Below are positions 1 to 64,000 of a stretch of 64,000 nt of DNA, in pieces. A program made the translations under genes and the position numbers. Under the pieces are notes generated by a model. The model did not search any database. It was not told the origin of the DNA and saw only the letters and a list, made by a program, of their open reading frames with translations. Position 1 is the first letter of the stretch. Each line of letters opens with the position of its first letter. The stretch is from Erythrobacter litoralis. Its GTDB lineage: Bacteria > Pseudomonadota > Alphaproteobacteria > Sphingomonadales > Sphingomonadaceae. Where the stretch lies: assembly GCF_001719165.1 (NCBI RefSeq), contig NZ_CP017057.1, positions 2,480,001 through 2,544,000 of the forward strand, written 5' to 3'.

Positions 1-774
1 CAGGGCCGGATCGGACAGGCGATCATCCAGCACCTGTTCCATCCCGACCCGCCCGCCGAGCGCGCCGTCCTCCTCCTCGACGACATAGCCCAGCACATGC
101 GCTGCGAGTTTTCCCTGCGGATAATGCCGGTCCTGTTCGCGCGGGGTCTCCAGCGCGACTTCGCCGAGGTCGAACACCGCGTTCGCCTCTTCGGGCAGGA
201 TGCGCCGGCGCAGATAGGCGGGCCTGCCGTTTCGCAGCAATTGCGCGGTCGCCGCCTCGTCCATTTCGGGGAAGATGGCCTTCAGCCCGGCCGCGACCCT
301 TTCCGGAGATCGCACCAGCGGGGAGCCGCCATCGTCCATCGCCCGCGGATTGAACCACAGCGCATAGGCATCGAAGGCGCGCGCCAGCGGCACGCCGTTG
401 CGGTCGGTGATCTCGCCGCGATCGGGCAGCAGCGCGGCATCGAGGCTGGTGCGCGCCGGCCCTTCGCCCGCAAGGCCGAGCCAGCCGATCCGCACCAGCG
501 CGACGCAGGCGATGAGAACGAAAAGCAGCGCGATGACCAGCAGCCGGGCGCGCGCGGTAAGCAGCAATTCCTGCCGCAGGCTAACGATCTGGCCGCGCCC
601 GGTCGGCAAAGCGGGACGCGGGTTCGGCGCCCGGGCAGGTGTCGCAGAGGGCTGCGCCGCCTGACGCGCGCCGGGCGGCGCTGGCTCGAATCCGAGCGGA
701 AGCTGGCGCTCAGCCGAACCCTTGCCGATCCCGGCCGCGAGACCGCGCCCGAGGCCGGGGGCCTGGACGTTCAT
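1..774 (-). CDS. ftsI: Penicillin-binding protein 3 / FtsI, N-terminal part (cut by window edge)
   Basis: This is the N-terminal 258 codons of a septal peptidoglycan transpeptidase; the frame is open to base 1. A proline/arginine-rich cytoplasmic tail of about 75 residues precedes one membrane segment (residues about 78-98). The start of the periplasmic PBP dimerisation domain follows, with a 'LLPDRGEITDRNG' stretch typical of class B PBPs. The catalytic SxxK serine would lie beyond the window, so activity cannot be judged. The ATG at 774 overlaps the ftsL stop as ATGA, so the two are translationally coupled. Division-cluster position supports FtsI rather than another class B PBP. The long basic N-terminus is usual in alphaproteobacteria. 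Confidence 0.93.
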   Translation of the reverse strand, partial: MNVQAPGLGRGLAAGIGKGSAERQLPLGFEPAPPGARQAAQPSATPARAPNPRPALPTGRGQIVSLRQELLLTARARLLVIALLFVLIACVALVRIGWLGLAGEGPARTSLDAALLPDRGEITDRNGVPLARAFDAYALWFNPRAMDDGGSPLVRSPERVAAGLKAIFPEMDEAATAQLLRNGRPAYLRRRILPEEANAVFDLGEVALETPREQDRHYPQGKLAAHVLGYVVEEEDGALGGRVGMEQVLDDRLSDPAL

Positions 775-1346
775 TGAGCGCTGCCTCTCGATTCGCGAAG
801 CTCGCCCATCTCCACCACGCCCTGGGCCCGCGCCGGACGGATCGGCGATGCGTCGAGCAGGAATTCCCCGAAGGCTTCGGCAAAGCGGGTCGGCGCATCT
901 GCGCTCGCCGCGGCCGCCGACGCAAGCGTGACGGGCCTGCCAGTGACGGGCGACACCATGGCGCGCGCGCCGTCATCGGCTCCATCGCCGCCTTCGACCG
1001 CGTTATCGGCGCGGGCGACGCGGATCGGCGCGGGCGCATCGGGCCCGCGCGGCTGGCCGAGGCTCGCAAGCTGGCGTTCGCCTTCGAGATACTGGTCCGC
1101 GCGCGGGGCCTCGTAGCCGAATTCGACCCTGTTCCATTCGGCCAGCTGGCGCTGGTTGGCGCGGGCCTGGAATTCGGTTTCGAGCCGCCGCGTCTCGCGC
1201 TCCAGCTGGATGATCTGGCGTTCGGCGAGCAGCACCTCGCTCTTCACCGCATGGACGCGCAGGCTCAGCAGCACGAACAGGCCGATGCACATCACCAGAA
1301 TCGCGGCCCAGCCGAGCGAGCGCATCCTGGAATGGGTGACCATCAT
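771..1346 (-). CDS. ftsL: FtsL-like cell division protein
   Basis: A 191-residue bitopic protein lies between rsmH and ftsI, the canonical place for ftsL. A short cytoplasmic start is followed by one membrane helix (about residues 12-31) and a charged heptad-like segment (about 32-65, rich in E, R, L and Q). That segment would be the periplasmic coiled coil that pairs with FtsB in the FtsQLB complex. A low-complexity Ala/Gly/Pro tail follows, longer than in E. coli FtsL (121 residues). Start and stop overlap its neighbours by 4 bases on both sides. FtsL is poorly conserved, so the assignment rests on topology and position. Confidence 0.82.
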
Positions 1347-2293
1347 GATGCCTCTCCCTGGTTGATCGCGCGGGCCGGAGCATCCGTCCTGACGGCATGG
1401 CGCAGGACCGACGATCGGGCGCGCGGATTGCGCGCGATCTCGGCCTCGCTCGGGCGGATCGCCTTGGAAAGCTTTGCGAAGGTCGGCGCGGGACCGGGAA
1501 TTTCGCCGGGCAGGTGGCGCGACACCGCGCGGCCCGCGCCCGAGGCCTCCTTGAGGAAACGCTTGACGATCCGGTCCTCGAGACTGTGGAAGCTGACGAC
1601 CGCCAGCTCCCCGCCTTCGCGCAGCAGGATTTCCGCCGCAGCGAGACCGGCGGTGAGTTCGCCGAGTTCGTCGTTCACATGGATCCGCACCGCCTGAAAC
1701 GTGCGGGTTGCTGGGTCCTTCTTCTCATGCGGCTTGTGGCCCAATGCCCTGCGCACGACGCGGGCGAGGTCGCCGGTGGTTTCCAGCGGGCGCGCGGCGA
1801 CGATCGCGCGGGCGACGCGGCGCGACTGGCGCTCCTCGCCGTAGTGATAGAGCACGTCGGCGATGGCGGCTTCGTCGGCGGTGTTGAGGAAATCGGCGGC
1901 GCTTTCCCCCTCGCCGCCCATGCGCATGTCGAGCGGGCCGTCCTGCGAAAAGGCAAAGCCGCGCTCCGCCCGGTCGAGCTGCATCGAGGAGACGCCGATG
2001 TCCATGACGACCGCATCGACCTGCGGGACGCCCATCCGCTGCATTTCGGAGCGCATCTTCGAGAATCGGTGCGGGTGGAGCGAGAGGAGGCCGCCATAGC
2101 GCGCTTCCATCCACGCGCCTTCCTCGATCGCGTGCGGATCGCGGTCGAAGGCGAAGACGCGCGCCCCCGCATCGAGCAGCGCGCGCGAATAGCCGCCCGC
2201 GCCGAAGGTCGCATCGACGACCTTCATGCCGGGCACAGGCGCGACCGCGGCGACCACTTCATCGAGCAGGACGGGGATGTGAGGCGCGCTCAC
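1343..2293 (-). CDS. rsmH: 16S rRNA (cytosine-1402 N4)-methyltransferase RsmH (MraW)
   Basis: A 316-residue S-adenosylmethionine methyltransferase that modifies C1402 in the ribosomal P site. The N-terminus has '[10 protein letters not shown]', then the SAM loop '[15 protein letters not shown]' near residues 27-41, and later '[16 protein letters not shown]', all RsmH hallmarks. The C-terminal '[15 protein letters not shown]' and '[11 protein letters not shown]' blocks are also present. Length is normal for the family. It overlaps mraZ upstream and ftsL downstream by 4 bases each, as in most division clusters. Confidence 0.97.
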
Positions 2294-2784
2294 TTCGCGC
2301 CTCCCTTCGCCTTCGCCATCAGCGCGCGACAGGTCGCCTGCGCGCCCTTGAAGCTTGCGTCCATCCGGTCGAGCTCGGCCGGGTTCCAGACGAAGAAGAA
2401 CTTGCCCGCGCCGTGGAAATAGAGCCCGTCCTCGACCTTGCCGAGGTGCTTGAGATGGTCGGGCATGACGAAGCGGCCCGAATCGTCGAAGGGGATCTGC
2501 TCGAAGCCGAACAGCTGCTGGGCGCGCACGTCGGGGTCGAAATCGGTGAGGCCGAGGCGGATCGCGCGCTCCTCCTCCTTGTCGAGCTGTTCGTGCAGTT
2601 CATCCATGCGCGAGAGGCCGAAACCGACGAGGCAGTCATACTTGTCGTGCACCGCAAGGCAGAGCGTCCTCGCCCCGCCGGAGCTTTCCTTCACGGCCTT
2701 GCGGAAGGTCGGCGGCAGGACAAAACGACCCTTGTCGCCTGCGGGCGAAAAGGCCTGTCCGTTATATCCCGCAAAACCCGCCAC
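2290..2784 (-). CDS. mraZ: MraZ, transcriptional regulator of the division cluster
   Basis: A 164-residue protein with two AbrB-like MraZ half-domains. The hallmark DxxxR-type turns appear as '[12 protein letters not shown]' near residue 17 and '[13 protein letters not shown]' near residue 100. MraZ forms a ring-shaped oligomer, binds repeated GGG-containing boxes upstream of its own gene and regulates the dcw operon. The start is a GTG; no ATG lies between it and the conserved N-terminal strand. Arrays of GGGA/GGGT words at about 10-bp spacing occur both around this start and about 145-190 bp upstream (separate entries). Confidence 0.95.
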
Positions 2785-3097
2785 TTCCCGTGTGACCCCC
2801 TCTCGAATGCACCGTCCCCGAACACACCTTCCCCATCGCCGCCCGAGCGCGCGTTCGGGCGGCGCGCCGCGCTGAGAGCGGCGACGCGGGACAAATCGGC
2901 ATGCTTGATGGACCCCGGTAATATCCGGGAAGCATGCGGGTGAAAAGGGAATTTTGCGGGATTTCGCGGGATTACTTGGTAAACAGCTGATTTATCTCAC
3001 GTTTCTTTCCTACACCCCGCGTTCGCACGGAGACCCCCGCGAATGACTTTTGTCAACTTTGGGGCGCTCGAACCCTGAAATCCCGTCCGATTCCCGC
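2785..3097. promoter_or_regulatory. mraZ upstream region, gene-free, with helically phased GGG boxes
   Basis: No credible gene lies in this 313-base gap between mraZ and the GldG-like gene, both on minus. On the plus strand GGGA or GGGT words start at 2927, 2938, 2947, 2958 and 2968, i.e. spacings of 11, 9, 11 and 10 bp. On the minus strand, similar words cover 2767-2798 across the mraZ start (spacings 9, 10, 9). E. coli MraZ binds TGGGN repeats with a 10-bp period, so these are candidate operators. The orientation of the distal array is opposite to mraZ, and no clear -35/-10 pair was identified. Confidence 0.45.
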
Positions 3098-3997
3098 TCA
3101 TTCCCCGACCCCGCCCCGCGGTTTTCCCGCACGGTCCCCGCCCTTCCCGGAGGCGAAGGCGTAATCCACCAGCGCGCCGATCGCCGAACTGCCCTGCCCG
3201 GCTTCGGCGGCGAGGCTCTCGTGCTCGAACACGGCGGCATCGGCGAGCACGGTGACGCTCCCCTCGCCCACCCGACACCGGGCGAGCGCGCGGGACGCGG
3301 CGAAGGTGCAGCCATCCTCCCGCCCCCGGAGCGCGCGCACCTCGCCCGCCAGCGCGAGCGGGATCGTCCCGCCTTCATGGGAAGCGAAGCGCGGGCCGCT
3401 TTCCTGCGTCTCGTCATAGACGATCTGGAGTCCCCAGCGCTCGACCACCGGCGGGATCAGCGCCACGCTGTTGGGATGACGCGGATCGCCGAGAGGCAGG
3501 TCGTATTCGCCGGTCAGCATCGGATCGAGCACCAAGAGCAGCCGCCCACCCGCCTTCACCCATTCGTCGAGCGCGACATTGTCGGCCGGCGACAGGGCGC
3601 GCGGCTGGATCACCGCGAGCCGATCGAGCCCTTCGAGCGGATCGACCGGCGGGTCCCCGGGCACCAGGCCGATCGTGGGCGAAAGCGTGTCGAGCGGGAC
3701 GAGCGCGTGGCCCTTTTCCAGCGCGCGGCGCTGCCAGGGTACCTCGCCTTGCCCGCGCGCCATCGCCTTCACGTCGATGCCGAGCGGGCGATAGAGTGGA
3801 AGCCCCGTATGAAGGCCCAGGCGGGGGCGCTCGCCGGGAGCGGATGGCGGTGCCGTCGGGAGCGCGGGCTGGCCGTCAGACCGGACCGCAGGCGGATCGC
3901 CGGGCAGCAACAGGCGCGGCAAGAGCAGCGCGAGACCGATGACGAGAAGGACGGCGAGGCCGCCGGTAATGAGGGCGCGGGCGGGCCGGGGCGACAC
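3098..3997 (-). CDS. GldG-like (ABC-type uncharacterised transport domain) membrane-anchored protein
   Basis: A 299-residue protein with one N-terminal membrane anchor (about residues 9-30) and a large non-cytoplasmic domain. The segment 'LDRLAVIQPRALSPADNVAL' followed by 'WVKAGGRLLLVLDP' resembles the GldG/PF09822 family, which normally partners an ABC exporter in gliding-type or polysaccharide systems. No ATPase or permease is adjacent here. The start is a GTG with no obvious Shine-Dalgarno, so the true start may differ. It lies 43 bases downstream of a small membrane protein gene on the same strand. The family call is by motif only. Confidence 0.55.
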   Translation of the reverse strand: MSPRPARALITGGLAVLLVIGLALLLPRLLLPGDPPAVRSDGQPALPTAPPSAPGERPRLGLHTGLPLYRPLGIDVKAMARGQGEVPWQRRALEKGHALVPLDTLSPTIGLVPGDPPVDPLEGLDRLAVIQPRALSPADNVALDEWVKAGGRLLLVLDPMLTGEYDLPLGDPRHPNSVALIPPVVERWGLQIVYDETQESGPRFASHEGGTIPLALAGEVRALRGREDGCTFAASRALARCRVGEGSVTVLADAAVFEHESLAAEAGQGSSAIGALVDYAFASGKGGDRAGKPRGGVGE

Positions 3998-4040
3998 GGG
4001 GGCGGGGGCTAGCGCGGCTTGCGGGACGAGGCAGCGCCCA

Positions 4041-4478
4041 TCAGTCGGGGCCGCCCGGCTGCCCCTGCCCGGCGCGCGGGCCCGCCGAGGCGGGCGGGTT
4101 GAGGGCGGCCGGACCGTTCAACGGCGCGGGCCCGGCCTGCGAATGCGGCTCGGGCTCGGCGGCGGGCTGGGGGTCGGGCTCGGTCGGCGGGACGACGCCC
4201 GCATCGGCAAGCGGATCGCGCTGTGTGGGCACGGCGGTCGGCTCGGTCGTGGGCGCGGCATCGGGCACGGCGGATTCCTCGACGAGATCGGCCTGGCTCC
4301 CGATGATGCTCGCAAGGCCCACCAGCAGGATCATCGCACAGATCCCGAACACACCGATCTGGAGCCGCTGCATCGCTTCGGTGCGCGTGCCGCCGAGCGG
4401 CGCGCCTTCGGGCGCGCCCTCGCGGGCGTCTTCGCCCGTGCCGGCCGGTTCCATCGCGAAGAGCCTGCGTGCTTTCAT
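4041..4478 (-). CDS. Hypothetical proline-rich membrane protein
   Basis: A 145-residue protein that I do not recognise. A basic N-terminus and acidic linker are followed by one membrane helix (about residues 39-62). A long Pro/Ala/Glu-rich, probably unstructured C-terminal tail follows. It starts 9 bases after the cysK stop and is probably co-transcribed with it. The GldG-like gene follows it. No enzymatic motif is visible. Confidence 0.6.
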   Translation of the reverse strand: MKARRLFAMEPAGTGEDAREGAPEGAPLGGTRTEAMQRLQIGVFGICAMILLVGLASIIGSQADLVEESAVPDAAPTTEPTAVPTQRDPLADAGVVPPTEPDPQPAAEPEPHSQAGPAPLNGPAALNPPASAGPRAGQGQPGGPD

Positions 4479-4487
4479 CGCCCGATC

Positions 4488-5513
4488 CTAGCGCGCCGCA
4501 TCGCCGCGTTCCAGCCAGTCGAACACCGGCAGGCCCTTCGAACGCAGCCATTCGGCGTTGTAGAGCGTCGAGAGATAGCGAAAACCGGTGTCGCACAGGA
4601 TCGTCGCGACCTGCGGGTTCTCGCGCCCTTCGGAGACGAGCTGGCGGCCGAGTTCGATCGCGCCCGCGACATTGATGCCCGAGGACAGGCCGAGACAAAG
4701 CCCTTCCCCGCGCAGCAGGCGCTCGACCCAGACAAGGCCTTCCTCGTCGGAAATGCGGAACTGCGTGTCGATCGGCGCGCCTTCGAGATTGGCGGTGATC
4801 CGGCCCTGCCCGATCCCCTCGGCAACCGAAGAGCCTTCGGCCTTCAGCTCGCCATGCGCGAAATAGTTGTACAGCGCCGCGCCATGCGGATCGGTCAGAG
4901 CGATGCGGATTTCGGAGTTCTTCTCCTTCAGACCCATGCCGACGCCCGCGATCGTCCCGCCGGTCCCCGCGGCGCAGGTGAAGCCGTCGATCCGCCCTTC
5001 GGTCTGGTGCCACAGCTCCTGTGCGGTGCCTTCGATATGGGCCTTGCGGTTGGCGATGTTGTCGAACTGCCCGGCCCAGATCGCGCCTTCCGTCTCTTCC
5101 GCCATCCGGCGCGAGACGTGCTGGAAATGGTTGGGATCGGCGTATTTGGTCGGGGGAACGAGGACCAGCTCGGCGCCGAGCGCACGCAGCGTGTCCATCT
5201 TCTCCTTCGACTGGTTGTCCGGCATCACGATCACGGTCCTGTAGCCGAGCGCGTTGGCCACGAGCGCGATGCCGATGCCGGTATTGCCCGCCGTGCCCTC
5301 GATCACTGTCCCGGCGGGTCTGAGCTCGCCGCGCTCCTCGGCATCGCGGATCATCCAGAGCGCCGCGCGATCCTTTACACTGGAGCCGGGATTGGCGAAT
5401 TCGCACTTGCCCCAGATGTCGCAGCCGGCCGCCTCGCTCGGCCCGGAAAGCCGGACGAGCGGGGTGTTGCCGATAAGCGAGAGCGTGTCGCCGATGGGCG
5501 CCGTGATATTCAT
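4488..5513 (-). CDS. cysK: Cysteine synthase A (O-acetylserine sulfhydrylase)
   Basis: A 341-residue fold-type II pyridoxal-phosphate enzyme that makes L-cysteine from O-acetylserine and sulfide. The PLP lysine is K47 in 'NPGSSVKDRAA'. The substrate loop 'GTAGNTG' spans residues about 73-79 and the phosphate-binding 'GTGGT' loop lies near residue 180. It is somewhat longer than E. coli CysK (323), as in the longer alphaproteobacterial form. Cystathionine beta-synthase is excluded by the lack of a heme or CBS domain. It is the first of three minus-strand genes reaching to 3098. Confidence 0.95.
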   Translation of the reverse strand: MNITAPIGDTLSLIGNTPLVRLSGPSEAAGCDIWGKCEFANPGSSVKDRAALWMIRDAEERGELRPAGTVIEGTAGNTGIGIALVANALGYRTVIVMPDNQSKEKMDTLRALGAELVLVPPTKYADPNHFQHVSRRMAEETEGAIWAGQFDNIANRKAHIEGTAQELWHQTEGRIDGFTCAAGTGGTIAGVGMGLKEKNSEIRIALTDPHGAALYNYFAHGELKAEGSSVAEGIGQGRITANLEGAPIDTQFRISDEEGLVWVERLLRGEGLCLGLSSGINVAGAIELGRQLVSEGRENPQVATILCDTGFRYLSTLYNAEWLRSKGLPVFDWLERGDAAR

Positions 5514-5555
5514 GGGTTACGAACTAGGGCGGGATCGTCCCGCCCGCAACCAGGA

Positions 5556-5873
5556 TCAGTCTTCGGGAGCGATCGTGACCTTGAGCCCGTCAAGCGCGTC
5601 GGTGAACGGGATCTGGCACGACAGGCGCGAGGTTTCGGTGCGGTGATCCGAACTTTCGAGCAGGTCATCCTCGTCCTCGCTCATCGCCGGGAGCTTGTCC
5701 ATCGCGGCCGGATCGACATGGATGTGGCAGGTCGCGCACGAACAGCATCCGCCGCACAGCGCCAGCAATTCGTCGAAGCCGTTGTCGCGGATGGCTTCCA
5801 TCACCGTCAGACCGTCCTCGACGTCGATTTCGCTCGTTTCGCCTTCGCGATTGGTGACGACCAGCTTGGGCAT
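5556..5873 (-). CDS. 2Fe-2S ferredoxin, adrenodoxin/ISC type
   Basis: A 105-residue ferredoxin. The cluster cysteines follow the adrenodoxin pattern C-x5-C-x2-C in '[15 protein letters not shown]' near residues 38-48, with the fourth cysteine in 'SRLSCQIPF' near residue 86. The start at 5873 was chosen over an upstream in-frame codon because the family N-terminus '[11 protein letters not shown]' begins there and an AGGAGA ribosome site precedes it. Proteins of this kind donate electrons to cytochromes P450 or to Fe-S cluster assembly. The neighbours do not show which applies here. Confidence 0.92.
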
Positions 5874-6000
5874 GGGCTTTCGTTCTCCTGCCGTTCGAAA
5901 GGTTGCGCGCAAGGACTTGCGCTGTTCGGGAAACTCGCGGGCTGCTAGGCGAGTTTCCCGCGCGAGGCAAGTTAGGGGATTTGAGAGTGGGCGAGCCGCG

Positions 6001-6618
6001 ATGGGGCTGACCGAAGGGCAATTGCGCGCCGCGCTGGACGAGGTTGCGGCACGGGACGAACGGGTCGCGCGCGAGCTGAGCCGGGTCGGCTATCCCGCCC
6101 CGCGCATACGGCCGCGCGGTTTCCGAACGCTGCTGCGCACGATCGTCGGCCAGCAGGTCTCGGTCGCGGCGGCGAGTTCGATGTGGGCGAAACTCGAGGC
6201 TGAACTGGGCGAGGATTTCGCGCCCGAAACACTGCTGGCACGCGATTTCGACACGCTTCGTGCCTGCGGCCTGTCGCGCCAGAAACAGGGCTATGCACGC
6301 TCGCTATGCGAATTGATCGAGGCGGGCGCAATCGATCTTCATGCCCTGCCCGAAGGCGACGAGGAGGCGATCGCGCTGCTCAGCGAGGTGAAGGGCATCG
6401 GGCGCTGGTCGGCGGAGATATACCTTCTGTTCGCGGAAGGCCGCCCCGATATCTGGCCCGCCGGCGACCTTGCCGTGCAGGAAGGCGTGCGGCGGCTCGC
6501 AGGCATGGATGAACGGCCCAAGGAGAAGGAGACGCGCGCTCTGGCCGAACCGTGGGCACCGCATCGCGGGGCAATGGCGATCTTCACCTGGCACTTCTAC
6601 GCCGATCCCGCGCTGTAG
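6001..6618 (+). CDS. DNA-3-methyladenine glycosylase II-like (HhH-GPD)
   Basis: A 205-residue base-excision repair glycosylase of the helix-hairpin-helix GPD superfamily, AlkA-like. It has '[15 protein letters not shown]' near residue 48, the hairpin '[18 protein letters not shown]' at about 127-144 and the catalytic aspartate D156 in 'GDLAVQ'. There is no iron-sulfur loop, so it is not Nth or MutY. It would remove alkylated bases such as 3-methyladenine. The start ATG is the first residue of the conserved region; the longer open frame upstream runs antisense to the ferredoxin gene and was rejected. Confidence 0.9.
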
Positions 6619-6700
6619 CGCGCCTGTCGAAACCGCCTCTGGCAATCGGGCGCATGGGGCATACATGGCCCGGTGAGCATAACGACAAAAGGGAGAGACC

Positions 6701-8656
6701 ATGCCTGCTGCCGATAGTTTTCCGATCATCCCGCGCGATGCGCTGTTCGGCAACCCCACCCGCGCGCAGGGCAAGATCAGCCCCGACGCGAAGTGGCTCT
6801 CCTGGCTTGCCCCTCACGAAGGCGTGCTCAACATCTGGCTCGCCCCGGCGCACGATCCGGACAAGGCGCGGGTGATGACGAAAGCGACCGCGCGCCCGAT
6901 CCGCCAGCATTTCTGGCCGGGCGATGCAAAGAGCCTGCTTTATGTCCAGGACAAGGACGGGGACGAGAATTTCCTGCTCTACCGGATCGACCTCGAAACC
7001 GGCGAGCAGACGACGCTGACCCCGTTCGAGAACACGCGCGTCCAGGTCGTCGGCGCATCGGAGACGATCAAGGACCGGATCCTTGTGGGGCTCAACAACC
7101 GCGATCCGCAGTTCCACGACGTATACCTGCTCGATCTCAACACGGGCGCGCTCACGCTGTTCTACGAGAACAATTCCTTCGCCGGCTTCATGGCCGACGA
7201 CACGCTTACGCTGCGCATGGCGATGCGCCAGAACGAGGCAGGCGGGACCGACTATTTCCGGGTGACGGAAGGCGAAGTCGAGGACGAGCCATTCGAGACG
7301 ACCGCGATGGAGGATTCGCTCACCACCGGGCCTGCCGGCTACACCACCGACGGGTCGCTGCTCTACTGGCTCGACAGCCGCGGGCGCAACACCGCTGCGC
7401 TCTATGCGCAGGACACGGCGACGGGCGATCGCACGCTCATCGCCGAAGACGACAAGGCCGATATCGGCGGCACGATCCGCCACCAGCAGACCGGCGAGGT
7501 GCAGGCCTATTCGGTCGATTACCTCACGACCCAGTGGACCGCGATCGATCCCGCGATCGGCGCGGCGCTCGACTGGCTGGGCGGAAGGCTCGAAGGCGAT
7601 TTCGGAATTTCCAGCCGCACCGACGACGACCGGACATGGATCGTTTGGAACGACCCGCTGACCGCGCCGAGCGCGACCTACATCTTCGACCGCGATGCAG
7701 AAACGCTGACGGCGTTCTACGTCTCGCGCCCCGAACTGGAAGGCTCGCCGCTGCAGCCGATGCATCCGCTCGAGATCGCCAGCCGGGACGGACTTACCCT
7801 GCCCTCCTATCTCACGCTCCCGCCAGGCAGCGATGACGATGGCGACGGCCGTCCGGAAAACCCGGTGCCGATGGTGCTGCTGGTTCATGGCGGACCCTGG
7901 GCGCGCGACAGCTACGGCTTCAACGCGGCACACCAGATGCTCGCCAATCGCGGCTACGCGCTGCTTTCGGTCAATTTCCGCGGCTCGACCGGCTTCGGCA
8001 AGGACTTTATCAACGCCAGCAACAAGCAATGGGGTCTGAAAATGCACGACGACCTCATCGATGCGGTCGAATGGGCCATCGAAGAGGGCATCGCCGCCAG
8101 GGACAAGGTCGCGATAATGGGCGGCTCCTATGGCGGCTATGCGACTCTGGCGGGCCTCGCCTTCACGCCCGACGTGTTCGCCTGCGGGGTCGATATCGTC
8201 GGGCCTTCAAACCTCGAAACGCTGCTTTCGACCATCCCGCCCTACTGGGCGCCGATGGTGAAGATCTTCCACGAGCGCATGGGCAATCCCGATACCGAGG
8301 AGGGCCTTGCCCTGCTCAAGGCGGCGAGCCCGCTCTACAAGGCCGACCGGATCACCAAGCCGCTGCTGATCGCGCAAGGGGCGAACGATCCGCGCGTCAA
8401 GCAGGCCGAAAGCGACCAGATCGTCGGCGCGATGAAGGAGGCGGGCATTCCCGTCACCTATGTCCTCTATCCCGACGAGGGGCATGGCTTTGCCCGGCCG
8501 GAGAACTCGATCGCCTTCTTTGCGCTTGCCGAGAATTTCCTCGCCCAATGCCTCGGCGGACGGGCCGAGCCGCTGGGCGATGTGCTCAAGCCTTCGACCG
8601 CCGAGATCGTCGAGGGCGAGGGGTACGTGAAAGGCCTTGCGGGCGTGCCTGGCTGA
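6701..8656 (+). CDS. S9 family prolyl oligopeptidase-like peptidase (cytosolic)
   Basis: A 651-residue serine peptidase: an N-terminal beta-propeller (about residues 20-370) and a C-terminal alpha/beta hydrolase domain. The nucleophile is S476 in 'GGSYGGY'; the acid is in 'QGANDPRVK' and the histidine in 'DEGHGF'. It resembles dipeptidyl aminopeptidase/acylaminoacyl-peptidase (COG1506). No signal peptide is seen, unlike the second S9 peptidase at 61784-63787. A GGGAGAG ribosome site precedes the ATG. It probably trims short intracellular peptides. Confidence 0.93.
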   Translation: MPAADSFPIIPRDALFGNPTRAQGKISPDAKWLSWLAPHEGVLNIWLAPAHDPDKARVMTKATARPIRQHFWPGDAKSLLYVQDKDGDENFLLYRIDLETGEQTTLTPFENTRVQVVGASETIKDRILVGLNNRDPQFHDVYLLDLNTGALTLFYENNSFAGFMADDTLTLRMAMRQNEAGGTDYFRVTEGEVEDEPFETTAMEDSLTTGPAGYTTDGSLLYWLDSRGRNTAALYAQDTATGDRTLIAEDDKADIGGTIRHQQTGEVQAYSVDYLTTQWTAIDPAIGAALDWLGGRLEGDFGISSRTDDDRTWIVWNDPLTAPSATYIFDRDAETLTAFYVSRPELEGSPLQPMHPLEIASRDGLTLPSYLTLPPGSDDDGDGRPENPVPMVLLVHGGPWARDSYGFNAAHQMLANRGYALLSVNFRGSTGFGKDFINASNKQWGLKMHDDLIDAVEWAIEEGIAARDKVAIMGGSYGGYATLAGLAFTPDVFACGVDIVGPSNLETLLSTIPPYWAPMVKIFHERMGNPDTEEGLALLKAASPLYKADRITKPLLIAQGANDPRVKQAESDQIVGAMKEAGIPVTYVLYPDEGHGFARPENSIAFFALAENFLAQCLGGRAEPLGDVLKPSTAEIVEGEGYVKGLAGVPG

Positions 8657-8735
8657 ACCGGGCTCAACCCTGCTGACAAAGCCTCCCGGTCCTTCTAGAC
8701 AGTTGCAAAACGCAATTCATGGGAGAGGGACCCTA

Positions 8736-9545
8736 ATGGGACAACAGCGCCGGAGCATCTTCATCAGCGGCGGGGCGTCGGGCATCGGCCGGGCGATCGC
8801 TCGCCATTTCGGAGAGCGGGACTGGTTCGTCGGCATCGGCGACGTCAATCAGCAGGGAATGGAAGACACGCTCGGCCTGATCCCCGGCGGGTTCAAATAC
8901 GCCCACAAGCTCGACGTGCGCGACCGGGCCGCGTGGGACGAGGCGCTCAACGCCTTTCGCACCGCCGCCGGGGGCCGGATCGACGTCGTGGTCAACAATG
9001 CCGGCATCGGCACGGGCGGGCCGCTCGCCGAACTCGACACGGACGAGATCGAACGCTGCCTCGACATCAACCTGAAGGGCGTGCTGTTCGGCGCGCAGGC
9101 GGCCCATCCGCACCTGCTCGACACCGCACCCGGTTCGGCGCTGGTCAATATCGCGAGCGCGGCCGGCATTGCAGGCGGGACCGGCATGAGCGTCTATTCC
9201 GCGACCAAGTTTGCGGTCCGCGGAATCGCCGAAAGCCTCGATGCCGAATGGGCACCCGATGGCATCAAGGTCTGCTCGATCTGCCCGAGCTTCATCGAGA
9301 CGCCGCTGTTGGACGGAACCGGCAATCGCCGCTCGAACGAGATGGTGCGCGACCGGGTGAAGGCGGCCGGGCTCGAGATCACGCCGGTCGAGGAAGTCGC
9401 CGAAGCGGTCTGGAACGCGGTCCACGGCGAGGAATTACACTACCTCGTCGGCAAGACCGCCCGCCGGCTCAATTTCGCCAAGCGCTGGTTTCCGAACAAG
9501 GTCCGCAAGCAGAACCGCGCGGGCGCGGCGCTGCTCGGCAGATAG
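8736..9545 (+). CDS. Short-chain dehydrogenase/reductase (SDR)
   Basis: A 269-residue classical SDR. The nucleotide-binding 'GGASGIGR' spans residues 12-19, 'NNAG' is at 87-90, and the catalytic S141, Y154 and K158 ('YSATK') are in place. The substrate is unknown. An aspartate near residue 37 at the end of strand 2 suggests an NAD rather than NADP preference (inference). The start was placed at 8736, where the fold begins after a GGGAGAGGG ribosome site; the longer frame overlaps the previous gene. Confidence 0.92.
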   Translation: MGQQRRSIFISGGASGIGRAIARHFGERDWFVGIGDVNQQGMEDTLGLIPGGFKYAHKLDVRDRAAWDEALNAFRTAAGGRIDVVVNNAGIGTGGPLAELDTDEIERCLDINLKGVLFGAQAAHPHLLDTAPGSALVNIASAAGIAGGTGMSVYSATKFAVRGIAESLDAEWAPDGIKVCSICPSFIETPLLDGTGNRRSNEMVRDRVKAAGLEITPVEEVAEAVWNAVHGEELHYLVGKTARRLNFAKRWFPNKVRKQNRAGAALLGR

Positions 9546-9557
9546 CGGAGCGCCCCC

Positions 9558-9848
9558 TCACACCAACCGATCGATCGCGCGGGCCATGGTCGCATCGCGC
9601 ACCGATAGCCCGTCCGCATCGTGAGTGGTCAGCGTGATCTCCACCTTGGCATAGACGTTGAACCATTCGGGATGGTGTTCCTGCGCCTCGGCGATCAATG
9701 CGACCCGGCTCATGAAGCCCCAGGCCTGCGAGAAATCGTCGAACTGGAACGTCCGCCGGATCGCCTTGCCGTCATTGATCAGCTCCCATTCGGGATGGTC
9801 CTGCAAAAGCGCCTTGCGATCGTTCTCGTCGAGTTCGGATACGGCCAT
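9558..9848 (-). CDS. phhB: 4a-hydroxytetrahydrobiopterin dehydratase (PCD/DCoH)
   Basis: A 96-residue pterin-4a-carbinolamine dehydratase. It shows '[15 protein letters not shown]' and '[13 protein letters not shown]', which hold the family's active-site histidines. It recycles the pterin cofactor of aromatic amino acid hydroxylases, though no hydroxylase is in the window. An in-frame ATG 7 codons upstream was rejected because an AGGGAG site sits just before the ATG at 9848. The gene is convergent with the SDR gene, 12 bases apart. Confidence 0.93.
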
Positions 9849-9929
9849 TTTCGTGCTCCCTGTTGGCATGCTGGTCGCAGAGGTTCACTGCTTGTGAGGA
9901 TGGGTTCTTTTGCCTAACGCACGAGCGCA

Positions 9930-10550
9930 ATGGAAGGTTCTGAAACAGCTGTTCCCGGCCCCCGCCTCGCTGCCGAGGGGCTTGCCTGCCGCCGCGGCGA
10001 ACGGCTGCTGCTGCGAAAGCTGTCCTTCGCGCTCGATACGGGCGAGGCGCTGCACCTGACGGGAGCGAACGGGACCGGCAAGACGACGCTGATCCGCACG
10101 CTGGCCGGGCTTGCGCGGCCCTATGCGGGCGAGGTCGAGGCGGTGGGCGGCATCGGCCTCGTCGACGAACGGCCCGCGCTCGATCCCGACCTGCCGCTGG
10201 GCCGCGCGCTCGGTTTCTGGGAGCGGGTCGACGGTGTTGCCGATGCCGGCTCGATCCATGCGCGGCTGGGGCTCGAACGGCTGCTCGACGTGCCGGTGCG
10301 CTACCTTTCCACAGGGCAGAGGAAGCGCGCTGCGCTCGCAGCGCTGATGGGGCGGCGGGTGCCGATCTGGCTGCTCGACGAACCGCTGTCGGGGCTTGAT
10401 GCGGGCGCCATCGCAACCGTCACGCAACTTGTCGGCGAACATTTAGCGCACGGAGGCATCGCGCTCGTCGCCTCGCACCAAACGCTTGCCGTGCCGGGTC
10501 TGAGAAGCCTTGCGATCGAGGATTACGCGCCCCGGGAAGAGCCCGCGTGA
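9930..10550 (+). CDS. ccmA: Heme exporter ATP-binding protein CcmA
   Basis: A 206-residue ABC ATPase of the cytochrome c maturation system I, which with CcmB and CcmC drives release of holo-CcmE. Walker A is 'GANGTGKTT' (about residues 45-53), the signature is 'LSTGQRKR' and Walker B is 'IWLLDEPLSGLD'. Length matches the family. Its TGA overlaps the GTG of ccmB (GTGA). Confidence 0.95.
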   Translation: MEGSETAVPGPRLAAEGLACRRGERLLLRKLSFALDTGEALHLTGANGTGKTTLIRTLAGLARPYAGEVEAVGGIGLVDERPALDPDLPLGRALGFWERVDGVADAGSIHARLGLERLLDVPVRYLSTGQRKRAALAALMGRRVPIWLLDEPLSGLDAGAIATVTQLVGEHLAHGGIALVASHQTLAVPGLRSLAIEDYAPREEPA

Positions 10551-11197
10551 TCGGAACGCTGCTGCGCCGCGACCTTGCGAAATTCTTCCCCTTCGCAGGC
10601 GGAGGCGCCGCGCTCCCGCTCGTCTTCTTCGTCGCGGTGGCGATGCTTTATCCCTTCGCGGTCGGGCCGGACGCTGCCCTGCTCGCCCGCACCGGCGGGG
10701 GCGTGGTGTGGATCGCCGCCCTGCTCGCCGCGATCCTGCCGCTGGACCGGCTGGTGGCCGACGACATCGAACTGGGCACCTTCGACCAACTGCGGCTGCG
10801 AGGCGTTTCGGAAGAGGCCATGATGGCGGTGCGGCTGCTTGCGCACTGGCTCAGCTTCGGCCCGCCGCTGGTGCTCGCGACCTTCCCCGCCGCCGCGCTG
10901 CTGGCGCTGGACGGGCCGACATTGCACCTGCTGCTGCTGGGCCTTCTCGCAGGCACGCCGGGCCTTGCGGCAATCGGCCTCATCATCGCGGCGCTCACCG
11001 CCAGCCTGCGTTCTGGCGCGGCGCTTTCAGGCCTTTTGCTCGTCCCGCTTGCCCTGCCCGTGCTCATTTTCGGTGCAGGCGCGCTCGCCCGTCAGGACCC
11101 GGCGAGCCTCGGCTTCGTTGGTGCGGCAAGCCTGCTGCTGGTCGCGATCGCGCCCTTCGCAGCGGGAGCTGCCATTCGCGCCGCGAGGGAGAACTGA
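10547..11197 (+). CDS. ccmB: Heme exporter permease CcmB
   Basis: A 216-residue polytopic membrane protein with six predicted helices, the usual CcmB length. It has the CcmB-like 'DDIELGTFDQLRLRGVSEE' cytoplasmic loop near residues 69-87. The GTG start overlaps the ccmA stop and its own stop overlaps the ATG of the next gene (TGATG), so three genes are coupled. CcmC, which often follows ccmB, is not found here. Confidence 0.94.
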   Translation: MIGTLLRRDLAKFFPFAGGGAALPLVFFVAVAMLYPFAVGPDAALLARTGGGVVWIAALLAAILPLDRLVADDIELGTFDQLRLRGVSEEAMMAVRLLAHWLSFGPPLVLATFPAAALLALDGPTLHLLLLGLLAGTPGLAAIGLIIAALTASLRSGAALSGLLLVPLALPVLIFGAGALARQDPASLGFVGAASLLLVAIAPFAAGAAIRAAREN

Positions 11198-11859
11198 TGC
11201 GCGCCCCTGAAAGTCATCGCCAATCGGGCCTGCTGCTGAGCCGCATCGCACAGGCCCTGCTCGGCTTCACCCTCCTCGCCTTCGCGGCCAAGGCGATTGC
11301 CGATCCGGCGGTGCAGGCGCGCTACACGCCGATCGTGGTGCTTCATGCGACCAGCATGGTGGCATGGCTCGGACTCCTCGCCAGCCAGGCTTGGCTCGCC
11401 GCCGAGCACCGGCTCGACCTGCACCGCGCTTTCGGAAGAGCCTCGATGGCGCTGGTGGGCGCGATGGCGGTCTCGGGCGCGATCATCTCGGTCAATATCG
11501 GGCGGGAACTGGGCCGCCCGGAAGTAACGGTGGTAAACCTCGCCGCCTTCGTGACCTTCCTGCCGCTCTATTTCGCGGCGCTGCATTTCGCTCGCAGGCG
11601 CGACATGCACGCGCACCGGCAGGCGATGCTGATCGGGACCTTGGCGCTGATGACCCCGGCCTATGCGCGCGTGGTGCAGGTGGCGGGCCTGCCCGATCCG
11701 GTCGCGATCGCGGCGCAGGTGCCGATCACGCTGGCGATTGCCTTGGGCTATGAGTGGAAGGTGCTGGGGCGGGTGTCGAAGCCGGTTTTGTGGATGCTCG
11801 GCTTTTCGCTCGGCGTGATTGCGGTGATGGTGGGGGTGCTGGCGGTGTGGTTTTTGTAA
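11197..11859 (+). CDS. Predicted membrane protein, DUF2306-like
   Basis: A 220-residue protein with six or seven hydrophobic segments. The 'VLHATSMVAWLGLLASQ' and 'DLHRAFGRASM' patches (His plus HR-x-GR) resemble the DUF2306/COG5395 group of unknown function. The start overlaps the ccmB stop by one base, so it is co-translated with the heme exporter genes. It is not CcmC: the WWD motif expected of heme handling proteins is absent. A role linked to cytochrome maturation is only suggested by position. Confidence 0.7.
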   Translation: MRAPESHRQSGLLLSRIAQALLGFTLLAFAAKAIADPAVQARYTPIVVLHATSMVAWLGLLASQAWLAAEHRLDLHRAFGRASMALVGAMAVSGAIISVNIGRELGRPEVTVVNLAAFVTFLPLYFAALHFARRRDMHAHRQAMLIGTLALMTPAYARVVQVAGLPDPVAIAAQVPITLAIALGYEWKVLGRVSKPVLWMLGFSLGVIAVMVGVLAVWFL

Positions 11860-11903
11860 GCTCGCCATTGCAGGCGGAACGTCCGTAAGAAACCAGCAAT
11901 AAC

Positions 11904-12275
11904 CTAGCCCAGATCGGCGGTATCGCCAGAACCTTCGATGGTCCTCCACGCCATTATGACGGGGACCATATTCATGGCGATGCCAAGGATGGGCAGACCC
12001 AGAAACTTCGGCCCGAAACCGAAGTTTCCGATCATCAGGATTATCCACCAGCCTGACCGGCCATTCTCGCGAAGCTGATAATAGGTAGCGATCGCCGCCA
12101 AGATGTAGGTTGGCATACCGAACACGACCACCCACGGTGGAAAGCCTGTGAGATATGCGGCTATAGCGACCGAATAGGTGACTGCCAGCAATCCCGCCAC
12201 TCGAGTGCGAAAGTCCTGCTGAACCCAATAGGGTAGTTCGACTTCTAGTCCGAGATTTCCATCACGCGACGCCAT
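11904..12275 (-). CDS. Small hypothetical membrane protein
   Basis: A 123-residue protein that I do not recognise. A polar N-terminus is followed by three or four hydrophobic segments, with 'GRSGWWIILMIGNFGFGPK' between them. Base composition is visibly less GC-rich than the neighbours, which hints at late acquisition. An in-frame GTG at 12305 would add 10 residues; the ATG at 12275 was preferred because the added residues are not part of the hydrophobic fold. A 6-bp perfect hairpin (12276-12291) touches this start. It lies 51 bases downstream of map on the same strand. Confidence 0.6.
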   Translation of the reverse strand: MASRDGNLGLEVELPYWVQQDFRTRVAGLLAVTYSVAIAAYLTGFPPWVVVFGMPTYILAAIATYYQLRENGRSGWWIILMIGNFGFGPKFLGLPILGIAMNMVPVIMAWRTIEGSGDTADLG

Positions 12276-12291
12276 AAGGCTTGATAGCCTT
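12276..12291 (-). repeat. Short perfect hairpin at the start codon of the small membrane protein
   Basis: The inverted repeat AAGGCT-TGAT-AGCCTT ends directly at the ATG at 12275. In RNA it would fold a 6-bp stem over the region where the ribosome docks; the AAGG in the upstream arm is the only Shine-Dalgarno-like word. It could dampen translation of this gene relative to map. This is an inference from sequence only. Confidence 0.35.
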
Positions 12292-12326
12292 GGCAATTCG
12301 AGCACCGCAAGAGCGTTCGCCGGACA

Positions 12327-13157
12327 TCAGGAATAAGGCGGCCTGTCCCGCCCCGTCGGGCTCTTGGTGAAGATCTCCACCCCGTCCTCGGTGATCGCGA
12401 GGCTGTGCTCGAACTGCGCCGAAAGCGACTTGTCGCGCGTCACCGCCGTCCAGCCGTCGCCCAGCACCTTCGCCCAGGGCTTGCCGAGATTGATCATCGG
12501 CTCGATCGTGAAGAACATGCCGGGCTTCAGCTCCGGCCCCGTGCCCGCCTTCCCCGCATGGACGACCTCGGGCGCGTCGTGGAACAGGCGGCCAAGCCCG
12601 TGCCCGCAGAATTCGCGCACCACGCCGTAGCGGAACTGCTTCGCATGCGCCTCGATCGCGGCGCCGATATCGCCCAGCCGCGCGCCGGGCTTCGACGCCG
12701 CCTCGATCCCCAGCATCAGGCATTCATAGGTGACGTCGACCAGCCGCTTCGCCTTGATCGGCGGCTCGCCCGCGTAGAACATCCGGCTCGTGTCGCCGTG
12801 CCAGCCGTCCAACAGCGGCGTCACGTCGATGTTGAGGATGTCGCCCTCTTTAAGCACCTTGTCGCCCGGGATGCCGTGGCAGATCACGTGATTGATCGAG
12901 ATGCACGAGGAATGAGTGTAGCCACGATAGCCGAGCGTTGCCGGAACAGCGCCCGCATCGAGCATCATCTCGCGGATTTTCGCGTCGATGCTTTCCGTGG
13001 TCACGCCCGGCTGCACCCACTCGGCGCATTCGTCGAGGATGGTCGCGGCTAGCCTTCCGGCCTTTCGCATCCCCTCGAAGCCTTCTTCGGTGTGTAGCTT
13101 GATCGTACCGTCGCGGTAGACGGTGTCGTTGTTTTCGACGAGCTGGTATTCGGTCAT
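12327..13157 (-). CDS. map: Methionine aminopeptidase, type I
   Basis: A 276-residue metallopeptidase that removes the initiator methionine. Metal ligands are visible: Asp in 'LNIDVTPLLDGWHGDTSRMF', His in 'CGHGLGRLFHDAPEVVH', Glu in 'FTIEPMINLG' and Glu in 'SAQFEHSLAITEDG'. The substrate histidine is in 'SINHVICHGIP'. A 20-residue N-terminal extension precedes the fold. There is no zinc-finger N-domain, so it is a bacterial type Ia enzyme. The gene appears to stand alone or with the small downstream membrane protein. Confidence 0.97.
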   Translation of the reverse strand: MTEYQLVENNDTVYRDGTIKLHTEEGFEGMRKAGRLAATILDECAEWVQPGVTTESIDAKIREMMLDAGAVPATLGYRGYTHSSCISINHVICHGIPGDKVLKEGDILNIDVTPLLDGWHGDTSRMFYAGEPPIKAKRLVDVTYECLMLGIEAASKPGARLGDIGAAIEAHAKQFRYGVVREFCGHGLGRLFHDAPEVVHAGKAGTGPELKPGMFFTIEPMINLGKPWAKVLGDGWTAVTRDKSLSAQFEHSLAITEDGVEIFTKSPTGRDRPPYS

Positions 13158-13212
13158 TCGCGTTACATAGCGAGACCGTCGCTCACTTGCGAGTCCCCGC
13201 CTGCGCGGCGGC

Positions 13213-14022
13213 TCACGGCGCGGCGAAGGCCCCGCGATACTCCTCCTTCACTGCCGCGATCACCGCGTCCGTTACCGGCACTTGGACCTTGTAAGGTCCC
13301 TCGGCGTAGGCCCCTGCGACATAGGGCGCGGCGAGCAGGTACAGTTCGTCGATCGCTTCGCCGCCATTGCTCGCCGGAACGAGGACGAGGTCGTCGAGGC
13401 CGGGGCACTGCGCCAGCGGGTCTTCGGGAGGAGTGAAATATTCTCCGCGCCGCTCCTTCTGTTGGGAGAGGAGGGCATCGCAATAGGGCGCGCGCACAGC
13501 CCGGTAGAGCGCATCGGGCGAGGTGAACAGATCCACCGGATCGAGGCCCACGCCCGCCTCGCGGTCCCAGACCAGCGCGTCGAAAGCGGAATTGGGATGC
13601 GCTCCGCCGGTATATAGGCTCATCTCGCCCTTGAGCGAGAGGAAACGCGGCGTGTCGGCGGCAACGTCCCAGCCCTTGGAGAAACCGCGCGCCTTGCACG
13701 AGGCGCAGTCCTCGCCCGCGAATTCGGCGAGCGCTTCGTCCCAGTCGGCCTTCTGTTCCGCCAGCGCCGCGTCGCGCCGCTGCGCCAGCAGCTCGGCGAG
13801 CGCCGGGATCGCCGAGACCTCGGCGGGCCAGGCATAGAGGAAATCGCGCGTGCCGCCGCCGCGTTCGTCATGATCCTCGAAATTGACGGGCCGCGGGTCG
13901 TCCGTGCTGGAGACGGTGAGACCGGCATCGGTCCCCTCGGCACCCAGAGCCTCGCCCATCTCCTCGGGCGACGAACATCCGATCAGCGCAAGACACGCCC
14001 CGGCAAGCCACACAGACCGCAT
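13213..14022 (-). CDS. Lipoprotein with DUF3298/DUF4163-type (RsiV-like) domain
   Basis: A 269-residue exported lipoprotein. The signal peptide has the lipobox 'LIGC' at about residues 13-16. The mature part shows 'GEMSLYTGGAHPNSAFDALVWD', the hallmark 'TGGAHPN' of the DUF3298/PdaC-RsiV group, and several cysteine pairs. In other bacteria such domains sense or bind lysozyme or act beside polysaccharide deacetylases; the role here is unknown. The start at 14022 was chosen over a longer frame because of the signal peptide and a GGGAGGG ribosome site. It is divergent from pepA. Confidence 0.8.
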   Translation of the reverse strand: MRSVWLAGACLALIGCSSPEEMGEALGAEGTDAGLTVSSTDDPRPVNFEDHDERGGGTRDFLYAWPAEVSAIPALAELLAQRRDAALAEQKADWDEALAEFAGEDCASCKARGFSKGWDVAADTPRFLSLKGEMSLYTGGAHPNSAFDALVWDREAGVGLDPVDLFTSPDALYRAVRAPYCDALLSQQKERRGEYFTPPEDPLAQCPGLDDLVLVPASNGGEAIDELYLLAAPYVAGAYAEGPYKVQVPVTDAVIAAVKEEYRGAFAAP

Positions 14023-14107
14023 CGCACCCTCCCCTGGCGGACCGACAAGGCGCGGCTCGCCCGAATTGAAACGTGACAAGCGCACAGCCACGACTAAGTA
14101 GCCTTCT

Positions 14108-15496
14108 ATGACCGATACAAAGGACCTGATCCAGCCCGATCGCGGCCAGGATGCCACCGCCATCCACCTCGTCAACAAGGACGGCTTCGAGGACTTCGCC
14201 AAGACCCTCTCCGCCGGGCAGCGTGCCAGCCTCGCCGCGCAGAAATTCGATGGCAGCGGCTACCAGGTCGGGATCGTGCCCGATGGTGACGGTTTCTTCG
14301 CCGTCGGCGGGGTTGCGAACCCGGAAAGCCTTTCGAGCTGGTGCCTCGCCGCGCTTGCCGAGGCGCTGCCCGGCGGGACCTATCGCCTCGCGGGGGAGCG
14401 CCAGGCGGGCGTTGCCATGTTCGGCTGGATGACCGCGCAATACCGCTTCACCCGCTACCGTGCCGAGGACAAGCCGGCGGGGCCGCGCGTGCTGCTTACC
14501 GGAGAAATCGCCCGGATGGAGGCGTTGCGGGCCGAGGCGGAGGCCGAGATGAAGGTCCGCGACCTGGTCAACACGCCGGCCGAGGACATGGGACCGGCTG
14601 CGCTCGAAGCGGAATGCGAGAAGCTGGCGAAGGCGCATGGAGCACAGCTCAAGGTGACGCGCGGCGATACGCTGGAACAGGAATACCCGATGGTCCACGC
14701 GGTCGGCCGGGCCGCCGCGCGCCATCACGCGCCGCGGATCATGCATTTGACTTGGGGAGACGAAGGGGACCCCGTTCTTGCGATCGTCGGCAAGGGCGTG
14801 TGCTTCGATTCGGGCGGGCTCGACATCAAGCCGGGATCGGGCATGCGATTGATGAAGAAGGACATGGGCGGCGCGGCGCACGCAATCGCGCTTGCAGGGC
14901 TGGTCATGGGCGCGCAATTGAAGGTGCGGCTGCACCTGCTTGTCCCCGCGGTCGAGAACGCGATTTCCGGCTCGGCCTTCCGTCCCGGCGACGTGCTGGC
15001 GAGCCGCAAGGGGCTGACGGTGGAGATTCACAACACCGATGCCGAAGGTCGCCTGATCCTGGGCGACGCGCTCACCCGGGCAAGCGAGGAGGAACCTGAC
15101 CTTATCGTCGATTTCGCCACCCTGACGGGCGCGGCGCGGGTCGCGGTCGGCCCCGATTTCGCCGCCATGATGGCGCGCCGCGACGACACGGCCGAGGCCT
15201 TTCTTGCCGCTGGCAAGGAAAACGACGACGCGCCATGGCGCCTGCCGCTTCCCGATTCCTACCGGGAATGGCTGTCGAGTGATATCGCGGACCTTGCAAA
15301 CGCGCACCAGAACGCCTTTGCCGGCGCGAGCGTAGCGGGCCTCTTTCTCGACCGCTTTGTCGCAGAGGGCCTCGACTGGGTGCATTTCGACACGTTCGCC
15401 TGGCGCCCATCGGCAAAACCCGGACGGGCCAAGGGCGGCGGCGCCTGTGGTCTGCGCGCAAGCTGGCACGCGCTGCGCAAACGCTACGGCGGGTGA
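14108..15496 (+). CDS. pepA: Leucyl aminopeptidase, M17 family
   Basis: A 462-residue two-metal cytosolic exopeptidase. The M17 signature 'NTDAEGRL' is present, with 'GKGVCFDSGGLDIKPGSGM' and 'KKDMGGAAHA' supplying the lysines and aspartates of the di-metal site. A macro-like N-terminal domain covers about residues 1-150. The start ATG lacks an obvious ribosome site. It precedes the SH3-only gene by 90 bases. PepA can also bind DNA in E. coli, but nothing here shows that role. Confidence 0.95.
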   Translation: MTDTKDLIQPDRGQDATAIHLVNKDGFEDFAKTLSAGQRASLAAQKFDGSGYQVGIVPDGDGFFAVGGVANPESLSSWCLAALAEALPGGTYRLAGERQAGVAMFGWMTAQYRFTRYRAEDKPAGPRVLLTGEIARMEALRAEAEAEMKVRDLVNTPAEDMGPAALEAECEKLAKAHGAQLKVTRGDTLEQEYPMVHAVGRAAARHHAPRIMHLTWGDEGDPVLAIVGKGVCFDSGGLDIKPGSGMRLMKKDMGGAAHAIALAGLVMGAQLKVRLHLLVPAVENAISGSAFRPGDVLASRKGLTVEIHNTDAEGRLILGDALTRASEEEPDLIVDFATLTGAARVAVGPDFAAMMARRDDTAEAFLAAGKENDDAPWRLPLPDSYREWLSSDIADLANAHQNAFAGASVAGLFLDRFVAEGLDWVHFDTFAWRPSAKPGRAKGGGACGLRASWHALRKRYGG

Positions 15497-15586
15497 TCGC
15501 AGCGCGCTCGCTTGCCCGCGGACCGCCTTGCCGCTAAGCGCGCGGCTTCACCCTAATTCCGACCCGGCGAGGATAGCGACCAGACG

Positions 15587-15967
15587 ATGAACGGCGCGCG
15601 AGCGGACAGCATGACAGGCGATGCAGGCTATGGCGTGCCGACCGGCGTGCTCGGCCTGGATGGCCCGGTCGAGCGACCCGCGCCCGGCACCCTGCCGCTG
15701 CGCGGCGACCTTGCCCATATCGCGCTCGCAGGGCAGCATCTCGCCGCGCATTACGTCATCCCCGAAATCCGCTCGCTCGGGCCGCAGGGTGCCGAGCTGC
15801 GCCTGCTTCCGCGCGAGGACAGCGAAATTCTCCACCGCCTGCCCGCAGGCGCGCGGTTCGAAGTGCTCGACATCGCAGGCGACTGGGTCTGGGGCTGTCT
15901 CGGGCCGGAAGGGCCCAGCGGCTATTGCCGCATCGGCGACCTCGCGCCACGGGAACGCGAGGCTTGA
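15587..15967 (+). CDS. SH3-domain protein without catalytic domain
   Basis: A 126-residue protein. Residues about 37-122 look like a bacterial SH3 domain of the kind found at the N-terminus of NlpC/P60 (C40) peptidases: 'GDLAHIALAGQHLAAHYVIP', then 'WVWGCLGPEGPSGYC'. The expected C-terminal cysteine peptidase domain is missing because the frame stops and argC starts at once. An alternative start is the ATG at residue 9. No signal peptide is seen. It is either a genuine short protein or a truncated relic of a cell wall hydrolase. Confidence 0.65.
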   Translation: MNGARADSMTGDAGYGVPTGVLGLDGPVERPAPGTLPLRGDLAHIALAGQHLAAHYVIPEIRSLGPQGAELRLLPREDSEILHRLPAGARFEVLDIAGDWVWGCLGPEGPSGYCRIGDLAPREREA

Positions 15968-16896
15968 CCCACCGGGTCTTCATCGACGGGGCGGCAGGCA
16001 CGACCGGCCTCGAGATCCGCGACAGGCTCACGGGCCGCGAGGAATTCGACCTCATCGTGCTCGCTGATGCGGAGCGCAAGGATACGGGCAAGCGGCGCGA
16101 GGCGCTGCACGAAGCCGACATCGCGATCCTTTGCCTGCCTGACGAGGCCGCCAAAGAGTCGGCAAAGCTCGCCGAAGGCTCCGACACGAGGATAATCGAC
16201 GCCTCGAGCGCGCACCGCGTGGCGGAGGGGTGGACCTATGGCTTTCCCGAAATCATCGGGCACGAAAGGATCGCGAACGCGCGGTTGATCAGCAATCCGG
16301 GGTGCTATCCCACGGGCTTCCTTGCGCTGATCGCGCCCCTTGTGAAGGCGGGCCTGCTGCCGGCCGACTGGCCTTACACGGTCAACGCGGTGAGCGGGTA
16401 TTCGGGCGGGGGCAACGCGCTTATCGAGCGGTTCGAAGCCGAGCGCGACATCGCCTTTCGCGCCTATGGGCTTGGACTGGGGCACAAGCACCTTGCGGAA
16501 ATGCAGGCCTATGCCCGCCTTTCGTTCCCACCGGCATTCTCGCCCAGCGTGATTCCGGCGCACCGGGGAATGGTGGTCGACGTGCCGATCCCGGCCCCGC
16601 TGCTGGAAGAACGGAATTCGGCACCGATGCTCGAGAGCGAATTGGCGAGCGTCTATGCGGACAGCTCCCTCATCACCGTGCTGCAATATCCCGACCAGCC
16701 GTCCGAGATCCTGTTGCGCCGCGATGCCGAACCTTGGGACGGCATGGAACTGGCGGTGTATGGCGGCGGTCCCGAAAGCGGGCAGGCCCGCCTTCTTGCC
16801 CGTCTCGACAATCTCGGCAAGGGCGCGTCAGGCGCGGCGATCCAGAACCTCAACATTATGTGCGGCCTTCCCGAAACCGCAGGATTGCGCCTGTGA
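15964..16896 (+). CDS. argC: N-acetyl-gamma-glutamyl-phosphate reductase
   Basis: A 310-residue NADP-dependent reductase in arginine biosynthesis, of the shorter type-2 ArgC form. It has 'FIDGAAGTTGLEIRDRL' at the N-terminus and the catalytic cysteine in 'LISNPGCYPTGF' (near residue 113). The family motif 'VNAVSGYSGGG' and the histidine in 'GLGLGHKHLAEMQ' are present. Translation starts at a TTG that overlaps the stop of the SH3 gene (TTGA); this places the start exactly at the Rossmann motif. The upstream ATG frame would bury the start inside the previous gene. Confidence 0.94.
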   Translation: MTHRVFIDGAAGTTGLEIRDRLTGREEFDLIVLADAERKDTGKRREALHEADIAILCLPDEAAKESAKLAEGSDTRIIDASSAHRVAEGWTYGFPEIIGHERIANARLISNPGCYPTGFLALIAPLVKAGLLPADWPYTVNAVSGYSGGGNALIERFEAERDIAFRAYGLGLGHKHLAEMQAYARLSFPPAFSPSVIPAHRGMVVDVPIPAPLLEERNSAPMLESELASVYADSSLITVLQYPDQPSEILLRRDAEPWDGMELAVYGGGPESGQARLLARLDNLGKGASGAAIQNLNIMCGLPETAGLRL

Positions 16897-16975
16897 ACGG
16901 GCCTTCTGCCCAAATTTCGGGCAGATTGCGGCGCGGTCACGAGCCCTGTTGCGCCGCGCGTCACAATCTTGCTAA

Positions 16976-17389
<414 letters not shown>

Positions 17390-17467
17390 GCGCGAGACAA
17401 CCCCGCTCGCCGGGTAGGCGGGCATCCTCTCCAACAACCAGCACCAAATCGTGGAGGCAGTGAGAAT

Positions 17468-18877
17468 ATGGCAAGCGTGAAAGACGTCCTCAAACAGATC
17501 AAGGACGAGGAAATCGAATGGGTCGACCTGCGCTTCACCGATCCCAAGGGCAAATGGCAGCACCTCACAATGGCGGCGAGCGCGATGGACGAGGACGCGC
17601 TCGAGGACGGGCTGATGTTCGACGGCTCCTCGATCGAGGGCTGGAAGGTCATCAATGAAAGCGACATGATCCTCAAGCCCGACATGGACGCGGTCTACAC
17701 CGACCCCTTCTCGGCCACCCCGATGCTGGCGATCTTCTGCGACATCGTCGAACCGTCCGACGGCCAGCTTTACGAACGCGATCCGCGATCGACCGCGAAG
17801 CGCGCCGAGGCCTATCTCAAGTCCTCCGGCATCGGCGACACCATCTTCGTCGGACCCGAACCCGAATTCTTCATGTTCGACGATGTGCGCTTCGAGGATG
17901 GCTATGCCGGGTCGGGGTACGCGATCGACGACATCGAGCTGCCGACCAATACCGGCAAGGAATACGAAGCCGGCAATATGGGCCACCGCCCACGCGCCAA
18001 GGGCGGCTATTTCCCGGTCGCTCCGGTGGACAGCGCGTCGGACATCCGCGGCGAGATGGTCTCGACGATGATGGAAATGGGCCTCAACATGGACAAGCAC
18101 CATCACGAGGTCGCCGCCGCCCAGCATGAACTCGGCATCACCTTCTCGACCCTGACCAAGACCGCCGACCAGGTGCAGGTGTACAAGTATGTCGTGCAGC
18201 AGGTCGCCCACGCCTATGGCAAGACCGCGACCTTCATGCCCAAGCCGATCAAGGCCGACAACGGCAGCGGCATGCACACTCACATGTCGATCTGGAAGGA
18301 CGGCACCCCGACTTTCGCGGGCAATGAATATGCCGGACTGTCGGAAACCTGCCTTCACTTCATCGGCGGCGTCATCAAGCATGCGAAGGCAGTGAACGCC
18401 TTCACCAACGCGACCACCAACAGCTACAAGCGGCTGGTGCCGGGCTTCGAGGCGCCGGTCCTGCTCGCCTATTCGGCGCGCAACCGTTCGGCTTCCTGCC
18501 GCATTCCCTACGGCGCGGGCGAAAAGGCCAAGCGGGTCGAATTCCGTTTCCCCGACGCGATCTGCAACCCCTACCTCGCCTTCTCGGCGCTGCTGATGGC
18601 AGGGCTCGACGGGATCGAGAACAAGATCCATCCCGGCGAGGCGATGGACAAGAACCTCTACGATCTGCCCCCGGCCGAACTGGCCGAGGTGCCCACCGTG
18701 TGCGGAAGCCTGCGCGAGGCGCTCGAAGCGCTCGAGGCTGACCACGAATTCCTGCTGAAGGGCGGCGTGTTCTCGACCGACCAGATCGAGGCCTATGCCG
18801 AGCTCAAGTGGGAAGAGCAGCTGCGCTGGGAGACCACCCCCAGCCCGGTCGAATTCGACATGTATTACAGCGCCTGA
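17468..18877 (+). CDS. glnA: Glutamine synthetase, type I
   Basis: A 469-residue dodecameric enzyme that joins glutamate and ammonia. Family motifs include '[10 protein letters not shown]', the ATP-binding '[20 protein letters not shown]' and 'NRSASCRIP'. Y398 in 'KNLYDLPP' matches the adenylylation tyrosine of E. coli (Tyr397), so activity is probably controlled by GlnE and PII. Length is identical to E. coli GlnA. A strong hairpin terminator follows 23 bases after the stop. Confidence 0.98.
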
Positions 18878-18900
18878 CGCGCGCCGTTTCACCCGTGGGA

Positions 18901-18934
18901 AAGCCGCCCGGATCATTGTCCGGGCGGCTTTTTT
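18901..18934 (+). terminator. Rho-independent terminator of glnBA
   Basis: A perfect 11-bp stem (AAGCCGCCCGG with CCGGGCGGCTT) around an 8-base loop, followed at once by a T run. It lies 23 bases after the glnA stop. Confidence 0.92.
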
Positions 18935-18995
18935 CATGCCCGATTGCCTCGCGCCCCCGCCCTCGCCTATCCTCTCGGGAAATGGGGAGAGGGAC

Positions 18996-20945
18996 ATGAG
19001 AAAAAGCTTTATCGTGGCAGGCCTCGCCGCAACCGCGCTGGCATCGGCGGCAGGCGCGCAGGAGAGCCCGAAACCCGCCTCCCCTGCGACCGTCGCGGCC
19101 CAGCGCGAAGCGGCAGCCTCGCTTCCACCCGACGGAACGCGCGACGCCGATTTCGCCGCGCGCGGCTTCCTTGCGACCCGCACCGAGCCGCTGATCCGTG
19201 ATGCCGACGGCCAGCCGGTCTGGAACCTCGACGCCTACGCTTTCGTCGACGGCGAGGCCCCGCCCAGTGTCCATCCGAGCCTGTGGCGGCACATGCGCTA
19301 CCTCAAGCGCCACGGCCTGTTCGAGGTGGCCGACGGAATCTGGCAGGTGCGCGGCTTCGACCTTTCGAACATGACCGTGATCCGCGGCGAGACAGGCTGG
19401 ATCCTGATCGACCCGCTGACCACGAAGGAAGTCGCGGCGGCGGCGCTCGAACTCGTCAACGACACGCTGGGCGAACGGCCTGTCAGCGCAGTGATCTACA
19501 GCCACAGCCATGCCGACCATTTCGGCGGCGTGCGCGGCGTCATCAGCGCCGGGGATATCGCCGCGGGCCGCGTAGAGGTGATCGCACCCGAGCATTTCAT
19601 GGAAGAGGCCAGTTCCGAGAACGTGCTGGCCGGCGGCGCGATGCAGCGGCGCGCGGCCTACCAGTTCGGCGCGGGGCTGGTCCCTGGCGACGCGGGCCAG
19701 ATGGGAAGCGGAATCGGCATGGCCGTCTCGCGCGGGACCATAACCCTGGTCGAACCCACCGACATCATCCGCGAGACCGGCGAAACGCGGCGCATCGACG
19801 GTGTCGAGCTTGAATTCCAGATCGTATCGGGCAGCGAGGCGCCCTCCGAGCTCAACGTCTACGTCGCGCCGCAACGCACCTTCCTTGCCGCCGAAATCGC
19901 GACCTGCACCATGCACAACATCCTCACGCCGCGCGGGGCGAAGGTGCGCGACACGCGAGCCTGGGCACGCTTCCTCGACGAGGCGGTGACCGATTACGCA
20001 CCGAGGAGCGACGTGGTCATCTCGAGCCATTGCTGGCCGCAATTCGGGCGCGAGGCAGGAACGGCATGGCTCGCCGCGCAGCGCGACAATTATCGCTATC
20101 TCCACGACCAGACGGTGCGCCGGATGAACCGCGGCGCGACCATGGTCGAGATCGCCGAAGCCGTCCCGCTGCCGCCCCAGCTTGCCGAGGAATGGTCGAA
20201 CCATGGCTATTACGGTACCTACAGCCACAATTCGAAAGCGATCTACCAATACTATCTCGGCTGGTACGATGCGGTCCCCGCCAATCTCCACGCGCACCCT
20301 CCGATCCCCCGCGCGGAGCGGATGGTCGAGGCGCTGGGCGGCGCAGACCGGATGATTGCGCTTGCTCGCGTTGCAATGGCCGAAGGCGACTATCGCTGGT
20401 CCTCAGACCTTCTCCAGCAGCTCGTATTCGCCGAACCGGACAATGCGGCGGCGAAGAACCTCCTTGCCGATAGCTACGAGCAGCAGGGCTACCAGTCCGA
20501 AAGCGCGATCTGGCGCAACCAGTTCCTCGTCGCGGCTAGCGAGCTGCGCAACGGGCGGGCCGACAATTTCAGCACTCAGAGTGCGGACCTGATCGCCGCG
20601 ATCCCGACCGGACTGCTTCTCGATTCGGCGGCGACGCGCTACGACCCGGAAAAGCTGGGGAAGCCGCACGTTGCTGTACGCTTCGAATTGACCGATCGCG
20701 ACGAGACCGCGCTCATGGAGGCGAATGAGAGCGTGCTTATCGGGCGCATGGACGACATGCGCACCGCGCCCGATGCGATCGTGCGAGCGCCGCGCCAGCT
20801 TGTCCTCGGCCTGCTTTTGGCAAAGCTGCCGCTGGCGCAGATGAAAACGGCAGGGCTTACGGTCGAAGGCAACGAGAACGCGCTTGCCGCGCTGCTCGGC
20901 GCGCTTGATCCGATGCCGGGAAGCTTCGAGATCGTCACGCCCTGA
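18996..20945 (+). CDS. Exported alkylsulfatase-like metallo-beta-lactamase fold hydrolase
   Basis: A 649-residue protein with a signal peptide ending near residue 21 ('ASAAGAQE'). The zinc motif 'SHSHADHFGG' lies near residue 172, and later 'ISSHCWPQFGRE' and 'HLG-like NHGYYGTYSHN' segments follow the SdsA1/YjcS linear alkylsulfatase plan. That plan is a metallo-beta-lactamase domain, a dimerisation domain and an SCP2-like C-terminal domain. Such enzymes cleave sulfate from alkyl sulfates such as SDS. The start at 18996 follows a GGGAGAGGG site. It stands alone after the glnA terminator. Confidence 0.85.
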   Translation: MRKSFIVAGLAATALASAAGAQESPKPASPATVAAQREAAASLPPDGTRDADFAARGFLATRTEPLIRDADGQPVWNLDAYAFVDGEAPPSVHPSLWRHMRYLKRHGLFEVADGIWQVRGFDLSNMTVIRGETGWILIDPLTTKEVAAAALELVNDTLGERPVSAVIYSHSHADHFGGVRGVISAGDIAAGRVEVIAPEHFMEEASSENVLAGGAMQRRAAYQFGAGLVPGDAGQMGSGIGMAVSRGTITLVEPTDIIRETGETRRIDGVELEFQIVSGSEAPSELNVYVAPQRTFLAAEIATCTMHNILTPRGAKVRDTRAWARFLDEAVTDYAPRSDVVISSHCWPQFGREAGTAWLAAQRDNYRYLHDQTVRRMNRGATMVEIAEAVPLPPQLAEEWSNHGYYGTYSHNSKAIYQYYLGWYDAVPANLHAHPPIPRAERMVEALGGADRMIALARVAMAEGDYRWSSDLLQQLVFAEPDNAAAKNLLADSYEQQGYQSESAIWRNQFLVAASELRNGRADNFSTQSADLIAAIPTGLLLDSAATRYDPEKLGKPHVAVRFELTDRDETALMEANESVLIGRMDDMRTAPDAIVRAPRQLVLGLLLAKLPLAQMKTAGLTVEGNENALAALLGALDPMPGSFEIVTP

Positions 20946-21178
20946 ACAGCCAGTTCAGCAAGCGGCAGCGAGCCGCTACGGCGCCTTCCTGAATTCCGCG
21001 AGATCGCCAAGGATCACGATCGGGTCGGCTGGGCAGGACGCGGACTCGCCTGCCCGGCAAACGAGGACGAGGACGCTGCGAGCGTTGAGTGAGCTATCGG
21101 CATCTTTTCATTTTCCTACTGGTGTCGCCTCTGCCTAATCGCCGCTCCTTTGCTGCCAGCTGCGAAGGAGTCCCTGCG

Positions 21179-21919
21179 ATGACCGGTCCCGATCCCCAGC
21201 CCAGCCCGCGCAAGCCGATCTTCGACGCGATGCGGACGATCATGCGGCGGCGCGGCTTTCGCCAGAGCGAGGTCGAGCGGCTCGATGCCGCCAGCGACGA
21301 AACGCTGGGGGCCGGACGAACCCACATGGATAGCGGGCCTTCGGGCGCGGCATCAGCGGAGACGCGGACTGGCGGCGGCAGCGTGCCACGTATCCGGCGC
21401 AGCCGACCCGCAGCGCGGCGGATCGGGGCAGAGGGGATCGCCATCATCAAACGTTTCGAGGGCTGCGCCCGCCTGCGTAGCGACGGGCTGGTCGAGGCCT
21501 ATCCTGACCCGGCTAGCGGGGACGAGCCATGGACGATCGGCTGGGGGGCGACAGGCGAGCGGATCGAGCCCGACAGCCTGATCGAGCCGGGTACGGTGTG
21601 GACGCAGGCCCAATGCGATGCGCGCCTCGAGACGGATCTCGAACGCTATGCAGCCGAGGTCACGCGGGCGATCGGCGCTGCACCGACCACACAGGCGCAG
21701 TTCGATGCGCTTCTGAGCTTTCATTACAATACCGGGGCCATACGCCGTGCGACATTGACGCGCCTTCACTGCGCAGGCGACCACGCAGGCGCCGCGCGCG
21801 AATTCGCGCGCTGGAACAAGGCGGCAGGACGAGTGATGAAGGGGCTGGTCAGACGCCGTGCAGCAGAAGCCGCGCTCTACCTGTCCCGAGAGAGCAACGC
21901 GGGCGGTTCAGTCCGATGA
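21179..21919 (+). CDS. GH24 (phage-type) lysozyme with basic N-terminal extension
   Basis: A 246-residue protein. Residues 1-84 are polar and Arg/Pro-rich with no signal peptide. Residues about 85-240 form a GH24 muramidase: catalytic Glu candidate E94 in 'KRFEGC', then '[19 protein letters not shown]' with D110 and T119, and '[12 protein letters not shown]' with '[13 protein letters not shown]' at the end. About ten extra residues separate E94 from the Asp loop. It starts after an AAGGAG site. No holin, spanin or phage gene is nearby. Its 3' end overlaps bpt by 12 bases, convergently. Confidence 0.85.
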
Positions 21920-22756
21920 GGGAAAGCGAAGCGGCTGGCCATCCTTGCCGCGCGCTGCCGCGATGTCGTCCCTGCCTTCGTTGCGCGGAGCTGTTGCCTT
22001 GGCGATCAGGCGGCTCTGTTCGTCCGCATCCATGACCTGCCAGCCTTCGCGAGTGAGCCTTTCGAGCGGGCGATAGCGCACCTTGTACTGCATGCGCGGC
22101 GACCCTTCGACCCAATAGCCGAGATAGACATAGGGCAGGCCCTGTTCGGCCGCCCGGCGGATATGGTCGAGGATGATGTAATTGCCGAGCCCGGCGCGTG
22201 TGGGATGCGCGGGATCGTAGAAGGAATAGATCATCGAAAGCCCGTCGCCCTGACGGTCGGTCAGGCAGGCCCCCACCAGATCGCCGGGATTGCCGTCCGC
22301 GTCGGGTTCACGATATTCAACCACATTGGTGGTGACGGGCGTGTGTTCGACCATGTCGGCATAGTCGAGTTCGTCCATCTGCGACATGCCGCCATCCGGA
22401 TGCCGTTCGCCGAGATAACGCGCGAGCAGTTCAAACTGCTCGTCGGTCGCCCAGGGACGGCATTCCGTCGCGATAAGATCCGAATTGCGCTTTATATCGC
22501 GTTTCTGCGTATTCGAGGGCCGGAATTCCCCGGCCATCACGCGGACGGAAACGCAGGCCTGGCAATCGAGGCAGCTCGGGCGATAGGCAACCGTCTGGCT
22601 GCGCCGGAAACCGATCCGACCGAGCGCTTCGTTGAGCTGGTCCGCATGCGCGCCCTTGAGCTCCGTGAACACTTTCCGCTCCTGCCTGCCCGGCAGATAA
22701 GGGCAGGGCGCGGGCGAGGTCACGAAGAAACGGGGAAAGCGAATAGGGGCCGTCAC
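21908..22756 (-). CDS. bpt: Aspartate/glutamate leucyltransferase (arginyltransferase family)
   Basis: A 282-residue leucyl/phenylalanyl-type N-end rule transferase of the ATE family, which adds Leu to proteins with N-terminal Asp or Glu and so marks them for ClpS/ClpAP. It has the conserved N-terminal cysteines in '[13 protein letters not shown]' and '[16 protein letters not shown]', and '[17 protein letters not shown]' near the C-terminus. The start was placed at the GTG at 22756 ('[10 protein letters not shown]', the family N-terminus, with AGAGGA upstream). A TTG 8 codons earlier has no ribosome site. Confidence 0.92.
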
Positions 22757-22979
22757 GGGTCTTGTCGGGTCCTCTGGCAAGGGGGAATCGGCGGGGCTCG
22801 TGTTAAGACAATGTTATGCCTGCTCGAAGGGTCCGGTAAAAGTCCCTTAACCACGAATCAGGGTGAATATTCGCTTAGTTTGCACAGGCTGGGAGGGAAA
22901 ACGGCACCAAAGCGGAGCGATCCGAACCAAACATGCGCAAGGTTGTTACCCGTTCGGGACAGCCTCTGTCGCGCCAGCG

Positions 22980-24245
22980 TCAGTTCAGTTCGACCGGTTG
23001 CACCGAATACCCTTCTTCCCTCAACGCTTTCACCAGCTGGTCGACCTGCGCCGCATCGCGCGCCTCGCACTCGATGTCGGTGATGAGGCCCTTTGCCGGA
23101 AGCGTGGTGAAGATGCGCTGGTGATAGATCTCGATGATGTTGACATTGTGCGCATCGAACAGGCGCATGACCTTGAACAGCGCGCCTGGCCGGTCCTGCA
23201 GCGTCACCCGCAGCCGTGCGAGGCGGCCCTGCCGGGCGAGATCGCGCAGCAGGACATTGGCGAGCAGGCGCGTGTCGATATTCCCGCCGCACAGGACAAG
23301 GCCGATCGACTTGCCCTTGAACCTTTCGGGATAGCTCATCACCGCGGCGAGCCCGGCCGCCCCCGCGCCCTCCACCACCGTCTTCTCGATCTGGAGCAGC
23401 AGCGAGACCGCCTTTTCGAGGCTTGGCTCATCGACGAGCACGATGTCGTCGACCCGTTCGGCGATGACCTGCGCGGTGAATGCGCCCGGTTTCTTGACCG
23501 CGATCCCCTCGGCCAGCGTGTCGCCGCCGCAATCGTGTTCCTCGCCCTTGATCTGTGCGAACATACTGGGAAAGAGCGCCGACTGGACGCCGACCACCTC
23601 GATAGCGGGATTGAACGATCGCGCGACCGTAGACATGCCTGAAATCAGCCCGCCGCCGCCTATCGGCACGACGAGGCAATCGAGATCAGGTTTCACTTCC
23701 AGCATCTCGAGCGCGACCGTGCCCTGTCCCGACGCGATCAGCGGGTCGTCGAAGGGGTGGATGAAGGTGAGGCCGAGATCCGCCTCTATCTCGCGGGCAC
23801 GGGCGTAGGCCTCGTCATAGGTCTCCCCCTCCAGCACGACTTTACCGCCCACGCTTTCGGTCTGCATGACCTTCACCGTCGGCGTGGTGCGCGGCATGAC
23901 GATCGTCACGGGCACGCCCAGCCGGGTCCCGTGATAGGACAGGCCCTGCGAATGGTTGCCGGCCGACGCTGCGATCACGCCGCGCGCGCGCTGTTCCCCG
24001 GAGAGGGCAAGCAGAGCGTTGAGAGCGCCGCGTTCCTTGTAGGCGGCGGTGAACTGGAGGTTCTCGAATTTCAGCCAGATATCCGCGCCGGTGATCTGCG
24101 AGAGCGTGATCGAGTGCATCATCGGCGTCTTGACCACCGCGCCTTCGATCGCGCGCGCGGCGGCGCGAACAGTGTCGATGGTGAGAGCCTCGGGCCCGGG
24201 CGTCGCCGGGTGCGGAGCCTTTTTGGGGAGCGGTTGCGCAGTCAT
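22980..24245 (-). CDS. ilvA: Threonine ammonia-lyase (threonine deaminase) with one ACT domain
   Basis: A 421-residue PLP enzyme that turns threonine into 2-oxobutyrate, the first step towards isoleucine. The PLP lysine is K70 in 'FTAAYKERGALN'; 'ASAGNHSQG' and 'PIGGGGLISGM' bind the cofactor. The C-terminal 75 residues form a single ACT domain ('LRVTLQDRPGALFKVMRLFD'). E. coli IlvA has two ACT-like units and 514 residues, so this is the shorter type, allosteric but perhaps less isoleucine-sensitive. A longer frame to 24311 was trimmed to the ATG at 24245. Confidence 0.93.
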   Translation of the reverse strand: MTAQPLPKKAPHPATPGPEALTIDTVRAAARAIEGAVVKTPMMHSITLSQITGADIWLKFENLQFTAAYKERGALNALLALSGEQRARGVIAASAGNHSQGLSYHGTRLGVPVTIVMPRTTPTVKVMQTESVGGKVVLEGETYDEAYARAREIEADLGLTFIHPFDDPLIASGQGTVALEMLEVKPDLDCLVVPIGGGGLISGMSTVARSFNPAIEVVGVQSALFPSMFAQIKGEEHDCGGDTLAEGIAVKKPGAFTAQVIAERVDDIVLVDEPSLEKAVSLLLQIEKTVVEGAGAAGLAAVMSYPERFKGKSIGLVLCGGNIDTRLLANVLLRDLARQGRLARLRVTLQDRPGALFKVMRLFDAHNVNIIEIYHQRIFTTLPAKGLITDIECEARDAAQVDQLVKALREEGYSVQPVELN

Positions 24246-24412
24246 GACCCGCGCAGCCCTAGGCCGGGGCGCCATGAAGGGCAATCGCTTCCTTGCGCGA
24301 AATGCACTCACCCGCGCGGCTCCCGCTAGCTGGCCCGGCGGCTCGCCCGCCTGCTCGCCCGAGCGTTCGAATGCGTTGGCAAGTGCGCAGCGAGCGACTA
24401 GTCACGCGCCCC

Positions 24413-25318
24413 ATGACCGAGACATTGCAGCTTTCCTTCATCGGGCTGGGCGTGATGGGCGGACCGATGACCGCCCACCTTTCCCGCGCCGGACACCGCG
24501 TGACCGCCTACAACCGATCCCCCGAAAGAGCGGCGAAATGGCGCTCGGCGTGGGAGGGGGAAGGGCTCGCGATCTCCTTCGCAGAAACCCCCGCCGATGC
24601 CGCGCGCGGGGCCGACATCGTCTTCACCTGCGTCGGCAATGACGACGACCTCGCAGCCGTGACCCTGGGCGGGGATGGTGTGCTCGCCCGGCTCGGCGAA
24701 GGGGCGCTGCTGGTCGATCACACCACCACATCGGCTGCCATGGCGCGCAAGCTGGGCGAAGCCTGCGCCGCCCGCGGCATCGGCTTTGTCGACGCGCCGG
24801 TCAGCGGCGGTCAGGCGGGCGCCGAGAACGGCAAGCTCGCGGTGATGTGCGGTGGCTGGGACGAAGACATGGCGCGCGCCCGTCCGGTGATGGAGGCCTA
24901 TGGCAAGGCGATCGTCCATGTCGGTCCCGTCGGCGCGGGCCAGACCGCCAAAATGGCGAACCAGATGTGCATTGCCGGCACGCTTGCGGGCCTTTCCGAA
25001 GCGGTCCGGCTGGCCGATGCGGCGGGGCTCGATCTCGACAGGACATACGAGGCGATCTCGGGCGGGGCTGCACAGAGCTGGCAGATGGACAATCGCTGGC
25101 AGACGATGTGCAGGGGCGAATTCGATTTCGGTTTCGCGATCGATTGGATGCGCAAGGATCTCGGCTATGCGCTGGATGAGGCGAAGCGGCTCGGCCTCGC
25201 ATCGCCCGTCACTGCCCTGGTCGACCAGTTCTATGCCGACGTGCAGGCCGCGGGCGGCAACCGATACGACACCAGCGCGCTGATCACGCGCCTTCCCGAG
25301 GGTAACACGAAGAAATGA
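24413..25318 (+). CDS. NAD(P)-dependent beta-hydroxyacid dehydrogenase (3-hydroxyisobutyrate dehydrogenase family)
   Basis: A 301-residue Rossmann enzyme. The N-terminal 'FIGLGVMGGPM' (residues about 9-19), substrate motif 'DAPVSGGQAGAENG' and catalytic lysine in 'GAGQTAKMANQM' are the three family signatures. Candidates are 3-hydroxyisobutyrate dehydrogenase or a tartronate semialdehyde/glyoxylate reductase; the sequence does not settle this. Its stop overlaps the ATG of the amidohydrolase gene (ATGA). Confidence 0.93.
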   Translation: MTETLQLSFIGLGVMGGPMTAHLSRAGHRVTAYNRSPERAAKWRSAWEGEGLAISFAETPADAARGADIVFTCVGNDDDLAAVTLGGDGVLARLGEGALLVDHTTTSAAMARKLGEACAARGIGFVDAPVSGGQAGAENGKLAVMCGGWDEDMARARPVMEAYGKAIVHVGPVGAGQTAKMANQMCIAGTLAGLSEAVRLADAAGLDLDRTYEAISGGAAQSWQMDNRWQTMCRGEFDFGFAIDWMRKDLGYALDEAKRLGLASPVTALVDQFYADVQAAGGNRYDTSALITRLPEGNTKK

Positions 25319-26961
25319 CCATGCTCCGCACCTTGCTCGCCGCCGCTGCGGCGGTCATCGCCGCGCCCGCCGCCGCCGACACGCTCGTCTATAACGTCGA
25401 CGGAGTGACGATCGGGGAGGACGGCGAAGTCGTGCGCTTCAACGGGCTCGTCTTCGACGATGAAGGGATCATCACAGACCTCGTCACCCGCGGCGACGAC
25501 CGTCCCGAAGTCGATTATGCGGTCGACGGCAAAGGCCAGGTGATGCTGCCTGGCATGATCGATGCGCATGTCCATGTCATGGATATCGGTTTTGCCGCGC
25601 TCACGCTCGACCTGTCGGACACCAATTCGCTCGAGGAAGCGCTCGAGAAGGTCCGCCGTTTCGCCGAGGAAAACCCGGGCCGCCCGTGGATCCTCGGGCG
25701 CGGCTGGAACCAGGAGAAATGGGGCCTCGGGCGCTTTCCGACGGCAGCCGAGCTGGACTCGATCGTGCCCGACCGCCCGGTCTGGCTGGAGCGCGCGGAC
25801 AACCATGCGAACTGGGCCAACAGCCTTGCGATGGAGCGGGCCGGGATCACCGCCGACACGCCCGATCCCGAAGGCGGGCGGATCATCCGCGACGAAAGCG
25901 GCACACCCTCGGGCGTCTTCGTCGACAACGCGATCCCGCTCGTCGGCGCAGTCGTCCCGCCGCCCCGGCCCGAGGACCGCGACAATGCCTTCGCGCAGGC
26001 CCAGCAGGTGCTGCTCGGCCTCGGCGTGACCGCAGTCGCCGACATGGGGACGAGCGTGGTCGACTGGATGACCTATCGCCGTGCGGGCGACACTGGCGGC
26101 TTGCGCATTCGCATCATGGCCTATGCCCGCGGGGTCGAGGCGATGGAGCTGATCGGCGGGCCCGGGCCGACCCCTTGGCTCTACGACGACAAGCTCAAGC
26201 TGCTCGGCGTGAAGCTCTATCTCGACGGCGCGCTCGGATCGCGCGGGGCGAACCTGAAAGAGTCCTATGCCGACGAGCCCGACACCCACGGCCTGCCCCT
26301 GCTCACCCCGTCGCAGCTCAGGAACCTGATGAGCCGCGCGGCGATGGACGGGTTCCAGAGCGCGGTCCATGCGATCGGCGATGCCGCGAACGAGGACGTG
26401 CTCTTCGCGATCGAGGAGCTTTCGGAAAGCTACAAGGGAGACCGGCGCTGGCGGATCGAGCACGCCCAGATCGTCGATCCGGTCGATCTCGAGCGATTCG
26501 GGCGCCACGGGGCGATCGCCTCGATGCAGCCACTGCACCAGACCTCGGACATGATGATGGCCGAAGCGCGGCTGGGCGAGGAGCGGCTGAAGGGTGCCTA
26601 TGCCTGGCGCAGCATTCTCGAGGCGGGCGGGCGGCTTGCCTTCGGGTCAGATGCGCCGGTCGAGCCGGCCGATCCCTTCGCAGGGATCGCCGTCGCGATC
26701 AGCCGCACCGATAAAAATGGCCGCCCGTTCGGCGGTTGGCGGGCCGAGGAAACGGTGAGCCGCGAGCAGGCGCTGGCAGGGTTCACCGCGGACGCGGCCT
26801 ATGCCGGATTTGCCGAAGGCATTTTCGGGCGTTTGCTGCCAGGCGAGCGAGCCGATTTCCTGCTGGTCGACCGCGATCCGCTCCTCGTATCGCCCTCCGA
26901 GATTCGCGAAACGCGCATCGCACAGGTCTGGGTCGGCGGGCTGCTTGTGCTCGAGAACTAG
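25315..26961 (+). CDS. Exported amidohydrolase family 3 (YtcJ-like)
   Basis: A 548-residue metal-dependent hydrolase with a signal peptide (first about 22 residues, 'LLAAAAAVIAAPAAAD'). The metal site begins with 'MIDAHVHVMDIG'. Further ligands lie in 'VKLYLDGALGSRG', 'SAVHAIGDAAN', 'RIEHAQIV' and 'AFGSDAPVEPADPF', the full amidohydrolase-3 set. The substrate is unknown; members deacylate N-formyl or cyclic amide compounds. It is translationally coupled to the preceding dehydrogenase. Confidence 0.92.
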   Translation: MTMLRTLLAAAAAVIAAPAAADTLVYNVDGVTIGEDGEVVRFNGLVFDDEGIITDLVTRGDDRPEVDYAVDGKGQVMLPGMIDAHVHVMDIGFAALTLDLSDTNSLEEALEKVRRFAEENPGRPWILGRGWNQEKWGLGRFPTAAELDSIVPDRPVWLERADNHANWANSLAMERAGITADTPDPEGGRIIRDESGTPSGVFVDNAIPLVGAVVPPPRPEDRDNAFAQAQQVLLGLGVTAVADMGTSVVDWMTYRRAGDTGGLRIRIMAYARGVEAMELIGGPGPTPWLYDDKLKLLGVKLYLDGALGSRGANLKESYADEPDTHGLPLLTPSQLRNLMSRAAMDGFQSAVHAIGDAANEDVLFAIEELSESYKGDRRWRIEHAQIVDPVDLERFGRHGAIASMQPLHQTSDMMMAEARLGEERLKGAYAWRSILEAGGRLAFGSDAPVEPADPFAGIAVAISRTDKNGRPFGGWRAEETVSREQALAGFTADAAYAGFAEGIFGRLLPGERADFLLVDRDPLLVSPSEIRETRIAQVWVGGLLVLEN

Positions 26962-27475
26962 GGGCTGGCGACCGGACCGCCGCAAACCATGCAAGGACGG
27001 CTGCAACGATCGCAAGTAGTACTCAGTGAATGGTTGAAGCGGGATATTCGGATATCATTTCGGCGGTATCATTATCGCCGCGGATGGCGATGACGACAGC
27101 GCTGTCAGCCCGTAAGCGAAACCGCTTTCACACAGATCATTGAAGGCCCCCTAACCGGTTGCCTTTTTTGTGCCCGGCTTCCTTTTGTGCGCGATCTTTT
27201 CCGCTGGATCTCCAGCTCGCAGCGATAAGCCGCAACTCGGCCTCGGCCCTGCGCGGTGCAACCTGTCTGCATGACCGTTTGAACTCAAGACGGTGGCCAC
27301 CCGGCGATGGGCTGGCGCGCTGACAGGGACGCCGCCTTTCGAAACCGACATCCTGGCCGGGCCTGCTTCTTGCCCACCAACGAGCGACGCGACCGCGAAC
27401 GGCTTCACCCTGGCTGCGATGGAGCGAAGCCGGCGAGAAGGACGAGCCGCGCGATGAGCGTCTCGTCGGGGCAGA
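26962..27475. other. Long gap without a recognisable gene
   Basis: These 514 bases separate the amidohydrolase from the end of tatC. The first 200 are less GC-rich than the surroundings. Short open frames exist on both strands but lack family resemblance, ribosome sites or consistent codon use, and the longest runs into the tatC 3' end. No tRNA-like cloverleaf or clear terminator was found. It could hold a small RNA or decayed sequence, but I see nothing definite. Confidence 0.4.
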
Positions 27476-28339
27476 TCAGTCGCTGCCGCCCGCCCCAGCC
27501 GAGTCCGTTTTGGACGATTGCGCATTCCCCGGAGCGTCCGCTTCCGCACTGATCGCACCGGCCTCTGGTCCCTTCTCCCGCTTGCCGCCCGCGCGTTCCT
27601 GCAGCCGCATGAGAAGCAGCGAACCCTCGAACAGCAGCAGCAGCGGCACGGCGAGAATCACCTGGCTGCCCGGATCCGGCGGCGTCACGACCGCGGCGAT
27701 TGCCACGACACCGACGATGACATAGCGCCGCGCACCCGCCAATTGCGCGCGCGTGACGATGCCTGCGCGATGCAGCAGCATCAGCAGCACCGGCAGCAGG
27801 AATGTCACCCCGAAGGCGAGGATGAACTGCATGACGAGGCTGAGATAATCGCCCGCCGCCGGCAGCGCCTGTACCGCCAAGCCGCCGGCCTCTCCTCCGA
27901 AGCCGAGAAACCACCGGAACGCCGTCGGCATCACGACGTAATAGGCAAGCGCCGCCCCGCTGACGAACAGGACCGGCGTGGCGATGAGGAACGGCAGGAA
28001 TGCCTTTTTCTCGCGCGCATAGAGTCCCGGGGCGATGAAAGCCCACAGCTGGTTGGCGATGATCGGGAAACTTACCATGAAGCCCGCGAACAGCGCGACC
28101 TTCAGTTCGACGAAGAAGATCTCCGGCAGCTTGGTGAAGATGAGCTGGCCCTCACCTTCGGGAAAGGCGTCCTTCAACGGCTGGACGAGAAAGCCGAGGA
28201 TCGGGTCGGCGAAATAGAGGCACACGGCAAAGCCGATCACCAGCGCGATGACCGAGCGCACGAGCCGCGTGCGCAGCTCGATCAGGTGGTCGAGCAGCGG
28301 TGCGCGCGTCTCGTCGATATCCTTGATCTGGAAAGCCAT
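27476..28339 (-). CDS. tatC: Sec-independent protein translocase TatC
   Basis: A 287-residue polytopic core of the twin-arginine translocase, which with TatB recognises RR signal peptides. The N-terminal 'LDHLIELRTRLVRSV' is the TatC signature, and 'FFVELKVALFAGFMVSFP' and 'PPDPGSQVILAVPLLLLFE' are conserved membrane parts. Six helices are expected. The C-terminal 40 residues are a polar tail. The start at 28339 matches the family N-terminus; a longer frame upstream overlaps tatB and was rejected. tatB ends 7 bases upstream. Confidence 0.97.
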   Translation of the reverse strand: MAFQIKDIDETRAPLLDHLIELRTRLVRSVIALVIGFAVCLYFADPILGFLVQPLKDAFPEGEGQLIFTKLPEIFFVELKVALFAGFMVSFPIIANQLWAFIAPGLYAREKKAFLPFLIATPVLFVSGAALAYYVVMPTAFRWFLGFGGEAGGLAVQALPAAGDYLSLVMQFILAFGVTFLLPVLLMLLHRAGIVTRAQLAGARRYVIVGVVAIAAVVTPPDPGSQVILAVPLLLLFEGSLLLMRLQERAGGKREKGPEAGAISAEADAPGNAQSSKTDSAGAGGSD

Positions 28340-28346
28340 GGCGCGC

Positions 28347-28781
28347 CTAATCGCCCTTCGGCATTTCGGAAGCGGGCTTTGCCGGCACGTTGTCGCCCGG
28401 CACGCCCGATCCGGCGATATCCTCGGGCGTCGGCGGCGCTGGCGGGTCGTCATGGGTCGGATGATCGGAAGGAGCCGGCCTTCTCCCATCGTCGATCGGC
28501 GGCGGGCCGGTCATCACCGGCTCACCTGCCTTGTCCTCGGCCGAGACCGCGGTGCGGCGCATGATCTCCTCGTTCTGCGCCTTCCACTTCTTCTCCATGT
28601 CCTCAAGCTCGGCCTCGCGCACCATGGCGTCGATCCCGGTGCGAAAATGAGCCGAGACGCGGCGCACCTTGCCGATCCAGCGCCCGGCCGTACGCATGGC
28701 GCGCGGCATCTCCTTCGGGCCGATCACGATCACAGCCACGACGATGATCACCAACAGTTCTGCAGCGCCAATGTCGAACAT
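28347..28781 (-). CDS. tatB: Sec-independent protein translocase TatB
   Basis: A 144-residue protein with a single N-terminal membrane helix ('MFDIGAAELLVIIVVAVIVI'), the Gly-Pro hinge 'GPKEMPRAMRTAGRW', an amphipathic and coiled region to about residue 75, and a Pro/Asp-rich tail. These features separate TatB from TatA. It sits between tatA and tatC on the same strand, in the standard operon order. Confidence 0.95.
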   Translation of the reverse strand: MFDIGAAELLVIIVVAVIVIGPKEMPRAMRTAGRWIGKVRRVSAHFRTGIDAMVREAELEDMEKKWKAQNEEIMRRTAVSAEDKAGEPVMTGPPPIDDGRRPAPSDHPTHDDPPAPPTPEDIAGSGVPGDNVPAKPASEMPKGD

Positions 28782-28847
28782 GGGAAAAGCGGCGCGCGCC
28801 TCCTTATCGCGGGCTGATCAGTCGGCGCGAGAGCGCGACTTCCTGCT

Positions 28848-29093
28848 TCAGGAGCCGGTCTTCTCGCTCGTTTCGGCCGATTTCGTCTCGCTGGCCGAAG
28901 CCTCGCTCGCCGGCGCTTCGATCCGCTTGGAATGGGCGGGATCGGAAGACGTATCCTCCTCGCTCATGCCCTTCTTGAAGCTGGAGATGCCCTTGCCGAA
29001 ATCACCCATCATTTCCGAGATGCGTCCACGCCCGAACAGGACGAGGACGACCAGCGCGATGATGAGGATTTGCCAGATGCCGATGCCGCCCAT
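28848..29093 (-). CDS. tatA: Sec-independent protein translocase TatA
   Basis: An 81-residue channel-forming subunit. One membrane helix ('GIWQILIIALVVLVLFG'), the 'FGRGRISEMMGDFGKGISSF' hinge and amphipathic helix, and a short acidic tail match TatA. TatA rings assemble with TatBC to pass folded proteins. It begins the tatABC set and lies 116 bases after scpB. Confidence 0.95.
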   Translation of the reverse strand: MGGIGIWQILIIALVVLVLFGRGRISEMMGDFGKGISSFKKGMSEEDTSSDPAHSKRIEAPASEASASETKSAETSEKTGS

Positions 29094-29209
29094 GGTGTAA
29101 TGCTCTCTTTCCGCCCGTCTGGGACCGTTGACACGAATATAGGAGCGATCCTTCGCTTGTGCCAGTCACCTCGGCGGGTTTGGCCGCGAAGCCGCGGCCG
29201 GGCGGCCCA

Positions 29210-29920
29210 TCAGGCCTCCTTTTCATCCGCTTCGTCGTCCTGGTCGTCGCAAGGTTCGCCCTCATCGCCTCCACCGCCGAGCGCTTCCATCGCTTCGTCG
29301 AACGCATCGTCCACGGGATCGAGCAGGCCGGCGGCGCGCAATTCGTCGATTCCCGGCAGGTCGCGGCGGGATTCGAGGCCGAAATGGTCGAGAAATTCGG
29401 GCGTGGTCGCGTAGATCACAGGGCGCCCCGGGACTTCGCGGCGTCCGGCCAGCTTCACCCAGCCCGCCTCCATCAACACGTCGAGAGTCCCCGCGCTGGT
29501 CTGGACACCGCGAATCGATTCGATCTCGGCCCGGCTCACCGGCTCGTGATAGGCGATGATCGCGAGCACTTCGGTCGCCGCGCGGCTCAGGCGGCGGACC
29601 TGTTCCTGCTCGCGCCGCAGAAGATGGGCGAGATCGGGCGCCGTTTCGAAGTGCCAGCGTTTGCCGCGCTCGACAAGATGCACGCCGCGCTCCGAATAGC
29701 GCTCTGCCAGCGCGCGCAGCCCCTCGCGCACTTGGCCGGTTTCCAGCCCCCCGAGATGGGTCGCGAGCCGTTCGACCGTCAGCGACTCCTCGGCGGCGAA
29801 TAGGGTCGCCTCCAGCGCGCGCTCGACCGCGTCCGGAGCGGGCACTTCATTTCCGCCCTCACTTTCGTCCCCGCCAGGTCTAACGCCGTCGCTGGCGCCC
29901 TCGCCGGTCCCTTCGCTCAC
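29210..29920 (-). CDS. scpB: Segregation and condensation protein ScpB
   Basis: A 236-residue SMC-ScpAB subunit (kleisin-interacting winged helices). The region 'ALEATLFAAEESLTVERLA' near residue 32 and 'VLAIIAYHEPVSRAEIESIR' near residue 112 are the family's two winged-helix signatures, ending in 'TTPEFLDHFGLESRRDLPG'. An acidic tail follows. The start is a GTG overlapping the scpA stop (GTGA). It works with ScpA and SMC in chromosome organisation. Confidence 0.95.
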   Translation of the reverse strand: MSEGTGEGASDGVRPGGDESEGGNEVPAPDAVERALEATLFAAEESLTVERLATHLGGLETGQVREGLRALAERYSERGVHLVERGKRWHFETAPDLAHLLRREQEQVRRLSRAATEVLAIIAYHEPVSRAEIESIRGVQTSAGTLDVLMEAGWVKLAGRREVPGRPVIYATTPEFLDHFGLESRRDLPGIDELRAAGLLDPVDDAFDEAMEALGGGGDEGEPCDDQDDEADEKEA

Positions 29921-30831
29921 GCCGTGGTCCCTTCCCTCAGTCGCCTGATGCGCAAGGGGGCGAACGCTTCGTCCTGAGCCAGTTCAGCGCGGCCCATTTT
30001 CGCCAGTTCGAGCGCTGCGACGAAGCTCGAGGCAAGCGCGGACCTGCGCAGAGCGGGTTCGGCATGGGGCGGCAGGAAGTCGCGGATCTCCATCCAGTCG
30101 AGCGTCACCCCGAGCATGGCCGAGACCCGTTCGAGCGCGCTGTCCAATGTCAACACCGGGCGATTGGCGACGTGATAGATGCGCGGGGCCGTGCGCGCCT
30201 GCACCTGCCCATAGGCCTGAATGAGGGCATAGGCATCGCTTTTCCAGACGGTCTTGCGGTCGGTGCGCAACCCTTCGGGCCGCCCGCGCAGGAAGATGTC
30301 GCGCCCAATCCGGTCGCGCGCCATCAGCCGCGCCGCCGCCTCGCGCATCGCCGACAGGCGCTGCAGGCGCAGCTGCAGACGGAGCGCAAGCTCTTCGGGA
30401 GAGGGGTCCTCCTGTTCGTCCTTGGGCAGCAGCAGCGCCGATTTGAGATAGGCCAGCCAGGCCGCCATGACGAGGTAATCGGCTGCGAGTTCGAGCCGCA
30501 GGGCACCTGCCCGCTCGATATAGACAAGGTACTGGTCGACAAGGGCGAGGATCGAAATCTGGCGCAGGTCGACCTTCTGTCGCCGTGCGAGGTCGAGCAG
30601 CAGGTCGAGCGGCCCTTCCCACCCGTCGAGTTCGAGGATCAGCGGCGTGTCGCCCGATTTCGCGCCCTGCCGCCCGACCTCGTCCTCGAATGCGTCGGAA
30701 GTCCGCCATTCGGCGGTGGGTTCGCTCGCCCCCGCCACTCCGCCTGTGAGCATGAAGCCTGTCCCGGCTCCCTCGACCCGCTGGCGCCGCGCCGTTTCGG
30801 TTTCGCCCGGCCTGTCGGCGGTATCGGTCAT
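29917..30831 (-). CDS. scpA: Segregation and condensation protein ScpA (kleisin)
   Basis: A 304-residue kleisin that bridges the SMC heads. After a 55-residue variable start, 'GWEGPLDLLLDLARRQKVDL' and 'YLVMAAWLAYLKSALLLPK' are the ScpA hallmarks. The C-terminal winged helix ends near 'ALELAKMGRAELAQDEAF'. Its ATG overlaps the nagZ stop by 4 bases and its stop overlaps scpB. Confidence 0.95.
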   Translation of the reverse strand: MTDTADRPGETETARRQRVEGAGTGFMLTGGVAGASEPTAEWRTSDAFEDEVGRQGAKSGDTPLILELDGWEGPLDLLLDLARRQKVDLRQISILALVDQYLVYIERAGALRLELAADYLVMAAWLAYLKSALLLPKDEQEDPSPEELALRLQLRLQRLSAMREAAARLMARDRIGRDIFLRGRPEGLRTDRKTVWKSDAYALIQAYGQVQARTAPRIYHVANRPVLTLDSALERVSAMLGVTLDWMEIRDFLPPHAEPALRRSALASSFVAALELAKMGRAELAQDEAFAPLRIRRLREGTTA

Positions 30832-31853
30832 GCGTGTTCTCCGGTGAGCGCGAGCAGAGCGTCGCGCTCGGCGATGAGGTCGGCGTGTTCGGAGCCCATC
30901 GCCTCGGCCACGCAGGTTTCTTCCAGCGCGCGATCGAGCCGGGTGAGCGCCTCGTCATCCATCGCCGGGAGAGCCTCGCAGATGCCCGTCATGTCGTCCA
31001 TCTTCGCCCAGCAATTGAGCACCACGTCGCAGCCCGCCGCGATAGCGCGGGCCGAGCGTTCGGGGATCGTGTCGGTGAGCGCTTCCATGTCAATGTCGTC
31101 GGTCAGAAGCAGCCCTTCGAAGCCGATCGACCCGCGGATCACCTCGGTGATGATCGTGGGCGAGAGGGTCGCCGGGTTCTCTTCGTCCCAGATTGGAAAG
31201 AGCAGGTGCCCCGTCATCCCGATCCGCGCAGAGCAGGCGAGCGCGCGGAACGGGGCGAGGTCACGCTCCAGTTCGTCGGCGCTTTCACGGACGGTCGGCA
31301 TCTCGCGGTGCGAATCGACCATCGAACGCCCATGGCCGGGCATGTGCTTGATACAGCCCGCGACCCCGCCTTCGGCCAGCCCTTCGAGGACCGCGCGCCC
31401 GATCGCGGCGACCTGCACCGGGTCCTCGCCGAAAGCGCGGTCGCCGATCACGTCGTGCGCGCTGGCCATTCTGAGGTCGAGGGGCGGATGGTAATCGACC
31501 GTGATCCCCATCGCCGAAAGCTCGAGCGCCATCGCCCGCGCGCTGAGCCGCGCGGCCTGGATCGCGCTTGCAGGAGCGACGCTGTAGAGCCGAGCGAACG
31601 CCTCGCCCGTAGGATAGGCGCCCCAATGAGGCGGGCGCAACCGGGCGACGCGGCCGCCTTCCTGGTCGATCGAGATCAGCAGCCGCTCCCGCCCGTGAAG
31701 CGCGCGCAGGTCGTCGGTGAGCGCGCGCAATTGTTCCCGGTCGATGCAATTGCGACCGAACAGGATGTAGCCCGCCGGATCCGCTTCGCGGAAGAAGGCG
31801 CGTTCATCGGCCGTAAGGCTAGGGCCGGAACATCCGAAAATCGCCGGTGTCAT
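30828..31853 (-). CDS. nagZ: Beta-N-acetylhexosaminidase NagZ (GH3)
   Basis: A 341-residue cytosolic enzyme of peptidoglycan recycling that removes GlcNAc from muropeptides. It has 'ISIDQEGGRVARL', the catalytic His/Asp loop 'KHMPGHGRSMVDSHREMP' and the nucleophile Asp in 'LLTDDIDMEAL'. Length matches E. coli NagZ (341). The start at 31853 is the family N-terminus; a longer frame to 31901 adds 16 unrelated residues. It lies between the SPOR protein and scpA, typical for alphaproteobacteria. Confidence 0.95.
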   Translation of the reverse strand: MTPAIFGCSGPSLTADERAFFREADPAGYILFGRNCIDREQLRALTDDLRALHGRERLLISIDQEGGRVARLRPPHWGAYPTGEAFARLYSVAPASAIQAARLSARAMALELSAMGITVDYHPPLDLRMASAHDVIGDRAFGEDPVQVAAIGRAVLEGLAEGGVAGCIKHMPGHGRSMVDSHREMPTVRESADELERDLAPFRALACSARIGMTGHLLFPIWDEENPATLSPTIITEVIRGSIGFEGLLLTDDIDMEALTDTIPERSARAIAAGCDVVLNCWAKMDDMTGICEALPAMDDEALTRLDRALEETCVAEAMGSEHADLIAERDALLALTGEHA

Positions 31854-31941
31854 GTCTTGAGCCTTGCACCGCCCAGACGGGTGCGCAAGCGGGGTAAGCA
31901 TCCGCCATGGGGAAAACGCCGCCGCGGGAGCAAGCCATCGC

Positions 31942-32622
31942 TCAGGGCTTGACCTGGCAATCGAGCCCGTCGGCCTTTAGCGCGGCGCACAGCACATCGG
32001 CGCCGGCCCGGTCGCTCGCCATCGCCTGGAGGCGATAGACCGTGCCGATGTCGATCTGCCCCTCGGCAATGCGGTAGCGCACGCCGGAGAGCGCATCCGT
32101 GCGGCGCGACAGCTCGTTCCAGCCCTGCTGTGCGCGGGCGCGGCTTGAATAGGCGGCGAGCTGGACCGCGACGCCGTCATCCGTTGCCGCTTCCCGTGGT
32201 TCCGGGGCGGCCGTTTCGGCGGGTGCGGGAACAGGCTCTTCATCGCTCGCGACCCGGCCTTCGCGGGTCTGGCCTTCGCCGACCACCGGAGCGACATTGC
32301 CCGTGCCTTCGAATTCCTTGCCTCCGGGATCGTCGGGTTTGACTTTCACCGGGATATCGGGCGCAGCAATGATGCTGCCGTCGGCGACAAATTCGCCATC
32401 GCCCGCGCGGTTCGTGAAATACCAGATCCCGCCCACGACGATCACGAGCAGGGCGACCAGGATCGCGACGAAGCCGATCACCTGCGCGGTGTCGATCCCG
32501 CCTGCCTCGTCGTCCTCCTCGTCGGATTCGAGCCAGGGCAGGCTGTCGTCGCCGGACAGTGCCAGCTCCTCGCCGTCGTCGATCTCTTCGTATTCGGCCT
32601 CGACCATCACCTTGGTGTGCAC
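31942..32622 (-). CDS. SPOR-domain inner membrane protein
   Basis: A 226-residue bitopic protein. An acidic cytoplasmic start is followed by one membrane helix (about residues 47-69), a Pro/Glu-rich linker, and a SPOR domain from about residue 148 ('GVAVQLAAYSSRARAQQGWN') to the end. SPOR domains bind denuded septal glycan, so the protein is expected at the division site. The GTG at 32622 has an AGAAGGG site; a second GTG and an ATG 4-5 codons later are possible starts. It lies 54 bases after argS. Confidence 0.9.
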   Translation of the reverse strand: MHTKVMVEAEYEEIDDGEELALSGDDSLPWLESDEEDDEAGGIDTAQVIGFVAILVALLVIVVGGIWYFTNRAGDGEFVADGSIIAAPDIPVKVKPDDPGGKEFEGTGNVAPVVGEGQTREGRVASDEEPVPAPAETAAPEPREAATDDGVAVQLAAYSSRARAQQGWNELSRRTDALSGVRYRIAEGQIDIGTVYRLQAMASDRAGADVLCAALKADGLDCQVKP

Positions 32623-32676
32623 CTTGTCCCTTCTGTCCCCATTGCCCCGATCGCGAGCATCCGCGGAGGCGGCGTC

Positions 32677-34422
32677 CTACATGGATTCTACCGCTTCCAC
32701 CCCCAACACGGCCAGCCCGGCCCGAACGACTTGCCCGATCGCCTGCCCCAGGAAAAGCCTCGCGCCCGTAAGCTCGGCGTCCTGTTCCACGATGAAGCGC
32801 TTTTCGGGCGAATCGTTGCCAAGATTCCAGAAAGCATGGAGCTCGGCCGCGAGGTCGTAGAGATAGAAGGCGATCCGGTGCGGCTCGCGCGCCCGCGCGG
32901 CGGCCTCGATCTCGCGCGGGAAGCGCGCGGCAAGGCGGATGAGCGCGATTTCCTCATCGCCAAGCCGGTCAAGCGCATCGCCCGAAGGGGCAAAGCCGGC
33001 CTCGGCCGCCTTTCTCAGCGTCGAGCGGATCCGGGCATGGGCGTACTGGACATAGAAAACCGGGTTGTCCTTCGATGCCTCCACGACCTTGGCGAAGTCG
33101 AATTCCATCTGCGCTTCGGGCTTGCGGGTGAGCATGGTGAAGCGCACCACGTCCTTGCCTACCTCGTCCACCATGTCGGCGATGGTGATGAAATTGCCCG
33201 AACGCTTGGACATCTTGACCGGCTCACCCGCGCGCATCAGCTGAACCATCTGCACCAGCTTCACGTCGAACGGGATTGTGCGCCCCTGCCCTTGCGACAG
33301 GGCGGTGACGGCGGCCTTGATCCGCTTGACCGTGCCTGCATGGTCCGCGCCCCAGATGTCGATCAGCTCGTCGGCGTGAGCGGCCTTCTGCATGTGGTAG
33401 GCGAGGTCTGCACCGAAATAGGTCCACGCGCCGTTCGACTTTTTGATGGGCCGGTCCTGGTCGTCGCCGAACTTCGTCGAGCGGAAAAGCGGCAGTTCGA
33501 CCGGCTCCCAGTCCTCGGGCGGGGCCTTGCCCTTGGGCGCTTCGAGCACGCCGTCATAGACGAGATCGTGCGCGCGCAGCCATTCCTCCGCCTCTTCGGG
33601 CTTGCCCGCGACATGGAGCGCGGCTTCGGAGGCGAATACGTCGTGATGGATGCCGAGCAGCGCGAGATCGGACCGGATGAGGTCCATCATCTTCTCCACC
33701 GCCTCGGCGCGAAACGCGGGGAGCCAGTCCTCTTCCGGGGCATCGCGGAACCGCGCACCCAGTTCGCTCGCGAGATATTCGCCCACCGGCTTCAGGTAGT
33801 CGCCCGGATAGAGGCCCTCGGGGATCGCGCCGATATCCTCGCCGAGCGCTTCGCGGTAGCGCAGGTGCGCCGACCGGGCGAGCGTGTCGACCTGCCCGCC
33901 CGCATCGTTGATGTAATATTCGCGTGTCACCAAGTGCCCGGCATGTTCGAGCAGCGTCGCGAGCGCGTCGCCCACCACCGCGCCCCGGCAATGGCCCATA
34001 TGCATCGGACCCGTCGGATTGGCCGAGACATATTCGACATTGACGCGGCGGCCCCTGCCCATCTCGGAGCGCCCGTAATCCGCGCCGAGATCGTGAATCG
34101 CGGAAAGTTCGCCGAGCCATGCGCTCGAATCGAGCCGCAGGTTGATGAAGCCGGGGCCTGCGATGTCGGCGCTGGTGACGGTCGGATCGGCGGCGAGCTT
34201 TTCGACGATCAGCTCGGCCAAAGCACGCGGATTGGTCTTTGCGGCCTTCGCCAGCACCATCGCCGCATTGGTCGCAAGGTCGCCATGCGAGGGATCGCGC
34301 GGCGGCTCGAGCGTCACGTTGGCGAAGGATGCGTCGGCGGGCAGCTGCCCTTGTGCGACCAATGCCTTCAGCGCGGCTTCGATCCGGCCTGCGTATTCGG
34401 CGTAGAGAGTGGTGTGTTCCAT
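32677..34422 (-). CDS. argS: Arginyl-tRNA synthetase
   Basis: A 581-residue class I synthetase. The HIGH motif appears as '[18 protein letters not shown]' near residue 130, and the KMSKS loop as 'KMSKRSGNF'. The N-terminal Add-1 domain and the C-terminal DALR anticodon domain ('[16 protein letters not shown]') are both present. Length is normal. It heads the long minus-strand run argS-SPOR-nagZ-scpA-scpB-tatABC. Confidence 0.97.
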
Positions 34423-34442
34423 GAGTGTCCCATGCGCTTGAG

Positions 34443-34462
34443 GTCCCCGCCTTCGCGGGGAC
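34443..34462. repeat. Small hairpin repeat GTCCCCGC-loop-GCGGGGAC
   Basis: A perfect 8-bp inverted repeat with a 4-base loop lies just upstream of argS. A degenerate relative (shared GTCCCCGCCTnCGCGG core) occurs near 13192-13210, at the end of the DUF3298 lipoprotein gene. Only these two were noticed, so it may be a dispersed REP-like element seen in part. Confidence 0.4.
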
Positions 34463-34587
34463 TCGCCAAAGATTCAAGTGCTCAGAATCGGGCCTTTAAG
34501 GCCCGCAGGCCCGACCGGGCGCCCTCAGCGATGCGGTCGTCAGGCCGCGGGGGCGGGGAATCGCCCGCCGCATGTCGCGCGAAAGAC

Positions 34588-35250
34588 CTAACGCGTCGCG
34601 TTGTAGGCGAGTTGATCCTCGGTCAGCTGGAAGCCCAGCAGCATCTCGAAGCGGGTGCGTGCGATCGCCGCCTTCACTTCCGGGTCGGCGAGCGGATCGA
34701 GCGCGGCTTCGGGATCGCCGGGCCGGCGTCGTCGCGTGATCTGTTCGCGGATGTCCTCGGGCAACGACGAGGCAGAGCGGTCGACATAGCTCGCCGCATT
34801 GCCGCTCGCCATGGCGCGCTCCTCGCCGTCGGCGAAGGTCAGCGTGACCTCGCCCACCCTCTTGGAGACGACCGCCGAGCCGGCGCGCAGCACCGTCACG
34901 AAATAGGGCAGCGTCACCGTGCGCGCGCCCCGCACGTCGGCGCGGCGGGCGACCACATCGAAAGTCGCGGTCGTGTAGACTTTCTCGCCGCCGTCGTCGC
35001 AGTTCGAGCGCAGGTTCGTCATCGCCGCGGTCAGGTCGAGATCGGACGCGGTCTTTCCACTGCCCGAAAACAGCGTCACGTCGCCCGTGTAATCGGGAAT
35101 GCCGACCGCCGGGCAGGAGGTCAGGACCGAGGTGATGCCGACGCCCTGATCGACCACCAGCTCGCCTTCCTGCGAGCAGGCGCCGATAGCGGCAAGGGCA
35201 GCCATGGCGGGCAGGAGACGAGCAGGCCCGAGGGGGGTGCGTCTGAACAT
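34588..35250 (-). CDS. Hypothetical lipoprotein
   Basis: A 220-residue exported protein that I do not recognise. The signal peptide ends in a lipobox-like 'AAIGACSQ' near residues 20-27. The mature domain is beta-rich ('VTLPYFVTVLRAGSAVVSKR', 'GEVTLTFADGEERAMASGN') and ends with an Arg-rich helix. It is separated from argS by 165 bases and is divergent from ispH. Similar lipoproteins are common and uncharacterised in sphingomonads. Confidence 0.7.
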   Translation of the reverse strand: MFRRTPLGPARLLPAMAALAAIGACSQEGELVVDQGVGITSVLTSCPAVGIPDYTGDVTLFSGSGKTASDLDLTAAMTNLRSNCDDGGEKVYTTATFDVVARRADVRGARTVTLPYFVTVLRAGSAVVSKRVGEVTLTFADGEERAMASGNAASYVDRSASSLPEDIREQITRRRRPGDPEAALDPLADPEVKAAIARTRFEMLLGFQLTEDQLAYNATR

Positions 35251-35374
35251 TGTGAAAAAGCCGTCCTCGATTGCCTTGTCGAATATGCACGGGGTTTCGC
35301 CCGCAGCCGCGGACCGCCCCTTAAAGTCGCGTCAGCCCTAGCGATGCGCGCCACAAAACGCTAGAGGAAGCGAC

Positions 35375-36379
35375 ATGAACGCGCCCATGCCCGAAACGCC
35401 GCTCGCCGAGAGCGCCGCCCCCGCAGCTTCTGCCGCAGCCGATGCGGCTCCGCTCAACCTCCTGATCGCCGCCCCGCGCGGGTTCTGCGCCGGGGTCGAC
35501 CGGGCGATCGAGATCGTCGAGAAGGCGCTCGAACGCTATGGCGCGCCGGTCTATGTCCGGCACGAGATCGTCCACAACAAATACGTGGTCGAGGGACTCG
35601 AAGCGAAAGGCGCGATCTTCATCGAGGAACTCGACGAGGTGCCCGACGATGCGCCGGTCGTCTTCAGCGCGCATGGCGTGCCCAAATCGGTGCCCGCAGA
35701 GGCCAAGCGGCGCAAGCTGCTCTATGTCGATGCGACCTGTCCGCTGGTCTCCAAGGTTCACCGCCAGGCCGAACGCCAGATCGAAAAGGGGCGCCACATA
35801 ATCTTCGTCGGCCACGAGGGCCACCCCGAAGTGATCGGCACGATGGGCCAGGTGGAGCCCGGCCAGATGACGCTGGTCGAGACGATCGAAGATGTCGACA
35901 AGCTCCCCTTCGACAGCGACGAACCGCTGTCCTATCTGACCCAGACGACGCTTTCGGTGGACGACACGCGCGAAGTCATCGAGGCGCTCGAATGGCGCTA
36001 TCCCAATATCGAGGGGCCGAAGGCGGAGGACATATGCTATGCCACCTCGAACCGCCAGGCCGCGGTCAAGGAGATCGCGCAGGATTGCGATTTCGTGCTG
36101 GTGATCGGGGCGCCCAATTCGTCCAATTCGCTGCGCCTCGTCGAGGTCGCGGAGCGGCTTGGTACGCCCTCGAAACTGATCCAGCGTGCATCCGAGATCG
36201 ACCCCGCATGGCTCGAAGGGGTGACGACGCTCGGCATCACGGCAGGTGCCTCGGCGCCCGAGATCCTGGTGCGCGAAGTGGTCGAGGCGCTCGGCAGGAT
36301 GCGCCCGATCGCCGAGGAGACGATCACCGCGGCGGAAGAAAAGATGGTCTTCAAGCTGCCTCGCCAGCTCACCGAATAG
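35375..36379 (+). CDS. ispH: 4-hydroxy-3-methylbut-2-enyl diphosphate reductase
   Basis: A 334-residue iron-sulfur enzyme, the last step of the MEP isoprenoid pathway. Three cluster cysteines are visible: C38 in '[12 protein letters not shown]', then in '[13 protein letters not shown]' and in '[11 protein letters not shown]'. Other hallmarks are '[12 protein letters not shown]', '[15 protein letters not shown]' and 'TAGASAPE'. A 26-residue Ala-rich extension precedes the fold. A GAGGAAG site precedes the ATG. It heads ispH-thrB-rnhA. Confidence 0.97.
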
Positions 36380-36399
36380 GCCCACTTCGGGGGGGCGAA

Positions 36400-37371
36400 A
36401 TGGCGGTCTATACCCATCTCGGCGCGGAGGAACTCGCCCGGCTGATCAGCGAATACGATGTCGGCGAACTGATCTCGGCCAAGGGCATTGCCGAAGGCGT
36501 CTCCAATTCGAACTGGCTGGTCGAAACCTCCGGCACCGGCGCGGGCACGCAGCGCTTCATCCTGACGATGTACGAAAGACGGATCGAGCTATCGGACCTG
36601 CCCTATTTCCTGGGCCTGCTCGATCACCTTTCCGAGCGCTCCTGCCCTGTCCCGCGCACGATCCACGATCGCGGCGGCGCGGCCTACCGGATGGAACGCG
36701 GCAAGGCGGTTGCCATGATCGAATACCTGCCGGGCGTCTCTCCCACTCGGCCCACTCCGGCGCAGGCAAGCGCGGTGGGCGCGGCGCTGGCCCGCATCCA
36801 TATCGAAGGACGCGACTTTCCTCTCAGGCGGGCCAACACGATGGGTTTCGCCGACAATCTGGCGATACTCGAATTCTGCGGCCAGGAAGCTCTCGGCGGG
36901 ATCCATCCGGAACTTCCCGCCCTTCTCGCCCCTGCGCGCGAGGCGGCCGCGCTCGACCTTTCCGCCCTTCCGCGGGCGAATATCCATGCCGATCTCTTCC
37001 CTGACAATGTCCTCATGCTGGGCAAACAGGTCACCGGGATGATCGACTTCTATTTCGCCTGCACCGACGTGATGGCACTCGACCTTGCGACCACCCATGC
37101 CGCCTGGTGCTTCCATGCCGACACCAACGTCTACGATCCCGAACGGGGTGAAGCGCTGCTTTCCGCCTACCAAGCGGTCCGCCCGCTTGAGGAGGACGAG
37201 CGCGCGTTGTTCGGGCGAATCGCGCAAGGCGCTGCCCTGCGCTTTGTCGCGAGCCGAGCGGAGGACTGGCTCGATACGCCCGAAGACGCGCTCGTCACTC
37301 GCAAGGACCCGATGGAATTCGCCGCCCGCTGGCGCTTCTATGCCGAAAACGGCGACCGGCTCCTCGCCTGA
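36400..37371 (+). CDS. thrB: Homoserine kinase, type II (APH fold)
   Basis: A 323-residue kinase that phosphorylates homoserine on the way to threonine. It belongs to the aminoglycoside phosphotransferase-like ThrB2 group, not the GHMP type of E. coli. It has 'GVSNSNWLVET', the catalytic loop 'NIHADLFPDNVL' and the metal-binding 'GMIDFYFACTD'. The start at 36400 matches the family N-terminus; the longer frame lies in ispH. The ispH-thrB-rnhA order is common in alphaproteobacteria. Confidence 0.94.
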   Translation: MAVYTHLGAEELARLISEYDVGELISAKGIAEGVSNSNWLVETSGTGAGTQRFILTMYERRIELSDLPYFLGLLDHLSERSCPVPRTIHDRGGAAYRMERGKAVAMIEYLPGVSPTRPTPAQASAVGAALARIHIEGRDFPLRRANTMGFADNLAILEFCGQEALGGIHPELPALLAPAREAAALDLSALPRANIHADLFPDNVLMLGKQVTGMIDFYFACTDVMALDLATTHAAWCFHADTNVYDPERGEALLSAYQAVRPLEEDERALFGRIAQGAALRFVASRAEDWLDTPEDALVTRKDPMEFAARWRFYAENGDRLLA

Positions 37372-37425
37372 TCGCTCCGCCGCCCCTTGCCTCGCGCGCC
37401 AATCCCGGCAAGGAGGCTTTCCGCG

Positions 37426-37887
37426 ATGAGACGTCCGATGAAACGGGTCGAGGTTTTCACCGACGGCGCCTGCAAGGGCAATCCCGGCCCAGGCGGCTGG
37501 GGCGCGCTGTTGCGCATGGGCGAGCACGAGAAAGAGCTTTCGGGCGGCGAGGTGGACACGACCAACAACCGAATGGAACTCACCGCCGCCATTCGCGGGC
37601 TCGCCGCACTGACCGAACCGTGCCGGGTCGAGCTCTATTCCGACAGCAAATACGTCCTCGACGGGATGACCCGCTGGGTCGAAGGCTGGAAGAAACGCGG
37701 CTGGGTGAATGCCAGCAAGAAGCCGGTGCGCAATGCCGATCTATGGCATGACCTGATCGATGTCGCAGCCCGCCACGAGGTTACATGGCACTGGGTAAGG
37801 GGGCATTCGGGCCACCCGGAAAACGACCGGGTGGACCGGCTTGCCAGCGACGAAGCGGAGAGGATCGCGCGCGGCGACGAGGGATGA
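37426..37887 (+). CDS. rnhA: Ribonuclease HI
   Basis: A 153-residue enzyme that cuts RNA in RNA-DNA hybrids. The four acidic residues are visible: Asp in '[17 protein letters not shown]', Glu in '[12 protein letters not shown]', Asp in '[12 protein letters not shown]' and Asp in '[12 protein letters not shown]'. The 'GHSGHPEND' loop histidine is present. The start at 37426 follows an AAGGAGG site at 9-base spacing; an ATG four codons later is also possible. Confidence 0.96.
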
Positions 37888-37951
37888 CCTCGCCGGAGCC
37901 TTGGTTCATGAAATGCGCGCAGGGAGTGTTCCTTTTCGGAAAATCCCCGGA

Positions 37952-37965
37952 CCGGAAATTTCCGG
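37952..37965. repeat. 14-bp perfect palindrome CCGGAAATTTCCGG
   Basis: A perfect palindrome lies in the gap between rnhA and the decayed gene on minus. Its symmetry suits a dimeric regulator, or it may be the remnant of a terminator. No factor is assigned. Confidence 0.35.
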
Positions 37966-37989
37966 CTTTCCTCACGCAATGTCCTGCAA

Positions 37990-38511
37990 TCAGCCGCATA
38001 TTTCGTGCAGCAGTCCCTGGTCGAGCGGCTGGGTCAGGGAGCCGGGCAGCGCGACCATTTCGGGCATCGCTCCCGCATCGGCCAGCCCCGCCCCGCGCTC
38101 GTGGAACGGTTCGGCCAGCACGGAGGCCGGCTTCGCCTGCTACGAGCCCTGCGCGGTCGTAGAGCCGAACCAGTCGCCGAACGTGCTTTCATCGTATCCG
38201 TTGGCGGTGAGGTAGTCGATCACCTCCTGCTCGGACTGGTAGTTGGCCTAGCGGATATTGCCGTCCTCGTGCATCAGCGCGCGCAGGAACGCGGTCCCGC
38301 CGGTGAGCGCGAAATACACCTCCTGGATGCCGTCGCCGTCATAGTCATCGGCGCCGAGCACGCGGTTGATGTTCTCGATCTCGAGATCGTTCTGGAAGCG
38401 GCGCTGCGAATCCTCGTCGCTGCCCGCCACGACCTCGCCCGATTGCACGAGCGGGTCGATGTAGATGCCCGCGACGCGCGTCTCGCCACGATCGCCGCGG
38501 GCGTCAGGACA
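37990..38511 (-). pseudogene. Decayed gene with in-frame TAG codons
   Basis: One minus-strand frame shows strong coding character (acid/base balance and GC-rich third positions) for about 520 bases but has no start codon at its 5' end and two internal TAG stops. These lie at 38248-38250 and 38140-38142, and a TGA ends the frame at 37990-37992. The first part includes an EF-hand-like 'DYDGDGIQEVYF' and 'LRALMHEDGNIR'; after the first TAG it continues 'ANYQSEQEVIDYLTANGY'. There is no frameshift. It is also in frame with the upstream YegP-like gene, separated by that gene's TGA. The product is not recognised; stop-codon readthrough is a less likely alternative. Confidence 0.7.
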
Positions 38512-38688
38512 TCAGCTATTGTCTTCGATCGGCGCGTCGGGGCCGTTCTTCTTGATCGATGCGATGGCGTTCTGCGCGCTCGCCTTGCTCGAATAGCCTT
38601 CGGTCGAGAACATGATTTCCGAATTGTACTTGAACCGCACGCGGAATTCGCCGGCCTTGTCCTTGTAGATCTCGAACGCGTGAGACAT
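38512..38688 (-). CDS. YegP-like DUF1508 protein
   Basis: A 58-residue protein with one DUF1508 repeat: 'HAFEIYKDKAGEFRVRFKYN' and 'GYSSKASAQNAIASIKKNG'. E. coli YegP has two such repeats; single-repeat forms are common. The function is unknown. The start at 38688 has an AGGGGAAA site and begins at the conserved repeat; 13 upstream codons were left out. It directly precedes the decayed gene in the same frame. Confidence 0.9.
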   Translation of the reverse strand: MSHAFEIYKDKAGEFRVRFKYNSEIMFSTEGYSSKASAQNAIASIKKNGPDAPIEDNS

Positions 38689-38751
38689 CGGCTTTCCCCT
38701 TTCCCTTAACCTGTGTGAGGCTTTCAACCTTACAGATCGAAGCCGCCTTGG

Positions 38752-39876
38752 CTAGCCAGTCCGGGCATTTTCCCCGGCGTGAAATCGCTCCGGCGAATAG
38801 GCGGACGCGTCGATGTCGGCGGTCATCGCATCGGCCTTCAGCCCGAGCATGATCTGCGCCCCCAGCCGCGCGGCGGCGGGCGCGGTCTGAATGCCGAAGC
38901 CTCCCTGGCCGGCGAACCAGAGAAAGCCCGGCACCAGCGGGTCCGGCCCGTAGACCGGCAGCCGGTCGGGGGCGAAGCTCCTCAGCCCCGCCCAGCGATG
39001 CTCGACCGCCTCGATCCGCCATTCGGTCACCTTTTCGAACCGGTCGATCGCGAGCGCAACGTCCATTTCCTCTGGCGCGGCATCGCACGGTTCGCTCGGC
39101 ACTTCGTCATGCGGACTGAGCCAGAGACGGCCATTGTCCGACTTGAAATAGAATCCGCCATTGATGTCGAGCGTCAGCGGCAGGTCGTCGGGGGCGGCGG
39201 GCGAAACCCGCAATTGCGCGACCGTGCGCCGCTTGGGATCGATGCCGAGCCGCTGGGCGCCCGCCATGTGCGCGACGGTGTCGGCCCACGCGCCCGCCGC
39301 ATTGACGAGGTTCGCGGCCAGGAATTCGCGCCCGTCCTCGCATCCGATCCGCCAGATGCCGTCTTCGCGCGTAAGGTTGGCGACGCGCGCACGGCAGGCC
39401 AGGTCGACCCCGGCGGCGCGCAGTTTCTTGAGATAGTGCTGGTGCAGCCCCGCAACGTCGATGTCGGCACAGGCCGGTTCCCATATCGCATCGACCCAAT
39501 CGGCGCGCATGTGCGGTACGCGCGCTTCGAGCCCCTCGCGGCCCAACCGCTCGATCGTGACGCCCGTGCCTTCGAAGGAGCGCATGAAGGCGTCCATTGT
39601 CGCCCGATCCTCGCCCCGCCCGACATAGAGCGCGCCGCGCCCATTAAGGAATCCACGTTCGCGCAGAAAGCGCCCGGAGGGAAGCGTCAGCGGGACCACG
39701 CCCGGCCCGCCATAGCATTCCTCCCAGAATGCGGCCGAGCGTCCGGTCGAATGATAGCCCGGCGCGTCCTCCGCCTCAAGCACGCAGACCCTGGCATGCG
39801 CAGCAAGCTCGGCGGCGATGCTCGCGCCGGCCATTCCGGCGCCGACGATGGCGAAATCGTGAACAGTCCCGGTCAT
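38752..39876 (-). CDS. FAD-dependent oxidoreductase, DAO family
   Basis: A 374-residue flavoenzyme of the D-amino acid oxidase/glycine oxidase group. The dinucleotide fold 'FAIVGAGMAGASIAAELA' lies at residues 8-25, then 'GYHSTGRSAAFWEECYG', and 'RWAGLRSFAPDRLPVYGPD' with 'LWFAGQGGFGIQTAPAAARL' near the end. It most resembles D-arginine dehydrogenase-like proteins, but the substrate is not certain. It lies 6 bases after the hydrolase gene on the same strand. Confidence 0.88.
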   Translation of the reverse strand: MTGTVHDFAIVGAGMAGASIAAELAAHARVCVLEAEDAPGYHSTGRSAAFWEECYGGPGVVPLTLPSGRFLRERGFLNGRGALYVGRGEDRATMDAFMRSFEGTGVTIERLGREGLEARVPHMRADWVDAIWEPACADIDVAGLHQHYLKKLRAAGVDLACRARVANLTREDGIWRIGCEDGREFLAANLVNAAGAWADTVAHMAGAQRLGIDPKRRTVAQLRVSPAAPDDLPLTLDINGGFYFKSDNGRLWLSPHDEVPSEPCDAAPEEMDVALAIDRFEKVTEWRIEAVEHRWAGLRSFAPDRLPVYGPDPLVPGFLWFAGQGGFGIQTAPAAARLGAQIMLGLKADAMTADIDASAYSPERFHAGENARTG

Positions 39877-39882
39877 GGCGCC

Positions 39883-40884
39883 TCAATCCCGCGCCGGGGC
39901 GACCTCGTCAAGGAAAGCGGCGATCGCGTCCATCGCGCGCGTCCGCACCGGGTCGGCCTCGCGCAGGATCTCGTGCCGCGCCTCGCTCCCAAATTCGACC
40001 AGCCGCGCATGGGGAAGGCGGCGCGCGGCACGGACATTGGCGGGATGACTGACGAGCTTGTCGGCGCTGGTCGAAAGGATCAGGACCGGCGTTTCGACCG
40101 CTTCGAGCGCGCCCGCTTCCTCGAGCCCGCGCCACGAGGCGTAGGCGCGTTCGAGCCAACGCCAGCTTGCCGGGCCCATCACGAGTTCGGGGCGGTGCCT
40201 GCGCCACCAGATCTCGTCCTCGTAGCGGTCGTCGTCATGGGTGAGGAGCACGTTGCGCGCGGCCGGCATCTCGCCCGGCTTCTCGCTCCACTTCCACGCC
40301 TGCCGGGCGGGATCGCCGATCCGGGTCATTGTCCTGGCGATGGCGTGAAGCGCGGGCAGCGGCAGCGGCGGGCCGTTCATGCCAAGCATCGGGGCGGACA
40401 GCACGACCGCATCGGGATCGACCCGGCCTTCGACAGCGGCGCGCATCGACAGGTGCCCGCCCATCGAATGCGCGGCAAGGACATGGGGGCCGGGCGTTTC
40501 GGCCTTCCAGCGCTCCCACAGGTGGGCAAGATCGTCGACCCAATGGGCGAAATCCTCGACATGGCCGGTCACCGCGTCCTTGCCGAGCCGCCCGGAAGCG
40601 CCCTGCCCGCGCCAGTCGGATGCGGTCACGCGCCAGCCGGCGCGGTGCCACTGCTCGAGCGCTTCGAGATATTTCTCGTAATGATCGCCGCGGCCGGGAA
40701 GAAACAGGATCGACCCGCGCGGCCGAGCGGGATCGGATCCGGGCCAGTCGATCCGGCGCACTTCGTGCCCGTCGGGCGCGATCCAGACGGTTTCGACCGC
40801 ATGGGGCGGGATCGCGCGCCGATCGATCGGCGGCTGCCCGGCCCCCGCTGCTGCCCCGCGCTTCACCGCCGCCGCTTCGTTCAT
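39883..40884 (-). CDS. Alpha/beta hydrolase, lysophospholipase/monoacylglycerol lipase-like
   Basis: A 333-residue serine hydrolase. The nucleophile elbow 'LAAHSMGGHLSMRAA' lies near residue 138; 'LFLPGRGDHYEKYLEAL' is a typical oxyanion and cap entry of the PldB/MGL group; 'VLILSTSADKLVS' gives the Asp, and the C-terminal 'GSEARHEILRE' the His. No signal peptide is seen. It is followed by the DAO oxidase on the same strand. Confidence 0.88.
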   Translation of the reverse strand: MNEAAAVKRGAAAGAGQPPIDRRAIPPHAVETVWIAPDGHEVRRIDWPGSDPARPRGSILFLPGRGDHYEKYLEALEQWHRAGWRVTASDWRGQGASGRLGKDAVTGHVEDFAHWVDDLAHLWERWKAETPGPHVLAAHSMGGHLSMRAAVEGRVDPDAVVLSAPMLGMNGPPLPLPALHAIARTMTRIGDPARQAWKWSEKPGEMPAARNVLLTHDDDRYEDEIWWRRHRPELVMGPASWRWLERAYASWRGLEEAGALEAVETPVLILSTSADKLVSHPANVRAARRLPHARLVEFGSEARHEILREADPVRTRAMDAIAAFLDEVAPARD

Positions 40885-41007
40885 ATCGCCGATCTCCGCC
40901 TTCGGGTTTGGTTACTATTTGGTAAGCCATAACCTGTAGCACAGCCTCAAGCGAGAGCCGCCGGGGCCGACCGGGCGGGCCAACCTCGCCAGTTTCCGGG
41001 GGGCATC

Positions 41008-41547
41008 ATGCTTGTGACGACCATTCACTACGGGCTGCTGATTGCCTTGGCAATCGCGCTGCTTTTCGCCGCTTTCACCGATATCCGGCGGCGCCAGATC
41101 GACAATTGGCTGAATGCCGCGATCGCATTGGGCGCGCCTGTGTTCTGGTGGTCGTCCGGCCTTTCGCTGTGGCCCGACGTCGCGCTGCAGCTGGGTGTGG
41201 CGATCGCCGCCTTCGCGATCCTCGCCGGGCTGTTCGCGCTGCGCGTGATGGGCGGTGGCGACGTCAAGCTGCTGACCGCGCTCGCGCTGTGGATCGAGCC
41301 GATGCTGTTCCTCCAGCTGATCGTCATCATGGCGCTTTCGGGCGGCGTGCTGACCGTGGTCATGGGAAGCTGGCATTTCCTGCGCCGCGAGCGCGATCGA
41401 CTCGCTATACCCTATGGCGTCGCCATTGCGATCGGCGGGCTGTGGGTGCTGGGCGCGAATTACCTGCCCGATAGCGCCTATGCCGCCGCTTTCGAAGGCG
41501 CCGACAGCGTCGCCGCCGCGAACGGGCTCACGGAGAACGCGATTTAA
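41008..41547 (+). CDS. cpaA: Prepilin peptidase CpaA (A24 family)
   Basis: A 179-residue membrane aspartyl protease that cuts Flp-type prepilins. The two catalytic aspartates are in 'FAAFTDIRRRQIDNW' (near residue 24) and 'VMGGGDVKLLTALALW' (the GxGD motif, near residue 82). Four or five membrane helices are expected, with no N-methyltransferase domain, as in CpaA/TadV. It opens the Tad operon and lies 113 bases before cpaB. The upstream region has TTGG-TAA-like words but no firm CtrA site. Confidence 0.94.
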   Translation: MLVTTIHYGLLIALAIALLFAAFTDIRRRQIDNWLNAAIALGAPVFWWSSGLSLWPDVALQLGVAIAAFAILAGLFALRVMGGGDVKLLTALALWIEPMLFLQLIVIMALSGGVLTVVMGSWHFLRRERDRLAIPYGVAIAIGGLWVLGANYLPDSAYAAAFEGADSVAAANGLTENAI

Positions 41548-41660
41548 CGTGCTCCGGAGTTTCCCGGGTCAACCCGATCTTAACCCTTCCGGGCTTACGC
41601 ATTGAAACCATACCCGCCCGCCAAACGACTAAGGGCGCTTACTAGGGGGCTAGATTAGCC

Positions 41661-42746
41661 ATGGATAGGAAGAAGCTGGTTCTGCTGCTTGGCGCGCTGA
41701 TCATCGCTGTCGGTACCGCTTTTGCCGCGCGGAGCATGTTCGCAGGCGGCGCCGCACCCGAAGCGGTCGCCGCGCCCGAGCCCACCGGACCCAAGGTGCT
41801 TGTCGCGCAGCGGGCCCTGCCCTCGGGCACGATCATCACCGCCGATGCGCTGGGTTACCAGCAATGGCCCGAGGAACTGGTGCAGGATGCCTATTTCCTC
41901 GATGGCGAAAGCGACGTGAACCAGCTGCTCGGCACTGTCGTGCGCTATCCCGTCACTGCCGGCGAGCCTGTCACCCAAGGCTCGCTGGTGAGCCCGGGCG
42001 ACCGCGGCTTCCTCGCGGCGGCGCTCGGTCCGGGGATGCGTGCGGTAACCGTACCCGTCTCGGCCCGCACCGGCGTTGCCGGCTTCGTCTTCCCGGGTGA
42101 CCGCGTCGATCTCGTGCTCACCCAAACCGTCGAAGGCGAAGGCCGCCCGCTCAAGGCCGCCGAGACCGTGCTGCGCAACCTGCGCGTGCTCGCCACCGAC
42201 CAGTCGACCGAACAGGTGTCCGACGAACAGGGCAAGACCGTCGTCCGCGCCTTCCGCACTGTAACGCTCGAAGTGACGCCCAAGATCGCCGAAAAGATCG
42301 CCGTCGCCCAGACCGTCGGCACCCTGAGCCTCGTCCTACGCTCGATCGCGGACAACCAGGCCGAACTCGAACGCGCGATTGCCTCGGGCGATGTCCGCAT
42401 CCCCGATGACGCCACCCCCGAAGAGGAGGAGCGGATCCTGCGTGCTGCGATGGGTCGCCCGATCGACAAGGGCTCGACCTACGCCACCGGCGGCGACGTT
42501 TCGCGCTTCCAGCGCTCGTCGATCCCGCCGCAGGACGATGGCGGCGACGCCAAGTCCACTCCGGCCGGACCGGGCGTTTCGGGGACGAGGGGCGGAGCGC
42601 CGGTCATCACCGGGCCGAGCGTCCGCGTCACCCGCGGCCAGCAGACCACCGAAGTTCCGGTCAGTGGCGGCATCGCCGCGGCCACCGGGCAGGGCGTTCG
42701 CAATGCGGGCAAGACCGTGCCCAGCGCCATGCTGACGGTGCGCTGA
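41661..42746 (+). CDS. cpaB: Flp pilus assembly protein CpaB/RcpC
   Basis: A 361-residue periplasmic protein with an N-terminal membrane anchor ('KLVLLLGALIIAVGTAFAA'). A SAF domain with 'VLVAQRALPSGTIITADALG' starts near residue 46, and the RcpC-type 'GMRAVTVPVSARTGVAGFVF' follows near residue 125. The C-terminal 100 residues are Gly/Pro-rich. CpaB is thought to stabilise the outer membrane secretin of the Tad system. An AGGGGG site precedes the ATG. Confidence 0.94.
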   Translation: MDRKKLVLLLGALIIAVGTAFAARSMFAGGAAPEAVAAPEPTGPKVLVAQRALPSGTIITADALGYQQWPEELVQDAYFLDGESDVNQLLGTVVRYPVTAGEPVTQGSLVSPGDRGFLAAALGPGMRAVTVPVSARTGVAGFVFPGDRVDLVLTQTVEGEGRPLKAAETVLRNLRVLATDQSTEQVSDEQGKTVVRAFRTVTLEVTPKIAEKIAVAQTVGTLSLVLRSIADNQAELERAIASGDVRIPDDATPEEEERILRAAMGRPIDKGSTYATGGDVSRFQRSSIPPQDDGGDAKSTPAGPGVSGTRGGAPVITGPSVRVTRGQQTTEVPVSGGIAAATGQGVRNAGKTVPSAMLTVR

Positions 42747-42850
42747 AGCGCGCGCCGAGGAGACAGAAAATGACCGGGGCACTTACCCAGTTCACAGCGC
42801 ACGGGGCCGAAACCATGCGCGCAAGCCGGACCATCCGAGGGGGTCAGACA

Positions 42851-44467
42851 ATGAAACGCCGCCTGAAAGCGAAACTGCTGCTGGCAAGCCTTGCGCTCGT
42901 CCCGCTGGTGGCAGCCATGCCCGCGACCGATGCCACCGCGCAGCAGGTCATCAAGCCCAGCCAGGAGATCGTCCTGTCGATTGGCCGCGGCGAGCTCGTC
43001 ACCGTGCCGGGCGCGATGACCGATGTCTTCGTCGCCAACGAGAACATAGCCGACGTCCAGATCAAGTCGCAGCGCCAGCTCTACGTCTTCGGACGCGCCG
43101 GCGGCGAGACCACGATCTATGCCAGCAATGCGCGAGGCGACGTCATCTTCTCGGCCAATATCCGGGTGGGCAACAACATCTCGAGCATCGACCAGATGCT
43201 TGCGCTCGCCATGCCCGATGCCAAGGTCAACGTCGCGACGATGGGCACCAACACCGTGCTTCTTACCGGCACGGTCAAGGCACCCGAGGACGCCGCCGAG
43301 GCCGAGCGTCTCGTCCAGGCCTTCCTCGGCGAGGAGGCCAATGTCATCAGCCGGATGAAGACCGCGACGCCGCTGCAGGTCAATCTGCAGGTCAAGTTCG
43401 CCGAAGTCAGCCGCAGCCTCGTTCGCGAGATCGGCGGCAATCTCACCCAGATCGACGGGTCGAGCGGTTTCCGCTTCGGCGTCGGCACGGGTCGCGAGCT
43501 CGGGGGGTCCCAGGATTGGTCGCCGCAGGGCCCGCTCGGCGTCGGCAACAATGTCGCTCAATCGGCCTTCATCCTGCCCGACGGGACCGAAATCCCCGGG
43601 CCGGCCGTAAGTTCGGAGGGCGGCACCACCATTTCCGGCCTAGGTCGCCTGTTCGGCATCGACACGCTGGGCGCGCTCGACCTGTCGGAGCGCCTCGGCC
43701 TCGTCACCACGATCTCGCAGCCCAATCTCACCGCTCTGTCGGGCGAGACCGCGACCTTCCTTGCAGGCGGCGAGTTCCCGATCCCGATCGCCCAGGGCCT
43801 CGGCAACGTGGCGATCCAGTTCCGCCAGTTCGGCGTTAGCCTGTCCTACACGCCGACCGTGCTTTCGAACGGCCGCATCTCGATGCGGGTCCGCCCGGAA
43901 GTCTCCGAACTGTCGAGCCAGGGCTCGATCACGCTCAATGGTTTCCAGGTCCCCGCGCTCACCACCCGTCGCACCGAAACGACGGTCGAGCTGGGCTCGG
44001 GCCAGAGCTTCATGATTGCAGGGCTGATGAGCAGCAATTCGCAGAATGCGCTCGACAAGGCGCCGGGTCTTGGCGACGTGCCGATCCTCGGCAACCTCTT
44101 CCGCAGCCGGGAATTCCGCCGCGGCGAGAGCGAGCTGGTGATCGTCGTGACGCCCTATCTCGTGAAGCCTGTGGATGCGAACGACATCGTGCTTCCGACC
44201 GACGGCTATCGTTCGGCGAACGAGCTCGAACAGCTCATCGCTTTCCAGAACCATGCCGGCCAGTCGGGTGCCGATCGTCCCAAGCCGACCGCGGTCGGGG
44301 ATGACGCACCCTCGCCCAACATCAGCAATGCCGACCCGTCGGCGATCGTGCCCAACAACGTGCCGCAGCTACCGAAACCGGCCAAGCGCGCTGACGATCG
44401 CGGACGCGGACGCACCGACCGCACCGCGGATTCCGACGGCGCGGCCGCGCCCGGCTTCAGCCTGTAA
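42851..44467 (+). CDS. cpaC: Tad pilus secretin CpaC/RcpA
   Basis: A 538-residue outer membrane secretin. A signal peptide (about residues 1-31) is followed by a pilus/secretin N-domain ('SIGRGELVTVPGAMTDVFVA') and a BON-like region. The secretin core has 'ETATFLAGGEFPIPIAQG', 'VRPEVSELSS' and 'LGDVPILGNLFRS'. The start at 42851 puts the signal peptide at the N-terminus and has GAGGGGG upstream. An earlier ATG at 42770 has a good GGAG site and would add 27 residues, so the true start is not settled. The C-terminus is basic and disordered. Confidence 0.93.
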   Translation: MKRRLKAKLLLASLALVPLVAAMPATDATAQQVIKPSQEIVLSIGRGELVTVPGAMTDVFVANENIADVQIKSQRQLYVFGRAGGETTIYASNARGDVIFSANIRVGNNISSIDQMLALAMPDAKVNVATMGTNTVLLTGTVKAPEDAAEAERLVQAFLGEEANVISRMKTATPLQVNLQVKFAEVSRSLVREIGGNLTQIDGSSGFRFGVGTGRELGGSQDWSPQGPLGVGNNVAQSAFILPDGTEIPGPAVSSEGGTTISGLGRLFGIDTLGALDLSERLGLVTTISQPNLTALSGETATFLAGGEFPIPIAQGLGNVAIQFRQFGVSLSYTPTVLSNGRISMRVRPEVSELSSQGSITLNGFQVPALTTRRTETTVELGSGQSFMIAGLMSSNSQNALDKAPGLGDVPILGNLFRSREFRRGESELVIVVTPYLVKPVDANDIVLPTDGYRSANELEQLIAFQNHAGQSGADRPKPTAVGDDAPSPNISNADPSAIVPNNVPQLPKPAKRADDRGRGRTDRTADSDGAAAPGFSL

Positions 44468-44488
44468 CGCGAGAGGAAAGGTAATCCC

Positions 44489-45202
44489 ATGACCCTTCAA
44501 CGAAACCGCAAGCGGCCCCGCGCCCTGCGTATCGCCCCCGGCGTCGCAATCGCCCTCTCGCTCGGCCTTGTGCTTGGCGGATGCGCGGGCATGCCGACCA
44601 ACCGCACGCTCTATTCGGTCAAGCAGCCGGTGGTGGAACGGACCAATTTCACGCTCGATGTGAACACCGATGCCTCCGGCCTGCCGATTTCTGAACAGCA
44701 GCGGCTCAATGGCTGGTTCGAGGCGATGGACCTCGGCTATGGCGACCGCATCTCGATCGAGAACCCTACCGCCAACCCGGCGGTGACGAACGCGGTGAAC
44801 GACCTCGCCGGCCGCTATGGCCTGATGGTGAGCGAGACCGCGCCGGCGACCGAGGGCATGATGCAACCCGGCCAGGCGCGCGTCGTCATCAGCCGGTCCG
44901 AGGCGCGCGTGCCCGGATGTCCGGACTGGTCGGCGCCTGCCGATGCCAATTACACGAACGCAACCAGCCCCAATTTCGGCTGCGCGACCAACAGCAACAT
45001 CGCCGCGATGGTGGCCGATCCGCAGGACCTTCTCGAAGGCAAGAAGGGGGATAGCGAAACGGTCATCTCCACTTCGAACAAGGCGATCGGTGCCCTGCGC
45101 GATGCCGAGCCCACCGGGGCGCGGGGTCTCATGAATGCGGTGGCCGGCGGTGGCGGCGGCGGCGGTGCCGGCGGCGGCGGCGGCGGAGGAGGAGGAAACT
45201 AA
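44489..45202 (+). CDS. cpaD: Pilus assembly lipoprotein CpaD with polyglycine tail
   Basis: A 237-residue protein. The signal peptide ends in the lipobox 'LGGCAG' near residues 29-34. The mature part has the CpaD features 'GYGDRISIENPT' and 'VPGCPDWSAPADANYTNATS' with 'NFGCATNSNIAAMVADPQDL'. The last 18 residues are nearly all glycine, encoded by a run of GGN codons (about 45146-45199). Such a tail is not needed for the CpaD core. It lies between the secretin and CpaE genes, as usual. Confidence 0.92.
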   Translation: MTLQRNRKRPRALRIAPGVAIALSLGLVLGGCAGMPTNRTLYSVKQPVVERTNFTLDVNTDASGLPISEQQRLNGWFEAMDLGYGDRISIENPTANPAVTNAVNDLAGRYGLMVSETAPATEGMMQPGQARVVISRSEARVPGCPDWSAPADANYTNATSPNFGCATNSNIAAMVADPQDLLEGKKGDSETVISTSNKAIGALRDAEPTGARGLMNAVAGGGGGGGAGGGGGGGGGN

Positions 45203-45205
45203 GCC

Positions 45206-46486
45206 ATGAATGCTCCCTGGAAAAACGGTCTTCCCGGCAATCGCGATCCGTTCGCGGCCTATATCTGCGACGACACCGCACTCGACGTGCTGCGTCCGGT
45301 CGTGATCGAAATGGGCTGGCAGCCGGAAAAGTGCAACAAGGGCGGATTGCGCAATGCAATCCAGTCGCTTTCGGTCAGCGCTTCGCCGGCGATCCTCTTC
45401 GTCGACCTGTCGGAAAGCGGCGATCCGCTCAATGACATCAACGCGCTCGCCGAAGTGTGCGAGCCGGGCACGGTCGTGATCGCGATCGGCCAGGTCAACG
45501 ACGTGCGGCTCTATCGCGATCTGCTTGCAAGCGGGATTCACGATTACCTGCTCAAGCCGCTTTCGGCGCAGCAAGTGCACGATGCCCTCAACAACGCGCT
45601 GACCGTGTTCACCGCGCCGCGTTCGGGTGACGGCGACACAGTGCGCCGCCACATCTCGACCGCGGTGGTCGGCACGCGCGGCGGCGTCGGCGCCTCGACG
45701 CTGGCGACCTCGCTCGCCTGGCTGTTCTCCGACCATCACAAGGCGCCGACCGCGCTGCTCGACCTCGACGTCCATTTCGGGACCGGCGCGCTTGCACTCG
45801 ATCTCGAACCGGGCCGCGGGCTGACAGACGCGATCGACAATCCCAGCCGCATCGACGGCCTGTTCATCGAACGCGCCATGATCCGGGCGAACGACAACCT
45901 GTCGATCCTGTCGGCCGAAGCTCCGATCAACCAGCCGTTGATGACCGATGGATCGGCCTTCGTGCAGCTGGAGGAGGAGTTCCGCCAGGCCTTCGAGATG
46001 ACGGTCATCGACATGCCGCGCAACATGCTGATCAACTTTCCGCAGCTGCTCGGCGACGTGAACCTCGTACTCGTCACCTGCGAATTGACGCTCGCCTCGG
46101 CGCGCGATGCGATCCGCATCCTGTCGTGGCTCAAGACCAATGCCGCGCACGCGCACCCGATGATCGTCGCGAACAAGGTCCAGCCGGCCGTCGCCGAGAT
46201 CTCCAAGGCGGATTTCGAAGCCTCGATCGAGCGCAAGATCGACTTCGTCATTCCCTACGACATCAAGGCGGCCTCGAACGCGGCCAAGCTGGGGCAGGTG
46301 TTCGTCGATGCGAACCGTTCGAGCAAGGCGACCGCCGCGATCAAGCAGCTCGCCGAACGCGTGATGGGCGCGAGCGAGGACGATCTCGAGAGCATAGCGG
46401 AAGAGAAGAAATCGCTGCTTGGCAGCTTCGACTTCAAGTCACTGCTGGCCAAGAAGGACAAGAGCGAGGCCGAAGCGGCCGAATGA
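45206..46486 (+). CDS. cpaE: Pilus assembly ATPase-like protein CpaE/TadZ
   Basis: A 426-residue protein. An N-terminal receiver-like domain (about 15-135, 'LLASGIHDYLLKPLSAQQ') is followed by a MinD/ParA-type domain. Its nucleotide loop is 'VVGTRGGVGASTLATSLAW', the form typical of CpaE where the usual GKT lysine is replaced. 'LLDLDVHFGTGALALDL' and 'TVIDMPRN' complete the fold. TadZ localises the Tad machine at the pole. The stop is followed by 119 bases before tadB, where cpaF would be expected. Confidence 0.94.
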   Translation: MNAPWKNGLPGNRDPFAAYICDDTALDVLRPVVIEMGWQPEKCNKGGLRNAIQSLSVSASPAILFVDLSESGDPLNDINALAEVCEPGTVVIAIGQVNDVRLYRDLLASGIHDYLLKPLSAQQVHDALNNALTVFTAPRSGDGDTVRRHISTAVVGTRGGVGASTLATSLAWLFSDHHKAPTALLDLDVHFGTGALALDLEPGRGLTDAIDNPSRIDGLFIERAMIRANDNLSILSAEAPINQPLMTDGSAFVQLEEEFRQAFEMTVIDMPRNMLINFPQLLGDVNLVLVTCELTLASARDAIRILSWLKTNAAHAHPMIVANKVQPAVAEISKADFEASIERKIDFVIPYDIKAASNAAKLGQVFVDANRSSKATAAIKQLAERVMGASEDDLESIAEEKKSLLGSFDFKSLLAKKDKSEAEAAE

Positions 46487-46605
46487 CGGGGCGCGCGCGG
46501 GGGCCGGACGGACGGGCCGACAGGCCTGCACCCTCCGCGCCCCCGCAGTGACCGTCACGTGGGACCGCAAGGTCCGGGGAATGAATTGAGGCAGGAGCCA
46601 GAGGC

Positions 46606-47577
46606 ATGAGTTTTTTCGAGACCCTGCTCATTACGGGCGTGATCTTCGGCGTCCTGCTGATCGGCTATCTCCTGCTCGATGGTGCGGGTGTGGGCAAGGC
46701 GCAGAAGCGCCGCGTCCAGGCGCTGCGCTATCGCCACTCCGAAAGCCTCGATGCCAAGGTCGAATCCCAGTTCAAGCGCGCAATCGCGGCACGCAAGCCC
46801 AAGCTCTACCGCAAGGCGGGCGCCGGCTCGAGGCTCGAGGCACTCGAAGGGCGGCTCGACCGGACCGGCAAGGGCTGGAGCCTGTCGCAATATCTCTATT
46901 CCAGTCTCGGCCTGTGGATCGCGGTCGCGGTGATCATCTTTATCCAGAGCGGGGCGTTGCTGCTCTCGCTCGGCGTCGGCCTGCTGGTGGGCGCCGGCAT
47001 CCCGCACATGGTGGTAGGCTTCTTCATCAAGAGGCGCACCAACGCGTTCAACGCCAAGTTCCCCGACGGGATCGAGCTGCTCGTGCGTGGGCTTCGCTCG
47101 GGGCTCCCGGTGACCGAGACGCTCGGCGTGGTCGCGCAGGAAGTGCCCGGCCCGGTGGGCGAGGAATTCAAGGGCATCACCGAACGCATCAAGATCGGCA
47201 AGACGATGGAGGACGCGCTCCAAGACACCGCCGACAGGCTCGATATCCCGGAATTCAACTTCTTCTGCATCACGCTCGCGATCCAGCGCGAAACGGGGGG
47301 CAACCTCGCCGAGACGCTGTCGAACCTTGCCGACGTGCTGCGCAAGCGTGCCCAGATGAAGCTCAAGATCAAGGCGATGAGTTCCGAATCCAAGGCGTCG
47401 GCCTACATCGTCGGTTCGCTTCCCTTCATCGTGTTCGCCATGATCTTCTGGATCAATCCGGAATATATCGGCGGCTTTTTCACCGATGACCGTCTGATCG
47501 TCGCCGGGCTCGGCGGGTTCACGTGGATGGGCATTGGTGCCTTCGTCATGGCCAAGATGGTCAGCTTCGAAATCTAA
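46606..47577 (+). CDS. tadB: Tad pilus inner membrane protein TadB (T2SS GspF family)
   Basis: A 323-residue polytopic protein with a GspF domain: 'PDGIELLVRGLRSGLPVTET' near residue 150, 'DTADRLDIPEFNFFCITLAI' and 'ETGGNLAETLSNLADVLRKR'. Membrane helices lie near the N-terminus, around residues 100-140 and at the C-terminus. It forms the inner membrane platform with TadC and the CpaF motor. A CAGGAG site precedes the ATG. Confidence 0.94.
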   Translation: MSFFETLLITGVIFGVLLIGYLLLDGAGVGKAQKRRVQALRYRHSESLDAKVESQFKRAIAARKPKLYRKAGAGSRLEALEGRLDRTGKGWSLSQYLYSSLGLWIAVAVIIFIQSGALLLSLGVGLLVGAGIPHMVVGFFIKRRTNAFNAKFPDGIELLVRGLRSGLPVTETLGVVAQEVPGPVGEEFKGITERIKIGKTMEDALQDTADRLDIPEFNFFCITLAIQRETGGNLAETLSNLADVLRKRAQMKLKIKAMSSESKASAYIVGSLPFIVFAMIFWINPEYIGGFFTDDRLIVAGLGGFTWMGIGAFVMAKMVSFEI

Positions 47578-47597
47578 TCTATCCGGGAAACAGAACC

Positions 47598-48590
47598 ATG
47601 CTGAACCAACCCCCCGGACCCACCCTGCTCGGCTTCGACGTCGTGCTCGTCGGCTCCATCCTCGCCGGGATCGCGGCGCTCGCCGTGCTCGTCGCGATCT
47701 ACAGCGCGGTGACGATCAAGGACCCGATGGCGAAGCGCGTGAAGGCGCTCAATTCGCGGCGCGAGGAGCTGAAGGCGGGCATCGTCACAAGCAGCGCCAA
47801 GAAGCGCGCCAGCCTCGTTCGGCGGACCGATACGACCGACAAGGTCAAGGACCAGCTCAGCCGGATGAAGGTCCTGCAGCAGAGCCAGGTCGAAGCGGTT
47901 CAGCAGAAGCTCGCCTATGCCGGCTACCGCAACAAGGAACTGGCCGTCCTCATTATCGGCCTGCGCGCGGTGCTGCCGATCGTGTTCGGGTCTGTCGGCT
48001 TGCTCGTGTTCTATTGGGCCAACTATTTCGACAACGGCCCGTTCATGCAGCTCATGGGCTTCGCGGCTACCGTTCTGCTCGGCTACAAGGGCCCGGAACT
48101 TTATCTCAGCAACAAGGCGTCGAAGCGCACGGCAGAAATCCAGAAGGGCCTGCCCGACGCGCTCGACCTGCTCGTCATCTGCGCCGAGGCCGGTTTGACC
48201 GTCGATGCCGCGTTCAACCGCGTGGCGAAGGAACTGGGCCGGGCCTATCCCGAACTCGGCGACGAATTCGCGCTGACCGCGATCGAGCTGTCGTTCCTCA
48301 ACGAACGCAAAACCGCGTTCAACAACCTCGCCTATCGCGTCAATCTCGACGCGGTGAAGGGCGTGGTGACGACCATGATCCAGACAGAGCGTTACGGCAC
48401 CCCGCTCGCTTCCGCGCTGCGCGTGCTCTCAGCCGAATTCCGCAACGAGCGCATGATGCGCGCCGAGGAAAAGGCAGCGCGCCTGCCGGCGATCATGACG
48501 GTGCCGCTGATCCTGTTCATCCTGCCGGTGCTGTTCATCGTCATTCTCGGACCGGCGGCCTGTTCGATCTCGGATGCGCTCATAAAATAG
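47598..48590 (+). CDS. tadC: Tad pilus inner membrane protein TadC (T2SS GspF family)
   Basis: A 330-residue partner of TadB. The GspF part is 'KGLPDALDLLVICAEAGLTV' near residue 180, then 'ELSFLNERKTAFNNLAYRV' and 'YGTPLASALRVLSAEFR', with a last membrane helix 'IMTVPLILFILPVLFIVIL'. The start at 47598 follows a GGGAAACAG stretch. It closes the operon; a 13-bp hairpin terminator follows. Confidence 0.94.
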   Translation: MLNQPPGPTLLGFDVVLVGSILAGIAALAVLVAIYSAVTIKDPMAKRVKALNSRREELKAGIVTSSAKKRASLVRRTDTTDKVKDQLSRMKVLQQSQVEAVQQKLAYAGYRNKELAVLIIGLRAVLPIVFGSVGLLVFYWANYFDNGPFMQLMGFAATVLLGYKGPELYLSNKASKRTAEIQKGLPDALDLLVICAEAGLTVDAAFNRVAKELGRAYPELGDEFALTAIELSFLNERKTAFNNLAYRVNLDAVKGVVTTMIQTERYGTPLASALRVLSAEFRNERMMRAEEKAARLPAIMTVPLILFILPVLFIVILGPAACSISDALIK

Positions 48591-48608
48591 GCGCACGATC
48601 CCAATCGA

Positions 48609-48650
48609 GAACCGGCCGGGCCCGCAAGAAGCGAGCCCGGCCGGTTCGCG
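48609..48650. terminator. Strong hairpin between tadC and the MarR gene
   Basis: A perfect 13-bp stem (GAACCGGCCGGGC with GCCCGGCCGGTTC) and 13-base loop lies between convergent genes. It lacks a long T run on the plus side (only GCGTTT), so it may terminate weakly or in both directions. Confidence 0.7.
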
Positions 48651-48673
48651 TTTGCGCGTTGCCTTCGGGGTTT

Positions 48674-49207
48674 TCAGACCGCGGGCGTTTCCACGGAGGT
48701 GTCTTCGGAAAGGGCGATGGCGCGTTCGTAGAGCCGCTGGAGCAGGCGCTTCACCTCCTTCTGCTCGGCAGGGGCGAGCCCCTCGAACAGCTCGGCCTCC
48801 GTCGCAAGCGCGAGCGGCATGATCTCGGCATGGACCGCCCGGCCCTCCGCCGTCAGCTCCAGGATGTGCGAGCGTCCGTCCGCCTCGTTCGCGGCGCGCG
48901 CGATTAGGCCACGTTCCTCCAGCACCTTGCACGCCCTGTTGACCGCGACCTTGTCCATCAATGTCGCGCGGGTGAGGTCGCGCTGCGTGCGCCCCTCGCG
49001 CCCCGTCCCGTTCGCCGTGTCGCCCAGCACCGCCATCACCCGCCATTCGGGGATCTTGAGCCCGAAGCGCTTGCGATAACGCTCCGCGATCAGGCTGCTG
49101 ACCGCATTCGAGGCGAGCGAGAGGCGGTAGGGCAGGAAGCCGCCGAGCCCCCAGGGTTGGTCGGTCTCAGTCGTGGCGGGCGCATCGGCGCTAAAGATTT
49201 GTGTCAT
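48674..49207 (-). CDS. MarR family transcriptional regulator
   Basis: A 177-residue winged-helix regulator. The DNA-binding part is around residues 55-120: 'PEWRVMAVLGD', 'TQRDLTRATLMDKVAVNRAC' and the wing 'ANEADGRSHILELTAEGR'. It lies 62 bases downstream of the crotonase gene on the same strand. A GTTTC-TAGT-GAAAC inverted repeat 8 bases before its start is a likely own operator. The ligand is unknown; acyl-CoA or an aromatic acid would fit the neighbours. Confidence 0.92.
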   Translation of the reverse strand: MTQIFSADAPATTETDQPWGLGGFLPYRLSLASNAVSSLIAERYRKRFGLKIPEWRVMAVLGDTANGTGREGRTQRDLTRATLMDKVAVNRACKVLEERGLIARAANEADGRSHILELTAEGRAVHAEIMPLALATEAELFEGLAPAEQKEVKRLLQRLYERAIALSEDTSVETPAV

Positions 49208-49214
49208 GCCGGTT

Positions 49215-49228
49215 AGTTTCTAGTGAAA
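49215..49228 (-). promoter_or_regulatory. Candidate MarR operator and promoter
   Basis: The inverted repeat GTTTC-TAGT-GAAAC lies 8 bases upstream of the MarR start. On the minus strand a TTGCAT (-35-like) lies 16 bases before TAGAAA (-10-like), which falls inside the repeat. This is the usual plan for an autorepressed MarR gene. Confidence 0.5.
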
Positions 49229-49268
49229 CCAGTGCGTCATGCAAGTGTCATGTCGCGCAGCCCCGCGC

Positions 49269-50141
49269 TCACTCGTAGGTGCGCTCCTCCCACCAGGGGT
49301 AGAAATCGGGCATGTCCTCGCTGACCCTACCGGGATAGACCGGGCGGCGTTTGTCGAGGAAGCTCGCTATCCCCTCCTTCGCATCGGCCCCGCGCGAAAG
49401 GCGGTAGATCGCGCGGGAATCGATCTTGTGCGCCTCCATCGGATGATCCGCGCTCATCAGCCGCCACATCATCGCCCGCGTCATCGCGACCGAAATGGCC
49501 GAGGTGTTCTCGGCGATCTCGCTTGCGAGGTCCTTCGCCGCAAACATAAGGTCGGCCGGCGCATGGACCGACCGCACCAGACCCCCCGCCTTGGCCTCGG
49601 CGGCATCGAACACCCGGCCCGAATAGCACCATTCGAGCGCTTGCGAGATGCCGACAATGCGCGGCAGGAACCAGCTTGAAGCGGCTTCGGGCACGATCCC
49701 GCGCCTCGCGAAGACGAAGCCGTAGCGAGCGGTCTCGCTTGCTAGGCGAATGTCCATGGCAAGCTGCATCGTCGCGCCGACGCCAACCGCGACCCCGTTG
49801 CAGGCCGAGATCAGCGGCTTTTTCGATTCGAACAGGCGCAGCGTAAGCAGGCCCCCGCCGTCGCGCACGCGGCTGTCGGACAGGTCCTTGACCTCCTCGC
49901 CGCTGGAAAAGACCTGGCCTCCGCCCTCGGGTGTGAGATCGGCACCGGCGCAGAATGCCTTTTCGCCGCTGCCCGTAAAGATCACCGCGCGCACTTTGTC
50001 GTCGGCATCTATATCGTCCATCGCGGCGATGATCTCAGCCCCCATCGTGCCGGTATAGGCGTTCATCTTTTCTGGGCGATCGAGGGTGATGGTGGCGATG
50101 CCGTCGGCCTTTTCGACCGTTATCTGGGTGGGATTGGTCAT
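49269..50141 (-). CDS. Enoyl-CoA hydratase/isomerase family protein (crotonase)
   Basis: A 290-residue crotonase-fold enzyme. The oxyanion-hole strands are 'EKAFCAGADLTPEGGG' (near residue 66) and 'SACNGVAVGVGATMQLAMDI' (near residue 107). 'FARRGIVPEAASSWFLPRIV' supplies the acidic residue of hydratases. The exact acyl-CoA substrate is open. The start ATG at 50141 has GGAG at suitable spacing; a GTG three codons earlier is too close to that site. Confidence 0.93.
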   Translation of the reverse strand: MTNPTQITVEKADGIATITLDRPEKMNAYTGTMGAEIIAAMDDIDADDKVRAVIFTGSGEKAFCAGADLTPEGGGQVFSSGEEVKDLSDSRVRDGGGLLTLRLFESKKPLISACNGVAVGVGATMQLAMDIRLASETARYGFVFARRGIVPEAASSWFLPRIVGISQALEWCYSGRVFDAAEAKAGGLVRSVHAPADLMFAAKDLASEIAENTSAISVAMTRAMMWRLMSADHPMEAHKIDSRAIYRLSRGADAKEGIASFLDKRRPVYPGRVSEDMPDFYPWWEERTYE

Positions 50142-50236
50142 GGGTTGCACTCTCCTTCGGCGGTCACGATGGCACGGCTTTCGGCAAAGAAAAACCTGTC
50201 AGATTGGCCGGGGATGAAGAGCGGGTGAATATCGAT

Positions 50237-50249
50237 CCCAAAGTTTGGG
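50237..50249 (+). promoter_or_regulatory. Palindrome CCCAAAGTTTGGG, candidate enhancer site
   Basis: A perfect 6+1+6 inverted repeat lies about 87-100 bp upstream of the -24 element of the sigma-54 promoter at 50336. That is the usual distance for a bacterial enhancer-binding protein site. Part of it (AAGTTTGG) recurs directly at the promoter (50332-50338). Confidence 0.45.
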
Positions 50250-50335
50250 AAATTTTGCCGATCTTGCGCAAAGAGCCTTGGCCAGCACCTGCTGGTGAAC
50301 CGCCGAAAGTCAGGATTTCCGCCATTTCGCAAGTT

Positions 50336-50351
50336 TGGCACGGGCTGTGCA
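50336..50351 (+). promoter_or_regulatory. Sigma-54 (RpoN) promoter for the twin micropeptide genes
   Basis: The sequence TGGCACG-GGCT-GTGCA has the -24 GG and -12 GC exactly 10 bases apart and differs from the consensus TGGCACG-N4-TTGCA at one position. Transcription would start near 50362, giving a leader of about 55 bases with an AAGGAG site before the first peptide's ATG. The match is close and the position is intergenic, so it is unlikely to be chance. Confidence 0.75.
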
Positions 50352-50416
50352 GAGTCTTGGGCATGAAGCGGAACGACTTCCGCACCGAACCGAACCAAAG
50401 CCAAGGAGACCGACCC

Positions 50417-50530
50417 ATGTTGAACACCGATACCAGCCGCAACCTCTTCGCCGCCGCCATCTCGCTGGGCGTGAGCGCCATCCTCTTCGCCTATGCGATC
50501 ATCCCCGCCAGCCCTTCGCTGGTCGCCTGA
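50417..50530 (+). CDS. Hydrophobic micropeptide 1 (37 residues)
   Basis: A 37-residue peptide that I do not recognise. A polar start 'MLNTDTSRN' leads into one membrane-length helix (about residues 10-29, 'LFAAAISLGVSAILFAYAII') and a short tail 'PASPSLVA'. An AAGGAG site sits 8 bases before the ATG. It is 20/32 identical over an ungapped alignment with the next peptide, so the two are a tandem duplication. A single helix with a Pro-rich end would suit a small regulator or subunit in the inner membrane. It lies downstream of a sigma-54 promoter. Confidence 0.75.
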   Translation: MLNTDTSRNLFAAAISLGVSAILFAYAIIPASPSLVA

Positions 50531-50562
50531 TCCGCCGGGCCATTCACCAAAGGAATACCGCA

Positions 50563-50673
50563 ATGTTCGCCGTCACCAGCCAGACCCTGCTCGCCGCCGC
50601 CGTCTCGATCACGCTTTGTGCGATCCTGTTCGCTTATGCGATCGTCCCGGCCACACCGAATCTCGTCATCTGA
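50563..50673 (+). CDS. Hydrophobic micropeptide 2 (36 residues), paralogue of micropeptide 1
   Basis: A 36-residue peptide with a helix at about residues 8-27 ('TLLAAAVSITLCAILFAYAI') and the tail 'PATPNLVI'. It shares the block 'AILFAYAI' and the pattern PAxPxLV with its neighbour. An AAAGGA site precedes the ATG, and 32 bases separate the two frames. It has a single cysteine in the helix that the first copy lacks. It is followed by two hairpins, the second a clear terminator. The function is unknown. Confidence 0.75.
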   Translation: MFAVTSQTLLAAAVSITLCAILFAYAIVPATPNLVI

Positions 50674-50688
50674 TCCCCCGTCCCCCGC

Positions 50689-50726
50689 GCGGGACCCACC
50701 AGTCCCCCACCCCCACCGGGTCCCGC
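50689..50726 (+). other. Hairpin after the micropeptide genes
   Basis: A perfect 9-bp inverted repeat (GCGGGACCC with GGGTCCCGC) with a 20-base C-rich loop, 15 bases after the second stop. It has no T run and may stabilise the short transcript's 3' end. Confidence 0.5.
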
Positions 50727-50731
50727 AACCG

Positions 50732-50760
50732 AACCCCCGCCGCATCCCGGCGGGGGTTTT
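50732..50760 (+). terminator. Rho-independent terminator of the micropeptide unit
   Basis: A perfect 11-bp stem (AACCCCCGCCG with CGGCGGGGGTT), a 5-base loop and a run of four T. It closes a transcript of about 400 bases that starts at the sigma-54 promoter. Confidence 0.88.
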
Positions 50761-50828
50761 CGCTTGGCCCAGGGACTGCCGCCCGCGCCCACTCGGTGAC
50801 ATCGCGTCATCGCAACGGCGCCGACCGC

Positions 50829-51983
50829 TTACCGGGCAAGCCCGCGCTCGCGCCCGCGGCGATAGAGCCTGTTCATGAAGTCCTGGTCAAACAGGTCCTG
50901 ATCGCCTTGCTCGGCCTCGGGCCCGATGCTCTCGATATCGAGCACCAGCCCGGCCTCCTGCGCGTATTGCTTGAGGATCAGGATCTCGCCTTGGTCGGCC
51001 TGCTTGATCGCAGTGAACAGGGCGCGCTCCATGATCGAGAAGGCATCGGGCTTCACCACTTTGTGGACCGCGCCGAGCGCGCCGTTGTAAAGGACGGTAA
51101 GACGCGCATCGACCTTGGTCCCGTTGGCCTGGTCCTCGAACGCGACGGCCGGGGGGATGACGAGGATACTCGAAACCACTCCGCCATCGACATGCAGCTC
51201 GCTGAAGCGCTGCTGCCCGCTGGTGACGTCGATCAGGACCGGAGGGAAGAATCCCGGAATGCTGGCCGAAGCGAGCAGCACCTTGCGAAACAGGGCATAG
51301 CGTTCGGCGCTGTCGCTCGAAGCGATGGCTCCCATGTCCCATACCACGCCGCGCTGCGCGTCGAGATTGGCGGTCATCACCAGCAACCTGCGTCCGCCCG
51401 CATGCTCCTGCGCGACCCGGTCGATCACGGAAGTATCGGCATAGCGCTCGATCAGTTCGGCGAGCGGTTCGGTAGTCGCCAGCGCAGGCCCGCCCAGAAG
51501 ACCTTGGACGGAGCGCATGCGGTAGATCATGCGCGCATTGATCCCGGTATAGAGCTCTTCGAGACGGCTATCGTACTCCTCGCCGAGGAAGGCGAAGGGC
51601 GCAATCAGTGCGCCGGTGCTCACGCCCGAGACGATGTCGAATTCGGGCCGGGTTCCAGCTTCGCTCCACCCGCCGAGATAGCCTGCGGTGAAAGCGCCCT
51701 TGTCGGCGCCCGAGGAAATGGCGAGCATTTCGAGCCGCCCGGTGCTCCCGGTCTGCGCCCGCTGCGCTGCGGCCCGTGCGCGCCAGCCGTTCCAGGCGCT
51801 GGCTCTGCCGTCTTGCCAGAGCCGGGCGTTTTCGAACCCTGGGACGACGGCGCCGACCTGCGCGTCTGCGGAGACCTGCGGACGTTCGGGCAGCGCGCCG
51901 CAGGCCGACAGGGCCGCGGCGGCCACGACGCCCAACACCGTCCTTGCGAGGTGTGCGATCATGGCCTGCCCGCGATTGCGCAT
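50829..51983 (-). CDS. Patatin-like phospholipase, lipoprotein
   Basis: A 384-residue exported acyl hydrolase. The signal peptide ends in a lipobox 'LSACGA' near residues 25-30. The patatin dyad is Ser in 'VSGVSTGALIAPFAF' (GxSxG) and Asp in 'LHVDGGVVSS'. The oxyanion loop is 'AISSGADKGAFTAGYL'. It probably hydrolyses lipids at the outer membrane or in the periplasm. It stands between the micropeptide unit and the SDR/thiolase pair. Confidence 0.9.
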   Translation of the reverse strand: MRNRGQAMIAHLARTVLGVVAAAALSACGALPERPQVSADAQVGAVVPGFENARLWQDGRASAWNGWRARAAAQRAQTGSTGRLEMLAISSGADKGAFTAGYLGGWSEAGTRPEFDIVSGVSTGALIAPFAFLGEEYDSRLEELYTGINARMIYRMRSVQGLLGGPALATTEPLAELIERYADTSVIDRVAQEHAGGRRLLVMTANLDAQRGVVWDMGAIASSDSAERYALFRKVLLASASIPGFFPPVLIDVTSGQQRFSELHVDGGVVSSILVIPPAVAFEDQANGTKVDARLTVLYNGALGAVHKVVKPDAFSIMERALFTAIKQADQGEILILKQYAQEAGLVLDIESIGPEAEQGDQDLFDQDFMNRLYRRGRERGLAR

Positions 51984-52044
51984 CTGCGTCCCCCTGAATC
52001 GTCAGTACTTCCGTCTCCTAACGCATCGCACATCGAATCAAACG

Positions 52045-52075
52045 AAAAAGCCCGCCGGAATCGCTCCGGCGGGCT
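52045..52075 (-). terminator. Rho-independent terminator of the thiolase-SDR operon
   Basis: A perfect 11-bp stem (AGCCCGCCGGA with TCCGGCGGGCT), a 5-base loop and, read on the minus strand, a run of five T. It lies 65 bases after the SDR stop. Confidence 0.9.
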
Positions 52076-52139
52076 GTTCGTCTCCGGCAATGCCGGCGTT
52101 TCGCGGATCAGCGCGGAGGCATGCGGCCACCGCGAGCGA

Positions 52140-52925
52140 TCAACGAGGGGCCATGCGGATCGCGCCGTCGAGACGCACGTCCTCGCCGTTGAAATAGCCC
52201 GTCTCGATCATGCACATGGCGAGCTTGGCGTATTCCTCGGGCAGGCCGAGCCGCTTGGGGAACGGCACGGAGGCGGCGAGCGCTTCCTTCACCTGCGGCG
52301 GGGCGGCGTTCATCAGCGGGGTGTCGAAGATGCCGGGCAGGATCGTGTTCACCCGGATGCCTTCGCGCATCAGGTCGCGCGCGATGGGCAGCGTCATGCC
52401 GACGACCCCGCCCTTCGACGCCGAATAGGCGGCCTGGCCCATCTGACCGTCTTCCGCGGCGACGGAGGCGGTGTTGACGATCGCTCCGCGGTCGCCGTCC
52501 TCGGACAGCGGGTCCAGTGTCATCATGCCCGCGGCCGACTTGGCGATGCAGCGGAAGGTTCCGATGAGGTTGACCTGAATCACGAAATCGAAGGCCGAAA
52601 TCGGGAAATGCTTGATCTCGCCCGATTGCTTGTCGCGGCTGGCGGTCTTGATCGCGTTGCCGATGCCGGCGCAATTGACGAGGATGCGCTCCTGCCCGTG
52701 GGCTTCGCGCGCCTTGGCGAAGGCCGCATCGACGTCTTCATCCGAAGTCACGTTGACCTTGCAGAACACGCCGCCCAGTTCCTTGGCAGCCTTTTCCCCG
52801 TCCTCTTCCTTGAGGTCGAAGATCGCGACCTTGGCGCCCTTCGCGGCAAGCGCCCGGGCGGTGGCAAGACCGAGGCCCGAGGCACCGCCGGTGACGACGG
52901 CGGGGGTTTTTGCAGATACTTCCAT
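52140..52925 (-). CDS. SDR, 3-hydroxyacyl-CoA dehydrogenase type 2-like
   Basis: A 261-residue SDR close to the HSD17B10/type II 3-hydroxyacyl-CoA dehydrogenase group. It has 'VVTGGASGLGLATARALA' near residue 10, 'VNCAGIGNA', and the catalytic 'AAYSASKGGVVGMTLPIARD', then 'RVNTILPGIFDTPLM'. It would oxidise 3-hydroxyacyl-CoA with NAD. The thiolase gene lies 42 bases upstream on the same strand, so the pair can perform the last two beta-oxidation steps. Confidence 0.92.
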   Translation of the reverse strand: MEVSAKTPAVVTGGASGLGLATARALAAKGAKVAIFDLKEEDGEKAAKELGGVFCKVNVTSDEDVDAAFAKAREAHGQERILVNCAGIGNAIKTASRDKQSGEIKHFPISAFDFVIQVNLIGTFRCIAKSAAGMMTLDPLSEDGDRGAIVNTASVAAEDGQMGQAAYSASKGGVVGMTLPIARDLMREGIRVNTILPGIFDTPLMNAAPPQVKEALAASVPFPKRLGLPEEYAKLAMCMIETGYFNGEDVRLDGAIRMAPR

Positions 52926-52967
52926 TACTCTCTCCTGTCGGTCGGAAACCTGTTGTTCCTGAAACTC

Positions 52968-54137
52968 TTACACGGCCTCGACGATGGTCACGTTGGCGAC
53001 GCCGCCACCTTCGCACATCGTCTGCAGGCCGTATTTCTTGCCGTGCCGCTTCAGCGCGTGGACCAGCGTCGCCATCAGCTTGGTTCCGCTCGCGCCGAGC
53101 GGGTGGCCCAATGCGATCGCGCCGCCATGGACGTTCAATTTGTCCGGGTCGGCGCCAGTATGCTTCAGCCAGGCGAGCGGCACCGGGGCAAACGCCTCGT
53201 TCACCTCGTAGAGGTCGATGTCGTCGATCTTGAGCCCCGCGCGCTCGAGCGCCTTATCGGTTGCGAAGAGCGGTTCCTCAAGCATGATGACCGGATCGCC
53301 CGCCGTGACGGTCAGGTTGTGGATGCGCGCGATGGGCGTCAGACCATATTTCTTGAGCGCCTCTTCGGAGACGACCAGCACCGCGCTCGACCCGTCGCAG
53401 ATCTGCGAGGACGAGGCCGCGGTGATCTTGCCCTCGGGCGACAGGAGCTTGACGCCCGCGATCCCTTCGAGGGTCGCATCGAACCGGATGCCTTCGTCCA
53501 CGGTGTGCATCTCGGTACCCTCTGGGGTCTCGATCTCGATGGGAACGATTTCGTTTTCGAACGCGCCGGCCTGCGTCGCGGCGATCGCCTTTTCGTGGCT
53601 GGAAAGCGCGAAGCGGTCGAGATCGTCCTTGGAAAAGCCGTGCTTCTTGGCGATCATTTCGGCGCCCATGAACTGCGAGAACTGGATGCCGGGGAATTTC
53701 TCCTCGAGCCGGGGCGACTTGTAGTGGCCGAGGCCCTCCTTCATGTGGAGCGTCGCGTTCGAACCCATCGGCACGCGGCTCATGCTTTCGACGCCGCTCG
53801 CGATGACGACGTCCTGCGTGCCGCTCATCACCGCCTGCGCGGCGAACTGGATCGCCTGCTGCGAGGAGCCGCACTGACGGTCGATCGTCACCGCCGGGGT
53901 AGAATCCGGCAGGTTCGAGGCGAGCACGCCCATGCGAGCGACCTGCATCGCCTGTTCCCCCGCCTGCGTGACGCAGCCGGTGATGACATCGTCGACCGCA
54001 TTGGGGTCGATCCCGCTGCGGTCCACGATCGCGTCCAGCGACGCGGCGAGCAGATCGACCGGGTGCACCCCGGCCAGCCGCCCGCCGCGGCGGCCACCGG
54101 CCGTGCGGACGGCTTCGACGATATAGGCTGTGCTCAT
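52968..54137 (-). CDS. Acetyl-CoA C-acyltransferase (thiolase)
   Basis: A 389-residue thiolase. The nucleophilic Cys is in 'TIDRQCGSSQQAIQFAAQ' (near residue 91), the His in 'ALGHPLGASGTKLM' and the second Cys in 'TMCEGGGVANVTIVEA'. It is of the FadA/acetyl-CoA acetyltransferase type; whether it works in degradation or synthesis is open, but the SDR and crotonase nearby favour beta-oxidation. The 5' leader carries a tandem 13-base repeat just before the AAGGAGAGAG ribosome site. Confidence 0.95.
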   Translation of the reverse strand: MSTAYIVEAVRTAGGRRGGRLAGVHPVDLLAASLDAIVDRSGIDPNAVDDVITGCVTQAGEQAMQVARMGVLASNLPDSTPAVTIDRQCGSSQQAIQFAAQAVMSGTQDVVIASGVESMSRVPMGSNATLHMKEGLGHYKSPRLEEKFPGIQFSQFMGAEMIAKKHGFSKDDLDRFALSSHEKAIAATQAGAFENEIVPIEIETPEGTEMHTVDEGIRFDATLEGIAGVKLLSPEGKITAASSSQICDGSSAVLVVSEEALKKYGLTPIARIHNLTVTAGDPVIMLEEPLFATDKALERAGLKIDDIDLYEVNEAFAPVPLAWLKHTGADPDKLNVHGGAIALGHPLGASGTKLMATLVHALKRHGKKYGLQTMCEGGGVANVTIVEAV

Positions 54138-54149
54138 CTCTCTCTCCTT

Positions 54150-54175
54150 GTGATCCCGAAACGTGATCCCGAAAA
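54150..54175 (-). repeat. Tandem 13-base repeat in the thiolase leader
   Basis: GTGATCCCGAAAM occurs twice head to tail; read with the gene it is TTTCGGGATCAC twice, ending at the Shine-Dalgarno. The first copy is preceded by CAACCGGTT, which resembles an intergenic repeat that is widespread in alphaproteobacteria. Confidence 0.6.
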
Positions 54176-54295
54176 CCGGTTGCGGTTTGATACTCGCCTA
54201 TGGGACGCGCGAGCCGGAATCAAGCGGGCAAAATCGGGCGGCAAGGCGCCGCGAATGCCTTGCCAGCGGGGCGAGGGGCTGGCAGGCATCGCGGC

Positions 54296-55042
54296 GTGAG
54301 CACAGCGGCGCCCAGGACCCTCTTCGCGATCAATCCCGCGCTCGACCGGGCGGCCCTCGCGCGGCGCTTTGCCGCGACCGGGCGGGTGCAGGTGCGCGAC
54401 GTGCTGACGCCCGAAAGCGCGCGCGAGGTCCTGACGGTACTGGCGAAGGGCACGGCCTGGGGCATGGCGACCGGCGCGGGCGAGGCCGAGCCCAAGAGCT
54501 TCCGCGCCGAGGAAACCGGCACTCCGCAGGGTCAGCAGGCGCTCGGCGCAGCGTTCAAGGCCGCCGAAGAACACACGTCGCGCGGCGAATACGGTTTCCG
54601 CTTCGCGCATTACCCGATCCTGACCGCGGTGCAGGAAGGCTGGCGGGGGAGCGAGGCGCACCAGATTCTGCTCGAACACATCAACGCGCCTGCCTTCATG
54701 GAGCTCGCCCGCTCGGTGACGGGAATCGAGGGACTGTTCAAGGCCGACGGGCAGGCGACCCTGTTCGCCCCCGGCAATTATCTCGGCCGCCACATCGACA
54801 GCCATGTCGCCGAAGGCTGGGAAGTCGCATACGTCCTCAATTTCGCGCGCGATGACTGGCATCCGGACTGGGGCGGCTATCTCCTCTTCCTCGACGAGGA
54901 TGGCGACGTGGTCGAAGGATTCCGCCCTCGCTTCAACGCGCTCAACCTGTTCAAGGTGCCGCAAGCGCACATGGTGAGTTACGTCCCGCCCTTCGCGCCG
55001 GTCGGGCGGCTCGCCGTGACCGGCTGGCTGCGCACGAAATGA
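54296..55042 (+). CDS. 2-oxoglutarate/Fe(II)-dependent oxygenase
   Basis: A 248-residue dioxygenase of the prolyl-hydroxylase-like class. The metal motif HxD is in 'LGRHIDSHVAEGWEVAYVLN' (near residue 165), with 'WHPDWGGYLLFLDEDG' and 'FNALNLFKVPQAHMVSYVPP' giving the distal His. 'RLAVTGWLR' gives the Arg that binds 2-oxoglutarate. The start is the GTG at 54296; no in-frame ATG lies near the fold and the ribosome site is weak. It overlaps the TPR-oxygenase gene by ATGA. Confidence 0.85.
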   Translation: MSTAAPRTLFAINPALDRAALARRFAATGRVQVRDVLTPESAREVLTVLAKGTAWGMATGAGEAEPKSFRAEETGTPQGQQALGAAFKAAEEHTSRGEYGFRFAHYPILTAVQEGWRGSEAHQILLEHINAPAFMELARSVTGIEGLFKADGQATLFAPGNYLGRHIDSHVAEGWEVAYVLNFARDDWHPDWGGYLLFLDEDGDVVEGFRPRFNALNLFKVPQAHMVSYVPPFAPVGRLAVTGWLRTK

Positions 55043-56790
55043 ACCCGCCCTCCCCCACGATCTCCGCGGCCGAGGCGATGGTGCAGCTGCGCATGACGAT
55101 GCAGCGCGGCGAACTCGAACGCGCGCGGACCATCGCCGAGGAAGCGCGGCGTGCCCATCCGAACGATGCCGCGCTCGCCGATGCGGCGGGGGACATCGCG
55201 CTCAAATCGGGCGATTCCGCGGCGGCCACGGCGCATTTCGCCCGTGCCTGCGCGCTGGCCCCGGCGATGATCGACTATGCGCTCAACCACGCGATCGCGC
55301 TGCAAAGGCTGGGGCGACACGAGGACGCGCTGGCGGCAATCGCGCCCCATGAAAAGGAAGGCCGCAGCGTCGCGCGCTATGGCAGCGTCGCCGCGCTTTC
55401 CCATCGCTCCGCCGGTCGACCTGCCGAGGCGGCGCGCTGGTACGATGCGGCACTGGGCGCTGATCCGCGCCACCCGCGCGCGCTGCATGGCCGCGCCCGC
55501 GTCGCGCTCGAACGCGGCGAAGGCGATGCGCTCGCCCGGTTCGATGCGGCGATCGCGGTCAACCCGGGCGATGCCGACCTGTGGCTCGGCAAGGCGCAGG
55601 CGCTCGAGGTCGCGGGCGATGCGGCGGGCGCGCGGCTGATCGCCGAACAGGTCTGCGCGCAGGCCCCCGGCTTCATCGCTGCGCTGACCTTTCTCGCCGG
55701 ACTGAAGCACGCGGCAGGCGAGGCCGACTGGACATCCCCTTTCGCCGAAGCCGCGAAAAAGATCCCGCAGGATCCCAATATTCCCGCCGCCCATGCAGAG
55801 GCCTTCGCCGGGCTCGACCACGCTGCCGAAGCTGCCGAAGTCGCCGCCGAGGCTCGCCGCCGCTTCCCGAACGAGACGCATTTCGCGCTGATCGAGGCGG
55901 TGCATGCAGGCTCTGCGGGAGAGTGGGACCGGGCCGAGGCGATCTTCGCGCATCTGTCGGACAACCGGGCGATGCGCTTTCTCCACGAGGCCCGCCACGC
56001 CCTGCGCGCGCGCGACCTGACCCGCGCGCATGCCTGCCTGGACCGGGCGCTGGCGGGCAATCCGTGGGATATTTCCGCATGGGCGCTGCGCGGGATCGCG
56101 TGGCGGCTGGGCGAGGACGCAGCTGCGCGCGAAAAGGCCGCCTGGCTGCACGAACAGGCGGGGTTGGTCGAACTGCGCGAACTGGTCGGACGCGAGGGGC
56201 TCGTCGCCGATGCCGTGGCCGAATTGCGGGCGATCCACTACCGATCGACCATGCCGCTCGGCCAGAGCCTGCGCGGGGGCACGCAGACGCGCGGCATCCT
56301 GTTTCACCGCACCGAACCCGTCCTCGCCGAACTGCACGAGGCGATCCTCGCGACGCTTGAGGTGCACCGCGCGGGCTTTCCGCCGCTCGACGACAGCCAC
56401 CCGCTGCTGCGTCACTGCGAGACGCCCTGGCAGCTGCTCGGATCGTGGTCGGTACGGCTTGCGGGGGGTGCAGAACCGGGTGCAGGCTCGCCGAAAGGGG
56501 GCGATTACCACACCGCACATATTCATCCGCAGGGCATCCTCTCCTCGGCGCTCTATCTCGTCGTGCCGCAGGCAGCGCATACGCCGGTGGCCGAGGGCGA
56601 GCTGCCGCAGGGCTGGCTCGAGATCGGCCGCCCGCCGCCCGATCTCGGCCTCGACCTGCCGCCGCTTGCCACGATAGAGCCGCGCGAGGGGCACCTCGCC
56701 CTGTTTCCCTCGACCCTCTATCACGGCACCACGCCTTTCGGATCGGCTGAGAGGATGACGGTCGCCTTCGATGTGGTGACGGGCTCATGA
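55039..56790 (+). CDS. TPR protein with C-terminal 2OG-Fe(II) oxygenase domain
   Basis: A 583-residue fusion. Residues about 1-380 are tetratricopeptide-like helical repeats (Ala-rich, pattern A-x3-P). Residues about 395-580 form an oxygenase of the putative 2OG-Fe(II) type 5 group: 'HTAHIHPQGILSSALYLVVP' with the metal His residues, 'LALFPSTLYHGTTPFGSAER' with the distal His, and 'MTVAFDV' at the end. TPR fusions of this kind probably grip a protein or peptide substrate. It is coupled by ATGA to the genes on both sides. Confidence 0.88.
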   Translation: MNPPSPTISAAEAMVQLRMTMQRGELERARTIAEEARRAHPNDAALADAAGDIALKSGDSAAATAHFARACALAPAMIDYALNHAIALQRLGRHEDALAAIAPHEKEGRSVARYGSVAALSHRSAGRPAEAARWYDAALGADPRHPRALHGRARVALERGEGDALARFDAAIAVNPGDADLWLGKAQALEVAGDAAGARLIAEQVCAQAPGFIAALTFLAGLKHAAGEADWTSPFAEAAKKIPQDPNIPAAHAEAFAGLDHAAEAAEVAAEARRRFPNETHFALIEAVHAGSAGEWDRAEAIFAHLSDNRAMRFLHEARHALRARDLTRAHACLDRALAGNPWDISAWALRGIAWRLGEDAAAREKAAWLHEQAGLVELRELVGREGLVADAVAELRAIHYRSTMPLGQSLRGGTQTRGILFHRTEPVLAELHEAILATLEVHRAGFPPLDDSHPLLRHCETPWQLLGSWSVRLAGGAEPGAGSPKGGDYHTAHIHPQGILSSALYLVVPQAAHTPVAEGELPQGWLEIGRPPPDLGLDLPPLATIEPREGHLALFPSTLYHGTTPFGSAERMTVAFDVVTGS

Positions 56791-57701
56791 GCATGGGCGA
56801 CCACGACGACGCGCGCGCCTGGGGCGAGTTCTGGAAGGCGAATGCGGGCGGTGATTCGACAGGCTGCCTGCCCGAACGCTGGGCCGCGATCGAAACCGCT
56901 CAGCGCGCCGCGTGGCGCGGCTTTGCCGAAGGTCTGCGCCAAGGTGCGCGGCTGCTCGACCTTGCGACCGGCGATGGACGAGTGCTGCGCTGGCTGCGCG
57001 AGGAACGCCGCGATCTCGACCTTCAGGGCATCGACCGCGCGCCCAAACTGCCGCCCGCGCCCGAAGGCACCGCGACCCGCGGCGGGATTGCGATGGAGGA
57101 CCTGCCCTTCGCCGATGACAGTTTCGACGCGGTCACCAGCCAGTTCGGTTTCGAATATGGCGATGTCGCTGCCGTGGCCGGCGAAATCGCGCGCGTGCTC
57201 GGCCCGGACGGCCGGGTCGGGCTGATGGTCCATCGCGGCGACGGGCCGATCCTCGAACACAATCGCGCGCGCCGTTCGGCGATCCTGTGGGCTATAGAAG
57301 AAAAGGCGGTTCCCGCGACCGTGATCCGCGCGCTTCACGATCCGCGCGGCGGTATCGCTGCGGCGGCGCAGGTGGCGGCCGCTCTTACCATGCTCGGGGA
57401 AAAGGCGCATGGCCGCGGCACGCCCGCCTGGGAAATTCCCGAAGCGGTTCGGCGCGCGATCATGATCGGGGCCGATCGCGGGGCGCAGCCCGGAGCGATC
57501 GAGACGACGATCGAGGCCATCGCGGCCCAGGCGGAAAATGAGCTCGGCCGCATCGCCTCATTGGCGCGCGCCTGCGAAAGGGCCGATGCGCGCGCCGATA
57601 TTAAGGCCGCCTTCGCCGCCCATGGCCTAGAGCCCGGCGAAACCGTGCCCGTGGCCGAGCCCTCGGGCCGGGCACTCGCCGATTTCCTGACCTTCTCCTG
57701 A
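56787..57701 (+). CDS. Class I SAM-dependent methyltransferase
   Basis: A 304-residue methyltransferase. The SAM loop 'RLLDLATGDGRVLRWLREE' lies near residue 54, 'GIAMEDLPFADDSFDAVTSQ' is the post-II region, and 'IARVLGPDGRVGLMVHRG' motif III. The C-terminal half is helical and not shared with well-known families. The ATG overlaps the TPR-oxygenase stop. It may modify the same molecule as the two oxygenases. It is followed by the terminator of the TonB receptor gene on minus. Confidence 0.88.
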   Translation: MSMGDHDDARAWGEFWKANAGGDSTGCLPERWAAIETAQRAAWRGFAEGLRQGARLLDLATGDGRVLRWLREERRDLDLQGIDRAPKLPPAPEGTATRGGIAMEDLPFADDSFDAVTSQFGFEYGDVAAVAGEIARVLGPDGRVGLMVHRGDGPILEHNRARRSAILWAIEEKAVPATVIRALHDPRGGIAAAAQVAAALTMLGEKAHGRGTPAWEIPEAVRRAIMIGADRGAQPGAIETTIEAIAAQAENELGRIASLARACERADARADIKAAFAAHGLEPGETVPVAEPSGRALADFLTFS

Positions 57702-57763
57702 AAGTTTCTCTCGCAGAGGTGTGATGGGCGCGTCGGCTTCCCGCGCTTCTCGCCTCGCGCATG

Positions 57764-57794
57764 AAAAAGGGCGGCGAACCGAAGTCCGCCGCCC
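57764..57794 (-). terminator. Terminator of the TonB-dependent receptor gene
   Basis: An 8-bp stem (GGGCGGCG with CGCCGCCC) and 10-base loop, followed on the minus strand by five T. It lies about 32 bases after the receptor stop. Confidence 0.8.
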
Positions 57795-57826
57795 CTCTCT
57801 TGTTCCGCTCTTGCGGGCGTCGTCGC

Positions 57827-60823
57827 TTAGAACGAGAACGCTGCGGAGATGAAGAAGTCCCGACCCAGGACGTCGAAGACGCTCGGGAAGGTGTTGGCCT
57901 GCTCCTGGTTGTCGCCCAGCAGGAGGCTGTTGGGACGGTTCGTCACGATACCGTTGGCATCGATGTTCGGCGTGCCCGGCAGGGTGTCGAACAGGTTGTT
58001 GATACCGGCCGAGATCGTCACGTTCTCGGTCGCCTCGACCGAGAACGTGAGGTCGATCAAGTCGTACGCACCAATCCGCTCGATGCCGTTGAAAGCAGCG
58101 AAATCGACCGTGTCGAGCGCGTCATCCGTGCCCGAAAGGTGACGCCAGCGAACCGAGGTGGTCAGCGGGCCATCGACCCAGGTAAAACGCGACGTCCACT
58201 TGAACGACGGGATCGGCTGGCCGCAATTGCCACCGAACGCCCCGGCGCACTGGTCGACCTGCGGGAGGCCGGCGACCGGGGTGAAGTCGTTCTGGTCGGT
58301 CCAAGTGCCCAGGAAATTCACGTTGAACCGCGAGTTCCCGGTATCGGTCAGCAGCGAGAACGGCAGGTCGGCACGGTAGTTGACCTGAAGGTCGACGCCC
58401 GAAACCGTAAGTTCCGCCGCGTTCACGCCCGAAACCAGAGGGGGCGCGTCGACTGTGATCGCACCGTCGAGGTTGCGGATACCGACGAAGGGTTGACACG
58501 CCGGAGTGTTGATGTCCTGCACCTCACCATAGCACAGGTTGAGCAGGCCTTGGAGACTGCCGCCCGCGATGGTGATGAAGTCTTCAACCTCGATGTTAAA
58601 GTAATCCGCCGTGATCGTCAGGCCCGGCACGAAGCTGGGCTGGAAAACGACACCGCCGGTAAAACTGGTCGAGGTTTCTTCACCGAGGTTCGGGTTGCCG
58701 CCGAACAGTGCAGGGATCTGCGCGTTCAGCTGAACCGCGCCGGCATTGCCGACATTGCCGGCAGGAACGCCGGTGTCGATGCAGGTCTGCGCCGCGCCGG
58801 GATTGTCGCCGATGAAGGTCGCGCTGCCGCACGGGTCGGTCGCAGCCGGGAAACCGATCGCCTGGCCTTGGAACAGCTCGGCCACGTTCGGCGCGCGAAC
58901 CGCGCGCTGATACTGACCGCGCAGCAGGACGCCCGGGGTCGGGACGAACTGTACGCCGCCGGCATAGGTCCACACTCCGCCGACGTTGTCTAGCGAGTAG
59001 TCCGAATAACGGGCAGCGCCGTTTAAGTCGAGCCGGACCCCGCCATCCGTTTCGAAGATCGGCACGTCGATTTCAGCAAAGATTTCCTTCACGTCATAGG
59101 CACCCTCGGTCGGGCTGCCCGCGTTGAATCCGATGACGTCGCCCGAAGCGAGCGCAGTATCGGGGATAAACTCTGCAGTGACCCGGCGATATTCCGCACC
59201 GACCGCAAAGCCGATATCACTACCGCCAAGACCGAGATTGCCGAGGAAACCGGAGACCGAGCCCGCTGCCACTTCGACAGTCGAGACGTCGCCGTTTTGC
59301 GCGGTGATGCTGAACGAATCGACCATTTCCGGCGTCAACGTGCCGGGGCCGAAGATGTTCAGCGCAACATCCCCCGTCCCATCAAGACCGGCCTGGAAGG
59401 CCGAACGCGACACGTTGCCCTGCTGGACGTTGGCGTTGCGGGTACGAGCGTACGAGTAGTACATATCATAGTTGAGGTTGTCGGTGATCGCACCCTGAAC
59501 CCCAGCGAGCACTCGGAAGGCGTTGCGCTCGTCGAGCGTGTTGCGTGCACCGGTTTCAAGCACGCGGCGCTGGAGCGATGCTCGCACGACGCCGAGTTCC
59601 GCACCCGGCAGCGCGGTCAGACCGTTCGCGACGCGCGCAGCGCTCGCTGCGGCTTCATTGGCGTCGAGCTGATTGAGCTCGGCCAGCGAAGCTGCGTCGA
59701 GGAAAGGCGCAACCGTCGCGATGTCGACATTGAACGTGCCGGTGACCGGGGTCGCCGCAAGTTCCTGCGCTACGCGGTTGTTGACGAAGGTCACTTCTGT
59801 GTACGCACGGTGGCCGTCCGTGAACTCGTAATCGGCAAAACCGCCGAGCAGGTAACGTTCCTGCGGAATCTGCAGGTAGTTGACCGGAGCATAGTTGTAC
59901 GTATCGCCCGCACGTGCACGGCCAACGCCCGGAGTGTCGAAAATGGCGTCGTCAATGACGAGACCGTCCGCGAGCGGAGCGCACTGGCCCGCGATATCGC
60001 AGTCAGCGTCGGGAACGATCCCGATCTCGGTCGGGGCGTTGAAACGCGCCGTGGGAAGAGTCGAAGAACCGAACGCCTGGAGCGGAAGGCCGAAAGTTTC
60101 GCCGCCAAGTGCAGAGGCGGAGAAGGCGCGACCGCCCTGAAAGATGGATTCGCGGTTGAAGTATTCGGCATAGACCGTTGCGTTACCGCGACCATCGTCG
60201 AAGCTGGTGCCGATCGCGCCGTACATCTGGTAGCGCGCACCGTCACCGCGTTCAGTAAGCGAGTACTGGCCGCCGAATTCAATGCCCTCGACTTTCTTGA
60301 GATTGAAGTTGACGACGCCAGCGAGTGCATCCGAACCGTAGACCGCGGAGGCACCGCCAGTGACTGTGTCAACGCTTTCGATCAGGAACTGCGGGATCGT
60401 GTTGAGGTCGACGATCTGGTTGGTGTCGAAGGAAACCCAGCGGCGACCATTGACAAGGACGAGGGTACGAGTCGCACCGAGACCGCGCAGGTTGAGCGTG
60501 GCGGCACCGTTACCCGGATTGTTCGAGAATGCCGTGGTTCCCGGAACCGCCTGCGGCAGGGCGTTGATCACGTTTTCGACGTTGACCGCACCCGTCAGCT
60601 TAAATTCCTCGGCCTCGACCACCGCGATCGGCGCAGCAGTTTCGACATTGCGCTGTTGAATGCGCGAGCCAGTGACCGTGATGAAATTGTCGGTATCGGC
60701 ATTCTGGTCGGCACCCGACTGGATCGCCGGATCGACATCGGTGTCCTGGGCCATGGCCGGCGTTGCGATCATGGCGCTGGCCATCATCGTGCCCGCAAGG
60801 AGCGAACCCTTATTAAAACGCAT
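57827..60823 (-). CDS. TonB-dependent receptor
   Basis: A 998-residue outer membrane receptor. The signal peptide ends near residue 25 ('TPAMAQD'). A TonB box-like 'NFITVTGSRIQQRN' precedes the plug ('INALPQAVPG', 'NLRGLGATRTLVLVNGRRWV' and 'VYGSDALAGVVNF'). A long 22-strand barrel ends in the aromatic 'DFFISAAFSF'. This size and plug pattern are typical of the sphingomonad/Caulobacter receptors for peptides or carbohydrates rather than siderophores (inference). The ATG lies inside a small hairpin with the ribosome site in its loop. Confidence 0.95.
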   Translation of the reverse strand: MRFNKGSLLAGTMMASAMIATPAMAQDTDVDPAIQSGADQNADTDNFITVTGSRIQQRNVETAAPIAVVEAEEFKLTGAVNVENVINALPQAVPGTTAFSNNPGNGAATLNLRGLGATRTLVLVNGRRWVSFDTNQIVDLNTIPQFLIESVDTVTGGASAVYGSDALAGVVNFNLKKVEGIEFGGQYSLTERGDGARYQMYGAIGTSFDDGRGNATVYAEYFNRESIFQGGRAFSASALGGETFGLPLQAFGSSTLPTARFNAPTEIGIVPDADCDIAGQCAPLADGLVIDDAIFDTPGVGRARAGDTYNYAPVNYLQIPQERYLLGGFADYEFTDGHRAYTEVTFVNNRVAQELAATPVTGTFNVDIATVAPFLDAASLAELNQLDANEAAASAARVANGLTALPGAELGVVRASLQRRVLETGARNTLDERNAFRVLAGVQGAITDNLNYDMYYSYARTRNANVQQGNVSRSAFQAGLDGTGDVALNIFGPGTLTPEMVDSFSITAQNGDVSTVEVAAGSVSGFLGNLGLGGSDIGFAVGAEYRRVTAEFIPDTALASGDVIGFNAGSPTEGAYDVKEIFAEIDVPIFETDGGVRLDLNGAARYSDYSLDNVGGVWTYAGGVQFVPTPGVLLRGQYQRAVRAPNVAELFQGQAIGFPAATDPCGSATFIGDNPGAAQTCIDTGVPAGNVGNAGAVQLNAQIPALFGGNPNLGEETSTSFTGGVVFQPSFVPGLTITADYFNIEVEDFITIAGGSLQGLLNLCYGEVQDINTPACQPFVGIRNLDGAITVDAPPLVSGVNAAELTVSGVDLQVNYRADLPFSLLTDTGNSRFNVNFLGTWTDQNDFTPVAGLPQVDQCAGAFGGNCGQPIPSFKWTSRFTWVDGPLTTSVRWRHLSGTDDALDTVDFAAFNGIERIGAYDLIDLTFSVEATENVTISAGINNLFDTLPGTPNIDANGIVTNRPNSLLLGDNQEQANTFPSVFDVLGRDFFISAAFSF

Positions 60824-61097
60824 GATATGTGTCCCCTATCATAACGCGCACCGAAATGGCGCACGCAACTCTCTACGGGCCGATGCCCGCTAAGTGGCGG
60901 ATGTATGACAGTGTGGCTGTCCAGAGCAATTGTCGGGCCGCAGTGTCGCGCGGGTTGTCTCCAACCTGTGGCAAAAGCGCTACATCCTTCGGCGAAGCGT
61001 GCCACATGCGGCACCGGGCGAAACTATCCTGCGCTGTGCAGGCGAGTCACGGATCGACTATGGGCGTATGCAGACCAGATAACGGAAAGGGTGTTTC

Positions 61098-61673
61098 ATG
61101 AAACGATTCGAAAGGTGGAGCCCCAGCCTGGCACGCGCCGGCTGCGCCTTCGCGGCGGCCGCGCTCCTTGCATCGGGCGGGGTCCTGAAATCGCAGGATA
61201 CTTCGCCCACGGGTGACACCGTGGTGCGGGCGGACATTCTCGACCAGTTGAAGACGTGCCAGCGGATCCAGGACGACACAGAGCGGCTCGCCTGCTTCGA
61301 TGCCGGGGTCGGCTCGCTCGTCGTCGCGAGCGAGGCAGGCGATGTTCGGCTCGTCGACCGCGAGGACGTGCGCCGCACGCGCCGCCAGCTTTTCGGCTTT
61401 TCGGTGCCCGATGTCGGCATCCTGAAGGGCGACGAGAAGGACAGCGAGGCGACCGAAACGCTGACGACGACCATCACCAGTGTGCGCTATCGCCCGCGCC
61501 GCAGGGCCGAGTTCACGACCGCAGAAGGCGCGCGCTGGGAAATCTTCAAGGTGCCCACGCGGCTCGCCGACATCGAACCGGGCGACGAGGTCGAGCTCAA
61601 GAAAGCCTCGCTCGGCACCTTCTTCATCCGCATCAACGGGCAGATGGGGGTCAAGGGCAAGCGCATCGAATAG
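61098..61673 (+). CDS. Hypothetical exported protein
   Basis: A 191-residue protein that I do not recognise. The first 35 residues are a signal-like hydrophobic stretch ('FAAAALLASGGVL'). 'LKTCQRIQDDTERLACFDA' is a two-cysteine helix seen in many uncharacterised proteobacterial exported proteins. The rest is beta-rich with an OB-like feel ('VRYRPRRRAEFTTAEGARWE', 'VELKKASLGTFFIRINGQ'). It is divergent from the receptor gene and convergent with the peptidase. Confidence 0.75.
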   Translation: MKRFERWSPSLARAGCAFAAAALLASGGVLKSQDTSPTGDTVVRADILDQLKTCQRIQDDTERLACFDAGVGSLVVASEAGDVRLVDREDVRRTRRQLFGFSVPDVGILKGDEKDSEATETLTTTITSVRYRPRRRAEFTTAEGARWEIFKVPTRLADIEPGDEVELKKASLGTFFIRINGQMGVKGKRIE

Positions 61674-61730
61674 CGCGCACCCAGCCCTCCCGGCCCGTCT
61701 CTTCCCCGGCGGCTCGGCATTCGGCAAAGC

Positions 61731-61762
61731 AAAGGGGCCCGGCCGCATCGCGACCGAGCCCC
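61731..61762 (-). terminator. Probable terminator of the secreted S9 peptidase gene
   Basis: A 13-base-pair stem with two positions that form G-U pairs on the minus-strand RNA, a 3-base loop and TTTGCTTT after it. It lies in the gap between convergent genes. Confidence 0.6.
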
Positions 61763-61783
61763 CTCAGCTAATCTCGCGCCGGA

Positions 61784-63787
61784 TCAGAGCCCGCCCGGAC
61801 CGCAATCGTTGGCGAGGTAGTCCGCAACCTTGGTGTAGAGCTGCTGCTGGTGGTTGTACATCAGCGTGTTGGAGAAGTGATCCGCCTTCTCGAGCGTGAC
61901 GAACTGGCCCTGCTTGCCCGCGTACTCGAAGGCCTTCTTGTAGTCCTTGAAGTGGTAATACATCACGCGGCGATCGACATCGCCGTGGACCATCAGCAGC
62001 GGGATGTTGACCTTGTTGACCTCGTTGATCGGATTTACCCCGATCGTGCCGCGGCGCTTCGACCATTCGTCGAGCGCCTTCAGCGAGGAGTCGCGCCGGC
62101 CGAGATATTGCTTCTCGGCATCGGCCACTGCTGCGACGGCTACCGTGCACTGGTAAAGCTGCGGCTCACGGCTCGCGGCGACGAGCGCGGCATAGCCGCC
62201 ATAGGACCAGCCCATGAACGCGACCCGGTCCGGATCGACCAGGCCCTGCTCGATCAGGTAGAGGACACCATCATCCTTGTCGTCCTGCATGGCGAGGCCG
62301 TGTTCGCCATAGCCCGCATCGAAATGCTTCTGCCCCCAGCCGACCGAAATACGGTTTTCCGGATGCAGCACCATGTAGCCTTGGCTGGCGAGGAACTGGC
62401 CGATCTCGTCATAGGAGACCATCCCGTTCACGTGCGGGCCGCCATTGTGCTGCACGATCAGCGGAAAGGGCGGCTTTCCGACCTTGGGCACGGTGACATA
62501 GGCCGGGATGCTGAGCCCGTCGCGCGCCGTGTAGCGAATATACTTCACATCCGCGAGCATGTCCTGGTTGACCAGCGGGTTGCGGCTGCCGAGCTTTGCG
62601 AGCTGGCCGTCCTTGACCAGCCAGTAGGAGCCCGGATCGTGCGGCCCGCGATTGGTCACGATCATGGTCTTGCCGTCGACCGATCGGCTCGAAATCGAGA
62701 TCTGGTGGGCATAGGGGATCTGCTGTTCGAGCGCCTCGTAGAACGCCTTCTCGTCCTCGTCGAACCAGTGGCGCTCCATCTTCGCGCCCGGATAGACCGC
62801 CGCGACGAGCTTGTCGTTGCCGGGGATCGAATGGGTCTGAATGCCCATCACGTCCGCATCCTCGGGCTTGAACAGCTCCTTGCCGATCTTGCCGGTGTTA
62901 AAATCGAATTCGTAGAGACCTGCCTTGTCGTTACCCGGAAGGGTTTCGATGATGTAGCCGATGTTCGGGTTTTCCGGATCGAAGCCCTGGATACCGTGAA
63001 TGCCTGAAAGGATGCGATAGAGGTTCGACTGGTCTTCCAGATCGTATTCATTGACCTGCGTCCAGGAACCCTCGCCAGGCTTGCGATAATAGGTCTTCTG
63101 CTTGCCCTCGCCGCGATCGAACGTGCTGGTAAAACGTGGATTGCCTTCATTATCGAAGGCCTGAACAACCGGAAATTCGGTATTCCCTTTGATGATGAGC
63201 GATTTAGTGCCCCTCTCGAGGTTGAACTTGTAATAGGAGCGCGGGCGGAACGCCGCGATCGGGTCAACCCCGGAGAGCGTCGCCACCGCATTGCCCTCGC
63301 CCACGAGAACGTGTTCCGGGTCGTTCGGCAGGATGTCGATGATCTCCAGATTCTCGTCGACCGTATTGAACTCATTCTCTTCGAGATTGTAGGCGTATGT
63401 CAGGTAATCGCGCGTGTCCTGTTCGGGGCGCTGCACCTTGCTGCGGCGCTGCTGCCAGGCAGTACCGAAGATGAAGTTGTCGCTCACCCAGCTTGCCGCG
63501 ATGATCTCCATCGGGTCGGCGTTGAGGCGACGATAGGGTTCAGACAGATTGTCCGTCTTGTAGATCTCGAGCAGGTACTCCCCGTCCTTGCTCTCGATCT
63601 TGTGGACGAGGAGATGCTTGCCATCAGGCGAGACCTGCACGGCGTTGACCACGTCGCGCAGCGCCCAAACGTCGATCGGAACGGCATTCTGCCCCTGCGC
63701 CTGCGTATCTGCGGGAGCGGCGAGCGAGAGGCCGAGGACGGATACGCCGGCCATGGTAGCCGCGAGCGAGGCTTTGAGGAATTTCAT
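61784..63787 (-). CDS. Secreted S9 family peptidase
   Basis: A 667-residue exported serine peptidase. The signal peptide covers about residues 1-29 ('LGLSLAAPADTQAQ'). A beta-propeller-like part (about 35-410) is followed by an alpha/beta hydrolase domain with Ser in 'FMGWSYGGYAALVA', Asp in 'VHGDVDRRVMY' and His in 'KADHFSNTL'. The start at 63787 follows a GGAAGA site; the longer frame reaches into a terminator and was rejected. It lies between two receptor genes on the same strand and may degrade the peptides that they import. Confidence 0.94.
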   Translation of the reverse strand: MKFLKASLAATMAGVSVLGLSLAAPADTQAQGQNAVPIDVWALRDVVNAVQVSPDGKHLLVHKIESKDGEYLLEIYKTDNLSEPYRRLNADPMEIIAASWVSDNFIFGTAWQQRRSKVQRPEQDTRDYLTYAYNLEENEFNTVDENLEIIDILPNDPEHVLVGEGNAVATLSGVDPIAAFRPRSYYKFNLERGTKSLIIKGNTEFPVVQAFDNEGNPRFTSTFDRGEGKQKTYYRKPGEGSWTQVNEYDLEDQSNLYRILSGIHGIQGFDPENPNIGYIIETLPGNDKAGLYEFDFNTGKIGKELFKPEDADVMGIQTHSIPGNDKLVAAVYPGAKMERHWFDEDEKAFYEALEQQIPYAHQISISSRSVDGKTMIVTNRGPHDPGSYWLVKDGQLAKLGSRNPLVNQDMLADVKYIRYTARDGLSIPAYVTVPKVGKPPFPLIVQHNGGPHVNGMVSYDEIGQFLASQGYMVLHPENRISVGWGQKHFDAGYGEHGLAMQDDKDDGVLYLIEQGLVDPDRVAFMGWSYGGYAALVAASREPQLYQCTVAVAAVADAEKQYLGRRDSSLKALDEWSKRRGTIGVNPINEVNKVNIPLLMVHGDVDRRVMYYHFKDYKKAFEYAGKQGQFVTLEKADHFSNTLMYNHQQQLYTKVADYLANDCGPGGL

Positions 63788-63895
63788 GAGTTTCGTCTTC
63801 CAGATTAGCTTTGGGTGCCATGCGTCGGATGGTGGTTCGATGAGCCCTGCCGCGAAGCCTCCCGTCCGCGCGGCTCGAACATTGGTGATTAAACC

Positions 63896-63935
63896 AAAAA
63901 AGCGGCCTCTCGACAAGGGCGAGAGGCCGCTCTTT
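63896..63935. terminator. Terminator of the next receptor gene (minus strand)
   Basis: A perfect 12-bp stem (AGCGGCCTCTCG with CGAGAGGCCGCT) and 7-base loop. On minus it is followed by six T; on plus it is followed by CTTTTC, so it may act both ways. It separates the S9 peptidase gene from the truncated receptor. Confidence 0.88.
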
Positions 63936-63964
63936 TCATGGTCTGATCGGGCGTCCCCGCGCGA

Positions 63965-64000
63965 TCAGAAGGCGTAACGGACGGTAGCGAAGAACTCGCG
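63965..64000 (-). CDS. C-terminal end of an outer membrane beta-barrel protein, probably a TonB-dependent receptor
   Basis: Only the last 11 residues and the TGA are in the window. They read 'REFFATVRYAF': alternating hydrophobics ending in a C-terminal phenylalanine, the BAM recognition signal of outer membrane barrels, much like the receptor at 57827. The identity is an inference from these few residues. Confidence 0.55.
   Translation of the reverse strand, partial: REFFATVRYAF

Follow-up and report, generated by a model that had tools for sequence, protein, structure and literature searches.

Twin single-helix micropeptides behind a sigma-54 promoter in Erythrobacter litoralis: a probable satellite unit of the PspF regulon

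Freed PspF activates sigma-54 promoters. In E. coli, membrane damage is described as shifting PspA and releasing PspF (PMC9239133). PspG is the small inner-membrane product of an orphan PspF target that stands away from pspA; in PMC2763126 it is predicted to have two helices and is called an effector of the Psp response. PspB and PspC are also small inner-membrane proteins. The YohP-type proteins of E. coli are described as small, stress-linked membrane proteins, typically shorter than 50 aa (PMC12719787).

The window analysed here is a stretch of 64,000 nucleotides from Erythrobacter litoralis (NZ_CP017057.1, positions 2,480,001 to 2,544,000). It holds a small complete transcription unit, in which a sigma-54 promoter precedes two frames for single-helix peptides, each with its ribosome site, and a terminator closes the unit. 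The unit is flanked on one side by an enoyl-CoA hydratase gene on the opposite strand (49269-50150) and on the other by a convergent patatin-like gene (50829-51983), both names being read from translations. Its features, in window positions, are the following:

50238-50248, + strand: upstream enhancer site 1, CCAAAGTTTGG, 97 bases before TTGGCA (profile p 0.002 here)
50258-50268, + strand: possible second enhancer site, degenerate CCGATCTTGCG, 77 bases before TTGGCA; a poor match, tentative
50306-50333, + strand: promoter-proximal element AAAGTCAGGATTTCCGCCATTTCGCAAG; the window copy is partial
50334-50351, + strand: sigma-54 promoter TTTGGCACGGGCTGTGCA, with -24 TGGCACG and -12 GTGCA; start predicted near 50362
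50368-50383, + strand: hairpin GCGGAA-CGAC-TTCCGC near the 5' end of the transcript, from folding
50417-50530, + strand, ATG to stop: micropeptide 1, 37 aa, one predicted membrane helix; ribosome site AAGGAG at 50403-50408
50563-50673, + strand, ATG to stop: micropeptide 2, 36 aa, paralogue of micropeptide 1; ribosome site AAGGAA at 50550-50555
50731-50760, + strand: intrinsic terminator; hairpin at 50731-50759, stem of 12 bp, short run of T

The initial annotation had described two frames of 37 and 36 aa, each with a ribosome site, between a sigma-54 promoter with GG and GC ten bases apart and a downstream terminator, and all of these could be read directly at the positions above. The fold of the terminator stretch (50672-50775) is better than that of 200/200 shuffles (z -3.2). 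A simple terminator scan finds one site in the region and is by itself weakly informative, because shuffles give 0.8 sites on average. An Rfam match to the rnk leader that sits on the terminator (22.2 bits, gathering threshold 50) was discarded.

By hand count the two peptides are identical at 20 of 32 residues, the figure first given for them, and a search returned 65% identity over 31 residues. Averaged over 19 residues, their hydropathy peaks at 2.26 and 2.45. AlphaFold2, with an alignment of 18 sequences, models one helix (residues 4-28, mean pLDDT 82.8) followed by a loose PASPSLVA tail, which agrees with the single membrane helix per peptide proposed from the letters. The PAxPxLV tail proposed with it holds in the window (PASPSLVA), while across relatives the motif is P-A-[ST]-P; A17, A29, P34 and P37 are invariant in 30 chosen sequences. 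The charges within the first ten residues of 90 peptides drawn from related loci are balanced (71 K/R vs 68 D/E), and the side of the membrane on which the tail lies is therefore only predicted. Neither peptide has a family match in Pfam or NCBIfam at E<=1, and Pfam gave nothing for two longer relatives. The literature, searched mostly among papers open without subscription, held no report that deals with these peptides or with sphingomonad targets of PspF, in keeping with the earlier statement that no such family is described. In the accessible text of PMC11237479, PspG and micropeptide do not occur; for Qipengyuania, the accessible part of PMC9241875 notes Psp genes and nothing more.

By analogy, PspG is the nearest parallel to the micropeptides. 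Like pspG, the window locus is a separate sigma-54/PspF-type unit, located away from pspA, with small predicted inner-membrane products. However, these are 36-37 aa long, have one helix, occur in tandem and match no PspG model (Pfam and NCBIfam, E<=1). They resemble PspB and PspC as small, probably inner-membrane proteins of what is probably the same regulon, and a PspC-domain protein follows a sister array, but they match no PspB or PspC model in Pfam or NCBIfam. YohP is likened to them by description only, and nothing here ties YohP to PspF.

The genome encodes rpoN, and six of its proteins match the sigma-54 activator family strongly. The PspF candidate (contig C1, 1020016-1021065) scores 480.1 bits against TIGR02974 (cut-off 443.55) and falls below the stricter E. 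coli-type model NF008622 (393.4 vs 529). Its gene is divergent from a unit of a leader peptide, pspA, pspB and pspC. The PspA, PspB and PspC products pass the NCBIfam cut-offs of the TIGR models, PspA lying below the stricter E. coli-type model NF007974, and the leader peptide has no match in Pfam or NCBIfam. A hydrophobic frame of 52-70 aa lies between promoter and pspA in 30/30 genus pspA units (L150-L179; the script did not locate pspA itself in one, L159), and many of these leader peptides have KLGxAA/SxAS and an -E[IMLV]A end, a motif found by eye. Of the 61 genus genomes, 55 have a PspF match at E<=2e-189; in the remaining six, four of which are <80% complete, only a fragment or other activators were found. 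PspF is present in every one of the 65 peptide-positive genomes in the family sample described below, which is weak evidence because 279 of the 298 genomes have it.

A strict sigma-54 pattern finds 5 sites in the 3.25-Mb genome and 0 in the reversed control. Combined with an enhancer site (CCAANNNWTGG-N60-90-TTGGCAY-N6-TGC), it matches the window at 50238-50350 (C1:2530238-2530350) and gives 101 matches in the 61 genus genomes, 57 of which have a match, against 0 in the reversed control. Fifty-four matches lie at pspA, abutting pspF, and 44 at micropeptide arrays (26 known from the peptide search and 18 found on fetching), so that 98/101 are pspA or micropeptide units. The last three comprise one at a contig end, one that is probably chance and one outside the sequences fetched. 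Because the matches fall at pspA and at the arrays, we read the window unit as a satellite of the PspF regulon. Its micropeptides most likely belong to the Psp membrane complex as accessory parts or effectors (rough probability 0.75 for this reading as a whole).

The 42 distinct array promoters and 30 pspF-divergent pspA promoters examined share regulatory DNA. Their majority sequences are nearly identical 5' of the -24 element, with CCGCGGA(A/T)TTCCGCCATTTT in common, and directly 5' of -24 both kinds have a palindrome-like proximal element, CCGCGGAATTCCGCC. The site CCAANNNTTGG starts 77 bases before TTGGCA in 30/30 pspA promoters, the same position as 50258-50268 in the window. In array promoters it starts at 96-98 in 24/42 and only at 77 in 1/42; the strict enhancer pattern was not found in 17/42. 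A profile of the array site region reaches p<=0.005 in 30/30 pspA promoters (200 shuffles each), its best position being -99 in 24 and -79 in six. Since the array profile scores the pspA promoters at these two positions, paired sites spaced by about two turns of the helix seem to be present in both kinds of promoter. The enhancer sites, their spacing and the proximal element, all common to the arrays and the pspA promoter, support the control by an enhancer-binding protein that the initial annotation had foreseen, and on this likeness the protein is very probably PspF. It is very unlikely that another of the six strong activators drives the unit instead, as one match of the combined pattern at a glnK-amtB type unit (L307, below) might suggest: the pspF-pspA intergenic promoter has the same enhancer site and spacing in 30/30, and the array profile gives p 0.34 and 0.046 on two other sigma-54 promoters of the genome vs 0.002 at pspA and both arrays.

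The 5' ends of the transcripts were folded and compared with shuffles. A hairpin from about +6 has z<-1 in 35/42 arrays (7/42 in an upstream control stretch), as against 3/30 in pspA transcripts (control 5/30). Our guess is that it stabilises the array transcripts.

Relatives were sought in Sphingomonadales, as had been suggested. A single-sequence search at E<=1 matched 37 of 61 genomes, including 34/37 of the genus and 3/24 elsewhere in the order, the latter all only at E 0.4-0.6. A profile of 30 peptides (E<=0.001) matched 65 of 298 family-sample genomes and 23 of 96 genera, and a protein search at E<=0.1 brought up 1508 sequences. Scripted extraction from 51 loci yielded 43 promoter-array units with 42 distinct promoters. 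Nine of the 51 gave no unit under the script rules, and four of these (L032, L049, L050 and L054) do show a promoter. The 90 peptides came from the same script; 88 of them are distinct, and a 30-aa one (L013) is a fragment of PspC. Over 24 pairs of genes for 37-aa peptides, picked by DNA identity and with no sequence in more than one pair, pN/pS is 0.31 (bootstrap 0.25-0.39) and differences on codon positions 1/2/3 number 116/74/267. The ratio is 0.38 over all 467 pairs and 0.28 when pairs are picked by protein identity, some pairs joining paralogues. By this measure the micropeptide frames evolve as coding sequence, as had been claimed, and the equal frequency of synonymous and non-synonymous changes that had been set against real frames is not seen.

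A second array is present in the same genome (C1:1102601-1103031), where three related peptides lie behind TTTGGCATAGCTCCTGCA, beside recF (named from translation), and are followed by a 69-aa PspC-domain protein. This small PspC matches PF04024 with 65.2 bits (cut-off 25) and scores under the TIGR02978 cut-off. Of 122 loci, 80 named ones were kept, spanning Erythrobacter, Porphyrobacter, Qipengyuania, Alteriqipengyuania, Citromicrobium, Pontixanthobacter and Altererythrobacter, among others. Fifty-six hold units linked to recF and pspC, two have units that adjoin an enoyl-CoA hydratase gene as in the window, 18 have units elsewhere without pspC, one has a unit elsewhere with pspC, and three gave no promoter. 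Judged by this distribution, the window unit seems to be a copy, without pspC, of the micropeptide-pspC unit that is widespread beside recF; of the two, the recF-pspC form is likely the older. The absence of pspC from the window, together with a 5' hairpin that marks arrays and not pspA transcripts, would also suit frames that serve mainly as leader or translation-coupling elements for a downstream pspC, with the window unit as a decaying copy. We give this little credence in view of the protein-level constraint (pN/pS 0.31), the four invariant residues and the 18 units that stand elsewhere without pspC. Among the best 120 of the 1508 relatives, at least 16 are named enoyl-CoA hydratase by NCBI (P0005, P0016, P0019, P0050, P0119 and others). 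Public records thus misname such peptides; the name is evidently wrong, because a 37-aa helix cannot suit it, and it may have spread from the neighbour gene.

If the micropeptides are parts of the Psp complex, inner-membrane stress would free PspF from PspA, as in E. coli, and PspF would bind the paired upstream sites and drive sigma-54 RNA polymerase at 50334-50351. The transcript, with its stable 5' hairpin, would yield the two paralogous micropeptides, each predicted to cross the inner membrane as a single helix, with the conserved A-[YT]-A-I-[IV]-P-A-[ST]-P tail probably outside. There, probably together with PspC, they would most likely serve the Psp membrane complex as small accessory parts or effectors, and PspF activation would raise PspA, PspB and PspC along with them. 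The linkage of sister units to pspC suggests a place in or beside the PspC complex. The earlier idea that an envelope complex is tuned by the peptides is likewise made plausible by the pspC that adjoins the sister array. As short, hydrophobic single-helix peptides that occur in tandem behind a stress-type promoter, they could also bring to mind stress-induced, membrane-depolarising toxins, TisB-like or otherwise of type I, that slow the cell and are not Psp parts. We consider toxins unlikely, since sister units also encode PspC and a different hydrophobic peptide opens the pspA units. Nor is there a sign of an antisense antitoxin, as no sigma-70-like promoter was found on either strand of 50100-50900 and no Rfam match at threshold, both being weak tests for an unfamiliar RNA.

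In the wider family sample, the combined pattern occurs in 130 of 298 genomes, with at least one control match among the matches listed. Twenty places were chosen mostly by gap length and not at random. Ten of them, second units in nine genomes of other sphingomonad genera, lead a single hydrophobic peptide (36-48 aa); pspC is nearby in 9/10, and none of the nine genomes was matched by the peptide profile. Six are pspA promoters with a hydrophobic peptide of 45-60 aa before pspA, two are arrays of the known kind and two are other. Alignment of the window-family peptides by hhalign gave a probability of 48% (E 1.9e-4) with the peptides of other genera and 2% (E 0.02) with the pspA leader peptides; peptides of other genera and pspA leaders gave 20% (E 1.1e-3). 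Kinship of the family with the other-genera peptides is weakly supported by these scores. Because kinship is weak or not demonstrated, the peptide classes are grouped by place and regulation.

We tentatively propose, at somewhat less than even odds, that PspF-driven transcripts of sphingomonads open as a rule with a single-helix micropeptide, and that these peptides are Psp membrane subunits of a class not yet listed. One kind would stand before pspA and another, in 1-3 copies, before a detached second pspC; copies that lack pspC, the window unit among them, would raise the dose. An exception to the micropeptide-first rule is L306 (G209:C1:2814164), in which the pattern leads a PspC-like gene alone, possibly a PspF unit without micropeptide. 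In L307 (G314:C42:6330-6442) it leads the glnK-amtB type unit, probably a unit of another activator, and the pattern is therefore not perfectly specific.

The twin peptides look like overlooked parts of the well-known phage shock (membrane stress) protection. A conserved micropeptide family under the apparent pspA switch offers new Psp parts that can be tested directly in harmless marine bacteria, and the arrays tie a detached PspC protein to the Psp response.

Some further small proteins were observed. In several arrays the third peptide is longer, about 48 aa (MYSFFD...VPASP...LA), and often overlaps the pspC start (e.g. L035 8915-9061). In the psp operon of this genome, about six small tandem proteins are encoded 3' of pspC (C1 about 1016007-1017873, minus strand; L310 2508-4374). 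Each appears to have a single membrane stretch, and they have a coiled segment of LERI type in common. A weak PspB match (20.0 bits, cut-off 51.7) was obtained for the first, and nothing relevant for most of the rest. Elsewhere in the window, 45206-48590 may be part of a Tad pilus cluster, with a CpaE-like ATPase and two TadB/TadC-like membrane proteins read from translations.
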